NCBI GenBank assembly: GCA_015499995.1
Contig: JADNRV010000020.1
Coordinates: forward strand, 372,001 to 436,000
Length of the DNA: 64,000 nt
From: Flammula alnicola
Taxonomy: Eukaryota > Basidiomycota > Agaricomycetes > Agaricales > Strophariaceae
Direction of reading: 5' to 3'
Shown here: positions 1 through 64,000 of the stretch, one piece after another
Numbering within the stretch: position 1 is the first letter of the stretch
Layout of the letters: the number at the start of each line of letters is the position of its first letter
The notes under the pieces: model-generated
What the model saw: only the letters and a program-made list of their open reading frames with translations
What the model was told of the DNA's origin: nothing
Database searches by the model: none
Translations under genes and position numbers: made by a program

Positions 1-1026
1 GAAATCCTTTATTACACCATCAGGAACGACACCTGCTATTTCCTGGATATCCGACGGTAGAATAGGCGTCGGTGGCACAGTCGACGATGATAGCCGTGAA
101 GCTGACTGCAGGTAGGTGATGGCACGTCGAAGATCTCCATTAGAAGTGTAAATAAGAGCATCGATGACTGGTTTGGAAACAGGAATGTTTTCCGCCTGGG
201 CAATGTGGGATAGTCGCAGAGAAGACGAGTCAGAGTCTAAGGGAGTGAAACGGAATTTAGAACAGCGAGATGCGAGAGGTTCAATGATTCTGCATTCATG
301 TATCAGTAAATGTAAAGCAAAGGCAAGAAATGAGATTACGAACCGGGTGACATAGTTACATACCAGACAAAATCTTGTTATCCGAGCATACGTTTCCATT
401 ATACGACGGAGCGCGCCTTGAGCGTCTTGAGTCATAGAGTCGGCCTCATCGAGGATGATAATTTTATAAGGTGGGCATGGATATGTCTTTCCGTCAGAAG
501 CGACTGCTTGTGCTCTTGGTGTTTGGCGGGCAAAGTTTTTGATTTTCTCGCGTACGATGCTGATTCCACGCTCGTCTGACGCGTTCAGTTCTAGAACTCG
601 GTTTCTAAAGTTGTCTGGTCTGGCGTTACTTGTAAGATTGGTATATTTTAGAGTTACGGGAAACAACGTACCCGAAGAGTTGCCTTGCAAGTGCCAAGAT
701 AGTAGAGGTCTTGCCAGTGCCAGGCGGACCATAGAATAGCATATGAGGTAGCTGGTCGAATGAAGATTAGAAACTTTATGCCCGCAGACATTTCGGCTCA
801 CATTGGTTGAGGTGAGGGTCTTCTGGAGTACTGCAATAGTGTGCTCTTGAGCCGATACATCATCGATTGTCTTTGGACGACTGCCAACGATCTTATGGTC
901 AGAGGTTTAAGAGTCGAGGCACGAGAACGTACTATTTTTCGACCCATGGTTGCAGCGCAGGTTCCAAGGCCCCTTTGTAGAAGTTTTGGTTGAGGGTGCC
1001 TTTGCCGTGAAAAAGTTGGCTGCCAT
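1..1026 (-). CDS. rfc2: Replication factor C subunit, yeast Rfc2 / human RFC4 type (partial, C-terminus off the left edge)
   Basis: An AAA+ subunit of the clamp loader that opens PCNA and loads it onto primed DNA in the nucleus. Exons read on the minus strand: 933-1026, 802-880, 672-751, 344-619 and 289 to the edge, all joined by introns of about 50 bp. The protein shows PWVEKYRPKTIDD, Walker [20 protein letters not shown], Walker B LDEADSM, the arginine-finger region SRCSKFRF and sensor-like [22 protein letters not shown] with [17 protein letters not shown] fits yeast Rfc2 better than Rfc3, Rfc4 or Rfc5. Oddity: the ATG at 1026 (MAANFFTAK...) is one base out of frame with PWVEKY, and no ATG exists in the right frame before an upstream stop. 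One extra G in the G4 run at 970-973 would repair it. The gene is divergent from the CAF-1 gene. Confidence 0.93.
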
Positions 1027-1290
1027 TGCGTTGGAGGGATGAGAAGCGAGAGTGTCACGAACGCGTGACGAAATATGCAGTCACGACGCGTCGCGGTTCC
1101 CACGATGACTTTTTGTGTCCGAGTCACCATCAAATCCAATTGCTGTCCCCAACTGCCTCCACTGCCTGCCCTCCTCATCATTCAAACGAAAGAAATGGAG
1201 GTCTCGGAAACAATCAAAGGTACGCGAAATTGCTCTATGTCGCGTGTATATGCTCAAGAATTCGCGTCGTTTGTAGCCCAATCTCCCGCA
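1027..1290. promoter_or_regulatory. Divergent promoter between rfc2 and CAF-1 with MCB-like ACGCGT boxes
   Basis: 264 bp separate the two start codons. Perfect ACGCGT hexamers lie at 1061-1066 and 1086-1091, and a third is at 1340-1345 inside the first CAF-1 intron. ACGCGT is the MluI cell-cycle box bound by MBF/DSC1 in yeasts, which drives G1/S genes including RFC and CAF-1 subunits. The boxes are seen directly. Their use here is inference. Confidence 0.5.
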
Positions 1291-4100
1291 ATGGACAGTG
1301 AGTTTGACGCGCATGGTGGACGGTTTGGTTCCATATCTGACGCGTTTTCTCTCTCTAGAAAAGCAAGAAAGACCATCCATTGTTGATTTGAGGAATGGTA
1401 AGGTCTACTTCAAGCAAAAACCCCTCTCATTTGAGAAGCAATCCGAAACTCTGCAAGGTGTGTTTCGCCTCCGCCTAACTCTTATCAATGTCCATTGTTT
1501 CTCAATAAACCATAGAAATTGTCAAATTCCGTTCTATGCTTGAAGACCGTATCAACAACCGAGAACCTGCCCTCGATTCTTTTCCAGATGAGTGTAAACC
1601 GCTGATTGCTAAATTGGCGCACGAAAGGTCCGTGCTCCCGAGCTAATGATGTGGCATTGACCATTCATTCGACTCCATTTTCAGCGAAAAAACACTATCC
1701 GCGTTGAGCAAGCACATTCATCAAGAACTCTTGCCTACTCTAGATGAGGACGAGGACAAAGCTGTCACATCCGCCACGTCCGCCGTACTTCCTCTCAACG
1801 TAGTCGAGAGGGCCATTGAAGATGTCTTGATTCGCAACAACTATGGGATCGACGCCGCATTTGGCGTCAGGCTTCCAGCCGCCATCTGTGTATGGCGATG
1901 GGAGGTGAGGAGCGAATATCTAGACTGGTTGCCGAAGAATAGCAGGGAAAAGGCGGAGTCAAGGCATGCAGAACGTGTTCAAGCCAAAGAAGATCTTAAC
2001 TTACTATTCGAAGCATTGTCCCAAGAAGAGCGGGACGCACTCATTGATCCTAAAGGAGCGAATAAACTACCAACGAAGGAACTCAATAAACCTGGGCCCT
2101 CCCAAAGCTCTGATGCAAAGGTCGATGACGCAAGAAACACCCCTCAATCCTCGAAGAAACAAGGAAAGAAGAAAGCGGAAGAGGCAGAAAATGATAATGT
2201 TTGTGTCCTTTATAATATTTCAAATATTTTGCTGGTTACACTTCTATGTCTAGCAGAGCGACTCCAAACAGTCTCGTCCTAAGAAAGTCCAAGACCCAGA
2301 CAAAGCAGCTAAGGCAAGTTATTATATTCGGAGGAATCTTAGTATTCTTATTGAGCTTTTATATAGGAAAAAGAGCGCCTGGAGAAGAAAGCTGCCCGAG
2401 CAGAGAAAGAAAAGAAAGAGAAAGACGCACACAACAAATCTCAGTCCATCATGGCGAAATTCTTCTCCAAACCCACGAAAACTCCTTCACGTCCAACGAA
2501 AGCTCAGGACAGCGCCGTAGCCGGTCCTTCTAGGATACAATCCGAATTTGAGAAGACGTTCAAGCCATTTGTCTTGCAGAAAGATAAAGCCCTGGCACCT
2601 TCAAATTGGTTCTTGGCCGAGAAGAAGCGGAAACGCAGAGCTGCATTACAAACGCCGGGCAAGGAAGTAATAGTTCTTGATAGCGACGATGAGCAAGTGG
2701 ACGTCGAGATGCAGGAACCTGAACCTACCGAAGAAGAACTTGGGATGCTGTCGTCTCAAGGTTTGTACCATGAATTTTTAACGTCACTCGTCAAAACATC
2801 TAACGTTTCGAACTCCAGAACGGTTGCAGAATATACTCTCTACCTTGCCACCGTCCACGAAGCTGTCACGTCCACGCGGGATCCAACAGAGACAACGAGA
2901 GAGAGGATTCAAAATACACCACCCCCTCTCCGTGCGGGAGCTCATGTCGCAACTATCCGAGGCTGAAATCAGCGGTAACGACGATCTCGTCCGGGCCATT
3001 CTAGTTAAACTTGCCGACCGAGAATTACTACCCGCCAAAGCATTCTGCTTCCACACCGATGCACGACCAGGTTATTTTGGAACATGGACACGCAGCTCGC
3101 GGATTATCGGACCTCGCACTCCTCTCGCGAAAGACGTGTTGGTCTTTGACTATGGATATGACAGCGGAGAGGAATGGGAAGAAGAACCCGTCGGTGAAGA
3201 TGTTGTCGATGACGGTGAAGACGAAGACGCCGACGCTGACGAACCAGATTCGGATTTGGATAGTTGGCTCGTCGATGATGACGAGGAACCGGCTCTTGCG
3301 ATGCTGGACCGCTCTTCGCCGCCGCCTCTATTCGATTTCCCGAATGCACCTCCTCCCAAACGGAAGGCGGAAGATACAGAAAGAAAGATTGGCAAGAAAC
3401 GCAAGGTAGTCGTCCCGCTGGTGCCATTTGCGAAGGGTCCAGTTTGGGAGAGTATCATTGGTCAATGCCATTATGAACCATTTAAACCCTATGCTATTCA
3501 ACTTCTGAATGGTAATTTCTTTTATCTCGAGCCATCGAGCACTGTAAGCTGATTATATTTTTTTTGCTTAGACACTCCTCTCTCAATCGACCCTTTCACC
3601 TTTGTCTCAACTTGTATAGAAGAACACAAAGCGAGCATGCGAGCTGGCAACCCTCCAAATATGGACGCCAATGCCAACCAGGACGATTTTAAATTCGTTG
3701 TTCCGGCTCTTCCTCCTCGACTAGTAGCTACCGGAAATGCCACGCAGACAGTTGACCTTTCCTCAAATACTCCAAGCACGAGCACTGTTCCAAAGAAGGC
3801 CCCAACAGCACCAAAGTCTTTCTTCCCCGACGCCTACATAGACTTGCTTCTCACCAAGATCACTCAACTCCAAGCTCCGAGTATCACTTCTCTTGTGGAA
3901 TCCATTTATCTGGACCTACGAGAACACAAGGTTAAGAAAGTCGCGATCGAAGCGAAAGTAAGAGAGGTCGGAGAGAAGTGCAAGGTCAAGAAAGTTTGGA
4001 TCGTCAAACCTACTTTATTGACAGTGAGTCTCTTCTTTTAATTGGATATTTCTAGCTCGTCATTAACACTATTTTGAAGCAACAGACTCAAGTTTCATGA
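1291..4100 (+). CDS. cac1: Chromatin assembly factor 1 large subunit (p150 / CAC1)
   Basis: Histone H3-H4 chaperone subunit that deposits nucleosomes behind replication forks. Exons: 1291-1297, 1359-1457, 1516-1627, 1685-2198, 2257-2313, 2367-2760, 2819-3511, 3572-4023, 4086-4100 (780 aa). Start chosen at the 7-nt first exon because it reads straight into DLRNGKVYFKQKP, conserved in fungal homologues. Features in order: a Lys/Glu/Arg-rich stretch (about 260-288), a perfect PIP box QSIMAKFF (about 289-296), the HTDARPGYFGTW motif (about 473), a strongly acidic region that in the family contacts H3-H4 (about 505-570), then LNDTPLSIDPFTF and a C-terminal winged-helix region ending VKKVWIVKP (about 640-775). 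The intron at 2314-2366 has a GC donor (AAG|GCAAGT). The last exon is tiny and could start at 4080 instead. Confidence 0.9.
2442..2465 (+). other. PIP box (PCNA-binding motif) in CAF-1 p150
   Basis: Codes for QSIMAKFF, matching Q-x-x-h-x-x-a-a exactly, inside a basic segment followed by KPTKTPSRP. PIP boxes of CAF-1 p150 tether it to PCNA at forks. The match is seen. The binding is inferred from the family. Confidence 0.75.
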
Positions 4101-4388
4101 GCCAAACAGCTCCATTTTCTTGGCTTCTTACCGCCACATGCATAGTTTTCCGTTATTCCCTTCCGCATGTAGGCTTGCTGTGCGAACATGCCATTCTCCT
4201 TTCTTGCATCCACAGTACTTTATTTTTATTATGATACAATTCACCTACTGAAATACAACTGACTACGTGGACATAAATACAATCAACCGTCGCTGTATAC
4301 TAAATAACCTTTTATACGAGCAAAATTATGGTAGCTGAGTTTGAAGCTCAGCACTCCTTGGCGTGGTAGCTAAAAGCGAAGGATAGAA

Positions 4389-5199
4389 TCATGAACTCGC
4401 AAGTTTCCATAGCGTTTCTGTATATTCATAATCGTTTTTGCCTGTAGTGAAATCAACAGTGTGAACATCGCCTGAATGCGAGCCTGAAATGCAATGTTAC
4501 TTGGCATTTCAAGATGAGGAGGGTAAAAATACACACGAATAATCATTTTTGACGCCCGTCCCTTCTTATCGACGACAGGTTCAAAGCCTAGCCCTTTGTA
4601 AATTGCCAATCGTAAGCTACCGAAAGCAATATTAGTCTGGGATCATCACAAGATTTGACATTGAAACGTACGCGCTGCCATCCAGCTCCTTTTCGTGCTC
4701 AGTAGCGGGGTCATACACTTCCAGCCTTCGTGCTTCCTCCTTCAGTGATGATAATTCCGCATCCTTGCTGCCCAGCATCGTTTCTGCATCGCTAATAGCT
4801 TTCGCAAGCGAGAGACGACTGCTGTCAATGTCGTTCAAGGTCGACACGTGGGTCTGTTCTGAGGGGACTGAAGCAGGTCTGGTCGAGGATATCCGTGCAG
4901 CTTCCATGACACGCGTTAAAGCTATTCAACGCGTGAGTTGCTTGTTTCACGACGGATAAGAAAACGGACCCTTGAGGTTTGCATGTGCTTCCTCTAGCTC
5001 CTTCTTCCTCCTTGCTTCTGAGGAAGCAATTTTCTCCTCTGCAGCTACTATCGTCAGATAGTCCTCGTCAGGATCCATGATGGGCAGCATTTCGCGGATG
5101 AGCTTCCTGCCAAAAAGAAAAGGTAAGCTCAGAGTACTCGATACTAGAGTCAGATCAACTTTGAGAGGATACCTACGTAGCTTCTTGAACGTCAATCAT
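4389..5199 (-). CDS. spc24: Kinetochore protein Spc24 (NDC80 complex)
   Basis: Small coiled-coil subunit of the NDC80 complex that anchors it to the inner kinetochore. Exons (minus): 5177-5199, 4970-5106, 4672-4921, 4537-4616, 4389-4483, total 194 aa. The N-terminal two thirds is heptad-rich and charged (EEKIASSEARRKKELEEAHANLK, then SLAKAISDAETMLGSKDAELSSLKEEARRLEVY). The C-terminal globular domain reads LRLAIYKGLGFEP...ASKMIIRSHSGDVHTVDF and ends ETLWKLASS, the usual Spc24 fold signature (L-x-IY-xx-LG, GDVH-V). The intron between 4537 and 4483 only keeps frame with the donor after ATTC, which I used. The length fits the family (about 200 aa). Confidence 0.85.
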
Positions 5200-5604
5200 T
5201 GTGTCGAAAGTTATACCTCACGTCAGTATCAACAAAAAGGAAGTCAGTTCAGAGGCGAAGCGTGTCCGCGAGTTATTGCAGTTGAGCAGTGCTAAGGCAG
5301 CTAGGCAACAGTCGCGAACAGAGTCAACTTCCGCGCGACGCGAGGTCACGGGATGTGACGGACGCGACTGTCTTTCGCCGAAGTTGAACAGTGTTCGAAC
5401 GATGACTGTCACTCCGGATGAGAACCGAGGTCTGTTCAACCATGCAATATTCTATATCGGGGCCTTCAAAATGTTTTATGACTCCGTGATATATATTAAG
5501 AAAATCGATGGTAATTAATTCGACTACGGAAACCAGCCCTCTATTTGGGGGGCCATAAAGCACTACTTACCTGAAAAGCGTCGCTCACGCCAACTCTAAA
5601 AAAA
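5200..5604. other. Intergenic region upstream of spc24
   Basis: 405 bp between the spc24 start and the 3' end of CAP, both transcribed leftwards. It must hold the spc24 promoter and the CAP terminator. Two ACGCGA (MCB-like) hexamers lie near 5338 and 5362. No gene or repeat is recognised. Confidence 0.3.
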
Positions 5605-7641
5605 TTAACCGGAATGCTCTACGATAGTCGTCACAAGCTTTCCATTCTGAACGACCGTCTTGAACATCTCGGGCACAGGCTGCTCCTCAAAGATCCCATC
5701 CTCCTCGCCCTCGACGGGCAAGTGAATGTTGATGGCGCTGCATTTCGCGGTGGTGACTTCGGTGCTGAGACTGTCCTTCGAGAGGTAAATCTGCCCAGCG
5801 TCGGTCGAATCGAGTTGGATCATGGGCGCGGTACCGGTGATCTGTAGTTGGAACGAAGGCGAGGCGGTGACCGAAACGGATGACACAACGGAATGAACGA
5901 GTACAGCAGTTTTCGTGCTATTGACTAGATAGAGCGTGAGGGCGTGTCAGTGAACAGTATCCATCACAGAATTAAAGACAAACACGTACTGATATTCACA
6001 GCGTTGACCTTTCCTTTGATCAAAACGGTAGCGCCCTTGCAACCAAAGATGTTAACGGACTGGCTGATCCCCACATCCTCAACGGTTATGGTCTCATTCT
6101 CTTGGAATTCCTTGATGGCGCCACGGTCAGCGACGCATGTAAAGCAAGGACGGAAAACTTACAATCAACCACTTGTTACCATCCAACACAAACTTAGCAG
6201 GCTTCTTGCCTGCGAGTGCATGAGGTTTGGAAGGCTTGATTGGCTTCTTACCGACTGTCAATTCAACAATTTTGAATACGCTGCAGCAGAAACAAGAAGC
6301 GGCAGTACTTACCAGAAGGACTCGAAGTTGACGCTGGAACGACACTGCTTGCCCTCAGTGCTGGGTTCTTGTGGGTCATCTCGCTCTTGTCGACTTTGCG
6401 TAAGCCTTTTGTGACTTCTTCGCCGCGGTTTAGTTCTGCGAAAACAGCGGCAGCTCCTCCTGCAGGGGCAGCAGCTGGGGTCTGAGGTGGAGGAGGCGGA
6501 GGAGGAGGCGGAGGAGCACCACCACCGCTGGTAGCACTTCCTGAGGACCTATACTGTCCTACAGTGACACCCTTTGAGGTCCGATATTAGGCCCAAGATG
6601 AAGATGGACTGAGAATATAACGTACTTGGGATTCCAGGCAAGACCACTAGCGTGATATTCCTTGATGTAGGCCTGCATTTCGTCGAGGATGGCCACATAC
6701 GCATTGACCCATTCTGCGTGTTTGGGATTCCTGATCCACCATTCAACAATTAATGAGACCTAGAAGATCACAAGGGCGCACTTTTCCTTGAATTCTTTCT
6801 TCACCTTATTTCCGTAGTATACCACTGAATCCTTGAGATCGACCACGAATCCTTGGGGTTTGGGCTGATCATCCGCAACCATTAGTCGAGGCAGCGTTGT
6901 ATCATACACCTCATCGAACTCACATTAACAACCCAACCGATGATTGGAGCACCTTCTCCTAGGATGGTGAGATGGGAGAACCAATCCCGATCGCGTCTGT
7001 TGGCTTCCTTGGCGCGCGAAACGGCCTCGATGGCTTCAGGGAAGGATGACAGGATAGACTCCAACGTTTTCTGATCTGGCTTCTGGCATGACGCAACCAC
7101 TTTCAAGAAGTCTCCGAGGATATCGAATTCTTTTTGAACCAAGGAGACCTAAAGTATACAGGGGTCAGGGATAGATGTGAAAGACGACGATGGCTATTGA
7201 ATACAGTTGACGTACGGCTTCTATCACATTGGGACCTGCGAAACCCTTGGTCAATTCGACGAAAGGCTTAAGCTTTCCATCGATAACCTGTTCTCGGAAC
7301 GCAAGTACGCTCTTCGGTGTCTCAGCAGCGACAACTGTTGTTGCTGGTGCAGCAGTCGCAGCCGCGACATGGGGTGGTGGGGGCGGCGGTGGGGGTGGGG
7401 GCGAATACGAGGTCGAAGCATCATGGTCAGGTCCTTCTAATTGTCTGCGAGCTTCATATGCAAGTCGATTTTCGGTTGTTGGGTCGAGAACGACTGCAAT
7501 ATCCTCGAAGCGCGAAGCCGCTGCCTCGAGGCTTCAACGAGATGATGAGTTCGAAACTACTGGTTAGATGCTGTCAGTGACATACCGCTTGATTATGGTA
7601 GCAAGAGAGTGGAGTCCACTTGAGTTCACGGTGGTCATCAT
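5605..7641 (-). CDS. cap1: Adenylyl cyclase-associated protein (CAP / Srv2)
   Basis: Cytoplasmic actin-recycling protein that severs and recharges cofilin-bound actin and, in fungi, links Ras to adenylyl cyclase. Nine exons on the minus strand (7586-7641, 7216-7531, 6924-7148, 6782-6864, 6626-6730, 6313-6548, 6163-6254, 5990-6110, 5605-5924), 517 aa, normal for the family. Start MMTTVNSSGLHSLATIIKRLEAA; the second ATG would do as well. An N-terminal oligomerisation helix is followed by a first polyproline tract (about 60-72), the helical folded domain (SHLTILGEGAPIIGWV, EWVNAYVAILDEM), a second polyproline run (about 275-285), a WH2-like segment (GLRKVDKSEMTHKNPALR) and the C-terminal beta-helix CARP domain (FVLDGNKWLIEFQEN, VNIFGCKGATVLIKG). 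The fifth intron (6549-6625) must end at TATAG; nearer AG sites put in a stop. Confidence 0.95.
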
Positions 7642-7885
7642 CGTGTTCGATACGATCCTGGCCAACTGCAACCGACAAGGACAAGGATATTTGTGGTCAA
7701 CCTCAGTTCGTAACCAGAGCTATAATTGATCATCGGGATCTGCCGTGTCATGCAAAGAAACTGAATAATCTTGGTACCAACACCGGCTTATTTACTTGCG
7801 GAGGAAAATCCTTCGACGTTTTGTGGCATTTCAGTAAAATAAAATAAAAAAGGAATATTTGGAGGAACTATTAAGAAGGCGTAAA

Positions 7886-9116
7886 TTAACTTGCGAATTC
7901 AGCAGCTTTCATCTCGTCTTCCAGAGAATTCTTCTGTTCACTCTTCTTCGCCTTCTTCTTCGCCTTCTTTCTGCGTTGTCGCTCGCGTTCTCGTTGCTTG
8001 GCTGCCTTCATCTCTTCTTTCGACAGACCCGGGTTAGCCAGCTTGTCAAGCTAGGGCCCATCACACATGTTAACTTGTTTGGAAAATATCAGGAAAAAGG
8101 GAACACAAGACACGCCTTCTCCAAGAGCCATCTTCGGGCTAACTTTCTGTTCTGTGAAAGAGAGCGCGTGTCCTGACAAGATACACGGATGCCAGTTGGC
8201 TTGTGGAGCAATTGCACATTGTTTTCAGTTTTATTGATTGATTGACCTCCCTAACATAATTGTTACTAGGACACCGTCTAGGAACTATGAATGAACATAC
8301 CGGCCCACTCCCTAGAATGTCCCGCACAGTTAATACCGTCTAACATTGTTTACAGCAAGCGTACCTCGAACAAAACTCTCTTCTAAGTCCTCTTCCCGCA
8401 GTTCCGGTATCACACGTTCCTTGTGGGCTTTCTTGAGAGAAGGAAAGTTTCGAGGAGGAGCAGCGGGTGTCAGAGAGGTGGGTGCTTGTCGAGCTTCAGC
8501 TTGAACAGCACCTAACCATGAACTGGTTCAATGTTTCTTTCAAACTTTTGTAAGAGCAATATTAATACGCACTTATGAGGCTGCTCTTTCCCTTTCCGAC
8601 GCACGCTACGACTTGACTCCACAGGAGGAGGATTCTTCACCGAATCATTATCACCAAGTTCGGTGTCCTTTGTGAAACGTATGCCTTCAAGTAACGCAGT
8701 GAGTGGAGGTGACATATATAGCAGTGGTTGGGACTTACGATACACTCCATCGCCCCCAGATTCCTCTGGTGCTTTGACTCTCGTACCCTGGACCACATTT
8801 CGCCTCAAAACATCCGCAACTTCCCGAATAAATTGCGTTTGCTTCTGGTAAGCTTCGGGATCTGTAGCAGTATCTTGAGAGATGTCGGATCGTATTTTTG
8901 TGCGGAAGGCTGTATTGAGGGTAAGTTCTAGAAGACACGTCATCCAGCATGAGCAAAATGACCTTGGAGGACTGGTCGGTCGCCTGAGAGATATCGTTCA
9001 GGTTTAGCCGCTGAGGAAAGTATGCAGGGCTTACCAGCAAATGTTACCGAAGCCGCTCTGAGCACATCTCTATACGCTGAACGAGTAGCAGCCTTGAGAG
9101 CAGGGGAGATGGACAT
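7886..9116 (-). CDS. mzm1: Fusion of complex III assembly factor MZM1 (LYR family) and a mitochondrial GGQ release-factor-like domain
   Basis: Seven exons (9035-9116, 8739-8927, 8573-8684, 8365-8522, 8301-8311, 8116-8250, 7886-8050) keep one frame of 283 aa. Residues 1-127 match MZM1/LYRM7, the matrix chaperone of the Rieske protein: [49 protein letters not shown]. Residues 128-283 match the peptidyl-release domain of MTRFR/C12orf65 and yeast Rso55: [17 protein letters not shown] with GGQ at 185-187, then a very basic tail ([15 protein letters not shown]). A canonical 50-bp intron joins the halves, and the second half has no ATG of its own before the tail. Either a true fusion, as known for other pairs of mitochondrial proteins in fission yeast, or a read-through model. 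The intron at 8051-8115 appears to use a GC donor. Confidence 0.8.
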
Positions 9117-9597
9117 GGCAGGTTCAGAAGAACAAATAGCTCGAAAACTGGAGCGCCGTGATTGGCTGAGGCTCAAAACGCTAAATTATGGACATGTGAC
9201 TACATGCTTTGTTTACGCGAAAGAACGCGTTTGAGGATCAACAAAGATCGTCAGGAAACGCTCAAGTTTTCAACAGCACGGAATAACTCAACTAAAAAAC
9301 CATATACATGCGGCGATGTATGCGCAGCTGACGGTGCCACAAGCGTGCGTAAATTCTGGGCGCGAGCAGAGTGCGGGGCTTAGGACAAGGTTTGTTGATT
9401 GAATTTGGGAGGGCACGTGACAGACGCGATCGTGTTAGTATAAATAGACAGGCGACGGGTATGTTATCAGACCCCCTTTTACAACCCAGGTTTAACTTCA
9501 ACCACCGCTGCCCATCCGCCCGCCTTCGCCTCTCCCGCCCTCAAGTCCTCGGTCGCAATATCAAATCGTCCTCAACATCTCTATCAAATCCTCAACA
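9117..9597. promoter_or_regulatory. Divergent promoter between MZM1 fusion and histone H1
   Basis: 481 bp between start codons. A TATA box (TATAAATAG) lies at 9439-9447, about 150 bp before the H1 ATG, and a perfect ACGCGT at 9225-9230. The pyrimidine-rich stretch from about 9480 is likely the H1 5' leader. Confidence 0.5.
9439..9447 (+). promoter_or_regulatory. TATA box of histone H1 gene
   Basis: TATAAATAG, followed about 150 bp later by the H1 start codon with a C-rich leader between. Seen in sequence; its role is inferred from position. Confidence 0.5.
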
Positions 9598-10866
9598 ATG
9601 TCCGCTGCGAAAAAAGCCATTACCACCAAGCCGACCGCCAAGAAAGCCGCTGCCTCTAAGGCTGCCCCAACTCATCCGACATGGGTCGATATGATCAAGG
9701 TCAGTCAGCGCTCAGCGCATATCCTACCGCATCTCCGGCGCTCTTTTGTCCGCAGTACTGGTTGCTGTCTATTTTCTCCGCCCTTCGCCATCGCTGTGTG
9801 CCCAAAAAGGCAGGGCAGAGGGCAAAGTGTCCGTGCGCATATCCTTGTGTAGCTCGCTGCTCCTCATCGCACTTCATGCGACGCTCCCTGCTTTCTTGCT
9901 CTTATCTCGTTGCATTCTATCTGCCGTCGGCGGCATGCTGACAATGCTGTGACCTCGTGTAGGAATGTATTGCTGCCAACACTGAGGACGCTCGCATTGG
10001 AGTCTCACGCCCACAAATCAAGAAGTATGTTGCGTTTCATGGAAAACCTGTTGCATACCGCTTATGCTTCTACAGATACGTCGAGACCAAGTATAAACTC
10101 GAAATTGGAGCTGCTCAGACCACCCAATTGTCCAAAGCTATCACCTCCGGTGCTGATAAGGGCGTCTTTGTCCTTCCCAAGGGTATGTACTCTCCTATAA
10201 AATAGTACGGCATCTCGTCTAACGATTCTATCTGCGTTAGGACCTTCCGGCAGAGTCAAGCTCGCCCCTAAATCTAAGCCAGCCGACACTTCGGCGAAGG
10301 AGGTACATTCGATTTGTTACCTTTCTTTGCAATCTGTCTCATACATTGACCTAGAACAAACCCGCCGCTAAGCCCAAGGCCCCTGCTGCGAAACCCAAGG
10401 CGGCTAAGCCATCGAGTGCCAAACCCAAGGCTGCTACCAAGGCCACCACCAAGACCGCCGCTGCGCCGAAGAAGGCTGCCACTAAACCCAAAGTCGCCGC
10501 CGTCAAGAAGCCCGCACCCAAAAAAGTAGTCGCCGGTAAACCCAAGGCCAAGGCTGCCACCACGAAGAAGACTACCACTGCCAGCAAGCGGACGCCAGCA
10601 AAGAAGGTCTGTCCATGTGTTTCGTTATTATTGGACCATTTGTATTTATTTTTGCGTTCGCGCATAGGCTGTCACTGGAACAACGCCTGCCTCTAAGGCT
10701 AAGGCCGCTGCGAAGAAGGCACCAGCCAAGAAGGCCGCTGCTGCGAAGAAGGAGATAGCTAAGCCTGCAGTAAAGGCCCCCAGGAAGCAGGTCGGTGGAC
10801 CTTCCATTGTTTTTGCGTTCAATGCTGATGTTAGGACTTTCTTTTTAGCCCACCAAGCGATCATAA
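9598..10866 (+). CDS. hho1: Linker histone H1
   Basis: Binds linker DNA at the nucleosome entry-exit site. Exons: 9598-9699, 9963-10024, 10076-10182, 10241-10302, 10355-10606, 10668-10790, 10849-10866, total 241 aa. Short basic N-tail (MSAAKKAITTKPTAKKAA), one globular H15 winged-helix domain at about 27-100 (PTHPTWVDMIKECIAANTEDARIGVSRPQIKKYVE...KLEIG...QLSKAITSGADKGVFVLPKG), then a long Lys/Ala/Pro tail built of AKPKA and KKAPAKKAAA units. Having seven exons suggests a polyadenylated, basal linker histone and not an intron-poor replication-type gene. The first intron is long (263 bp) for this window. Confidence 0.95.
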
Positions 10867-11501
10867 GTGAAACGCTGGTGTCTTGTTCTCCCCTCTTACC
10901 CATCTATGCATGATCTTTGATTGCGCTCATCCTTACCCACCACCGAGGCGACGTCGCCACTTTACATTTTCCTTCCTGGCCCACTTCCGTTCTTCACGTC
11001 TCCGTCGTAATCAGTTCTCTTGTCTGCTGCTTTCCTTTTATTCTTTTTATTGTTGTTGTGTACTCCTAACTTATTGGTGCAAAGCTGTACGATGTACTTC
11101 CGTTTCCTCCTTTTTTCCCCTGCCTTACTTTCCGAGCCTGTGTAGCATGGACTGGTGAAGGAGAGGGTGTCCATGTTGTGTATCTGTAACAGGACGGTCA
11201 TAATAAGGAATGCCCATATCACCAGAATTTTTTGACCGTGGAGAAATGAGATGTGAAAATATTTGGGGACGATATGTGAATAGAGACTGGTCATCTCCCA
11301 ATCTGGGGTTAGGGTTTAGACCATGCTTCACATCAACGCCTGCCTTAAGATCGACTGTCATCTATTATTTGGTCTGTCGTGAGAGACTACGCCTGCCTGG
11401 CCCATTGCTCCTGTAATTATAACTCCCTCGAGTGACCACCTAGTGTGGGACGTTGAGCCTCTGAGTACGCGAGGCGGCTAGGCTTGGACCAGACACTGCT
11501 A
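10867..11501. other. Intergenic region after histone H1
   Basis: 635 bp holding the H1 3' end and the upstream region of the next gene. Pyrimidine-rich at first. A short GGGTTAGGGTTTAG stretch near 11306 resembles telomere repeats but is too short to mean much. No gene is seen. Confidence 0.3.
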
Positions 11502-13159
11502 ATGTCGACGGCACCCTATGCTACACGACCACAGTCCTTTCGATACGCGGGGCAGACGCCGAGACTGTCTTCTCGGTCCTCGTACCCCATGTTTCTGTCA
11601 GTGCAGGATTCGGTTTTCCTCCAGTTGACGTGGGCTTGGCGGGGGTTGTATGACGCTTTTCGATGGAATGTGGTCTTTGGGTCGGTTGCAAGGTATGCGT
11701 CTATACCACTTCTCAGATAATTCGTCCGATCTCAATAACTTGCTTCGGGATTTACTAACGCCCTTTTCTTGGCCGCGAAAAAAAAACGCCTTCAATTTAT
11801 CTATCTCTCTCTTGCCTCCAATGTGTCTTACAGTGATTCCGAGATACGCGCAAACGTATACAAATCTGTCTTGCTGAACTCGCTCTCGTTGCTTTCAATC
11901 TATATTTTCGATCTCCTGTTGCTGCCGCTCGTTCAGGACCAGCAGAAATGGTTCCATCGTAACATCGGGTGGTTCTACCAAGTGCTGTGGCTTTTGCCTG
12001 TGGTAGGAACATCCCTATACCTTAACGTCAGTGGCGTCCTCGTCTTTGCATCAACTCCTCCGAGTCGATCGGCATTCCATTTATGTTTAAGAACGTTTAC
12101 TGAAAGAGAATCTCTGGTTTAGGGAACCTGGTGTACAATTATAGCGAAACGGACATACCTGTTGCAGCATGGCGGTCGCCCGGCAGCGCCGCAGTCGACG
12201 TCGTACACAGGCATGCTCAAGGCCATCGCGACGTCCGCGTACCGCGTCGTGATGGTGTGCACGTCCGTGGTTGTGTCGTTTGCGTTGGGCAAGATACCCT
12301 TGGTTGGCCCGACGGCTGGATTTACATTTTTGTGCTGGGTCGATGCGTGAGTAGTTCAACTTTTCTTCTTGGACATTGAATTGGAAAGTATATTGTTGGT
12401 TAAACATTTTGTGCGATTTGCAGGTATTATTGCTTTGAGTAAGTCGCCGGCATTAGTGCTTGGACCATTAAAGTAATCCTTGGGCTGCTAGGTTTGTTTG
12501 GATCGCCCGCGGTCTTTCTCTTTCTCGGCGGATCCGATATCTAGAAGAGCGCTGGGCGTATTACTTCGCTTTTGGTTCGTCTCTGTCTTTTCTTTAGGTA
12601 AGATCCAGTTGAAATCGACATATTATCAGGACTACCGTCGGCGGCACTATGCACATGGGGGTCAGGTCTCGCCAACGCAGCACTATTCGCACTCGTCTTC
12701 CCTGTGGTGAGCAAACACAGAATTATTTCCTCTTCTGCAACATTTTGACAGAGTTTTTCTCTACAGTATATCATCATGGCGATGCACGCTCGTCCGGTAC
12801 CCACTGACCCCTACAACCCCATGACCCCGATACCATCGCAGCGTCCAGAGGAGAACGATATTGTCCGACATCCGTCGCCGTTTGTGCCTATCCGATTGCC
12901 CATTTTCGCGCCAGTGATCTGGCTGAATGACGGCATCGTCAAGATTCTGAATGTGATTGGAGGGCGGCCGATAGTCGGACACAAGGCGGCGGCGGGACGA
13001 GGCAGAGGGTTTAGTGATGCGAGCGAGAGCGCGGAGGATGGGGTTAATACAGTGCAGATGGAGCTGCAGTCGCTCAAGAGTTCGTCCTCGTCCTCGAGTA
13101 AACAAGTCCGACCGACGAGTGGACGCATTAAGATTGGGTCGCAACGCAAGCTTGATTAA
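11502..13159 (+). CDS. EI24 (etoposide-induced 2.4) family multipass membrane protein
   Basis: Exons: 11502-11692, 11834-12026, 12123-12346, 12424-12438, 12492-12574, 12630-12706, 12767-13159, total 391 aa. Family hallmarks: SVQDSVFLQLTWAWRGLYDAFRWNVVFGSVASDSEIRANVYKSVLLNSLSLLSIYIFDLLLLPL, the FLCWVDAYYCFEFVWIARG core and RRIRYLEERWAYYFAFGLPSAAL. Several hydrophobic segments alternate with short loops; the C-terminal 90 residues are hydrophilic and Ser-rich. EI24 proteins sit in the ER membrane; in animals they are linked to apoptosis and autophagy, and the fungal role is not established. Start chosen at MSTAPYATRP; an internal start MFLSVQD at 11589 is possible. The fourth exon is only 15 nt (part of AYYCFE). 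Confidence 0.85.
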
Positions 13160-13272
13160 TTGAACATGTTTTTAAGTCGCTTTGAAATGTTTTCCAATTT
13201 TATATGGATACTTACTACTACCCGTATATTACAATGCTTTCGTACGCTAACCTTGAGCAGGGTTTGCGCGGT

Positions 13273-14441
13273 TCAACCGAAGCCTGCCCACTCGATGGAG
13301 AGGTACGATACCTCCTTTTTCTCGTCGTCCCAGCCGCAGAGAAGATGCGCTTTCTTCGTCGCGGTGCCCAGTCGACCGTGGGCGACGATCTCCATTGGCC
13401 GAAGGGATGCTATGGGTGATTCCACTACAGAGGCAGCGAAATGGGAGTGGTAGCGGAGAGGATCGCCTGTCGCAGTCGTCTTTCAGGAATAGGCTTCGGT
13501 TTATAAAAACCTCTGAACATACCTGGGTATACGAGATATTCGCCTCCGAATTTGATCCCACCACCCATGAAATATCCTTGTTTCCAGAGGTCTTTGAAGA
13601 CACCACATCTTGCACGTTCTGCGAGGGTGGAAGGGTACTCCCAGACTCCAGCCTCTCGGGCAGACTCTATCGTCGAATACGTGCAGGCAGAAGCGTCATA
13701 CCACTCCAATGATGACGAAGAGGCAGGTATGACGATGGTGTATGGTAGTGATGAATTTTTGGAAGCCTCTGTTGAGGATGAAGCGAGGTCGGCGGTTGGC
13801 GTCGGTGTGCTCTCTGTTTCGGCCGGGGTAGAAATCGGTTGTACGGATGGACTGGAGTCGCCTTCCTCAGAAGCCTCAGCAGCTGCCTTCGCGGCCGTTT
13901 GAGCCTTCTTTCTCTCTTCTCTCTCTTTTCTCTTGCGAAGTGCCTCCTCCGACATGGCTCGCCCGGAATTAGCACCCTCTTTTGCCGTCTTCGTCTCCAT
14001 GTACGTGATCTGAGTCCTTATCGATTCTTGTTGTTCTGCAGACCATCTTTGTAGTTGTGAGATGGTGGGTTGTTTGTATGCACTGGGATCGTCAACGAGG
14101 ACCGCAGCGCCTGAACAAGACAAAATCGACAATCGAAATTAAACGATGGAAAAAGCCAAGAAACAGCAGGTACACACCGATGTCAACGAGAAGGACGGCC
14201 TCCTCTGGCATGAGCACGAGAGGCACACCCAAAAAGACATTTTGTTGCGAGAGATGGGGCAGGGTCCCAGTCAGAACACCACAGATATGGTGCTTGGAGC
14301 GTATTACCGCGATGTCTAGATGCATCTCAATCAGTTTTGCGCGCCATTGTAATGAATTGCAGGTTTCGAACCATCTACGTCCCAGACATACGCGGTCTTG
14401 TTTGCTATTCGGAGAGGAATGGGACGAGTGTCTGAGCTCAT
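13273..14441 (-). CDS. sen34: tRNA-splicing endonuclease catalytic subunit Sen34
   Basis: Cleaves the 3' splice site of intron-containing pre-tRNAs; both tRNA genes in this window have introns. Exons (minus): 14372-14441, 14178-14315, 13523-14110, 13273-13466, total 329 aa. The N-terminal domain reads IPLRIANKTAYVWDVDDIAVIRSKHHICGVLTG...FLGVPLVLMPEEAVLLV. A Lys/Arg/Glu-rich helix and a Ser/Thr/Pro linker lead to the endonuclease fold: VFKDLWKQGYFMGGGIKFGGEYLVYPGDPLRYHSHF...GTATKKAHLLCGW...VSYLSIEWAGFG. The catalytic triad is present: Tyr in LVYPG, His in YHSHF, Lys in ATKKAHLL. It converges with the EI24 gene, 113 bp apart. Confidence 0.92.
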
Positions 14442-14527
14442 CGTGAGCTTGATGCAAGAACAGACTCGGACACAGCGAGAAGATGGATGTCAGCGGCTAA
14501 TTCCGGTCAATAATATCTTGATCAATA

Positions 14528-15181
14528 CAGTCATTCACCGGTCAATGGGTCACCCAAATAAAGATCGTCCTCGGAAATGTTTCATACTAGAAATATTGAG
14601 ATTTTGACTTGGTAGATCTACGGAAATGCATTATAGGCTATGTACTGTCTACTTAAAATCTCAAAATTTTGTTGTTGAAAGGCATATCGCGTGTTATCTA
14701 CGTTGCGAGCCAAGATCAGTGCTATCCCAGTCAATGGGTCAGACCTAATTGGGACGATTCTGCTTGTTCCGATTGGTCAGATGCAATCGTGAGACAATCT
14801 GGCCTGCCCATCCTCTCATCCATTTTGAGCACAATTTCATCCTTTCAGTCATTTTTAATTTGCTGAAGCATCGGATAAAACTTTAAATGTGTGTATTTTG
14901 TTCTTTATGGAATATTATATAGTCTTATCCCCTAAAACTAGCTCTTTTGTGAGATTTGATCCAGAGATCACACAGATATAAATTCACTTTTGGGCTACAT
15001 TGATACCTTTTCGTGTTTATCAAGAGATCGGGATATCTTAGAGCCTACCGGTTTTGAATCAGCATAGGTACGATATATGCGAACACAATGCAATAAAAAT
15101 CAAGATAATTGCTTCAAAACTGAGGTCACAAATGTGTTTTGACCCATTGACCGGGGTAACCCATTGACCGGTGAATGACTG
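14528..15181. mobile_element. MITE-like non-autonomous DNA transposon (Tc1/mariner-pogo type ends)
   Basis: Perfect 23-bp terminal inverted repeats at 14528-14550 and 15159-15181, flanked on both sides by TA (14526-14527 and 15182-15183), the Tc1/mariner target-site duplication. The element starts CAGT as many pogo/Fot1-like elements do. 654 bp, AT-rich interior, no transposase ORF. The GGTCAATGGGT motif of the ends recurs internally at about 14731 and as a second tandem copy just inside the right end (15141-15153), so the subterminal region is itself repetitive. It lies 86 bp upstream of sen34 and 120 bp upstream of iah1. Confidence 0.85.
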
Positions 15182-15301
15182 TACTCGGTTAGATCAAGGT
15201 CAGATTTTGTACTTATTTATTATCTCTTGTGGGAAGACCGCTTGCTTTCATTGCTTTGCTCTCTTGATAAAGTTCAATATTTAACGCTATCTATTCGATA
15301 T

Positions 15302-16307
15302 ATGGCTGCATATGTTCAAGATGTGTTCATGGTCTTCGGGGATTCGATTACCCAAGGAGGATGGGAACCCGATCTGAATGGATTCGGGCAGCGCCTTTCA
15401 CGTATGTCACATATGCCTTTGCACGAAATGCACTTTGTTCAGTATCCATGGAAAAACCGCCCAGATGTCTACGCCAGAAAGCTTGATGTCCTGAATCGTG
15501 GACTGTCTGGATATAATACTGAATGGGGAATCCCTGTATTCGAGCAGGTGCGTGCATGCATAGACATTTTCGAACGCGTCTGACGGCACGATATTATCTT
15601 TTCCAGTGCATCGCGAAACGCACTGATAAATCAGCGCCCAAGCTACGCGTCCTAGCTATCTGGTTCGGCGCAAACGATGCATGCATCAAGCCCTCACCGC
15701 AGCACGTCCCACTCGCAACGTTCACGTCTAATCTCAAGCACATGGTGGACATGATAAAATCACCGACATCAGGGCATTATTCCCCAACGACGCGTATCAT
15801 TCTCATCAGCCCACCACCTGTCAACACGTTTGCGAGAGGAGCGGCCCTCGCATCACGCAATCCGCCTCTGGCGCTGGACCGAGAGTTTGAAATTACTCGG
15901 GCGTATGCAGAGGCCGTGCGAGATGTTGCCTTGGCAGAGGGCGTCGCTTTCGTGGATGTGTGGACTGCTTTATGGGAGGCAGCAGGTAAGGAAGAGCAGG
16001 CTCTCAGCGAATTCCTGGGAGATGGACTCCATCTGAACGGGAACGGGTATCAGGCAAGTTCTCAGAATCCATCCTAAGATTCGATGTCTTTATATAGGCG
16101 GACGTAGGTTATGTATGAGGAGCTTATCAAGACCATTGCCAAGAAATACCCGGAGGTCCATTACGACAACCTCGGATATGTATTTCCTCCGTATGTTGAT
16201 TTCCTCCATGACGACATTTGAGACTCAATTTGGCTGGTTGCAGGTGGGCGGAGATTGACTGGGAGAATCCAGGGAAGAGCCTGTATGTCAAGAAAGAGGA
16301 GGCATAG
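15302..16307 (+). CDS. iah1: Isoamyl acetate-hydrolysing esterase (SGNH/GDSL hydrolase)
   Basis: Hydrolyses short acetate esters. Exons: 15302-15401, 15465-15547, 15607-16053, 16108-16190, 16244-16307, total 258 aa, matching yeast Iah1 in size. SGNH blocks are all visible: block I VFGDSITQGGW (Ser about 15), block II NRGLSGYNT (Gly), block III IWFGANDAC (Asn), block V DGLHLNGNGYQ (Asp and His). The third intron (16054-16107) begins with GC in a strong context (CAG|GCAAGT). Only this splice gives GYQVMYEELI as in homologues; reading through gives an early stop. The upstream MITE may have replaced part of its promoter. Confidence 0.9.
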
Positions 16308-17310
16308 AGGTAGACCAGCTGAACGTTATAGAAAAAGAGAGCCAGAGCTTCCCACCTTTGAGTGAATAGGATCATTTGAGGATCGTTATTCGGTACACCG
16401 TACACGAGGCGCATATGAGTTCCATTTGAAGACAAGGGACAAAGGCGTGGTCGTCTACCCTTCAGACGCGGTCACGTGCAAGTTGAACATTAGCCAACTT
16501 GGCGCAAATAAAAGTGGAGGTGGGGCAGAGTGGTTCGCAAAGGACGCGTTTCTGCGACAATTCCTTGCTCACCGCCGAGGCCAGTCTGTTCAGTTTTCTG
16601 CGAAACCCCGTTCTCCGCATTCTCACCATCCGGAGGACACCCTTTTCTCCCCTTTTCATTTTCTTTTCGTCCTCGACCATATCCTCCCGTAAATCAATTA
16701 CGTTACGGTTCAGATCCTTCTATCAAAAGCCGCGGCCAGTTCGCCACAGGGCTGGCTTGCTTTTCCATCCTGAACAGCTTCTCGTGAGAATTGAACCCTT
16801 TGAACTTCTTCGTATTCCACCATCACCGTGCTAATTCGTTGCTTTGCTCCGTCCTCTGTATTCCAGGTGCGGCCTCCTTCGACAACACACTCGTTACGCT
16901 TCAAGGTTCGTTTTCTCTCTTAAATTTCTCCTCGGTGGAGTTAGCATGGCTGTAATATTTGTTATTGTTGGAAAAGTTCAACCAATTTCGTCATGTGCGG
17001 CCGGCCATGCCTGGGTCACAATGGAGCTGGCCCATGTTCAACTTCGAACCATATGGATCTGTGCCCCCGATGAACCGATACTGATTTCCATTGTTCACCA
17101 GCTAGTTGCCTTAAAACCAACCTCAGCTGGCTACGAACCCTCATTAGGATCCACCGAGACGTGGTCTGTAACTTTCTTGTTCATCCTGTCTGTACTTTCT
17201 AACTCTATTTCTGCTTTCCTCCTTCCAACCTTCTACTCATCGGACTTCAACTTGTCTTTGTTGTACTCTGTATCTATACCGCCCATCCAACTCTCGAACA
17301 CTGTACGAAC
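16308..17310. promoter_or_regulatory. Upstream region / leader of cdc25
   Basis: About 1 kb without a convincing gene. It holds an ACGCGT box at 16544-16549 and pyrimidine-rich tracts, and is probably the cdc25 promoter plus a long 5' leader, possibly with a spliced leader intron. Small ORFs here have no recognisable content. Confidence 0.3.
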
Positions 17311-19722
17311 ATGATGAACATCTGTGCCACTCACCGCCGCCGATCATCTTGTACCATTCAACCTACCACCACGGATACCTTGTCGATGCCTTTCCTCGAT
17401 CATCTAATAGAAAGAACAACGCAAAGTACCTACAAGAAACAGAAGCGGTCATACTCACCTCCAGTAGACCTTTCGAACGACATGTCTTTCTTTGCTCCAC
17501 CTTCGAACCAATTTCTCAACCCCTCGGCCCCTTCGCGGAAGAAGAGTCAACGGTTTCGCGATGATGACTTTCTATCATCCGAAGATCTGGAGCTTTCATT
17601 TGCCTCCAATGTTTCTTTGAATTCTCCTCCACGAGAAAATATCTCATTGTCGCCTAGTGACTGCGAGCCTATGGACATCTCGCCTGCTCCTATCCTTAAA
17701 TCCAGTTCGAGACAAAGGCCGCGAGCTCATACTGGTGGTGCTCGTCTTTTCGGAAGTGACATCAGCAATAGCGGCAACCCTTTACTTCCAAGTCCTCACC
17801 TAGCTGCAGAGTCGTTGGCAAAGCAAGCAGTCGCAACGCAGTCAGGTACGAAGAGGATTCAACGGTCGGCGTTACCGACAGAGTGGCTTGCTGCCACTCG
17901 TATTCCGGAGCCTCCTGCACCTGCAGTACGTGCCTTTTTTTAAATCATTCTTTTGAACAGTAATTTAACATGCATCTCTTTTACAACAGCATATCCGAGA
18001 ACCATCTTCGCCAATGGATGATGCCATGGACGTAGATACGTCCTACATAGCAGACCCAGTTGGCGAACCAAGCTCGTTCTCGCCTGTTGTACATTCCGCG
18101 GCGCCTACAGTCACTGGATTCAACGAACTATTCTATGACACAATGTCTCCTCGTCGATCATTCGAGTCGCCGGGTGCATCTGACAGCAAGAAACGTCGGT
18201 CATTGTCGCCTGGATCCATTCGTGGTGCGAAACATATAGAATCCTCGTCGCCGATGCTGCCTTCATCGCCCTCAGAGGCGAAGTTGGAACGGATGGGCAA
18301 GCCTAGTCTTCAAGGCCTCGGCGCACCTTCTGCGAGCTTCATTAAACGCCCACGTAGACCCGTGTTTTCAGCTATGGTTCAGCCTTATGACCACCATGCG
18401 CAGTCTGCCTATCCTGTGCTATCGCCTCTTACAAATGGGGGTTCGCCGTCTGATGATTCGAGTCCTAAAGGATCTGCTCCCGTCCGACGCGCCTTCTCTG
18501 CATTCCTGCCGCCTTCCATATACACGGAGCCGGAGGACGAGGAATCATCATTTGATGGCCAGGACATGTCTTCGCCTGCTCAAGCGTATTCAAAGCGTCA
18601 GCAGGTTAAGACTATCAGGAGATGTGATGGCACTGAAGATTTCAGGCCTCTTACTGGTGCTACTGCCATGGTTCTCAAAGAGAGCCCTTCCGCCAAATTC
18701 ATGGCCGCAGGTTTGCCTGGCTTTGGAGACAACGAAGCCCACGGAAAGATTTTGCCCTGTCATCGCGTGACGGAAGATGGGCTGATGCGAATTAGCAGCC
18801 AAACGGTCTGGATTTTTCTCTTCTTTACGCATCATAATGCGGGTTGTTCATAATATCATTTGCAGATGGATGATCTCCTGGACGGCAAATATAACGATGA
18901 TATTACTGATTTCCATGTTATAGATTGCCGATTCGACTATGAATATAATGGCGGCCATATTCCTGGTGCTGTGAATATCAACACCACTACAGCCGTTGAG
19001 GAACTTCTTCTCGGCCCCAGCTTGACTAAACCTAGACCGTCTGTGAGCGGCGACAAAACAAGGAAAACTATCCTCGTTTTCCATTGTGAGTTCAGCGCGA
19101 AGCGAGCTCCTACTTTGTAAGTAATTTTTTGGCTTAAATTTTGAGAAATGTTTTGATTAATATTTGGTCTAGTGCGAAGCACCTCCGAGCTAAGGATCGT
19201 GCGACGAATAACCACATGTACCCAAAGATCCACTATCCTGAGGTTTATATTCTCGAGGGTGGATATTGCCAATACTTCAGGACCTCCAGCCACCGTTGCG
19301 AGCCACCCGCGTATGTTACGATGGATGATCCCAACCATGCTACCTCTCGTCGTGAAGACTTGGATCAGTTCCGCAAAGCCAAATTTGGGCGCCACAAGTC
19401 CTACGCTTACGGAGATGGAGCCAGCAAGTCCTTGTCTTTTGGCCAACAGCCACAACAGCAACCTAAACGTAACACCGCTCCGAGTGCTCCACAAAGCCTC
19501 TTCGCCGCTGCTACTGCTGCACGCAGTCGTCGGACTGGAAATGGCCTGATGACGCTCGCTGAGGATGGCAATGTCACGGCTGATGCCGACGACACCGACA
19601 CCGATCTCGGAGACAGCCCTTGCCCGCCGCCCGTCAAGGCGACCACGTTCAAGGGGAAAAAGCCGGTGCGCAATAGCATCGTCCGCGCCGAAACCTACGG
19701 TCCCGCTCGCATGCCTTACTGA
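17311..19722 (+). CDS. cdc25: M-phase inducer phosphatase Cdc25
   Basis: Dual-specificity phosphatase that removes inhibitory phosphates from Cdk1 to trigger mitosis. Exons: 17311-17925, 17990-18805, 18866-19116, 19173-19722, total 743 aa. The long N-terminal region is disordered and rich in SP/TP sites (SLSPGSIRG, SSPMLPSSPSE, LSPLTN), as expected for regulation by Cdk, Chk1 and 14-3-3. The rhodanese-type catalytic domain (about 455-640) starts ISSQTMDDLLDGKY, has VIDCRFDYEYNGGHIPGAVN, the P-loop HCEFSAKRAPT (Cys near 550) and MYPKIHYPEVYILEGGYCQYF. The C-tail has a QPQQQP run. The start could be the Met at 17386 instead of 17311. The promoter and leader upstream are about 1 kb. Confidence 0.93.
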
Positions 19723-21275
19723 TGCTCTCTGATGATCTAATTGCGACGCCTTTCGATGCCCTTCGGCTAACGAACGAAAGTCTGAGCTTACCTCTCGGTA
19801 TCTGGGAGCATGGAACGCCATCACGCCTCGCTTATGCCCCTTCTTCACTCCGCTAAATCCTCGAAACCCTTCAAATCATATAAGTATTTGATCATGATGA
19901 CCTCTCTATGACATTGTCCCAGACTTATGTCTACGCCCTATGGCACGCCGCTCGTTTTCAACACATCACATTCATTTATCAGTCATCTTGCTCTCTCTCC
20001 TTTGGGGCCACTGGTCGTCATCGTTCGTTCGTCGTTTTTGGTCGTGCGCGTATCTCAGGCCGCTGTCGGGACACAAAAATTGGTTCCTGCTATCTATCTT
20101 TCATCACGGTACGGCGTTGTCGTTGGACAACTCCTCAAGCCTCAACTCAAGCACCTTCACATCGAATTTAACCCCATCGTCTTCCCTTATCGTCATCTTC
20201 ATCGTTTCTTCTCTCTCTCTCTCTCTCTCCTCATGCATTGCGCAGTTTCACGTAGCATCTCTGTTCGCAGATCTGTTTCGTTCCGGCTGCTACACGGACT
20301 CGTCTAATAGACACATTTTCTCTTCATCTCATAGCATCTTTCTATCTCTCGATTTCGACATTTACCTCTCATCTCATCTTTTCCTTTCTTTCATATCGGC
20401 ATCGTCTCCATAATTTCACTTCCGTTTCTTTCTCTTTCTTTCTTTCGGTCAATACACAATTCCCAACCAAGCTCTTGAGTTTTATTTATTTTTGTCCGGT
20501 TCTTACAGTTGTGTTTCTTCCGGATAAGTATTCACAATTGTTATTGTCTTTTTACGCATTTCAGCCCTCTTCCTTCACCCCTGATCTCTGACGGCTTTTC
20601 CCTCGCTATTACCCACCCACATACAACACCGCGGGTTGTTTCTTTTATTGGATTCGATTTTTTTTTTCTCCTCCCTCGACAACCGACTTCTGATATTTAT
20701 TATTTATATGCCTGTGGTTCGATTTTATTTTTTTAATCCCAACTTCCACACTACTCATTACATTGTGGTCATGGATTTCAACTTTTGTCTTATTTAACTA
20801 TCTGTCAACATCATTCTCAGATCTCCTAGAGCGGTTTCCGTACTCTTGTTCGATGCTGTAGGAATTATTCGCTTGGATAATATCAGCGACTTCTGAGACC
20901 ATTAAGATTAATATTGTGCTTGACGACAGCAGTTTGGTTAGAGTTTTAGACAGATATATATATCATCCTTCAAGCAAGAGAAGAGACTTTTGAACAATAT
21001 GTATGACAGTCATAAAAAAGGAGCGGTTGGTCCGATGAAAAATGCATGTCATGCCTTGCGCGTTCGCTTGGCGTGGTCGACGAATAGACGAAGCAGCGAA
21101 TACACAAGGAGGGGGTTCAGAAACAGTGCCGCGTTGTTTGAAACTATTTTAAATTTGAAGGGGCGACCAAATACGCGTACCATCATCCATCGAGAGTCGA
21201 GACGCGTATTGACGCTGTTTCCGTGTATCACCCATCTAACCTTGCTTTTCACTCGTTTCGCCACACCACGTACTA
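19723..21275. other. 1.55-kb pyrimidine-rich intergenic region between cdc25 and cct1
   Basis: Strongly T/C-biased on the plus strand from about 19900 to 20750, including a CT microsatellite, T runs and repeated TTTCTTTC. A 157-codon ORF at 19940 is Ser/Leu/Phe low-complexity and probably fortuitous. Two ACGCGT boxes (21173-21178, 21202-21207) lie just before cct1. Likely the long cdc25 3' UTR and the cct1 promoter. Confidence 0.35.
20208..20230 (+). repeat. (CT)n microsatellite
   Basis: About ten uninterrupted CT dinucleotides within the pyrimidine-rich tract downstream of cdc25. Confidence 0.9.
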
Positions 21276-23357
21276 ATGTACCAACGAGATCCTAGAGCAG
21301 GTGGATTCCTAGGAGGCGATCGTGTCTCTGGACAAGACATCCGTGACCAAAATGGTACGCTTTCGCTTGTAAATCTCGTATATCTGTTCTGTCTCATAGA
21401 GATGTTTGATACACGACAGTTCTCGCTGCTCAATCTATCGCAAACATTGTCAAATCTTCCTTAGGTCCTCTGGGACTGGATAAAATGCTGGTGGATAACA
21501 TCGGAGTCAGTTTGATGCATTTTCACGAACCCAAGAGCAAACCACTAAACGAGATACTTTACGTCTGCAGGAGGTGACGATCTCAAATGACGGTGCCACC
21601 ATTCTCTCCCTTCTCGCAGTTGAGCACCCCGCTGGCAAAATCTTTGTCGATCTCGCGCAAAAGCAGGACAAGGAAGTTGGTGACGGAACGACGTCTGTGG
21701 TCATTATCGCTGCGGAGCTCCTGCGTAGAGCAAATGAACTCGTCAAGGCTAAAATTCATCCAACGACCATCATCACTGGATATCGTCTTGCATGCAGGGA
21801 AGCAGTGAAGTTCATGCAAGAGCAACTTAGTATCAAGGTGGATTCGCTTGGGAGGGATGCGTTGATCAATGTGGCGAAGACGACAATGTCAAGCAAAATC
21901 ATCGGAAGGTGCGTGTAATTCACAATCTCGTTCTGAAATATTGTGCTGATGTTGTTGTTGCAGCGATGACGACCTCTTTGCACCTATGGCTGTCGATGCT
22001 ATGCAAGCAGTCAAGTCTATCAATATTCGAGGCGACATCAAGTACCCCGTAAAGGCTGTAAACATCCTCAAGGCTCACGGAAAGAGTGCCCGTGAATCTA
22101 TGTTTGTGAAAGGATATGCCCTCAATTGCACAGTCGCCAGTCAAGGTGTGTTTGCTTGAAAACTCAAGATAAAAGATCTGACAAACGTCCTTTGTCAGCC
22201 ATGAAGAAGCGCATCGTTGGGGCGAAGATTGCTTGCTTGGATATCAATTTGCAGAAAGCCCGCATGCAGTTGGGTGTCCAGATTCTGGTTGACGATCCTG
22301 AGCAGCTAGAGGAAATACGCAAAAGGTGCGCCTACATAGCCTTTGGTACCTTCTTTCTTGGCTTGCTCATGTCATAAACATCGCAGGGAAGTCGAGATCA
22401 CCCTCGAGAGAATACGCAAGATTCTAGCATCAGGCGCGAACGTTGTGTTGACCACCAAGGGAATCGATGACTTATGTCTCAAGGAATTCGTCGAGGCTGG
22501 CGCCATAGCTGTCCGTCGGTGTAGGAAGGAGGATCTTCGCCGTATAGCTAAAGCGACAGGAGGACAGCTCATTTCTAGTCTTGCGAATCTTGAAGGAGAG
22601 GAGACGTTCGAAACAAGCTATCTCGGCTTAGCGGACGAGGTTGTTCAGGAGCGGATCTCGGACGACGAGCTCATCTTAATCAAAGGCACAAAAGTCGTGA
22701 ACTCTGCGTCTATCATTCTCCGAGGAGCCAATGACTACATGCTGGATGAGATGGAGAGGGCGATGCATGACACTTTGTCAATCGTCAAGCGCACGCTGGA
22801 GAGTGGATCGGTCGTGCCGGGTGGTGGTGCGGTGGAATCTGCATTGAGCATTTACCTGGAAAACTTTGCTACGACGGTGGTATGAACATTACGTCTTCTT
22901 TCTTTATGTTGCTATCACTGATTGGCTTTACAGGGTTCAAGAGAACAACTGGCCATTGCCGAATTCGCTAGCGCTCTGCTCGCTATACCCAAGACGCTTG
23001 CTGTCAATGCCGCAAAGGATTCGACTGACCTGGTTGCCAAATTGCGTTCTTACCATAATGCAGCTCAAAATGCACCTGCCGGCGATCCTAAGAAGGCCCT
23101 CTTACGATATGGTCTTGACCTCCTTAATGGCGAAGTTCGGGACAACGTTGCTGCTGGTATTCTGGAGCCGACCATGAGCAAGGTGAAGAGTCTCAAGTCT
23201 GCGTATGAAGCCGCTGTGTCTCTTCTCCGAATCGATGATGCTATCCAATGCGTTCCCGGTGAGTAACTGAATTTTCGAGCCCCTCAGCTATTGTGCGATA
23301 CTAACTACGTGGTTCGTTTCAGAGCAAAAAGGAGAGCCCGACCCTCACGGCCATTAG
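21276..23357 (+). CDS. cct1: T-complex protein 1 subunit alpha (CCT1/TCP1)
   Basis: ATP-driven cytosolic chaperonin subunit that folds actin, tubulin and WD-repeat proteins such as APC/C activators. Exons: 21276-21354, 21420-21505, 21571-21908, 21964-22145, 22199-22325, 22387-22879, 22934-23258, 23323-23357, total 554 aa. Nearly collinear with yeast Tcp1: [36 protein letters not shown], the ATPase motif [100 protein letters not shown] and a DPHGH end. The segment [20 protein letters not shown] with KGIDD identifies the alpha subunit over beta to theta. Confidence 0.97.
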
Positions 23358-23707
23358 AGTCTCTGTACCTTAGCATATGAGCGACTCCTATGTAGAAGAC
23401 AAAGGCTAATGATGATCAATTTTCTTTGACGTGAAATTTTCGTGAAAGAATATAAGGGACTTTGACTCGGACGCACTGCGTGATGAGGACGCGTATACGT
23501 CACGTGGTTGCGTGTTGTAGATCAACAGAGTTATAATAGCAGGGCTCGGCGGAACTGTTTCTACTTCCTCAATATTCGCCTCACGGGATTTCTCTTATAT
23601 TCCATCGCCACTCGCCTCTTAGCCTGGCTCGCTGCGTGGACCTCTAATCTCTTAGAAATCCGACATAACCACCCACTCTATGTCATAGGTTCAACGCACA
23701 GAACTCG
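23358..23707. promoter_or_regulatory. Intergenic region upstream of cdc27
   Basis: 350 bp with an ACGCGT box at 23489-23494 directly followed by a TACGTCACGTGG stretch that contains an E-box (CACGTG). Probably the cdc27 promoter. No gene is seen. Confidence 0.35.
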
Positions 23708-26644
23708 ATGCAGTCAGAGCCACCACCGTCCTTCTACCCGTATCTCTGCCAACGCTTCCAGTCGCTCGTCTGGTCATGTCTTGACTCCGATCTCACAAAG
23801 ACAGCCGTCTTTCATGCAGAGAGATATTTCGCCATGGATCGCACTAACCACGAGTCACGGCATCTCTATGCCACTGCACTCTTCCGCGAAGGCCAAACCT
23901 ATTCCGCCCTATATCTCGTTAACGGTCCACAGGACGAACAATGTACGGGTTGTTTGGAAATAAAGGCGAAGTGCTGTACTGCCCTAGGCCGCCACCGAGA
24001 GGCGCGTGATGCGCTAGAGGCCACATTGCGCGACACAACTTACGTGTCTTCAGGTCCGTTCAAAGTGCTTTCTCCGACTTCTTAGTACGGCCGCTAAATT
24101 ATCACCTCTGGACAGCGTCGTCAAGCAGCAGGATATCTAGAACATTTCCAGAAGAAGCTGCACTGCGATGTCGATCCGGCACGACTGCGTTGAAAGGCAA
24201 TCTCACAGAGAAGGCATCAAGTAGCTTCCAGGATGCTCTAGCTCTCAATCCATATCTGTGGGAGGCCTTTGAGGGTCTTTGTGCTCTTGGTGCGTAGTCC
24301 AACAGTCCTCCAACAGTCCGGCACTCATGCGACCCACCGCAGGTACTGCGCCTGATGTTGATGAGATCCTTCCACCCCGACCGACACCCATTAAACGTAC
24401 ACCACCAGAAGATGTGCCAACGAAGTCGGCGCCCGTAGCCACAGGAGCAGGATTCTTTACGCCCGACACAGGGAACGGGGGTAACCTCTTTCGTACGTGG
24501 AAACCTGATATCACGCATCCACAGCCATTCCGAATGGTCCCACCAGTGGGTCCTCGAGACTCGATGTAAGTTATGTTTGGTGCTATGTCTGCTCTGTTCT
24601 AAACAAGTTCTCTGTTCAGTGCGACCAACGACTCATTTTACCCTCCGGACAATTCATTTCAAGTCCACCGCACCAGTCGATCCCAGCCTACCAATCTTAA
24701 TCCGATCCAGCCTGTGTCTCGGCCACTCTCCTCTGCTGATGAAGCAGGACCTGTGACGAAGAAATTGCGCTCTACAACATCACAACCTGAAGGCCTCAAA
24801 TCCAAGTCGAGCAAATCTAGTTTGGACGACCCCTTGAAAAAGGCACGCGCACGCCCGGCCTTGTCATTTGCTAACATCTTCTCATCTTCCGGTCGTCGTT
24901 CTCAGCCAACGACTTCCTCTAGGACAAATGTCGTGCCAGGGAAGAGTAACACTCAACCTAGCACCGGCCACATTCCCACAAGGCGAAGTTCGCGCCTCCT
25001 AGGTGGCAATGCGAATCCGAAACCTCACTCTTCCAAGGTAATATTCACTTTTATTTTCAAAAATTTGGCTTAGAAAACTAATCATGTTTACAATTTTGCA
25101 AATGGTTCATCTAATAGCACTCCACACGAGACCGACGGGTGCGACAACCAACACATTCACGAAACCGATCGACCGAATCCGATAAGGACGACGGCCTCGT
25201 TCCAGCAGGCGAAGTGGCTTATTCGCCGTCACCCCCCTCTGCTGCCCTATCACCCCGGTCCGAAGTGTCACCTTCACCGAGTAACTGGACTTCTGCGCAG
25301 GAGCAACTTGCTCAAGAAGAATATGAGAACGAACTGGCCGAACATTATCTCTACGAGCTCGTTCGGGGTTTTGCCCGTGCCACACGGGCCCTGGCCATGT
25401 ACGACTGCAAGAAATGCCTAGATGAGCTAGAACAACTTCCGCATGTGCACCAACATTCATGTATGGTTATCGCCATGGTGGGCAGGGCCCATTACGAGAC
25501 ACAAGATTTCGCCTCTGTACGTTTGACAAATTGCCGACACCTGAGTTTTGCTTATCATTGACATAAACGATCACAGGCTGACCGGGCCTTCAAAACCCTA
25601 CGGAAGGAAGAGCCGTATCGACTATGGGACATGGAGGTTTACTCTTCCCTTCTATGGCAACTTCAGCGCAGTGTTGAGCTGTCGTTCCTTGCGCAAGAGC
25701 TTCTCAGCATCAGCCCTCGGTCGCCTCAGGCTTGGATCGCGATAGGGAACCTGTTTTCCCTGCAGAAGGAGCGGCAGCAGGCGATGACATGCTTTCGTCG
25801 TGCAGCTCAACTGGAACCGACCTGCGCATACGCGTACACGCTCAGCGGTCATGAGTCGATAGACGAGGACCTTGATAAAGCGATCAACTTCTTCGAGTCG
25901 GCTTTACGTGCGGATGCTCGCCATTATAATGCATGGTAACTAGAACACCGTTTTCTTGAGCGTGAATTTGGCTTATCTTTGATATGACCGCACAGGTATG
26001 GCCTGGGAACTTGTTATCTGAGGATGAGTAAAATACGCCTGGCGGAATACCATTTTCGAAAAGCGGCTGAGATCCACCCAAAGAACGCGGTCCTGCTGGG
26101 ATGTGTAGGAATGGTGCGTGGATAGTCATTTTTATGTGGCTTCGGAGACGAGATCGACTGACGGTTCCGTTTGTTTTCTTTATACCTCTTTCGTTTATTT
26201 CCCACAGGCTGTCGAACGACGCGGCGATCGAGAAGGAGCACTTGCACTTTTCGGCGAAGCCGTTCGAATTAATCCGCAAAACGCTTTGGTTCGTTATCGG
26301 AGAGCTAAAATCTACATCGCGATGCGGAGATACCAGGTGAGTCAATAAGAGTCGTCGTCAACTGCGTGTTGCGCGTCCCTGAATAATAGACATTGACTGA
26401 CATATTCTTCTTTTCCCACCGTCAGCCCGCAGTGGAAGATTTGGAATACCTCAGAAATGCCACGCCTGAGGAGTCAAATGTCGTTTTCCAGCTCGCCAAG
26501 GTGTACCGACTTGTCGGAAACGTGCTGAAATCAGCGCAGACGCTTGCGGCTGCGCGTGATATCTCACCGAAGAGCATGAGTAAGATCAAAAAGCTGCTGG
26601 AGACAGTTAAAGACGAGGGGGATGACAAGATGGACGAAGGATGA
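23708..26644 (+). CDS. cdc27: Anaphase-promoting complex subunit 3 (APC3/Cdc27)
   Basis: TPR scaffold of the APC/C ubiquitin ligase that binds the IR tails of Cdc20/Cdh1. Exons: 23708-24053, 24116-24289, 24343-24565, 24620-25037, 25118-25516, 25577-25935, 25996-26113, 26208-26336, 26426-26644, total 794 aa. N-terminal TPRs (HAERYFAMDRTNHESRHLYATALFREGQTYSALYLV, KAKCCTALGRHREARDAL, RCRSGTTALKGNL...ALALNPYLWEAFEGLCALG) are followed by a Ser/Pro linker with ITHPQPFRMVPP, then the C-terminal TPR superhelix (ELSFLAQELLSISPRSPQAWIAIGNLFSLQKERQQAMTCFRRAAQL, NAWYGLGTCYLRMSKIRLAEYHFRKAAEIHPKN, VRYRRAKIYIAMRRYQPAVEDLEYL). Length and repeat order fit fungal Cdc27; it ends in an acidic KDEGDDKMDEG tail. 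Confidence 0.93.
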
Positions 26645-27015
26645 CGCGAGAGGTAAATCCATGCACGGACATTGCTATTTGTGGCGACATTTCTTGTACA
26701 TATTACACTTTTGCATGGTTTTAATTCTTCGGTGCTGGGATATAATAGTGGCGTCTTATCGTGCAAATGAATTGCAAGTGAGCTAGCCGATGGTTTGGTT
26801 TGTTTGTGTGACTGAGTTGGATCGGTGTGACAAGTGAGTCATGGCGCCTGTGTGTAGTTGTGTACAGACTTATATAAACGGCGGTTGTCTTGCTCTCTTC
26901 CCCAATTGACCCCCATTAGCCATTAGCCATGTTCGCATAAAAGACCTCGTCGTCCACCCCTCTTTCTTTATTTCTTCTAACGCCCAGTCCCCCCTGGCGT
27001 CCGCGCAGACACGAG
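26645..27015. other. Intergenic region with TATA box
   Basis: 371 bp. It contains TATATAAA at 26871-26878, about 140 bp before the next ATG, and a C-rich leader. No gene is seen. Confidence 0.4.
26871..26878 (+). promoter_or_regulatory. TATA box of the hypothetical gene at 27016
   Basis: TATATAAA roughly 140 bp upstream of ATG 27016; the sequence between is C-rich like other leaders here. Confidence 0.45.
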
Positions 27016-28147
27016 AATGGTTAACAAACTCGTCCGTACATCCAAGAACGGCTCCCTCCTCTTCGAACCCGAAATCGTCTACCGTATACCTCACTGGTGA
27101 CCAAACCGTCTTCTCTCCTCGTGCGTATTCATCTCTGTCGCGTTCTCCTCGCGAACTGCAGCTTATTCGTTCCATGTTCTACCTCCAAGCAGACACCAAC
27201 CCCGCTCATATTACACCACAGAACACAACCAAACCCCCTATGTTATCCGACTCTCTATCCTCGCTGGCCCGCTCCAAGCTGCACCTGTCCGTATCCAACA
27301 GCAAGGACAGTTGCAGTTTGCATCGTTGGGTCTTACTAAAAAACTCGCTTCTCAACTCGCCTTCTCAGACACACAGCACATTTCCGACTACACTGCCTGA
27401 AGTTAATTCTGTTTATCCCAATGACGATGGCGAGGACGAAGACGACGCAGAAGAGGTATTGGGATTAGCGGAAACTGATTCGTTCATGTTTCCAGACGCC
27501 GGCCAATTGGTCCGTGCCCCTTCTACCTCTGGCGCCAAGAGTTCCGAGGCGCAGTGGCTAGACTCTCTACTGGAGATTCTAGGCGACGACGATGACGACG
27601 ATGATTTTACTGTAGACTCAGACCACCAAAATTCGGCCCTGCCCGTAGACGATGATGAGTTCGCACTCTACAGCCCCATAGTGTCCCCCACGTCTTCATC
27701 CGACGACCTCCCTAATCAGCCTGCATATTATCCTTCTCCCATTTCTGTACCATATCCTGTGCCATATCCACCCCTCATCCATGCTTACCATTTCGACTCG
27801 AATTTTGATTCTCTCATTTCCTCTGTCTCTCCACCCTATGAAGACCCTCTACCTTATCACGACATGGACGACATAGAAGACCTACAGGTACCAGACGCTA
27901 TAGAAGACACGTCCGACGACGAGTCGGACGCGCCCACTACGCCCTCCCTTGGCAGGTCCAGTTCCTCTCTGTCCTTGGTCGACGCAGCCTCCATTCCTCT
28001 TCCCCCCGAGCGCAGTAGACTGCGCCAGACTAGTCCTCGTGTGTATGTTAATTCGGACGATTCCTACTTCTACCCTTTGAGTTTGACCCCCTCCCTTTCC
28101 CCGACGAACAACTCCACACTTCGTATAATCATTATCAAGAGTGTTAG
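27016..28147 (+). CDS. Uncharacterised acidic low-complexity protein, frame broken twice
   Basis: No known domain. From ATG 27016 the frame gives MVNKLVRTSKNGSLLFEPEIV and then stops. One base over, an open frame continues YLTGDQTVFSPRAYSSLSRSPRELQLIRSMFYLQADTNP and runs on as a Ser/Pro/Asp-rich protein with DDGEDEDDAEE, a Glu/Asp run (EILGDDDDDDDF), YP-rich repeats (PYPVPYPPL) and TPSLGRSSSSLSLVDAASIPLP. The switch sits at a near-duplicate 7-mer (GTCTACC GTATACC, 27077-27090). Near the 3' end the open frame runs on to 28271 as a hydrophobic tail, but the neighbouring frame gives FDPLPFPDEQLHTSYNHYQEC and a stop at 28147, which looks more natural. That needs either one extra T near 28078 or a 41-bp intron. 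The single long uninterrupted ORF is 27174-28271. Confidence 0.5.
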
Positions 28148-28483
28148 TCCTCTCCATTTTATTGCCATTACTGCTTATCTCTCTCCTCTAGTTCCTTGCT
28201 TGGTACATGTGTCCCACACCATCGGTGCATGTCTTATCGTATACTTCTACCCCAGTCTTGTGGGGTTTTGAAATTCTATTTGATAAGGGTTTTTTGGTAA
28301 TTCGTTGAAATGGCAAGACCGTGAGCCCGAGTTCCAAGAACTTCCAACCATGGTATGTAGACTAACATAGCACACGAGCACTTTCCACCCACGTAGCAGA
28401 AGTAAAACTCCGACAGACACCGGAGGCCGGAAGGGTCGCCTTGAAGACTGAAGGTCTTCGGCCGAGGAGATGATCGCTTTGCC

Positions 28484-29931
28484 TTATATTGCCGCGGCAA
28501 GATCAGAATTTCCCACACCCTGTCTTTCCTTTTCAATCGGATTCTCCGACTTGTCTGCTTGACCGGCCCCGCACTCTTGCCATGGTAGCGCCATAAATAT
28601 GTCGTCGGGCAAACGTGATGGCGATCGACGATGGTATTGGGCGGACGTGTTGTTGAACGCGGTCGGCCAGGTGCTGGATATCGGTAGCGGTTGACTCTCC
28701 AACCGAGGGGCTGTTGATTTTACCGTGGTCGTGTGAGATTAATACGAATTGTTCATGCGGGACAGCGGGTGGCTCTCACCAGCTCGTAACAGGCACGGAA
28801 CAGTCGATTCTAACGCGCTTGTTGGTTTGCTGTTTACAATGGAATGAAAGGGGAAGAAAGATGGCCCAAGTCAGTGAGGCAATACACGCAAATAAACGAA
28901 ACGCGCCGCTATTGCCTCCTCCAGGCCCTTCCTGAATGCGCGCTCGCCTCATATCGCGCGTGATTGATATTTTTGGGCATTACACGATATGTAGGGAACG
29001 GCAAATGACGCGAGGCGGTAACGCGAAACTGTTTTTAGAGCTAAAGACGAAAAAAGAAAAGTGGCCTCACTTGTCGATATACTCTTGCAGCTGGTTGCCC
29101 AGTATGAAAAGCTTGGAGAGGCCTTCTAGGCTCCAATTGCTTCGGAGAACGGCTTCGTAGAGCTCGATGTCACAGTGCGGCATGAAGCATATTGTTGGTG
29201 CGGCCAAGGCGTAATCCGCGCTCTGTGAGGGGGTTTCGTGTGGTTAACGGCATCGCTCTATGCGCAGCACAGAGGAATGGAAAAAACGTGCGTTGTTTTT
29301 CGATAGCACGCGCATTTGGAGCTCTTCGAAGAGGACCTTATCTTCCGCCGTAAACACGGGATCGTAGACTGACACCGCGTCCTGAGCCTGTGAGAAAGAA
29401 AGAGAAAGCGAATTGGCCTATCATCGCAACACTAATCGCCATGATTGCAGGAGAATAGCAACATCATGGCAGAAGAATAGCAACACCGCACATCATGACG
29501 GATGATGATACATCTGTCTTCCAGAAGAGGAGCGGAACTGCGACATACAACATTAAGCCGATTACAAGTCTCCGTCAAAAACGCAAGTTGGACTCGAGCT
29601 ATTCCTGACGAACTCGGGCTCCCAAGCCCTAGACAAAGCAACGCCGGACTCTTCGTAGAGAAGTCATTCCACGAACTTTCAATTATCTCTACAGATACAG
29701 GGTACGTTAGGAATACGGGTATTGAGCGGGCGTATCCCGAGGGGGAAGGCACGGACGTGAACATTGAGCAAACCATTCCTGTTGTCGAATCTGCTCCCTG
29801 AGTGTGGCCAGCACCGCTGAAATAGACGGCGATGCTTGGGCGTATCTATTTTTCCTGTTCTTCCGCGCCTTGACAGGAGTAAATTCCGAATAAGAGAAGG
29901 ACGCAGATTCTGCGGTGTGAGCGTCCGTCAT
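28484..29931 (-). CDS. SRR1-like domain protein (Ber1 family)
   Basis: Exons (minus): 29757-29931, 29549-29688, 29292-29387, 29071-29222, 28780-28829, 28484-28710, total 279 aa. SRR1-domain signatures: LCLGLGSPSSSGIARVQLAFLTETC, DAVSVYDPVFTAEDKVLFEELQMRVLS, PTICFMPHCDIELYEAVLRSNW, LFILGNQLQEYID and the closing WPTAFNNTSAQY. SRR1 was found in Arabidopsis phytochrome/clock signalling; yeast Ber1 affects microtubule-related growth; a molecular activity is not established. The intron at 29223-29291 seems to start with GC (AAC|GCACGT), since the only GT alternative deletes the conserved VLSKNN. Exon 4 would also end in an in-frame TGA (DK stop), but splicing from that point restores the conserved C-terminus. 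Confidence 0.82.
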
Positions 29932-30700
29932 GACTTTGGCAGCAGGCGTTTAGCGTCCCCGGGGCAGTGGTCAAATCCTGTTCGTGTGCAAAAATCCCGC
30001 TTGGGGTGGAACACCCGCCGACAGCTTGTGGTTCAAACATGAGCATGCAAAAAAAGTAAACCACATAACGCATGTCGCGAACCGGTTCATCAACTGAGCG
30101 CCTCTAAGCGCTTTAGCTTTTAGAACCCTGAAAGTTATCAATGTTCTCCTTCGAATCTGGTCTTGACTCGTTGTAACTTGTTACCGTCCTGGTACTATTT
30201 TGGCTCAAAACTAACACGTTCCAGGGTCCTATGAATCAGAGCGATCACGAAGACATTGGGCACGAAGCATTCATGTATTGAAAGAGTCATCCAGTACCTC
30301 CTGCCATTGTCACGGCGGCACGGTCTCAGTGTCTCTTAGCGCGCTGATTTTCCCAGCGGGCCCGAGATGAAGGGATATGTATGAGAAATTAGACAGAATA
30401 TCAGAAAAGCCAGGCTCCGTTCCGTGTATATCTTAGTAACTTTTACAATTCAATTAGCACATTAATCTTCGTCGGTCGAGGAAGGGAGGCACCAGCGCTA
30501 CCACCATGATCATAAGACAAAGAACCTCTGACTTCTTCCCTAAAACCGTTTACAGATTCTGACGGCATCGATCAGGCCGTGATGCATTGCATTTGATATC
30601 TGTGATAGTGGGAGCCTGCCAGATTGTACGAAGCCTTTTCCGTGTCGGGATGCCTGGGACCACGCAGTGTATCGATTCCCAGGAAATATCTTCCCCAATC
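29932..30700. other. Intergenic region between SRR1-like gene and tma20
   Basis: 769 bp holding the SRR1-like promoter and the tma20 3' end. Short GC-rich inverted stretches occur near 30100-30120. No gene, RNA or repeat is recognised. Confidence 0.3.
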
Positions 30701-31471
30701 TCACAGGGTTTGGAGCGACCACAAGTCGTCTCCCAGATAGCACGCAGTCTCAACTCCGACGCCCTTGTTTATCTTCTTGATATCTTCAGTGCTGAGTTTG
30801 GTGATTCCCACCCCTACCGCATGTTCTTTTCCCTCCGCATGAATCGCGACGAGGCGTTCAGCAGGGATCGCCTCTTCCGCTGGAGGGAGACGGCCGCCTG
30901 GAGATGTGAAGCCGGGACACATCATATGTGCACCTGCCAAAAGAAAACGGATAGCCCCACGATCAACTTGTACTTTGGGAAGGACATAAGGATCTAAGGG
31001 AAAATTAAGAGAAAAAGGACAGTCAGGATCCATATATCGCAAAAGGGCAATGCGCAGGCTGGTCACGTACATTTGTGTAGCAATCGCAGTGTGGGGTAGT
31101 ATGGCCCATCAAAGTGTTGGAAGAATAAAGGCTCGGAGTTAACTGTGAAAATTGAGATGTGTTCTCTGCTATGCGATGAAGTTCAGATTAGATATGGGAA
31201 ACTTGATTGCAAGGAATCTGAAGGGAGTCAAAATCTGACTGACCACTTGACGAGAACGAGGCCCTCCTTCTTTGGCCACACCGATTCCAGCGTCTCAGGC
31301 TCTATTTTCCAATGCGAGAGGATATCTGCTCGAATATTCCGTTGCACCGATTGCTTGAGGGGCGTGTGCGTCGCGATGTCGGTGGATGGCGAAAATCTAT
31401 GATCATGGGGCACAGAACACGATGAGCGACCCAGTGTGAAGAAAAGCGGCTCGGACCTACTTCTTGAACAT
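30701..31471 (-). CDS. tma20: Translation machinery-associated protein 20 (MCTS1/MCT-1)
   Basis: Partners with Tma22/DENR to recycle 40S subunits and promote re-initiation. Exons (minus): 31461-31471, 31247-31396, 31071-31168, 30701-30993, total 183 aa, the family size. The pre-PUA domain reads MFKKFSPSTDI...[38 protein letters not shown]...[58 protein letters not shown]. The PUA domain follows with [46 protein letters not shown]. The first exon is 11 nt (MFKK split); it is the only way to reach the conserved MFKKF start. Confidence 0.95.
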
Positions 31472-31951
31472 GTCACAACCTGCTTTTCAGAGTGAACTGA
31501 TTCGAGATGGGGCGCGAGGCTGCAGCAAGCAGTGTTTGTAGATAGTGGTGGCGATCAGGAAATCAGCCTCGCGGCAGGCGCGTTGTAGATTATGTACATG
31601 TTTCCCCATCAACGTGACTAGCACAAAATAGACAATTCCCGAATGCGACCCTCTTTCTTCTTTCGCAACGGTGTTGAAAAAAAAAATTAGTTCTACATTA
31701 TTTCTTGTGTGGCTAATGGTACATAAAAAGCAGAAAAGATTTTTGAGAAGCCAAGGAAAGACGGAGGGGAAAACGATAACAGAGCTAGACGAGCTGTACA
31801 AGATTATGGTGGGGATGGTAGGGTGAGGAAAGAGGGCGTGATGCTGGTTTTACGTATCAGATCGTTGTACATTGTTAAAGGGGTAAAACTTGCAAGAGAC
31901 TGGTGGGAGGAAAACATAACATGAAAAGAAGCCCAATTACCATCCGTTAGA
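31472..31951. other. Intergenic region between tma20 and crm1
   Basis: 480 bp with the tma20 promoter and crm1 3' UTR, both genes pointing left. An A8 run lies near 31680. Nothing else is recognised. Confidence 0.3.
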
Positions 31952-34900
31952 TCAAATGTCCTCATCCTTATCGTCCAGTTGACTAGGCTTAAGCATCCCA
32001 GGAATCCGCATGGCAGCCTGGCGCTCAGCCTCCAACTTCTGTTGCGTCTCCAGCTCCTTCTCTTCCAGGAAGAGTTCAGTATTATCTCCCGCCGAGAATT
32101 CTTTAAGTTGGATAAGGAAGTCGCGAAGGGCCAACTTGAAGCGATTGATATCGTTGTGGTTTTCTATCAGGGCTGTGACGAAAACCTGAACTTGAGAGCT
32201 GATCACAAAAAGAAAATAACAATCAGGAAATGCGGAAATGGGGAGCAAATGACGTGAGGCTTACTTTTGAACATGAGGGAAAGCGGTCTTCAATAGGTTC
32301 GCCGTGTATTCTCGCAGGAACGTCGTGTTGGTCATGCTTGGATCAGACACTTGAGCCGGATCGAACAACGGCGTTTGAATGACGTTCAATTCGATGAGCT
32401 GGAACATGCGCGCCAATAGCACACTTTGCAGTTTGAAGCCACTCTTGTGATCCGTATCAGTCAGTACAAAGAAGATATCCTGGATGATGCTGAGGAAGTA
32501 TTGTTGGAAGAAGGCGTTTGTCACAGTCGGGTCGGCCGCGGTCGCGAAGTTGTTCACAACTTCTAGACACACTGAAAAGGGAGGGCGGGGTTAGATCTCA
32601 AAGCCAACTTGCTCCGAAATGAATTATGACCCACAATTAAGACCAATATCCGCAATATCCCGCATTGTGTGTTTGATGGCCCAGATAATGCTATCCATGA
32701 ACAGCTTGAAGTTGTTCGGTGGGATTGTCAACAGGGCTAATAATTCATTTAAGTCTGCGGACGGAGCATAGCTAGAAGTGCAAGATGCTTACCAGGGAAG
32801 CAGTTCAAGTTGATGGTGCGAAGCAACCTGAAGAAGCCAACACGATGCTCAGGGTATTCGGAAAAGTCTTGATTTATCATATTCAAGGTTGGTTCGAAAA
32901 CAGCTTCCATGATGGCAGGTACTTGAGGCGTCAAAAGCGGCTTGAAGAATCCCAGATGAAATCAGTCTAAACGCCCACATGTGTCGAGAATAAGACGTAC
33001 CCCAAGTCTCTGGATGATGGTAGCCATTACATTTAATACCTCGGCGTCTCTTGAGGCTGGAACATTCCTGCTATAATCTCCGAGGATAGCATCAAGGAGC
33101 GGCGGCATGAAATTAGTGTTGACGGCGTCCAAATCCTCTGCTTTCTTGATGTAGGTCTCCATTAATTTCAAAATCTCCTTCTTAACCGTTCGCAGTTGGC
33201 GAACTTTTGGCGTCTTCGTCGCGATGAGACCTATTGAAAAAGAGCCTTCAGTCATTTTGATTGCTTCTAGATTGCAGTCAGAGGTAAGACAAACCTTCTT
33301 TTTGGATGGTCTCGCTAACGATGCCGCTAACAGCCTTGTAAAGACCGAGCATATCCAAGAAGATGCGGCCGAGTTGAGGAAGGTAGAAGCTGCCAATCGA
33401 TGTGCAGGCCGAGACGTTCGTCTTCAAGACGTTAGCCAGAATCTTGATGTTGTCAGTACTGGAGAGGACGTCCATGTTTAGGGCTGCCTGCGCCATCAAC
33501 GAGTCCCACTGGAATATAACTTGTGAACAAATAACATCAAAAATAATAAAGGAGGAAACACACCGCATTATTCGGCAAATCCATTAGCTTTGCGATCAGT
33601 TTCTCCTGTTGAGGTTTATTGGGTTGCGCTGAAATCATGTATCCAACGGCTTCGTAGAAGGTATGAACCTGCTGAGGCGACAAATCCACTGTGATCCTGT
33701 GCAAAAGGCGCAAAATCTCATCCACGAACGGCTCCTGTTCGCCCGACTGCTGCATGACAAAGTGTCGGCGACATTTTTGCGCGATTTTGATGAAGGTGTC
33801 GCAAGCCATATCCTGGACACCCTCGTGTGTCTCGTGCATAAACTCGAAGAGCTTGTTAACTACGGTCTTCAAGAACTTCCAATGCGCCTTGAGGAAGCGG
33901 GGGTATTGGCCGACGATGTACATGATGTCAGAGGCGACGACGGCTTTGTTGTCTTTTCCACGCTTGATCTCGCACAAACCGAGCAAATCCTTTATGACCG
34001 TCACCAAAAAACGTTTTTCGGTCTCCTCGTCTGGGAAGAACAATTTTAAACATTAAAAAGATGGAAGATATTCAAAATACTCACTCATTGCACCAGAAAT
34101 CGAACCAATAGCCCAGCAAAGGGTATTAAGGTTATTCCAGGACCATTCTGAGCCATCGACTTGCTTGGCCAGCTTTTCCGTTAAGATAGTTTCCGTGTCC
34201 GTCACGTCCAAATGCGTCAGATAGACGAGCAATTCACGCATTGACTTGTACAAGACGATGGTGTCGCTTTCCTTCATGAACTCTCGTACAATTTCACCTT
34301 CGTCGTTCTCGACGATGAGAACCTGAATTAGGGGGAAATTAATAAATATGTGAGACATCCCGCACAAAGAAGAATGCTCACCTCCTCTGGTTTTACCATG
34401 CGCTCGATGACTACCAACCGCAGGTTGGACAAGACGTCGGAATAAATATTCTTGCGCAACGACATTCCATTCAACATATTCTGAGCGCCGCTGGTTCCCC
34501 CCAGGCTCAAGCCCATCAGAAGTCCAGAATCTCCTATAGGAAGGCTCTGAATTTCGTCGTAAAGCTCTGCGACCAGCTTCAACCAGTACTCCAAGCAAAT
34601 CTTGAAAATTTCGCGTTCGTCCACCTGGGACACTTTTACCATGTATAGATGGGCATTAAGCAGAACATCGCGGTTCTGTTCCGACTCGACCGCGCGAAGA
34701 TGGTTGGACAAGAAGTTGGCTAGGAAAAGCGAGAGGTTGAGGACAAGTTCCTGTCCAGAATCGCCCGCGTTCATGTATGCTTGGGCGATATTTGTGCTTG
34801 GAGGGATCATACGGTTGACGGAGGTCATGACCATGGCGAAGAGAATGACGAATTTTGGATCATATTCCGGACCGACGTTCAGTGCCGCAATCTCGGCCAG

Positions 34901-36012
34901 ACATTTTAAAGTGACGTTGCGGAATTCAGGAGCCTCCAGGAACTTCGGAGAGGTGTGGAGGTTAATTTGGAGTTGGCCGAATCAGATTATGAAGCAGACG
35001 TACTCGATTTAGGAGGAGGTCAATAATTGTCGTCTCGAAAATATAACCAAGGGGAATCCAGTTCAAGAACCTGAGAAGGGTCTCCAGAGTAGCTTTGATA
35101 AGTGACACTTTCTGGGCTTCTTCAAGGACCTCTGAGCAAAGCTTGAAGATTTCAGAGAATTCACCACACATCTGGTTCTTCAGGTTTTTAATCTTCGTTT
35201 GCGTCATCTGTTCCGCTGAGAAATCAAAGATTTCCTCGGATAACAACTTGAGGATGACCATGTTGTTCTCGCAAAGCGACAAGTTAGTCTTGGATGATTC
35301 GACGAGCTCGGTTATGAAGTTGGGCCAATTATGCGGCCACTCTTGTTTGAGAATCTAGACTGATCGTGAGTGGCATATAGCGCATTGAAAAGAAGGAAGG
35401 GTACTTGAACAAGGGCAAGATTTAGCTTATTGACGTATGTCTTTTCTTTGCGGAAGGCGACTTCATCCGAAGCGACCTTTACAGTGATGCCGACGATGAA
35501 ATTTCGAATACCTATCTTAATTAGGGCCTCGTCTGCGGGGGAACATAATAATTGGCCAACTCTTACCTTGGCGCTGGCCATCCGGTAAGGTTTTCCATTT
35601 CGTTGTGATAAGCTTCTCAAGTATTTGGAGACCAATATACTATTAGAAGAATCCCGTAGTCAGATCCGCGTTTCAGGGACGACGCAAACTGGCATACCTT
35701 GGCCTGGGGGAATGAGGATTTCTCCAAGATATCTGGCACTCTCGTCCATGAATCCGGATGTTCTTGGAATTGGGTGAGAATTTGTTGAGCCATTTGTTGC
35801 TGAAATTCAAGATCAGATTAGCCATCCAGGATCCGGTCGCGCCACCAACAATAGATGAGACGCACTTCAGGTCCAGCGCCGGTGTAGAACGCCATAACGA
35901 CCTTGTCCATGAGACCGACATCGAATTCTCTTGAGAAATCGAGTAGAACCTGTTTCGAGAGACAAAAGTTAAATGAGAAGATGTGAAATAAAGGAAGGGA
36001 ACATACCTCCAT
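31952..36012 (-). CDS. crm1: Exportin-1 / Crm1
   Basis: Nuclear export receptor for leucine-rich NES cargo, RanGTP-dependent. About a dozen exons on the minus strand; a 6-nt first exon codes ME, then [24 protein letters not shown]. Collinear with yeast Crm1 throughout: [22 protein letters not shown], the CRIME domain [79 protein letters not shown], the NES-groove region [86 protein letters not shown] and [13 protein letters not shown], ending in an acidic LDDKDEDI tail. The groove keeps the Cys of DLLGLCE, the residue that leptomycin B alkylates in human (Cys528) and fission yeast. Confidence 0.97.
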
Positions 36013-36336
36013 GGCTGCGCTATTAGATTATGGTGCGCTGTGTAGAAGATAGATCGTGGATGGGAAAAAGGAGAGAGCGATACAGTGGAGGGCTGGGCAG
36101 AGGGCGATCTTGAATCTTCAAGCTTCAACTTGGAATTCTGGCGGAAATCATGTCACGGGATCACGACAATGGGTAAGCAAGAGCGGGGTTTGAATTTTAG
36201 GAACTCCAATTCCGGTGGTGTGGCCAGCGAATGACGTAAGTATACTATCATCGTTGGCCCGATGTACTTAATCCCTGCACGGTTTGGCGAGTCTCCCATT
36301 CGCCCACCAAACTCTTAGTTTTTAAACCAATCAACC
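36013..36336. promoter_or_regulatory. Divergent promoter between crm1 and the first reductase gene
   Basis: 324 bp between start codons; no TATA box is obvious. Nothing else is recognised. Confidence 0.3.
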
Positions 36337-37699
36337 ATGTCCGATACTATTATTCCTGACGTTCAGCGCGCTTGGGTCAATGTCCGACGAGGTGCGCCGG
36401 CTCAAGCCCTCACCCTCAAGCAAGACTGGCCAGTCCCCAAGAATTTGGCTCCTCGAGAGGTCCTGCTTAAAGTGCAGGCCGCTGCCCTTAATCCCGTGTG
36501 GGTCTCGTATCCTGGACGAAGCTCTTTATGCTAAAGATTAGTATTTTCAATCAGGGGCTACAAACTCTTTAAACTGCTTCCTGACTTTATCGCGGGTCGG
36601 CCGCGAGTCGCAGAGTACGATTTATCCGGCGTCGTAGTGGACGCGAATGGTACTCAATTTTCGAATGGCGACCAGGTATATGGGTGGGTTCCCTCAGGTG
36701 TGTATAAATATACATAGCATCTCGGAGAGAATAAGCTAAATAGACGGGATTCTACAGACCAACTCCGAAAGACCAATCAAGGTGCACTGGCGCAATACAC
36801 GAAAGTATCCACTGACTCGATTGTTCCTCGGCCACCCAATGTCACCCCGACACAAGCCGCCGGATTTACTTTAGCCGGACAAACCGCGTATGCGGCGATT
36901 ATGAACAGCATCGACCTAAAGCCTGGCCAAACCGTTTTCGTCAACGGCGGAAGCACCGCCGTTGGTGCTTTTGCTATTCAGTTAGCTAAGATCCGTGGCG
37001 CAAAGGTCACTGCCAGTGCATCCGGAAAGAATGAAGAATTCGTCCGCAAAATGGGTGCAGATGAGGTGCGTCTTCACGCATATATTTGTTCATTCATATA
37101 TCTGAAGGACTATCAATTCTAGTTTGTAGATTATACGAAAGTTTCACTCCCGCATTATCTTGTCAAAAATAATTCGAACGCAAAATTCGACTACGTCCTT
37201 GAGGCCGTCGGTCTCAGCGATCCTTCATTGTACACCTTCAGTGACGCCTATCTGTCTCCCAATGGAGCCTTTATGACTGTTGGACCTCAGCCAAAGAATA
37301 TGTCCTCTTCTGAGCTCCTCAATATTAGCAAATCCATGGTCGCAATGTTCAGGCCTAAGATTCTTGGAGGAAATAAAGCGCGTTTCATGTCAGTCATATC
37401 CCAACCTTCCACTTTCTTTCAGCTGGCTTATGGATCAAATTCTCTTAGAAATGTATTCGTGCGCAATAATCCTGACGACAATAAGGAGTTCCAAAGATAT
37501 GTTGCAGAAGGTTTGCATTCTTTTTGCTGCATACATACAGCATCAAAATTGACGCATTCCATTTTTGCTCTAAGGTTCATTGAAGCCAATTGTTGACTCC
37601 GTATATGAGTTTGACGACGCCTTGAAGGCGTATGACCGCGCCATGACCGGAAAAGCCACCGGAAAAATAGTTGTCAAGGTGGATTCTTCAGTCGATTGA
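36337..37699 (+). CDS. Medium-chain NADP(H) oxidoreductase, quinone/enoyl reductase-like (array copy 1)
   Basis: Zinc-free MDR enzyme likely reducing activated double bonds or quinones with NADPH. Exons: 36337-36497, 36555-36697, 36758-37065, 37123-37510, 37575-37699, total 374 aa. N-terminal GroES-like domain (VLLKVQAAALNPVGYKLF, VAEYDLSGVVVDANGTQFSNGDQVYGWVP), substrate/dimer segment ALAQYTKVSTDSIVPRPPNVTPTQAAGFTLAGQTAYAAI, then the Rossmann domain with QTVFVNGGSTAVGAFAIQLAKIRGAKVTASASGKNEEFVRKMGADEF and an end IVDSVYEFDDALKAYDRAMTGKATGKIVVKV. There is no structural zinc Cys cluster. First of three tandem paralogues; its C-terminal domain is longer than copy 3 around FRPKILGGNKARFMSVISQPS. 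Confidence 0.88.
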
Positions 37700-37859
37700 A
37701 GAATTGTTACTATCGCACCATCTAAAGAGGCTATTCACGACTTTTTAGGTACATCTCTTCCCAACTCTGATCTAATCAGTCTGTTCCACTTCCAGTTGAT
37801 TGAGTCTTTCATTATACATGTCACGATTCAGCCTTTCAAACGCCATTGTTGAATTTCAT

Positions 37860-38700
37860 TCATTGCTTTGGGCCGTCTTCGAAGCAAGCAGATACGCCTA
37901 CCGGGGATTATTCCTTCATGCCGAGTTCGAAGGGTCAAACGGTCTTCGTCAACGGCGGAAGCACCGCCGTCGGAAGATTCGCCATACAACTCGCCAAATC
38001 AAAGGGCGCAAAAGTGGTGGCGACAGCGCCTGCCAGGAACGAAGAACTTGTTCGCAGCATTGGTACAGATGAAGTTCGTTGTGTAACGGTTAACCCTCCT
38101 TCTCCCGGAAGAAATGATGTCATCGAAAACAGTTCATCGATTATACAAACGAACCCCTCGTCCAATACCTGACCAGAAATCCACCAAGGACGAAATATCA
38201 GCTCATCTTTGATGCGGTTGGTGTCGTTGATACTGCGCTCTTCAAACAAAGTGCCGCGTACCTGGCATCTGATGGTGTGTTCGTGACGACTGGGCCCTTA
38301 CCAAAGTCTCCCGCCCTCTCCGAATTATGGAAGATGTTCAAGAACCTTGGGGCTGTCTCCATACCATGGTGGATGGGGAACGTAAAACGACGATGGGCTT
38401 AAGTGTGCTTCTATCTTCGTTACTTATGAGGAAATGTTGACCTTCAAGGTTCTTTAGCATGGTCGCAGTTCAAATTAATGCAGATCATTTAAATGAAATT
38501 CAGAAGCTTGTAGCAAATGGTACGGCCTCTGAATCCTTATCAACTCGTGAAATTAATAGATTCTCATAGATTACTTTGTCATTAGGAACGTTAAAGCCTG
38601 TCGTCGATTCAGTTTACGAGTTCGGGGATGTCCTCAAAGTCTATGACGGCATCATGACGTCAAGAGCGACGTTGTCGTAAAAGTTCACTCTGAGGAAATG
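37860..38700 (+). pseudogene. Decayed second copy of the tandem MDR oxidoreductase
   Basis: Only the Rossmann half remains: KGQTVFVNGGSTAVGRFAIQLAKSKGAKVVATAPARNEELVRSIGTDE, then FIDYTNEPLVQYLTRNPPRTKYQLIFDAVGVVDTALFKQSAAYLASDGVFVTTGPLP, WWMGNVKRRW, SMVAVQINADHLNEIQKLVANG and LKPVVDSVYEFGDVLKVYDGIM. The GroES-like half is missing, the intron donor after KRRW is lost (GGGCTTAAG where copy 3 has TGGTCGTAAG), and a 7-bp deletion at about 38671 shifts the last codons into a stop. Intron positions match copy 3, and it is closer to copy 3 than to copy 1, so it is a duplicate and not a retrocopy. Confidence 0.85.
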
Positions 38701-39190
38701 TCAAGTGTAATACTTATAGTCCCACCTAGACCGCCAGTGATCTCGAATTTCATTCCTACTTATCGAAGATGTCTCCCTTGGCGTCCTCACATCTGTATAA
38801 ACGACTAGTTGTCGGGCTGCGATAACAAATGGAAGATTGTATAATTTATTGCACCTGCAATTCGTAATCTAGCATTTTATACTTTTATTCGTAGACATTT
38901 TATTTTGTATATTTTATTTGGCGTCCGGTATGATGAGGTCTTTGTCGTCTATTCAAGTTGCACCGTCACTAGCTTCCTTGTCAGAAACTTGGACGTCTCG
39001 ATCCAGGGGCCAGGGCTTCAAGCTTCAGCTCCAATTCCCACTCGATGGCTTTCTGAGATCTGGGACTAGTCATCGAGCTTCTAATCCCGGCCTAATTCCC
39101 ATGGGCAACGCATCTGATATTTACCCAAGACGATGACAACATCAGTGTTTTCTGTATTACACACTTCCCCAACTGTGTCCCCTCACCCCT
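38701..39190. other. Intergenic region between reductase copies 2 and 3
   Basis: 490 bp. AT-rich around 38830-38920, then GC-balanced. Holds the copy 3 promoter. No gene is seen. Confidence 0.3.
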
Positions 39191-40535
39191 ATGGCAGAAA
39201 TTCCTAATGTTCAACGTGCGTGGACCGTCGTTCGTCGGGGAAAACCTGAGAATGCTCTCGTTCTTAAGGAGGACTGGCCTGTCCCAAAGAAGCTCGAGAA
39301 AGGCGAGGTCCTCGTTCGGATACAGGCAGGGGCTCTCAATCCTGTGTAAGTAGTAGTACTCTTCGACTTAGCGCCATGAATCAGCTAATTAGTAAGTGGG
39401 AAATTAACAGAGGATGGAAAATTATGAGGCTGATGCCAAACCTCTTTATGAAAAGACCCCACGTCGCCGAGCACGACTTCAGCGGCGTTGTTATAGATGC
39501 CAATGGCACAAGCTTTTCCAATGGAGATAACGTATTTGGGTGGATACCAGTAGGTCAGTCTCTCTTGATTGAACCCGGTCTAGAATCTGCATACTTATAA
39601 TCAGACCTGCAACAGAAGACTTGTCAAGGAGCCCTCGCTGAATACGCCAGGGTTCCTGCGGATCACATCGTCCTTCGACCCGCAAATGTTACACCAATAC
39701 AAGCATCAGGGATAACGTTAACCGCTTTGACCTCATATCAAGCGCTGTACAAGCTTGCCAAACTGGAACCCGACCAGACGGTATTCATCAATGGAGGCAG
39801 CTCTACTGTAGGCGCATTTGCTATTCAGCTTGCCAAAGCCAGAGGTGCGAAAGTGGTTGCAACTGCATCCGGAAAGAATGAGGAATTCGTGCGCAAGATG
39901 GGTGCCGACGAGGTATGCGAATTGGATGAATTAGATGCAGGAAACCTGGTTACTAAATGTGCAAATAGTTCATTGACTACACAAAGCAACCTCTGGTCCA
40001 ATACCTCACTCAGAATCCACCATCAACAAAGTATCAAGTCATATACGATGCGGTCGGGTTAATCGATCCTTCCCTCTTCACCCACAGTGCAAAATATCTC
40101 GCACCCAACGGAATATTCATCTCAACAGGCCCTACGCCAAAGAACTTCGGGCTTTCTGAACTTGGGAAATTATTCAGGACTTTCGGTGCCGTAATGATAC
40201 CCTCATGGCTCGGAAATGTGAACAGACGCTGGTCGTAAGTCTTTATATTCATGTTTGCGAAACGTTTGAATTAAGAATGCCCTCCGTCAGCATGGTCTCG
40301 GTCTGCAATAACGCACAAGACATGGAGCAATTGCGTGGACTTGTGGCAAATGGTGCGATTCCTTCTAACGATCATTGTCGAATTAGCCCTGACGTTTCTT
40401 GGTCTACTAGGGTCTTTGAAGCCAATCGTTGATTCTGTCTATGAATTCGACGATGTAGTCAAAGCATACGACCACATCATGACTGGCAGAGCGACGGGTA
40501 AAGTCGTCGTGAAAGTTGACCCTACCATCAATTAA
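39191..40535 (+). CDS. Medium-chain NADP(H) oxidoreductase, quinone/enoyl reductase-like (array copy 3)
   Basis: Exons: 39191-39345, 39411-39553, 39605-39912, 39969-40234, 40291-40352, 40411-40535, total 352 aa. Same layout as copy 1: VQRAWTVVRRGKPENALVLKEDWPVPKKL, LVRIQAGALNPVGWKIMRL, VAEHDFSGVVIDANGTSFSNGDNVFGWIP, ALAEYARVPADHIVLRPANVTPIQASGITLTALTSYQALY, Rossmann QTVFINGGSSTVGAFAIQLAKARGAKVVATASGKNEEFVRKMGADEFIDY, WLGNVNRRWSMVSV and IVDSVYEFDDVVKAYDHIMTGRATGKVVVKV. The first three intron positions are shared with copy 1; copy 3 has one more intron late in the gene, in phase with the decayed middle copy. Intact; substrate unknown. Confidence 0.88.
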
Positions 40536-40990
40536 AGGACGGATTCACTTCTACGTTTTTATTGTTGTGCTTCAGAATGACGCCGTTTCGTTTTATGCCG
40601 ATATGTGCACAACCTGATTTTTTTCTTGCTGGCAGGCATTCTTTAGACTGTAACAGGTATCGGCTCCCGCGAGAATTAGTCAATAAATTTAGGCGCCGGC
40701 TTTTTCGTTTACTTTTAATTTTGATTTTGAGACTCCTTCGAACTGTCTGTAATTATAATGTCTACTTTTCCTCACCCTAGTATTTCGATCTTTTTTTACT
40801 TGTAACAGCACTCAGCCAAAGGAAACTTTGATGCATATTGGGATTTTGATTGCATTTTGAAGGTTAGCAGAACTACGGCCCGGGCGATGATTTGGAATCG
40901 ATAACTGGATGACTCTTACAATTATCGACAACTCATTGCATACCTCTCAAGACGAGGTGCCACCCACAAATCCTGCAAGGCAGTATTAAA
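40536..40990. other. Intergenic region before the 2OG oxygenase gene
   Basis: 455 bp, AT-rich and T-rich near 40720-40800. No recognisable element. Confidence 0.3.
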
Positions 40991-42002
40991 ATGGCAAAGA
41001 AGAAATCTGATAAAAAGCAGAATGTTCCTCTGGCAAATACCGCGTCTCTGGGTTCCTCATCTCAAATTTGTTTCCCCGAACTCTCCCCTAAAACAGAAGG
41101 CTTGGAATGCAGAAGTATCCTGGAAGACCAGATAATACTAATTGATGTTGCGTATATGCCTTTGTTGCGTTCTATATGCTCTTACATCTTGTAATAGGAC
41201 TTCTTCTCTTCCGCCGAATGCAAAACATTTGTGAAATTCATCGACAGTCTTCCTCTGGAACTTACACCACCCAGGAAGCGCGGTGAAGCTGAGCGCGTCA
41301 ACCGTAAGCCCATCTGATAGATCAAGAAGTTGTCAAAATTGCTCACATGGTTGCCGTATGATTGATTGTATTTCAGAGAGATTTTCGGTGACCTCTGTGG
41401 ACTTTGCTCAGAAATTGCACACTTTGCTCTCTCCACATCTCCCCTCATTTCCTCATCCGACCTCAATGAGACGCCCTCCCACCTTGGATCAAGCACGTAA
41501 ACCTCAATCATGCAATTCCAACATAAGGGTGTATAAATATGCCCCTTCGCAATATTTTGGGTGCGAACTCTCATTTTATTATTTCTTGGGGGCTTCGAAC
41601 TCAACATGATTTTCAGACCACACTATGATGATTCAGTTCGCGACCCCGTCACTGGCGCGAAGTCGGAATGGACCTTGTTGATATATCTTACTGGTGTAGA
41701 AGATGGTGTCGAGGGTGGTGAGGTAAGTCCGAGGACAGCCAATCTTCCAACAGTACAATTCATCCAAACTCCTTGCAGACCTTATTCTACAAGGAAGAAA
41801 GAGGCAAGCCTCGTGAGGTTATAACCCCGGCCCTTAAACGCGGAACTGCACTCCTACACCGGTAAGGGCGTCTCCAGTGACTTGCCATAGACGCTAAATG
41901 AATTTCCACAGACATGGCCAAGAATGCATGTTGCATGAGGGATCTCCGGTTCGAAAAGGCGTGAAATATGTCCTGCGCTCGGATTTGATGTTCATGCAGT
42001 AA
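40991..42002 (+). CDS. 2-oxoglutarate/Fe(II)-dependent oxygenase (prolyl 4-hydroxylase-like fold)
   Basis: Exons: 40991-41146, 41198-41303, 41377-41560, 41617-41722, 41779-41861, 41912-42002, total 241 aa. A basic Lys-rich N-terminus (MAKKKSDKKQN) precedes ILIDDFFSSAECKTFVKFIDSLP, IRVYKYAPSQYFGPHYDDSV, TGAKSEWTLLIYLTG, GGETLFYKE and ALLHRHGQECMLHEGSPVRKGVKYVLRSDLMF. The iron triad is His151-x-Asp153 and distal His220; Arg in YVLRSD (about 233) would bind the 2-oxoglutarate carboxylate. No signal peptide, so probably cytosolic or nuclear, and not a collagen-type hydroxylase. Substrate unknown. It converges with rrp3, 53 bp apart. Confidence 0.85.
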
Positions 42003-42055
42003 AACCGATGGGGTAAACACGACTTTCACAGGAAAATGTCAAGAGTCGCATCTGC

Positions 42056-43642
42056 TTATCGTCTCTGTTTCGGTTTTTTCTTCATCCTGGGCATACCAGC
42101 CTCAACTACATCATCATCCCGATCTCTATCGTCCCTCCCCCCCACTTCCTCTCGCTGCCGTTTGCGGCCCTTTCCTTTGCCGTTCATCTCCGCGTCTTTT
42201 AGCTCCATCTTGGCTGCCCTCGAAGCTTCTCCGACCCTTTCTTTGAGAGCCGCGATATCCTCTGCCTCAGTCTCATATAAGTCCATCTTCTTCCCTGTGA
42301 CCTCCTCAATCCGTTGCAGGAGCTCGACATCGTATTGGGACACAAGTGTGATCGCTTTGCCTGACCTGCCTGCTCGAGCTGTTCGTCCGACCCTATGGAT
42401 GTAGTCTTTGGAGTGCTGGGGAACATCGTAATTTATAACCAGGTCCACAGAAGGAATATCAAGGCCACTAGAATTTGTCTTAGCGGGATAACCGAATTAT
42501 GGAGGAATGAGACTCACCGACTAGCGATATCTGTTGCCACAAGGATTCTCCGACTACCGCTCTTGAATTTCGCAAGAGCACCTAACCGTTGGCTTTGGCT
42601 CATGTCGCCGTGGATCGGAACAGCAGCGAAGCCCAGTATCCGGAGTATTACTGATAGCCTGTATTTTTCAATGTTTCAGTACCTTCAACAAGACCTAAAA
42701 AGATAGGAAATTACATTTGGGCTTCGGATTTAGTTCGAGTGAAGACGATGATAGAATTCTGAGCCAAGGAATGGACGAGATAAACAAAGTAGGCCTGCTT
42801 GTCTATGAAGGGCATAAGAATATAGTATTGCAGCAAGGTTGATACTGTTTGGTATCTGGCAAAAATGGTCAACAATTGAAACCAGACCGAGGAGAAGAGC
42901 TTACTTTGATGAAACCTCTACCCGCACAGGATTTGTCAAACTTGCTCGCTGCAGCTTGGCTACCTTTGTTGTCATTGTCGCAGAAAACAGGTATGTTGTA
43001 CGTTCTTTTGGTATCAGTTTGAGAATCTTGTCGATAGCTTCGCTAAACTCTAGGTTGAGCAACCGATCGGCTTCATCCAACACCTGAGGATAGATTGGTA
43101 ATTGTTGTGAATCCCAGGGAAGAGACACACACCAGGAACTTCAGGGTTCTCAGACTGAAGCCTTTTGTGGTTTCCAAGTGGTCAAGCAAACGTCCAGGTG
43201 TTCCAATGATGATATGCGGGCGTTTAGCCAACATTATTTGTTGCGTTGGCATATCCATGCCTCCGATAACGACCGCACAGCGCACTCCCATAGCTGAACC
43301 CAGTGCTTCAAACTGTTCCGATATTTGATACGCCAATTCACGGGTTGGGGCAAGCACGCACGCAAACAAGCCTTTAGGTTCCTCCCACAACTTCTGCAGA
43401 ATCGGTAGGGCAAACGCTGCAGTTTTGCCTGACCCAGTTGAGGCGATGCCGATTATATCTCGACCCTCGAAGGCATGTGGTAAAGCTTCAACTTGGATGT
43501 CTGTGGGCTTTTTGTACCCGACCCGATCAAGGGCCTCCAGGAGAGGATCTATGAGGCCCAATGACTTGAAGGTAGCTGGAGGCGCTGGGGAAGCTTCTTT
43601 CGAAGTGTCCTTCGAGGAGCTGGCATCTTCTGGCCCTGGCAT
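42056..43642 (-). CDS. rrp3: DEAD-box RNA helicase Rrp3 / DDX47
   Basis: Nucleolar helicase for 18S rRNA maturation. Exons (minus): 43133-43642, 42905-43083, 42715-42855, 42518-42658, 42056-42467, total 460 aa. All motifs are visible: Q motif FKSLGL...[18 protein letters not shown], Ia PTRELA, Ib GTPGR, II DEAD with R-L-L-N-L-E-F following, [51 protein letters not shown] and the C-terminal [11 protein letters not shown] segment, with a short basic Lys/Arg tail ([11 protein letters not shown]...[10 protein letters not shown]), fit Rrp3/DDX47 best among DEAD-box types. Divergent from trs130; a spliced 5' leader is possible but no better upstream start keeps frame. Confidence 0.9.
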
Positions 43643-43888
43643 TCTTCGACTGTGGTAGACAGAGATTTTTGTGAAATGAACTTTTGCAAAATAAGATAAA
43701 ACAAAATAAGCATGAAGTGGAAGTTCTCACGGTCATATTTAGCAGTCATCCGCGCGTTCAGTTGGTCCGAGTCGCTGCCATCATCATTTAGACATATCTT
43801 TCGACCACTGTTTCGCTAGGGCACATTCCTGTTCAACTATTGGCGGCCTCGTACGACACGGAGGGGAGATATATCGGTCTCTATCTCA

Positions 43889-46800
43889 ATGACTACGACA
43901 TCCACCTCGTCAAATCAGCGTGTTCTCGTCTCATACACTGCACCTCCGACATTCCTCGCGTCGCCAAACTGGAATAAAGTTTATGGGACCATTCTTGGAC
44001 AGTTTCCCTTACGAAATATACACTGGAAATCTCATTCAAGAGCTTCTGTTAAGACGATCCAAGAACTAGATGTCACTCTGTTACCTTTCGATTCTCTACG
44101 TGATGAACATACCTCGCAGGTGCCAGGGACATTACTAGAAAAACCCTTGTTGCACGTATACATTGTGCATTGCGAGGTAAGTAATATTTGCTGTACCCGG
44201 GTTGTAGGTGTTCTGATTCAAGCTTGACAAGGATAATGACATAGAAACCTATCGAAATACCTTGAAGAAACAAATCAAAGACTGGCACTCTGCGGTCACC
44301 TCCCGAAAGAATCAGGAATGGTTGATCCTCCAAATTATTAGGCCAGATTCTTCACGCCAGGCTACAGGCACATTTTTCCAGATTAAGAACTCAGTTTTGG
44401 ATAAATTGAAGACTGACTTCAATTCGGACAAGCGGGACCGGTGAGTTATCTCAAATTCTCGCGTGTATTTAACCTACCTTTGGTCCAACCTTCTAGCTGC
44501 ATACAAGTCAATTGGGTCACGGGCAACGAGAATCCTGTTGCTTGGGCCGAGTTTATCAGCAAGATTAAGGATGGCTTATTGTACGCGTTCGATTCTGCGA
44601 TTGAGTTACGGCAGGAGGAAGTGAGGCGGTCCGAGAATCAACAATCGATGCCTGGTTGGAACTTTTGCACCTTCTTCATCCTGAAGGTACGGTTCTTGTA
44701 AAACTGGCAAATCTCCCGCTCACATACTCACAGGAAAGTTTAGCCTCTTCATTTGAAGGGATGAATCTCTTTGAAGAAGCTTTAATCCCCTACGACGAGC
44801 TGGAGTCGTCTTTCTACCGGGTTTCAAGGGAGAAAAATATGTCGTGGTTCGGTTCCCTTATACCTCAAGATCCCAAAGACGACGTATCACCCTTGCTATC
44901 AATCACGAGGAAATCATACCGCGAGCTCATCTTGGCCAACACAATATCCGTTTTTGACTTCAGAATCTATCTGCTGGCGCGTCAATGTCAGCTTCTTGCA
45001 AAAATGGGTCGAATGAACGAGATTACCAGCAAAGTTGGTTTTTTTCTTGGTGCCTTTGGAAAACGCCTTCGTGAAGTTGAAGTGAGTCTCCTCCTTTCAG
45101 CCGAGAACATTTCGGTTGACACCTATAGTCAACTCTTCCTCCTCTTTTTATTGAAGCATGGACTTACTCCGCGGCACTGAGTGCCGTTGAACATTGCAAT
45201 GAATGGGCAACGACCTTCAAGATCGAAGGATCAAAGTCTGCATCTGTCAACGCAGGGAAAGGCGAACTTTTGGACCTTGCTCGAAGCCAGGTAAAGAAAA
45301 AAATGAACTGTCTCGTGCTTCACCCTGCTTCATTTTTAATTCAATTCAGCTGGACATCCTTGGCATGGAAGCCGGACATCTTCCTACGGCACCTCCATTT
45401 TCGACTTCAAAAACGTCGACTAAATCATTACCATCTGGCACCGTGATTCGCCTCTCGAACGAAACTCTCAACACCGCCATAAACGACAAAGAAGTATTCT
45501 ATGACTTATATATCGCCATAACAAATCGAGCTATTGATTTGTATGCAAAATCAGGGCGACGGAAGTTTGCTCTGAAACTACACGGTAATCTGGCAGCTCT
45601 AGAACTGTACGTCTCGAAATATTGTCATGTCTATTGCAGTTGACATTGGACCCCAGACATCGCGGAAACCTGTCGGCAGCTCTCAACACATATACATCAT
45701 TACCCGCCCACTATGCACCTCATATGTGGACCTCATTGGAGTCCTTCATGCTATCTCGAGCACTGGACACCTACAGCAAACTTGACATGGCCCAGGATGT
45801 TGAATGGATCCATATTGTTTTGTCATTTCTGAAGACTTACGTGGAGCACAACTCAGAGATGTTGATGTACAGAGCCGATAAGGTCGACTACGTAACGAAC
45901 CTCGTAAAGTCGCTCAGAATTTCCGTAGAGAGGCTAGAAACCGGTAAGCGCAGCCCCAAGTCTCATGCTAGGTATTTATTTACTCTGCCTTGCTAGATCT
46001 GGCGCATCCCGACCATCCTATTTTAACCATTCGAGTATCAAGCAATGCAAAGTTGGCAGAGACAAGGGATGGCTCATACCTTGATGTTTATGTGACAAAT
46101 TACCTTCCATGCGTAAGTCGGTTTATCCCCCTTCTCGCTCTATCTAATTTTCTAGAAAGGTATTTCCTGTTGACGAAATCAGCGTTCTTGTAACTGGGCG
46201 AGAGTCTGAAAAGTTTCGATATGTTTCCCCTGTTACGGAGGGATGCCTTCCGGGAAAATCAACGTTTACATTATTTTGTCCGGTAAGGTGCATACACCTC
46301 AAGCTCTGGTTCGTTGCTCACAGGAAACTTAAGACATCGGCATCTGGCACATTCATCCTCGAATCTAGTGAAGTCCGCTCTGCCCATCTTCTACTCCAAT
46401 CAAATTACCGCAAAACTAGCAAGGGTCCCTCTTCTGCAACACCACTGTTAGTCAGAGTTCCCAACGATCCTCTGGCCCTCGATGTTCGGATATCCCAGTC
46501 CAATCGAAGTACGTTCTCTTGTCTACAATATCTGACATGGCTGATTATCCCCTTAGTTGAGCTCGGGAAGCCACAGTCTCTCATGGTTGTATTGTCGACA
46601 GGCCGAAATAAAATCGATAAACTTATTGTTAGAATGACCTCCCCGTCCGTTACATTTCGCTGTCGGGAGGCTATTCTACTAGAAGGTACACGCATAAAAC
46701 ATACTTGCTTTATGTTTGAAAACTAACACAATTATGTCAGATCAAGACATAGACTCGATCAATGCCACCGAAGATGGAATTGAGATGGAGGAGGTTGAGG

Positions 46801-48412
46801 ATGATATCGATGTGACTTTCCTAGTCCCTCACTCAGATGCTTCAGCCCTCACAGCCATGGTATGTTCAATCCCGACGATGTTTCAGATTTTGTTAACCAT
46901 CTCTTGATAACTAGAAAGTCAATATTGAAGTGGAGTACATTACTGAGTACGAGCCTTCGATAGTGCGGTCGTCGCACTTTATAAGAGTGTTGATCACGAC
47001 ATTGCCCATTTCAGTTAATGTCGAGGATTTTTTCCGTGGGACGAGGCAAGTTCGGTTCTACGTTCTCCTGGACGGAATACATTCTCAACCCAAACCTCAG
47101 GTTGATCTCGAAATTTACCGTGTCGACCACAAGTCATCAACATGTGCGTATTGCGGACGCAAGCCTCGATCTTCCTCAAGGAGGTCTCCAAGGAGTGAAT
47201 ATTCAACCCTCCTTGAATAAACGTCGGGTGATAGTAAGTGGTTTGTTAGGTATAAAACTATGACTACTCATTTCAGATCGTAGACCGTGACACCACCCCA
47301 ACCCGCAAACTTCCTTTTCGCCCTTGATTCTTCCAATGGGCCAGGTAAGGATTCATATTTAACTCTTTACTTGGTATTTACCCCCGCCTTCCGCAGTACG
47401 AGAATCGCTCACATTACGCATCAAGTATAGAATGCTACGCGAAGGTAGGGTCATCTTTCGATCACAAAGCAGAAGCCTCGAGTCTCACTTTGTCACAGAG
47501 GTAGAGTCAATAATTCAGGATCAGGTTCGCGCAATCCTCGAAGAATCCCCTGCTACTCTGCAAAGGCGAATCGTTCTCGTGGGAAAACTTATCGATGCCT
47601 TGGAAAGTGATGCCGCCTGGGTAGATATGTATGGTATAACAGGAGAGCTTGCTGTACCCCATATTGCCAAGGAAGACGGTGAAGTGGGCGACCTTTTGAA
47701 GGAAGCAAGAAAGGTGTGAATCCTCTGTTTCATTGTTGTTTACATTCTGATGCATAGTATTAGCGCTTGGCCAACCATAGACACCCGGATCCTCCTCAAG
47801 GACAATGGAGAGAAATTAAGATACCCGTCGACGTACCTTTCATGAATGTGAGCCTGCATGCAATTTTCGAGAGCCCTGCCTAACTTCTCAAAGATTGTTG
47901 CTGCTGTGTGCATTCGCATTATTTCAACACCCTTTGCAAAGGAGACTTTGTCCGATGAATTGCCACCGCTTTACGCTGGTCAACCCATCTCTGCAAACCT
48001 CTCCATCCATACTACATTTCATTGGGGCTCCAGTGCAAGCGACATTAACAAGCGTTATCTCCTGCGTTTCAACATCGAGGAGATGGTGCGTGAATGGCTG
48101 GTCAGCGGTCCTAAAAGAGGCGATTTTGTTGCAAAGGTATGCTTTTCCTGCCTTCACTTAGTATCTCCGTGTTTACAAAATTTATAGGATGGAGAGACGT
48201 ACACCGTACCTATCACATTGATCGCACTGCATCACGGAGAGTTTGCCCTTCCAAAGGTTAACATCACAGCCCTTCCGATGGCTGGGATGGTTACCATGGG
48301 CTCCATGGCCATTCCTAGCATTGAAACATATCAGGAACATGGGGCACAGAAAGTTTTGGTTCTGCCGCGGGGCGGTCGCAGTACATTCGTCGTCGGCATG
48401 GGACCAGGCTGA
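43889..48412 (+). CDS. trs130: TRAPP-II complex subunit Trs130 / TRAPPC10
   Basis: Large subunit of TRAPP-II, the exchange factor for Ypt31/32 (Rab11) at the late Golgi. About 20 exons; I checked frame at several junctions (for example REVE|STLPPLFIEAWTYSAALSAVEHCNEW across 45080-45132). N-terminus VLVSYTAPPTFLASPNWNKVYGTILGQFPLRNIHWKS, LHVYIVHCE, WLILQIIRP, IKDGLLYAFDSAIELRQEEVRRSENQQSMPGWNFCTFFILKESLASSFEGMNLFEEALIPYDELESSF are diagnostic. The C-terminal part is beta-rich and ends PRGGRSTFVVGMGPG. Length (about 1,200 codons) fits the family. Exact borders of some middle exons (45980-47400) are less certain. Confidence 0.88.
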
Positions 48413-48885
48413 AGAGATTGTTCATTCGACCTGATGACTTTCATAAACGTACACTGCTTGATATGGTGTTATTTATGGTCGGCGACTTCAACACCAGTCG
48501 ACGAAGTGGTGGGGAAAGGCCCGGAGAAATCTCGACGCACTCTCTGGTTTGACAAGATACCCATATTTCGTGCCATAAGCTCAGTCTAGTCATGGCATCT
48601 AGTCATGGCACCTTTTCTACTATGCAGTATCTATGGTAGTAAGTGTGCCGCTCTGAGATCAGTATTACAGCTATTTTTAGGATGCGCGATTTTTCACAAA
48701 TGGAGTACTTGGCAAGAGTGCCTGCGTTCTCCACCTCTTGAATAAAATCGAGTCCACTTGAGCACACGAAACTGAGATTGGCTGAATTGACGAGGAACAA
48801 CAGGGAAGCATGTATGTAAGTCGAAATTATAAGCAATAATCTTAAGGAGGGATTACCACGGGCGCATTGACTCGTCAGGCGCACT
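48413..48885. other. Intergenic region between trs130 and the truncated retroelement
   Basis: 473 bp. No copy of the LTR found at 53451-53941 is visible here, so the downstream LTR of the element is missing. No gene is recognised. Confidence 0.4.
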
Positions 48886-51800
48886 TTACTTCTTCACTAC
48901 AGAGGAGTAACCCAAGGATAGCTTGAAAGGAGTCTTCTGTCGGTCTGCGTGTCTTCGATTGTTGTGGGTAAATTCCAGAATTCCGACGTTTTTCTTCCAA
49001 GTGGTTGGATTGGATGAACAGTAGATTGAAAAGTAGGCTTCAATTTCCTGATTAAACCTCTCTGTAGAGCCGTCTGTCTGAGGATGGAAGGCTGTAGACA
49101 ATTTGGACTTTATTCCAAGTAGCTTCAGAAGTTCCTGGAAGGCTTTCGCAGCGAATCGGGGGTCTCTGTCAGAGGTAATTGCGTCGGGGAGTCCATATCT
49201 TTTGTAAAGGTTGTCCAATAAGAGTTGACCAGTGCCTTCATGATCGATCGAAATTGAGCAGGGTATAGCAATCACCCCCTTTGTAGACTTATAGTCGACC
49301 ACGACTAATAATGCATTGCATCCGTCTACTGGAGGTAGATCCGTGATAAAGTCCATTGACGGTTCTGCCCAAGGTCTGTTCGAGTTTTGTCCTTCCGCAG
49401 GGAGTAGGGCCGGTTTCGAGGGCGTCCTGTTGATTTTGAATTGTTGGCAGGGTCCGCATCCTTTGACATAATTTTTGACGAATGTCCTAAGTCCTGGCCA
49501 CCAATAGTGTTGTCTGACTGCGTTGAATGTTTCCAATTCTCCTGGGTGTCCTGCCGTGGGAGAGTCGTGATAGCGTTTTAGAATGTCGCGCCTGAGTGAT
49601 AGATCGTTCGGAATATAGTTTTTTCCTTTGTAGAAGAGTAATTTCTTGTCGTCCTTGTATTCCATTGTCCAGTCTTGCAGTTCTCTTCGAGCTTCTGCTG
49701 GTCCGAGTTCAAGCAGCAATTTGACAGCTTTGCTGGCTTCGTCGTCGAGGTTATCGGTTTGCATGATTTTATCTTGCAGTTCGACGTCGATAAGTCGAAT
49801 AAACATGTCATTTGGCAGAAGGGTGACGTCTTCATTGTCGTTGTCATCGTCCGGTACATGGTCTGGTCTTCTAGATAATGCATCGGCTTGTACCATCTTG
49901 GTGCCGGCCTGATGAACGAGTTTGATGTCGTATTCTGATAGTAATAACGACCATCGTGCTTGTCTTCGGTTCAATCGCTGTGCCGAGCGGAAGTAGGTGA
50001 GATTCTTATGGTCGGAGAGTACGGTTGTCGTATGCGGTGATCCTTGGATATAATGTCTCCAGTCTTGCAGGGCTCTGATAATCGCAAGTAATTCTCGGTC
50101 GTAAATTTCATAGTTTCGTTCCGCTGGGGAGAAGGTCTTCGACAGGAATGCGCAAGGATGTCTGGCACCGTTTACATCTAGCTGGGAGAGCACCGCACCC
50201 GAGGCATATTTTGAAGCATCGCATTCAATTTGGAAGGGTTTCGTCGGATCAGGCATCAAAAGTACTGGTTCTTCCGTGAACTTGGCCTTGAGCGTGTCGA
50301 AGGCGGTTTGCGCTGCTTCGGTCCATTCAAATTTTTGGTCCTTTTTCAGAAGTTCGTTTAGCACTCTCGCTATTTCTGAATAGGCTCGGATAAAGCGCCG
50401 GTAGAAGTTGCCGAAACCAAGAAATGATCGGACTTGTTTCAGGGTTTGCGGAACTGGCCATTCCGCGATTCCTTTCAATTTCGCAGGGTCCATGCTGATC
50501 CGGCCTTCTTCGATAATCACTCCGAGCCATTCTATTTTTGTCTGTTCGAATAGACACTTTTCGGGCTTTAGGAATAGGTCGTTGTCTCGGAGTCTTTGCA
50601 GGACTCGTTTAGTGTATCCCTTTAGTTTCTCTCTGCTGCTAGAGAAGAGGAAGATGTCGTCCATATAGATTATGATCCAGTGTTCGTCCAGAGTTTCGTC
50701 CGTCATATCCTTAAAAATGTCGTCCATCATCGCTTGGAAGGTTGCTGGTGAGTTGCGCATGCCGAAGAACATGACCATAGGTTCGAAAAGCCCTTTGTTG
50801 GTCTTGAAGGCAGCTTTCCATTGGTCTCCGTCTCTGATTCTGACGTTGTTGTACCCCCATCGGATGTCGAGCTTAGTGAAGTACTTGGCTCCTTTCAGTT
50901 TGTCCATTAGTTCGGGGATGAGGGGCAACGGGTAAGCGTTCGGGATCGTCCATTCGTTCAGGAAGCGATAGTCCTGGCAGGGTCTGAGATCACCATCCTT
51001 CTTGTTGGTATAGAAGAAGGGAGAGGCCATCGGGGATTTTGAGGGTCGAATGTATCCTTTGTCCAAGTTCTCCGTCAAGAATTCTCCAAGTTTCTTTTCT
51101 TCTGTCGGAGAAAGCGCGTAGGTTTTGAAGGACTTGGGTACAAATCCTTCTTTCATCTCGATCTTGTGATCCCATGGTCTTGACTCAGGGAATCGGGAGG
51201 CAGCTTTCTTGTCGAATAGATCCATGTATTCACGGTATTCTTGGGGAATCATTTCTTCCAAGGTCTTCTTCGGGGCGACTTCTTTCTCTGCGAAGGCAAA
51301 GGTTTGGGCTGCCGTGGTCTTGGCGTTGATCCAGGTTTCCTCTGCTTCTGAAGTGAGTTCTCCGTTGATATAAGATATCAACAGATCGGCCGTCGGGTCG
51401 ATTTCTTCAGTCTCGACAGTCCTCTTCATTGTGGGAGTATACTCTTCACAAGTGGGGCTCCTGTCGGATCCTAGTGCCGGTTCTGTTTCGTTTTCCGTTT
51501 CCAGTTTCTGTACTCGAGCATCGTCCCAGTGATCTCGCCAAGCCAGGGTTCCTGATCGCCAGTCAATATCGGGGTTTAGATCTTCCAGCCAAGGATATCC
51601 TAAGATGATTGATTGTTTGCCGAGGCCGGTAATCAAGAATTTGGTCAGGGTGGTTCTTCCGTTCAGGGTCAGGTGCATTATGACGTAGTGAGTAATGGTC
51701 CCTTTCTTGTTGTAGGTCCCGTCCACGTTTTTTGCTTTGATCGGAGTGAGTAGTCGTCGGGGTCGTAGTTCGTGTTCCTTTGCAAAGTTTTGGTCCATAA

Positions 51801-51980
51801 AAGTTCCTGCTGCTCCGGAGTCCAGCAGGGCCGAGGTTTCAACGGTTTCTTCTCGCGTATTTTCACTCGAAAGAGAACAAGGTAAAAGCATAGTCTTATT
51901 CTCTATTTCGGCTACTAATACAGATTGAACGAGAACATAGGAGGCTACGCACGTTGTATCGTACCCCCTAATCAAAAATC
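48886..51980 (-). CDS. Retrotransposon Pol: protease, reverse transcriptase, RNase H, integrase (truncated)
   Basis: About 1,029 codons open. Protease active site LLDSGAAGTFMD (near residue 50). Reverse transcriptase LDIRWGYNNVRI and catalytic YMDDIFLFS (about 430-440). RNase H FQIECDASKYASGAVLSQ, YDRELLAII and DALSRRPDH. Integrase zinc finger HDSPTAGHPGE...CGPCQQFK and the DDE core MDFITDLP, TSDRDPRF, TERFNQEIE. The reading stops after FKLSLGYSS, where family members continue with a further C-terminal domain. No ATG exists at the start: the pol frame joins gag by a -1 shift over the five-T run at 51974-51978 (minus strand), right at the gag stop codon. Confidence 0.92.
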
Positions 51981-53297
51981 CTTTCCTAAGTCATCCAAAC
52001 AGTCAGTTCTTTCGGTTTCGTCCAGTTCTTCGATAAGTGCGCGGATGTGCGCGCCCGTTTCTCGTCCAGTCATTTTCTTTTTGGCTGGTGGGTTCGGGTT
52101 CTTCCAATTCGGGTTCGGGTTCGAGTTCGTTCTCCAGGGCTTGTTCGCGTTCGCGTTCGTGTTCGTTCTTCGTTTCGGGCAGTCTCGAGCCAGATGTCCA
52201 GTCTGCTCGCAGATAAAGCAAGCTCCTCGGCGGAGCAGGTCGTTTCGTTTCTCTACAGACATGGCATCGATGTCCATAGCATCTGGGTCTCGGGGCTTGT
52301 AGGAGAATGGTCTCCTTTCAGGTCGTTCGGGTTTCGGGGTGGAAGGTTGCCCTTCGTATCTCGCAGAAATCGTCCTAGAGATATTGGCGGCGGTGTCTCG
52401 CTTCTTGGCTGCATCATACCATCCTTGGAGAGTTGTGGGAGGTGTGTCGCTAGTCATGATTGCTTCTCTCAACTTCTTTCCGATTGATCTTCGGAACAGA
52501 TCAATCAGGGCCAGTGGATCGGTAATGCCTGATTTCATGACGAGGATCTTGAAGTCGTTGATGTGCTCGCCCATCGTCTTCTTCCCCTGTCTGATGTCGT
52601 AGAGTTTTCCTAAGGCATTTCCTTGCGAGTCGGTAATGGCGTAGTCGACGTCAATCTGAGTTTTGAAGGCGTCCCAGGTTCCTAGATTTAAATGGGTTGG
52701 AACCGTAGCGGTGGCTGCTACCATATGAGAGTCATAGAATTGCTCTGCCCAGGCTGCAGCAGCTCCTTCGGTCATAAAGGAGAGAGCGAATCCTATTTTC
52801 TTCTCATCGGTGTCGTAGACAGCACTGTTGATCTTGAGGTAGAGGAGTACTGATTTCATCCATGGTGTATATTTTTCAATATCGCCATTGAAATTCTGGG
52901 GACGGTTCAGGTTTATTTCCTTCGCTGGTGCTGCCATTGGTACAGTGGTCTGTTGTCCTGGTGGTCCTGGCGGTGGAGGTGGAGGTGGAGGTGGACCTCT
53001 CGGGGGTTGTCGTCCCGGGGGAGGTGAGAGTTCCTCTGAAGAACTAGGAGGGTCAGGGGGAGGTGTAGAGCTTTCGCTAGTACCTTGAGGAAAGTCGTTT
53101 CGATCGTCGAAGATAGAAGGGAACTGAACGGGGGTCCTTTCTCCTGAAGAGGTCTGTGTAGGAGTGAGAGGGCGTTCTTGTTCTTCGAGGGTTTCGGAGA
53201 GTTGCCGGGAAGAGGTGCTAGGGGTGAACGGTTCGGGTGTGGGTTCTACTGGGATCTGTTCTCGAGTGGAGGATCGAGTGATTCGGGTTCTAGCCAA
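51972..53297 (-). CDS. Retrotransposon Gag polyprotein
   Basis: Proline-rich N-terminal region (PPPDPPSSSEELSPPPG, P9 run), capsid-like region (RPQNFNGDIEKYTPWMKSVLLYLK...WAEQFYDSHM...LGTWDAFKTQIDVDYA...YDIRQGKKTMGEHINDFKILVMKSGI) and one CCHC zinc knuckle CFICEQTGHLARDC near residue 365. The natural-looking start (ARTRITRSS) is a TTG and not ATG at 53297, and the first in-frame ATG is at 52937 (MAAPAKEINL). The original start may have mutated. It ends DDLGKDF and then TGA at 51972-51974. Confidence 0.85.
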   Translation of the reverse strand: MARTRITRSSTREQIPVEPTPEPFTPSTSSRQLSETLEEQERPLTPTQTSSGERTPVQFPSIFDDRNDFPQGTSESSTPPPDPPSSSEELSPPPGRQPPRGPPPPPPPPPGPPGQQTTVPMAAPAKEINLNRPQNFNGDIEKYTPWMKSVLLYLKINSAVYDTDEKKIGFALSFMTEGAAAAWAEQFYDSHMVAATATVPTHLNLGTWDAFKTQIDVDYAITDSQGNALGKLYDIRQGKKTMGEHINDFKILVMKSGITDPLALIDLFRRSIGKKLREAIMTSDTPPTTLQGWYDAAKKRDTAANISRTISARYEGQPSTPKPERPERRPFSYKPRDPDAMDIDAMSVEKRNDLLRRGACFICEQTGHLARDCPKRRTNTNANANKPWRTNSNPNPNWKNPNPPAKKKMTGRETGAHIRALIEELDETERTDCLDDLGKDF

Positions 53298-53438
53298 GGA
53301 AGATGCAGTTGGCCTGTTTAGAGAGCTCTTCGGAGGCGTTTCGTCTTTTCGGACTCCGGGGAGTCCTTAGTTCGGTTCGGGTTTCGTTTTGTTCGGTGGA
53401 GTGTCCCAAGTGCTGAATAGCAAGTGGAGGTTTTGAGG

Positions 53439-53449
53439 AGCTAGTTCTT
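53439..53449 (-). other. Primer-binding site of self-priming type
   Basis: Eleven bases one nucleotide inside the LTR are an exact reverse complement of 53628-53638 in the LTR. That LTR segment begins 33 nt downstream of the LTR TATA box, where transcription should start. Confidence 0.65.
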
Positions 53450-53450
53450 T

Positions 53451-53941
53451 TGTTACGATGTTCAAGTAACAACGTTAAAGATAAGTGTTCTTATCTCTAA
53501 GTGATACCTTAATCGTATCTTCAAGCAACTGCTAAGTCAATCGTTCGTACTTAGAGGTTGGACTCGAACCAACTTAAGTATTCGTGAGTTTCGTTATAAG
53601 AAGACTTGGCTGTTGCCGTGTATTCTCAAGAACTAGCTAAAGAACAAGCATACGAACTACTGTGTTTTATACTAGTTAAAGATGCGAACGGACCAAGTGT
53701 CAAGGTAGCGGAAGCGTATCGAAGTGACTCCTCTAGAGTCAGAAAAGAATAGTACAGTAAGCCAAAAGGTATGCCGACGATGATCGTGTCGTTGGGCTAA
53801 ATATAGTACATATTAAAAATAGAGTCGGAACCGGAAAGATGCTCGTATCAGAACGGAATTGTCCAGTACTGCTGGGCTACATCACAAGATAGACAAAAGG
53901 GATAAAGTAGAGAAAAATAGGGCGGCCGACGAACCGTAACA
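53451..53941 (-). repeat. 5' LTR of the Ty3/gypsy element
   Basis: 491 bp bounded by TGTTACG and CGTAACA, the short inverted ends expected of an LTR, and immediately followed by the primer-binding site. A TATA box (TATAAAA on the minus strand, 53665-53671) lies inside. The mate LTR is missing, so the borders rest on the inverted ends and the primer site alone. Confidence 0.7.
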
Positions 53942-54015
53942 AGCGTGGACTCGAACGAACATTTGATCCAAAATACTATTACGGATGCCCAGAGCTCCAA
54001 CGCATATTCCAAACT

Positions 54016-54455
54016 ATGCTCGCAAAAACCCAATTCGAGGGTACACCTCGAGCGGTTGTGATCCAAGGGATGTGTAGAATGCTCATGATGTTCTACTGTA
54101 CTTGTCGGCCATCCACCCTTGGTCCAACACACAAGAACTGGATGGGACTGCGCTATGTACGTTTATATTCATTTCTCACCTCTTCTCGCTCACAAAGTCA
54201 GTTTATAAAACTTGGCAACATCTGTGTGTTCCATGTCGGTGACATGGATTACAACAAGCTCCCCATTCTCTATATCAATAGTGTTTTTCCAAGCCGCGGT
54301 AATGTTGACCTCGGTTGCCTAAAAGTAGGGTTAAAAGTGCAATAAATCACACAAAAAAGCTTACCATGCATTGGTTGAGATTGAAGAATATTTGGGGACT
54401 GATGATGGACAGTTGCTTCAAGCATCCCATCAGATCACAACACAAAAGGGACAAA
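54016..54455 (+). other. Unrecognised coding-like segment
   Basis: An open frame reads HKNWMGLRYVRLYSF...QFIKLGNICVFHVGDMDYNKLPILYINSVFPSRGNVDLGCLKV, followed after a possible intron by YHALVEIEEYLGTDDGQLLQASHQITTQKGQ. Composition is protein-like, but no family is recognised and no ATG gives a clean start with good context. Could be the decayed end of a transposon or lineage-specific gene. A weakly similar stretch (TYHVHWYIYFEKETADILLIQAS) recurs near 54967. Confidence 0.25.
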
Positions 54456-54461
54456 ATATAT

Positions 54462-54557
54462 CTGCCCCAGTGAGGATTGAACTCACGACCTTCCGATTTT
54501 AGCTTAGCCACAGACGGCTTAACAGTCGGACGCTGTAACCAGCTCAGCCATGGGGCA
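54462..54557 (-). tRNA. tRNA-Asn(GTT) with a 22-nt intron
   Basis: Minus strand. Acceptor TGCCCCA pairs with TGGGGCA; D-stem GCTG/CAGC; anticodon stem TCCGA/TCGGA; loop CTGTTA-A interrupted after position 37 by 22 nt; T-arm GTGAG-TTCAATC-CTCAC; discriminator G. Anticodon GTT = Asn. T-runs follow as Pol III terminator. The first base is U, unusual for a nuclear tRNA-Asn, so a recently altered copy is possible. Confidence 0.8.
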
Positions 54558-54599
54558 TATTTTTATTGTTTGTATAAAGTCAACTAGATCACCTGCCGT

Positions 54600-55139
54600 T
54601 CGGCACGCAATCATAAGTCAAACATTATTTAATTGCAATTCTTCTACTACGCTACTTCTTCCTCATCAACCCACTCTGCTAGGAGAGGCGCCAGCATCGA
54701 GGGGTACAATGGAGGAGAGCTCTTAGAAAATGGACGGGTATGTACCCGGCTTTATATCTGGGGGCGCAACTCAGTGTTCGCTGCAGCCTGCATGAGGGAA
54801 GAATGCTAATCGAGGTCATGAGTTCGAGCCTTATTGGGTCGGGTGTCTTTTTGTTTCGCTTGGACTGGTTTACGAAGTGGCAGCAACACTCAGTACGTAC
54901 TCATTATTGCACTTTTGTTTCTCCTTTTGTCGCACGCCCCAATATTGTCAACAACTCATAAACGAGACTTACCATGTGCATTGGTACATTTATTTTGAGA
55001 AGGAAACTGCAGACATTTTACTGATTCAAGCATCGCCCACAATCTGTGGCCTTTTAACGAACGGTGTGTCATTGACTGCTCATGTGGGCAACGAATCAGC
55101 GACGCCATTCTTTGAGAAATTTTACAATTATAACGCAAT
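54600..55139. other. Region without a recognised gene
   Basis: A tRNA B-box-like stretch (GAGTTCGAGCC, about 54819-54830) followed by T-rich sequence may be a tRNA-derived relic. No other structure is recognised. Confidence 0.2.
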
Positions 55140-56172
55140 TCAGGCAAAAACGAATGGGCAAAATAACATAAGAGAAGGTGTGGTAGAAAAAGCCGGCGTT
55201 CCAGTTCCGATAAAAGATAAACAAAAGAACATGAACCTGAAAGCATGCAGGATCTCGGAACGGTCCACGAGATGCGTCAATGTCAGTTTGAAGTGTGAAG
55301 GGGGGATATTCGAGTGTCGAATTAGAAAAGACTGCCGCCATTGTTTCGTCCCGCAGAGAGTTCTTGAGCACGTCTGCGGCGAGCTTCCTCTGCATAAAAA
55401 ATGAGCATCGGTACAGGCAAGACACGGGCGACGGAATAAATGCCCACTTCGGACAGTGCTCGTATCCTCTCCAGCGTCAAGCCGACGTCGATTCTCTCGC
55501 AGAATTTCACTGACGCGGTCGCTGGCAGCTCTGAGTAGTTCAAGATTGTCGTCCTTACTAGACATGAGCCTCGGGCTGATGGGAGTTATGAACATGGCTT
55601 TGTTCAAGTTCGGTGACGAAATATCCTGAGTGATCGTCAGCCTTCCGGGTTATGTTACACCCAAAGAAATGCCATGGACACCGAACACTTGGGCGACTTA
55701 CAGAATAAATCGAGAAGTCAACATCACTGGTCGAAGCATCGACTGCCGTCATGCTGCTTTCTCTGGCATAGGGTGTGAGCAGCATCATTTGAGGAACTTC
55801 AATCGAGGGTCTTGGGATCTGGCTGAGGGCAGGGACGTCGTCGAGGGAAATCGCTTGCTTCAAACCCGAGCCAAGTAAGCACTGAAGATCGACATATTTT
55901 TCCATAGCCAGCGCGGAGTCTAAGAGGACCATAGTTGAGTCAGCCCCCCTTATGAGTTTCCGTTTCCTCCAATCAACGAACGCACCTCTAACGGTACGCT
56001 TGATGAGGGTAGGAATATGTTTCGTGTTAGCGCCAACGCGGACCATGAAATCGTCCTTGTTGTTCCAGTTGGGCGGCGGCACTCTCGGAAGGCAGGCGTT
56101 GAGAACCACAGAGCATAAAAATCGGGCAGTTGAGGTCGCGCCAAATCCTATGAGGTCGAGTAAGAGCGCCAT
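55140..56172 (-). CDS. Hypothetical protein, two exons
   Basis: Not recognised. From ATG 56172 an open exon to 55702 (157 codons: MALLLDLIGFGATSTARF..., KHIPTLIKRTVRGAFVDWRKRKL, DVDFSIYS) ends at a consensus GTAAGT donor. Splicing to CAG at 55626 keeps phase and continues DISSPNLNKAMFITPISPRLMSSKDDNLELLRAASDRVSEILRENRRRLDAGEDTS to a stop at 55140. The first exon has a weak hydrophobic N-terminus; the middle of exon 2 looks helical and charged. The last third (Cys/Phe-rich) is not convincing and may reflect a missed splice or decay. It sits in the repeat-rich part of the window, so lineage-specific or degenerate. Confidence 0.4.
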
Positions 56173-56858
56173 AGATGTTGACCTTCGGGCCAAACACGCC
56201 AGTCCGTGGAATGGTTCGTGGAATGACTGTTGGTGGGATGTCACAGTCGAGCTCGGGTGCGTCCAGGTAAAAGTTGGATACTATAATAGGAGGGTTAAAA
56301 ATTTGCCAGCACAAGTGGCTGGCATCGCAAGGTGGTCTCAGAGTGGAATATGTTAATAGCCTAATACTGGTCAGGACTCAGCCGCAGACGATTCCAAGCC
56401 CTATGCAGGTGGCCATGTATCAGGTATTAGCAGGTCCAGTATACGTATTTCGATCCACTGAGATGACCCTCGCTCGGGTCTTTCAAGTATTGAAAGTTGA
56501 ATTTAAGTTGAAAGTGCGGCAAGGGCATTCCCAGGACTCCCGAAAAGAATGTCGTTTCTGCAATCAACTTGAGAAACGATGAAAACTGACGAGGCGTTGT
56601 CGTTTGAGAACATGTTTTGAGTTGGCTTTGAAATCCTTCCTAGATTGAAATTGTCCAGCTGTTTATCCAGGTTTTGGCTAATATGCAGCAGCGTCTTGAA
56701 TAGTTGGATGATGTGTGAGGCCCAGTGAAAACAGCCTGATGGCAAATAGAACCACACATATATATTAATAGATTTTAGAACGTCATCGAATCCGATCACG
56801 CCATTTCGATTTTCAACTTGCCTCTCCTTCACGCAATCTAACCACGTCCATCCCTACC

Positions 56859-57355
56859 ATGTCTGCACATCAGTTCTTCTGTAACTGTGCACAGCTCTGT
56901 ATGCGCAACGGTGCAACACAACCTGTTGCTTTTAGCCGGTCCACTTGGTAGTATGGCCACGCTTGATTTCGAGAGTCAACTCAGCCGCCTCCACTCGAAC
57001 CGTTTCTGGCACAACAAGACACTTTGCCGAATAGATCTTCCACAGACCAAGTGCAAAAATCACCACCTGGATCACGGGCGTCGTCTCGAAGCCCACCCAA
57101 CAAGAGGCGACGCATAAGGGACTCTGAAGGTATGATAAGTGCTCCTTTGCCGGACAACTTTGACAACTATTGTGTCCTTTTTCAAAAGATGGCGATGACG
57201 TTAGTGGCGGAGGCGGTGGTCTCGGTTCAACTGAACAACCAGTACCAGAGAACGTGAGGGATAACGAGCATGGGAATGAAAGTGACACAGACTCGGATAT
57301 ATATGTTCGCGTTCGTATAGATATTATGTATCTACAATATCAATGCAAAATGTGA
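56859..57355 (+). pseudogene. Relic of a Cys-rich fungal transposon-type ORF N-terminus
   Basis: ATG 56859 starts MSAHQFFCNCAQLCMRNG...AFSRSTW, then TAG, YGHA, TGA. Past both stops the same frame runs through a Pro/Ser/Arg segment (SPPGSRASSRSPPNKRRRIRDSE) and, after an apparent GTATGA...AAAAG intron, an acidic Gly-rich piece (DGDDVSGGGGGLGSTEQPVPENVRDNEHGNESDTDSD). The C-x-C-x3-C plus SR-x-TW-x-xH layout followed by basic then acidic stretches resembles the N-terminus of large transposon-encoded proteins of Agaricomycetes (Plavaka/KDZ type). That is recalled family resemblance, not a search result. No transposase domain follows. Confidence 0.3.
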
Positions 57356-57575
57356 AAGAAAAATAGTCTCGCCCAGCAACCCCAACCGTGGCTTTATTAT
57401 ATCTATGGGTCAAAAGTACTATTCATGTAGCAGCCAAAATGTACTTAGAGTTGGCGTAGACTTTGCGTGTCAGTAAGTCACACAAATCACTCTGTCACAG
57501 AGCCATTTCTCCCGTTGACGTGTTTGCGCTCCCTTGCTTTCTACCACCAACATCTCCTCGTTATCTCTACAAAAT

Positions 57576-58763
57576 ATGCCATCCTCTCCCGCTGCTCATA
57601 GCACCCAAGCTCTCCCCACAAGCCGCCTAACGCGGAGTATGTCAAGCATTATGCAAATCTCCGACACCGAGCAGTCCCAGTCGCCACATCCGGCGGTATC
57701 TCGCAGTCGCAAAGAAAAGAAGCGGCCACTCTCAAAAAGCTCTCGTGAAAGGGAATATGGTCCTCGAAAGGTAATGTTCTGCTATTTTCACTTCTGTGAT
57801 GGAGAATAGGCCAAATAACTGAATATATGCGCTCGGAACATAGGGATATATATCCAGATATGATAGCCTAGATGCTCATGAGGAGTGCACACGCAAGTTC
57901 AATCGAGTTAAGCGCAAGTTTGATGCCCTCAGTGACGAGCACTCGAAACTCTGGTGTCTCCACAAGCCCTTCCAACACGGCCGGCGGGTCTTTGTCTTCT
58001 TTGGCTGCCACTTGCTCATCGCCTCCACTCACGACCACTCCCATCAGTGCATCTCTCAAACCATCAGTGGAGATCGAAACTATTGGTAGGTTACTGTTTG
58101 TTCTGACAATCATTTGCGATCTGACTTGTCCATTTAGATGCCGCTCAGGCTGCCACTACTCCCGTTTTGTCGCAAGTACCACAAGGCATGACGGACGCCG
58201 CACCCACGGCAAATGCTGTACTTGCTAACACTGCACCCACCATAAACGCTGTACCCGCAGATGCCGCACCCACCATGAATGCTGCAGTTGCAGACACCGC
58301 ACCTGCTGTGACCACTGCGCCTGTGGACACCACACCCGCGGACATTGTTATGGCTGAAACAAGAGGCTCGAAAACTCGTCACCGAGTTAATCCGCTGTAA
58401 GTTTACTTTCTCCAACCCCATTGTCATGAATTCGCACTAACCTCGTCATACATTGATAGAGTGAAGGCCTTGGGAGTGCCAGTAGGACCCACCAAGAGTT
58501 CTGACAGCTCATCGCAACCTCAAGTCAAGCTCGTTAATCAGCGATTGCCCCGAAGGCGTGGGAAGGATGTTACTGGGATTGCCGCCGAGCCAGCAAAAAA
58601 ATGGTATGTCTCCTTTTGACACGAATCACACACCTCTAAGACGCAAACATCCATAGATGGCTCGGCGGCGGCGGCTGGTAATGCTAGTGGCAATGTAGCT
58701 TCGACCTCAACATCAGCCTCTGCGGGATTCAAGAAACCGACGCAAAGTAATGCCCCCAAGTGA
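57576..58763 (+). CDS. Hypothetical low-complexity protein with 11-residue repeats, frame uncertain
   Basis: Exon 57576-57770 codes MPSSPAAHSTQALPTSRLTRSMSSIMQIS...KEKKRPLSKSSREREYGPRK. Exon from 57844 codes GYISRYDSLDAHEECTRKFNRVKRKFDALSDEHS, then must shift one base at an AAA (about 57941) to continue NSGVSTSPSNTAGGSLSSL...VEIETI with a correct donor at 58086. Exon 58138-58396 carries four 33-bp repeats. Exon 58460-58603 is VKALGVPVGPTKSSDS...LPRRRGKDVTG; its splice makes a stop unless the A7 run before it has one A fewer. The last exon (58657-58763) is Ala/Ser-rich, ending SNAPK. No domain is recognised; a short coiled-coil-like helix sits in exon 2. Could be a young or relaxed gene. Confidence 0.4.
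58200..58331 (+). repeat. Four tandem 33-bp units in the coding sequence
   Basis: Units at 58200-58232, 58233-58265, 58266-58298 and 58299-58331 encode 11-residue repeats of the type APTxNAVxADT, diverging to the right. Confidence 0.85.
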
Positions 58764-59640
58764 GTCTGTCGTTTCCTCCAACAATGCCCTGCTTAGTTTC
58801 ACTCTACAGAAATCCGGCGGCGCCCATTCTCCTCTCTTTAAGTGCCGCTCATTTAACCTCGGCTTCTGTATTGTCTCCGACTCTCTGTGCGACGTCGTAT
58901 ACTGTCACCTCTCGAAAACTCGACTGCTCCTTACTTGCTGCGCTTTCTCATTTCGTATCTCAGTCATATTGGTATTGTTGCTGTGGTAAGTTATTTCTTG
59001 GCCATTATCAAACCGCAGACTCGGGGACTTACAAAATCATAGCTTATCTAGATTTTACTGACTCCAGCACTCGAATCCGCTCGCCTGCACTTGTCTTTGC
59101 TCGATTCCGCTCGCCTTCACCTGATTCCATTCGCCTATGATCGACTCAGCTTATCTGTGCTCGATTTGGCTCGCCTTCGCTCGATCCTACCTGCCTTTGG
59201 TCGCCTCTGCTCGTATTTGCTCGCCCTCAAACGTTTCTGATTGTATTTGCTCGCCTTCACTCGATTTCCCTCGATTCTGCTTGACTTTGGCTTTGTGCGC
59301 GATTCCTCAGTGGCCAGATTCTACGTTGTTCGATTTGGCTTGATTACATCGCCCCCGGATTTCTGTCTGGTTTGATCTGGTTATTCGATGGGTGGTGTAG
59401 ATGAGAATTGCTCGGCATGGATCTGGTTATATTAGATTATAGGCCCTGTATTTTATTTCGTTCAATATAGTTCGATTTGCATCGATTTCCGGCTTTGCCA
59501 CATAGATTAAAGTCCAAATCGCTAAGTCAAATAAATAAGTTATATTTGCTTATGTGTGGTTCGTCTTGGTTCTGGGCCTTTTTCACTGGGTGTGAGGGCC
59601 GTTCTGGAATCTGATACAAGTCATGAAGGGGGATGGAGAC
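58764..59640. other. Region with low-complexity repeats and no recognised gene
   Basis: 58760-59040 could be a further exon of the upstream hypothetical gene (NPAAPILLSLSAAHLTSASVLSP) but has no support. 59060-59345 is the CTCG-rich repeat listed separately. 59350-59640 shows nothing. Confidence 0.3.
59060..59345 (+). repeat. Degenerate CTCG-rich minisatellite
   Basis: The words GCTCGATT, GCTCGCCTT and CACTCGATT recur roughly every 10-20 bp (for example around 59098, 59108, 59158, 59168, 59178, 59238, 59258) with many substitutions, giving an imperfect array around a TTGCTCGCCTTC-like unit. Confidence 0.65.
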
Positions 59641-59704
59641 GGAGAGCAAACTCAAGCTTGGCAGCAGGGCGCTGTCGTGTGACTGACGGAAAAAGGACAA
59701 AAAG

Positions 59705-59798
59705 CGTCACCTGAGCGATTCGAACACTCGCGGTCAAAGACCAACCGCTGGACTACTAGGGTAGCAGGCGATCCCGTTAACCACTCCGGCAAAGTGAC
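59705..59798 (-). tRNA. tRNA-Ser(GCT) with a 12-nt intron
   Basis: Minus strand. Acceptor GTCACTT pairs with AGGTGAC; D-stem CCG/CGG; anticodon stem ATCGC/GCGGT; loop CTGCTA-A with a 12-nt intron after position 37; long class II variable arm GGTC-TTT-GACC; T-arm GAGTG-TTCGAAT-CGCTC; discriminator G, as in Ser tRNAs. TTTTT follows directly as Pol III terminator. Confidence 0.92.
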
Positions 59799-60554
59799 AT
59801 TCGAAATTTTAGTGTGTGTTGTTGTAACCATAAGGTAAGATAGAAGAAAAACCAAAAAAATACCATTCTTTTCTTTCTTCAGAAAAAAAAACAGGGAGCA
59901 TCGTATCGGATATCATTCTTCCAACTTCCACTTCACAATTGAGAGAGGCTAGGGAGAAGGGAATTGGATTCGACGCAATAAAGTTGATGACAAAATAACA
60001 CACGGGCCTTGAAATATGAGTACGAGTGCTTTCGTCAGAGAGGGATGCAAAGAATTGGCATTCCCGGCATCTCGTCCTGCCTCACTTTACCATGTGTAGA
60101 AGCGTCAGAGTTCGTGAATATACCGAGAGGAGGGCCACAGAACTGAAAATCGCAAGCGTTTGCAAAAATCGTGAGCGTAAACATAAATTTTCTAATGAGA
60201 GGCCAGTGTCCGCGGCGCGCTATCCCAAGCCAACTGTCGGTGATATTCAATGATGCAGCACCTTCCATAACATCGGCGGGGCGATACTCCTGTCAAGGAG
60301 ACACCAGATCTCGACTCTGTTTTTGTGGACAGTAACCGTGAATCGGACATGACTAAAAAGGTTGCATGCACCAGGGTTGCTTGAGAAATCACACGAGCTA
60401 AAATCTCGTTCAGCCTTGTACTTGTCCTGAAGCGCTTGGAGGGCAGGGTCCGTGATTCTATCTTCAGACAAGCAAGATTAAAGTGTTATCCAAAAGCAAC
60501 AGTGACAGGTATCATCGGTGATAGTACAGAGAAAGGAAAGGGACGCCAGGCTGG
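59799..60554. other. Intergenic region between tRNA-Ser and the roadblock gene
   Basis: 756 bp, A/T-rich homopolymers near 59840-59900. A minus-strand stretch at 60400-60470 reads RITDPALQALQDKYKAERD, protein-like but isolated. Nothing else is recognised. Confidence 0.3.
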
Positions 60555-61178
60555 TCATGTTGCAGGATCATGGAGAACGGCAAGTAGATAGCGGTCGTCT
60601 GGCATACATAGTCTCAGCGGCAGCGTATTGTTACGAACGAATTGAAGATATCGTACCGGGGGAAATCATAATTTCGTGTCTTTTAGTCCGTATCCGCATG
60701 AACCGTACTTCATCCTTCAGAAAAATCAGATCAACGACAACAAAAGTGCATGGAAGGACATACGACATCGGCATCGCCTGTGGCGGCACTCAGGCCATCA
60801 TCTCCCCTTATTTCTTCCAACCCTGATTGCACACTCTCGACTATCCGAGCCACCGCCGCCGCATATCGTTTCCCTTGTTCCCCTTCGAACACGACTCCCG
60901 AATGTCTGATTATGCTCGGATGGTTTCCCCGGGTGATGAGCATGTAGCCTAACACGGAGCGGTGTGATGACAGCAACGATAGCGTTTGCTCCAGCTCTGG
61001 TGACATCGCCGCGTTCAGATTTGGTGCTTGCGATGGATTCGCTGATGAAGAAGAGGTGTTGGGTTGCGATGTAAAGGATGTTCTCGCAGTCGGGGCGGGA
61101 TTCTGCGCTGATCTAAGGGCCTGTATTATAAAGACAGTCAGAGAACGGTTAGTGCAGATGGTAAATATTACGAACCAT
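60555..61178 (-). CDS. Roadblock/LC7-family dynein light chain
   Basis: Light chain that dimerises on the dynein intermediate chain. Exons (minus): 61176-61178, 60764-61120, 60657-60714, 60555-60598, total 153 aa. The LC7 fold reads ELEQTLSLLSSHRSVLGYMLITRGNHPSIIRHSGVVFEGEQGKRYAAAVARIVESVQSGLEEI...DEVRFMRIRTKRHEIMISPDDRYLLAVLHDPAT; RIRTKRHEIMI...Y-LAVLHDP is diagnostic. The start codon is its own 3-nt exon: ATG followed by GT, a clear CTAAC branch site, and AG before ALRSAQNPAP. A shorter product could start at Met 61006. The N-terminal 35 residues are Ser/Asn/Pro-rich and extra to the family; there is also a Gly/Asp insertion (GDDGLSAATGDADV) in a loop. Confidence 0.88.
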
Positions 61179-61437
61179 GGTTGAGGTGGTGTAGCTCTGC
61201 AGGCTCGAGGTCAAAGGGACAAGGACTGTCAGACGTCGTCTGTGACGGTGAGATGCCTGAACGGTTCTGAGTGAACACAGCTGAAGTTGCGATCACATGA
61301 TAAGCGCGTTCAGGGTCTCGGTCCAGCTCGGTCCTCGGAGGCAAATTGGAAGGGTGGTCTTATTCAACTTGTGTCTTACCCCTCCAATCCCTCGACATCT
61401 GTATTCCATGTCGGTATAAGACAGCACTTTCATAACG
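61179..61437. promoter_or_regulatory. Divergent promoter between the roadblock gene and fmp25-like gene
   Basis: 259 bp between start codons; no TATA box is obvious. Confidence 0.3.
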
Positions 61438-63553
61438 ATGTTCAAGCAAGGACGGTCCACGCTGAATCCCTATTTGCGGAGGTTCCATACTCATCCTTCG
61501 TCGTCTTATACATTTCGGCCTGTTCGAAGAAATGGCGTAGCCATAACTGTTGCTTCTGCTTTAGCAGCCGGGACCGCACTTTGGTACTCGACTTCTCGAC
61601 CTCTGTACAATGATGCTATCATCCGTCCTGCAGATGCAGATAAACCCAAACCTCTAGTTGTGGAGAAGCCGACCAATCCCGACACTATATATTCTCTCGT
61701 ATGGGGGTCTAATAAGTGAGTGCAATTGCTCGATCCACTCAAGCATGTGCCAAGTGTCATCGCAGCGAACGAACACTGTGCCCAGATGTTCCAGGAGGTG
61801 AATCTATCCGGACACCTACCGTTGCTCGATGGCTGGATGGTGTCGCGGTTCGGGACTTGCAGTTACACCAGAAACATGCAGCTTGTGTGGATGCTCGGGG
61901 GGATGTGTATCAATGGGGAGATGGATTTTTTGGTCGATCCCTCAGAGGAGCCCATACTCCAAAACTCACGTTGAGAGGCAAGGTTCGCCCAGCTTCATCG
62001 TCCAAAATATTGACACGCAGACTGAACATGCCCCTCCCAGAATATTGTGCAACTGCAACTCACAGATGACAAGCTTTATGCACTTTCTGCATCTGGAAAG
62101 GTTTATACACTAGCTACGGACGCAATGGACCAAGAACTGAGTGCGGGATCTCCTACTCCCTCCAGCGATTCATGGTGGGGTACAGGTTGGCTCTGGGGTG
62201 AAGATGAGACAGTCGACTTCGCAGAGCTTACAGCTTCTGAGCCTCTTGGATGGAGAGAATCGTAAGCTATACTCTTTCGCTTATATACACCATTCTATTT
62301 CTGATTTCCTTCAGCTTTGTATCGATTGCCGCCGGTAAGAACCACTTGCTGGCTCTCACATCCAAAGGCCGCGTCTTCGCACACCCAGTCAACAAAAAGG
62401 CCAATCACTATGGACAGCTAGGATTCCGCAAATTCTCCATACCTGACCCTGTTTCAGCGCTCACCCAAAGGAATTCGCATCTGCATGTAGAGCTCGTCCC
62501 CAAGTCTCTTGCGGACCCGTTTATCAATAGCGCTCGTGCTGTTCGTGTAACTCCGTCTTCTTATGCTTCCGACAACCTTTCCGACGTTGACGACAGAAGC
62601 ATTCGATTCTGCCCAACCTTGTTCGAGATCCCGGTTTTGCGTGGCGTAGAAGTCGCCCAGATAGCCGCCAGTGGTCGCAGCAGCTTCATTCGCACTCCCA
62701 GTGGGCGGGTGTTGGGCTGGGGTGCAAATGAATATGGGTGAGTTCCTTCCGAATACGCTAAACCTTCTCGTTGGATAGTAACAATGCTTTCTTCATGCAG
62801 GCAGATCGGGTTGGGAAGCAATGTTGCTCTCGATACTATCACCGTTCCAACAGAAGTTGTTCTTTGGCGCTTTACTCAGAACAGTACTAGGAGCAAGTGT
62901 CTAGACGTAACTGCTGGTGCGTGCCTTGAGCCTCTTACCCAATTATCGGACATTCTCACCTTCGTATCTAGGTGGAGATTTGACTGCCTTTACCGTTGAG
63001 CGAGAAAGTGACAAGGGTCCTAATACGACGGACCTACTCATGTGTGGTAATGGGCAGTACGGCGGACTTGGCAATAACACCTACACGAATGTTCAGGGCA
63101 ATCCATCACGAGTGAAAAGCCTCAGTGGCCTCTTGCAATGTGAGAAATCGACGTCCCTCCCTGAAAGAGAAATGTGCATTGAACTTCTTAACAGATAACG
63201 AGGACGTTAGAGTTCTTGAGCCAATCAAGCCGAGCGAGATATCAATTTCTCCTACAGGCCACATCCTCCTCTCCCTGAATTCCTCAGATGACTCGGCCGG
63301 AGTCGGAGGTAAAGATCTCATGGTCTGGGGAAAGAACCATGAATCTGAGCTGGGCAATGGAAAGAAATCCAGCCTTGTAATCCCGACCCCGGTTCAATCT
63401 CCTGACGAAGACGAAAGGTTTATGCTTATGAGAAAGAAAGCAAAAGAAGTTAAAGACCTGCATGGTAAGGTTTGGAAGCACGGAGTGACGGTCGAGCAAC
63501 ATGTTGCTGCTGGGTATGAGAATAGCATAGTGTACTGGAAGATCGTTGTTTAA
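61438..63553 (+). CDS. fmp25: Mitochondrial RCC1-repeat protein, Fmp25-like
   Basis: Exons: 61438-61715, 61766-61982, 62041-62261, 62315-62737, 62801-62916, 62972-63139, 63195-63553, total 593 aa. Arg-rich N-terminus without acidic residues (MFKQGRSTLNPYLRRFHTHP) typical of mitochondrial targeting, then one membrane helix (GVAITVASALAAGTALWY, about 33-50). RCC1-type blades follow: YSLVWGSN, GDVYQWGDGFFG, FVSIAAGKNHLLALTSKGRVFAHP, VLGWGANEYGQIGLGS, LLMCGNGQYGGLGN, LMVWGKNHESELGNG, VAAGYENSIVYW. Yeast Fmp25 has this targeting-TM-RCC1 plan and supports complex III assembly in the inner membrane. Orthology is likely but inferred from layout. Confidence 0.85.
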
Positions 63554-64000
63554 AATTGTATGCTCCAATCTATCGTGTTGCCAGTAGCTGTCTCAGGCAT
63601 TGGCGGAAGAAGACTGTCGGAGTTTCCTAGATTAGAAGGCGGCCTCCTGTCTTTCAATTCCACTCATGTAATGAGGTTGCTATCCGACTCTTTCTTCCCA
63701 GTTGCCATCTCCTCTTAAAGCTGTCGCAGGACGTCTGTGCCGGCCCCTTCGCAGGTCTTGTCAATTTTCTGTCCCATCTCTTGCTCGTTATCCAGTCGTA
63801 ACCAAGTCTGTTTTATTTGGACGGGCGGGTGAGTCTGTATCATTTACTGTATGTCTATCAAGGGCAATGAACAAGAATAGCCCCTCTCATCTCTTGTCTT
63901 ATTTGTTCTGTGCAGCTTTACCCATAGTCTGTCTTTTGTTTTCTCCCTGCTGTCTCTGCCGCACCCATCGCAGCGACCCGCGTCCACCAAGTTTTCCAAG
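63554..64000. other. Right-edge intergenic sequence
   Basis: 447 bp, pyrimidine-rich on the plus strand from 63640. No start codon with a recognisable protein follows before the edge; it may be the leader of a gene outside the window. Confidence 0.3.

What the first reader, a model, noticed from the sequence alone, without database searches (positions are those of the whole stretch)
7886..9116. MZM1 and a GGQ release-factor domain encoded as one mitochondrial protein
A 50-bp canonical intron (8523-8572) joins the LYR-type complex III assembly factor to an MTRFR/Rso55-like GGQ domain in frame. The second half has no ATG of its own before its basic tail, and the frame upstream of it closes with a stop. 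Both parts act in the mitochondrial matrix, so one import signal and possibly internal processing would serve both. This links respiratory-complex assembly to ribosome rescue in one transcript.
Basis: partly seen in the sequence, partly recalled or inferred. Interest (0 to 1): 0.8.

Follow-up and report, generated by a model that had tools for sequence, protein, structure and literature searches.

The report
One gene: MZM1 or MZM1-GGQ fusion
A mushroom gene seems able, by choosing between two splice sites 11 bases apart, to make either a small respiratory-complex assembly protein or the same protein carrying a mitochondrial ribosome-rescue domain; databases record only the joined form.

Summary
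The same MZM1/RF-1 join is annotated in other Agaricomycetes: 117 of the 120 listed hits (of 475) carry RF-1.

But a second acceptor (B) 11 nt downstream (intron 8512-8572) gives a 133-aa MZM1 ending KCCSS-stop. That double-cysteine tail is the usual MZM1 end: 8 of 9 non-mushroom relatives have it, and a spliced mushroom relative ends ECCST. In annotated fusions the linker keeps residues that allow this stop in the other frame (70 of 86; background 42.5%).

Best reading: a two-in-one gene, where acceptor B makes MZM1 and acceptor A makes MZM1-GGQ. B is well supported. A is inferred: its AG lies exactly 11 nt from B in 14 of 15 placeable models, GGQ has no ATG of its own, and no second MTRFR gene was found. 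No RNA showing A was seen; exon-4 skipping or +1 frameshifting remain possible.

The parts
9035..9116 (-). exon 1 (82 nt): start codon, first LYR-type helix with the A14-Y15-R16 motif (9069-9077)
8963..8983 (-). exon 2 (21 nt)
8739..8909 (-). exon 3 (171 nt): rest of the LYR helical bundle
8573..8684 (-). exon 4 (112 nt): TELGDND motif and basic tail of MZM1
8523..8572 (-). junction intron with acceptor A (50 nt): gives the MZM1-GGQ fusion, 284 aa
8512..8572 (-). junction intron with acceptor B (61 nt): gives MZM1 alone, 133 aa
8526..8531 (-). TTGAAC, branch-point-like, 15 nt before the end of B and 4 nt before the end of A
   Evidence: branch-point rule recalled
8496..8510 (-). CCSS-stop (TGC TGT TCA AGC TGA): end of MZM1 when acceptor B is used
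8365..8522 (-). exon 5 (158 nt from A; 147 nt from B): linker and start of the RF-1 domain in the GGQ frame
8301..8311 (-). 11-nt micro-exon coding the GSGP before GGQ
8116..8250 (-). exon 7: GGQ codons at 8242-8250 and most of the RF-1 domain
8051..8115 (-). GC-AG intron (65 nt)
7886..8050 (-). exon 8: basic C-terminal extension and stop of the GGQ frame

Best explanation
A two-in-one gene with tandem acceptors at the junction intron. Splicing to acceptor B (8512) gives the ordinary complex III assembly factor MZM1 with its usual CC tail and a stop. Splicing to acceptor A, 11 nt upstream (8523), shifts the downstream frame, bypasses that stop and gives MZM1 extended by an MTRFR/Rso55-type GGQ rescue domain. 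MZM1's own import signal would then carry the rescue domain into the matrix, with or without later cleavage in the disordered linker. Shown: both reading routes exist in the DNA, the MZM1 end is conserved, both domains are intact in sequence. Inferred: that A is used in RNA, that it is the minor form, import, processing and function.
For: Exact gene model and class-wide annotation of the join. Acceptor B gives KCCSS-stop; CC is present in 11 of 12 aligned MZM1 rows, 8 of 9 non-mushroom. P0241 has the MZM1 exons joined and ends ECCST; P0247 runs into CCQG-stop, which one base on reads DAVKAE, the linker of annotated fusion P0004. In 70 of 86 linkers where an A/V pair could be placed, the third residue after it is D, E, N, S, R or K, as a stop in the MZM1 frame needs (background 42.5%). 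Branch-point-like motifs in the other six introns lie 12-19 nt from the AG end, as TTGAAC does for B (15 nt). For A: A-B distance 11 nt in 14 and 14 nt in 1 of 15 placeable models out of 121, with unrelated residues between; the GGQ frame has no ATG; PF00472 is otherwise found only in two copies with PCRF.
Against: No RNA with junction A was seen. None of the 120 listed fused proteins has a jgi, lgn or ena source, while 108 of 120 listed GGQ-only proteins do, although the GGQ-only search excluded long proteins by design. A has a poor branch-point distance (4 or 28 nt). The 15 models were all annotated as fusions or, for P0121, as a partial one, which favours frame-keeping distances. Some models reach the fusion by other means, such as P0008, which drops the end of exon 4. 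A shuffle test of the CC-x-x-stop shadow failed a specificity control.
Confidence: 0.52

Rival explanations
1. The fusion by acceptor A is an artefact of gene callers. The mRNA is spliced at B and the GGQ frame is reached another way: exon-4 skipping onto B, a +1 ribosomal frameshift near the CCSS-UGA, or non-AUG initiation.
For: Exon 3, 2 or 1 joined to acceptor B is in the GGQ frame (243, 186 and 179 aa). In P0193, P0157 and P0139 the GGQ frame runs through the MZM1 exon in the shifted frame (z 11.4, 8.0, 7.6; 3 of 69 tested). B has the better branch-point distance.
Against: Among the 120 listed GGQ-only proteins the only one I saw with MZM1 exon-1 sequence is P0166, a database gene model. 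The codons before the shadow stop vary in what they can be, so no constant shift site is apparent. The AG of A keeps its distance in 14 of 15 models.
Confidence: 0.27
2. One reading: one constitutive fusion protein, made from acceptor A only.
For: The annotated model of this species and the same join in other Agaricomycetes. P0081, P0047 and P0097 even keep KCCS inside the fused frame, so some lineages may be constitutive fusions.
Against: The MZM1 tail and stop are conserved in another frame, P0241 ends ECCST, and B fits the branch-point distance.
Confidence: 0.12
3. Two overlapping genes: GGQ has its own transcript and start.
For: Some contig ORFs begin with an ATG at what looks like the 3' end of the junction intron (P0150, P0158, P0159, MFIIS) or in the MZM1 exon (P0139, MIRSK). 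Polycistronic transcripts whose genes are also transcribed alone are common in mushrooms (PMC4503453, abstract and passages).
Against: In this window the GGQ frame has no ATG in the intron-retained form or in the acceptor-B mRNA.
Confidence: 0.07

Closest known systems
SKI7/HBS1 gene of fungi (PMC3597508; abstract in a listing and passages seen)
   Same: One fungal gene, two functional proteins chosen by alternative 3' splice sites of one intron, kept over long times; it also concerns a translation-rescue factor.
   Different: There both sites were shown by RT-PCR and western blot; here only by sequence. There the choice adds or removes internal motifs; here it swaps a stop for a whole second domain.
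Predicted LYRM4-RF-1 (C12orf65) fusions of five insects (PMC4381221, section 10 read)
   Same: An LYR protein in front of a C12orf65-type GGQ domain.
   Different: Another LYR protein (ISD11 type), unreviewed predictions, no splice choice described. The review warns that such tandems may be annotation errors or be cleaved, as S. pombe Rsm22-Cox11 is.
MTRFR / C12orf65 / Rso55 (Pth3)
   Same: RF-1 domain with GGQ, basic C-terminal extension, best solved relatives 7a5h and 2rsm.
   Different: No start or import signal of its own; it hangs on MZM1.
MZM1 / LYRM7
   Same: Whole-length similarity to named Mzm1 proteins, TELGDND and CC tail in isoform B.
   Different: Isoform A replaces the CC tail by a linker and the GGQ domain.

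Membership tests
MTRFR (C12orf65/Rso55/Pth3) | RF-1 domain with GGQ motif | tested here: met
   PF00472 E 8.6e-24; GGQ invariant in the 56 aligned rows
MTRFR (C12orf65/Rso55/Pth3) | No codon-recognition (PCRF) domain | tested here: met
   Pfam scan of P0001 finds RF-1 and no PCRF
MTRFR (C12orf65/Rso55/Pth3) | Basic C-terminal extension | tested here: met
   [17 protein letters not shown], long helix 241-283; feature as described in PMC7940416 (passages)
MTRFR (C12orf65/Rso55/Pth3) | Closer to C12orf65 than to other release factors | tested here: met
   Best solved matches by sequence are C12orf65 of human and mouse, also by Foldseek E-value; by VIA-align several release factors tie
MTRFR (C12orf65/Rso55/Pth3) | Peptidyl-tRNA release on stalled mitoribosomes; matrix location | not testable with these tools
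   needs experiment
MZM1/LYRM7 | Similarity to named Mzm1 proteins | tested here: met
   P0250 Mzm1p of Ascoidea, E 6e-10, 39% over 84%
MZM1/LYRM7 | LYR-family profile or fold | tested here: inconclusive
MZM1/LYRM7 | Double-cysteine C-terminus (observed in relatives here) | tested here: met
   true with acceptor B, not with acceptor A; which acceptor this fungus uses was not tested
MZM1/LYRM7 | Stabilises the Rieske protein before insertion into complex III | not testable with these tools
   needs experiment
Two-protein gene by alternative 3' splice sites (SKI7/HBS1 type) | Both acceptors used in RNA | tested here: inconclusive
   B supported by P0241 of a relative; A not seen in RNA
Two-protein gene by alternative 3' splice sites (SKI7/HBS1 type) | Both acceptors conserved between species | tested here: inconclusive
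   B by the MZM1-end shadow, A by spacing in 15 placeable models; inferred from proteins, no DNA of relatives at hand
Constitutive fusion protein | No stop between the two parts in the mature mRNA | tested here: inconclusive
   holds with acceptor A, fails with acceptor B

The most novel reading that the evidence does not exclude
In mushroom-forming fungi a conserved overlap of two reading frames makes the end of a complex III assembly factor double as the start of a ribosome-rescue extension. The cell sets the ratio of the two matrix proteins by a splice or frame choice, so respiratory-complex assembly and mitoribosome rescue are co-dosed from one start codon.
Probability: 0.33. Interest if true: 0.8.

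Novelty: new variant of a known kind. Interest (0 to 1): 0.6.

Why it matters
If true, it explains a database-wide oddity: hundreds of 'RF-1 domain proteins' with an MZM1 front, and no named Agaricomycete record among the 18 hits of the MZM1-only search. It would give fungi a conserved case where one start codon feeds two mitochondrial proteins, one for building complex III and one for freeing stalled mitoribosomes. It would also correct the annotation of mushroom MZM1, whose double-cysteine end is hidden in these records.

Tried and rejected
Rejected: that the join is a feature of one genome. Rejected for this fungus: an ATG start for GGQ in its own frame. Not adopted: that the linker motif is a protein motif of the fusion; at its last position residues of mixed chemistry share only codon beginnings, which points to the MZM1 stop.

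Weakened by control: the shuffle test of a CC-x-x-stop shadow gave 78 of 120 against a mean of 19.4 and maximum of 31 in 200 shuffles; other spacings gave 21 to 48 of 120. In the opposite shifted frame it gave 4 of 120 (shuffle mean 0.87). But an unrelated MZM1 stretch gave 50 of 120 and the last 60 residues 11 of 120, because related proteins share motifs, so I do not rest on it. The frame test on 69 contig or database proteins was clear for 3. P0122, P0143 and P0149, which I had read by eye as shifted-frame cases (notes), were not significant (z 1.9, 1.9, 0.4). P0204, P0197, P0231, P0202 and P0138 had z 4.5 to 2.5 and were not used; P0204 scored as well in the opposite frame. In-frame (fused) reading was best for P0121, a database model, and higher than chance-like rows for P0224.

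Pfam finds no LYR profile in P0001. An in-frame AG 8 nt before B can be read in P0154, P0197, P0202, P0208 and P0209 (LTS before S.DA), but only in-frame AGs are visible this way, so it is weak.

Papers: Mzm1 with Rso55, 0 papers; LYRM7, C12orf65 and fusion, 7; polycistronic with Agaricomycetes, 18, 12 listed; Rso55, 3; Mzm1 with release factor, 9; mitochondrial zinc maintenance protein with basidiomycete, 1; alternative splicing terms, 242, 10 listed; LYR, RF-1 domain, fungi, gene fusion, at least three terms, 44, 10 listed. In what I saw of these no report of this join in mushrooms appeared; I opened six papers, as passages or one section. One search found none of its six terms in PMC11590231. 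One search gave only antizyme frameshifting for mushrooms. No DNA of other fungi was fetched: the cap for metagenome scans was 0 and I did not try it.

Full report

Not a one-off. The fused model has 475 hits; of the 120 listed, 117 carry PF00472. The three without it (P0041, P0061, P0094) jump from GSGP to the C-terminal part in their models. I think the GC-AG intron behind that exon misleads gene callers, since other models read LLEKAC into it (P0007, P0008, P0009 and others; inference). A search with the MZM1 part alone, which can only find proteins of about 69-220 aa, gave 18 hits; the nine with a species name are not Agaricomycetes. A GGQ-only search gave 316 hits, 120 listed, 12 of them with ncbi or uniref records, among them Rhizoctonia, Ceratobasidium and Rhodotorula. 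Rhizoctonia is in Cantharellales. This hints that the join arose inside Agaricomycetes, but only 120 of 316 were seen and no tree was built.

The missed acceptor. Splicing there gives MZM1 of 133 aa ending EQPHKCCSS-stop. Aligned with 11 relatives, its two cysteines are nearly invariant; of the nine non-mushroom rows eight end CCGG or CCSG with a short tail and only Henningerozyma lacks the pair. P0241, from a jgi contig, has the MZM1 exons joined and ends ECCST. P0247, from a contig with introns retained, runs into LSLRCCQG-stop; one base on, this can read DAVKAE, the linker of annotated fusion P0004. P0016's linker DAAPLD can likewise read CCST-stop, the end of P0241 (my comparison). So the conserved part of the 'fusion linker' looks like the shadow of MZM1's own end.

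How general. In 86 of 120 linkers an A/V-A/V pair could be placed. The third residue after it is D 19, E 17, N 12, S 10, R 7 or K 5, together 70 of 86, where linker composition predicts 42.5%; the first, second and fourth have 19, 15 and 39 of 86. These residues share nothing but codons that can begin GA, AA or AG, as TGA, TAA or TAG in the MZM1 frame needs. The rows are related, so the printed binomial value overstates significance. A looser shuffle test agreed (78 of 120 against mean 19.4) but failed a specificity control (50 of 120 in the MZM1 body). Pleurotus (P0081), Hohenbuehelia (P0047) and Heliocybe (P0097) show KCCS in the fused frame itself and may be true constitutive fusions (not tested).

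Which acceptor. The best-placed branch-point-like motifs in the other six introns lie 12, 12, 13, 15, 18 and 19 nt from the AG end. TTGAAC lies 15 nt from B but 4 from A, and CTTAC lies 28 from A. The motif rule is recalled; the motifs of introns 1 and 6 are imperfect and were added to the pattern after looking. B is thus the expected main site. For A: of 121 proteins, 15 allowed the junction to be placed by pattern; the A-B distance is 11 nt in 14 and 14 nt in one, while the residues between are unrelated (SWL, AFL, VPL, CCA, PPA, FCA), and the base before the last G of B can be A in 15 of 15, as a YAG needs. An unused AG would not be expected to stay. But these are annotated joins, which favours distances that keep frame. 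Against A, none of the 120 listed fused proteins comes from jgi, lgn or ena contigs, while 108 of 120 listed GGQ-only proteins do; that second search excluded proteins over about 194 aa.

How GGQ is made. Its frame has no ATG upstream of the core: in the acceptor-B mRNA it is open for 64 codons back to a stop, in the intron-retained form for 48. The only other PF00472 matches in the 74.4-Mb assembly are on two contigs that also carry PCRF, hence MRF1-like; the search is exon by exon and could miss short pieces. MZM1 is found only here, and the locus is single-copy at DNA level. The GGQ core is invariant at many sites, so it is presumably translated, and from upstream. Acceptor A does this most simply. 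Exon 3 joined to B is also in frame (243 aa), as are exon 2 to B (186 aa) and exon 1 to B, which would put MZM1's first helix as import signal on GGQ (179 aa). A +1 frameshift cannot be excluded. In three of 69 proteins tested the GGQ frame runs through the MZM1 exon in the shifted frame: P0193 z 11.4, P0157 z 8.0, P0139 z 7.6. P0139 and P0157 start with an ATG inside that exon, a route closed in this window.

Comparison with what is known. Two proteins from one fungal gene by alternative 3' splice sites are established for SKI7/HBS1 (PMC3597508, passages). LYR-RF-1 joins were listed as unreviewed predictions for LYRM4 in five insects (PMC4381221, section 10), with the remark that such tandems may be cleaved, as Rsm22-Cox11 is. 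Polycistronic RNAs are common in mushrooms (PMC4503453, abstract and passages). The yeast relative Pth3/Rso55 rescues stalled mitoribosomes (PMC7940416, abstract and passages). In what I saw of the searches there was no report of the MZM1 case. I rate it a new variant of a known kind: likely real and widespread in Agaricomycetes, but resting on sequence logic without RNA.

Noticed in passing
window 8051-8115 (-): A GC-AG intron behind the GGQ exon. Models of relatives read LLEKAC into it or stop there (P0007, P0008, P0009, P0011, P0016), and three Psilocybe/Agrocybe models lack the GGQ exon altogether, probably annotation errors.
   Followed up: partly
window 8301-8311 (-): An 11-nt micro-exon carrying the GSGP just before GGQ; some fused models of relatives lack or distort it.
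   Followed up: partly
related proteins P0150, P0158, P0159, P0148, P0213: GGQ ORFs that begin with an ATG at what looks like the 3' end of the junction intron (MFIIS, MLFCLIS, MLLSLIS), possibly a separate start in some lineages.
   Followed up: no
related proteins P0047, P0081, P0097: KCCS in the fused frame itself, followed directly by the GGQ part: possible constitutive fusions that keep the CC motif.
   Followed up: no
own genome G000, C77:94679-95638 and C111:3043-3999: Two nearly equal-scoring MRF1-like copies (PF00472 and PCRF), perhaps uncollapsed haplotypes of a dikaryon, while the MZM1-GGQ locus is single.
   Followed up: partly
window about 9598-10200 (+): Divergently transcribed gene beginning MSAAKKAITTKPTAKKAAASKAAPTHPTWVDMIK, by eye a linker histone H1 (name recalled, not tested).
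   Followed up: no
window about 6880-7530 (-): Exons with a polyproline run next to the GGQ end, by eye a CAP/Srv2-type protein (name recalled, not tested).
   Followed up: no
window 54462-54557 (-): A tRNA gene with an intron-sized length (96 bases), the only Rfam match of the window at gathering score.
   Followed up: no
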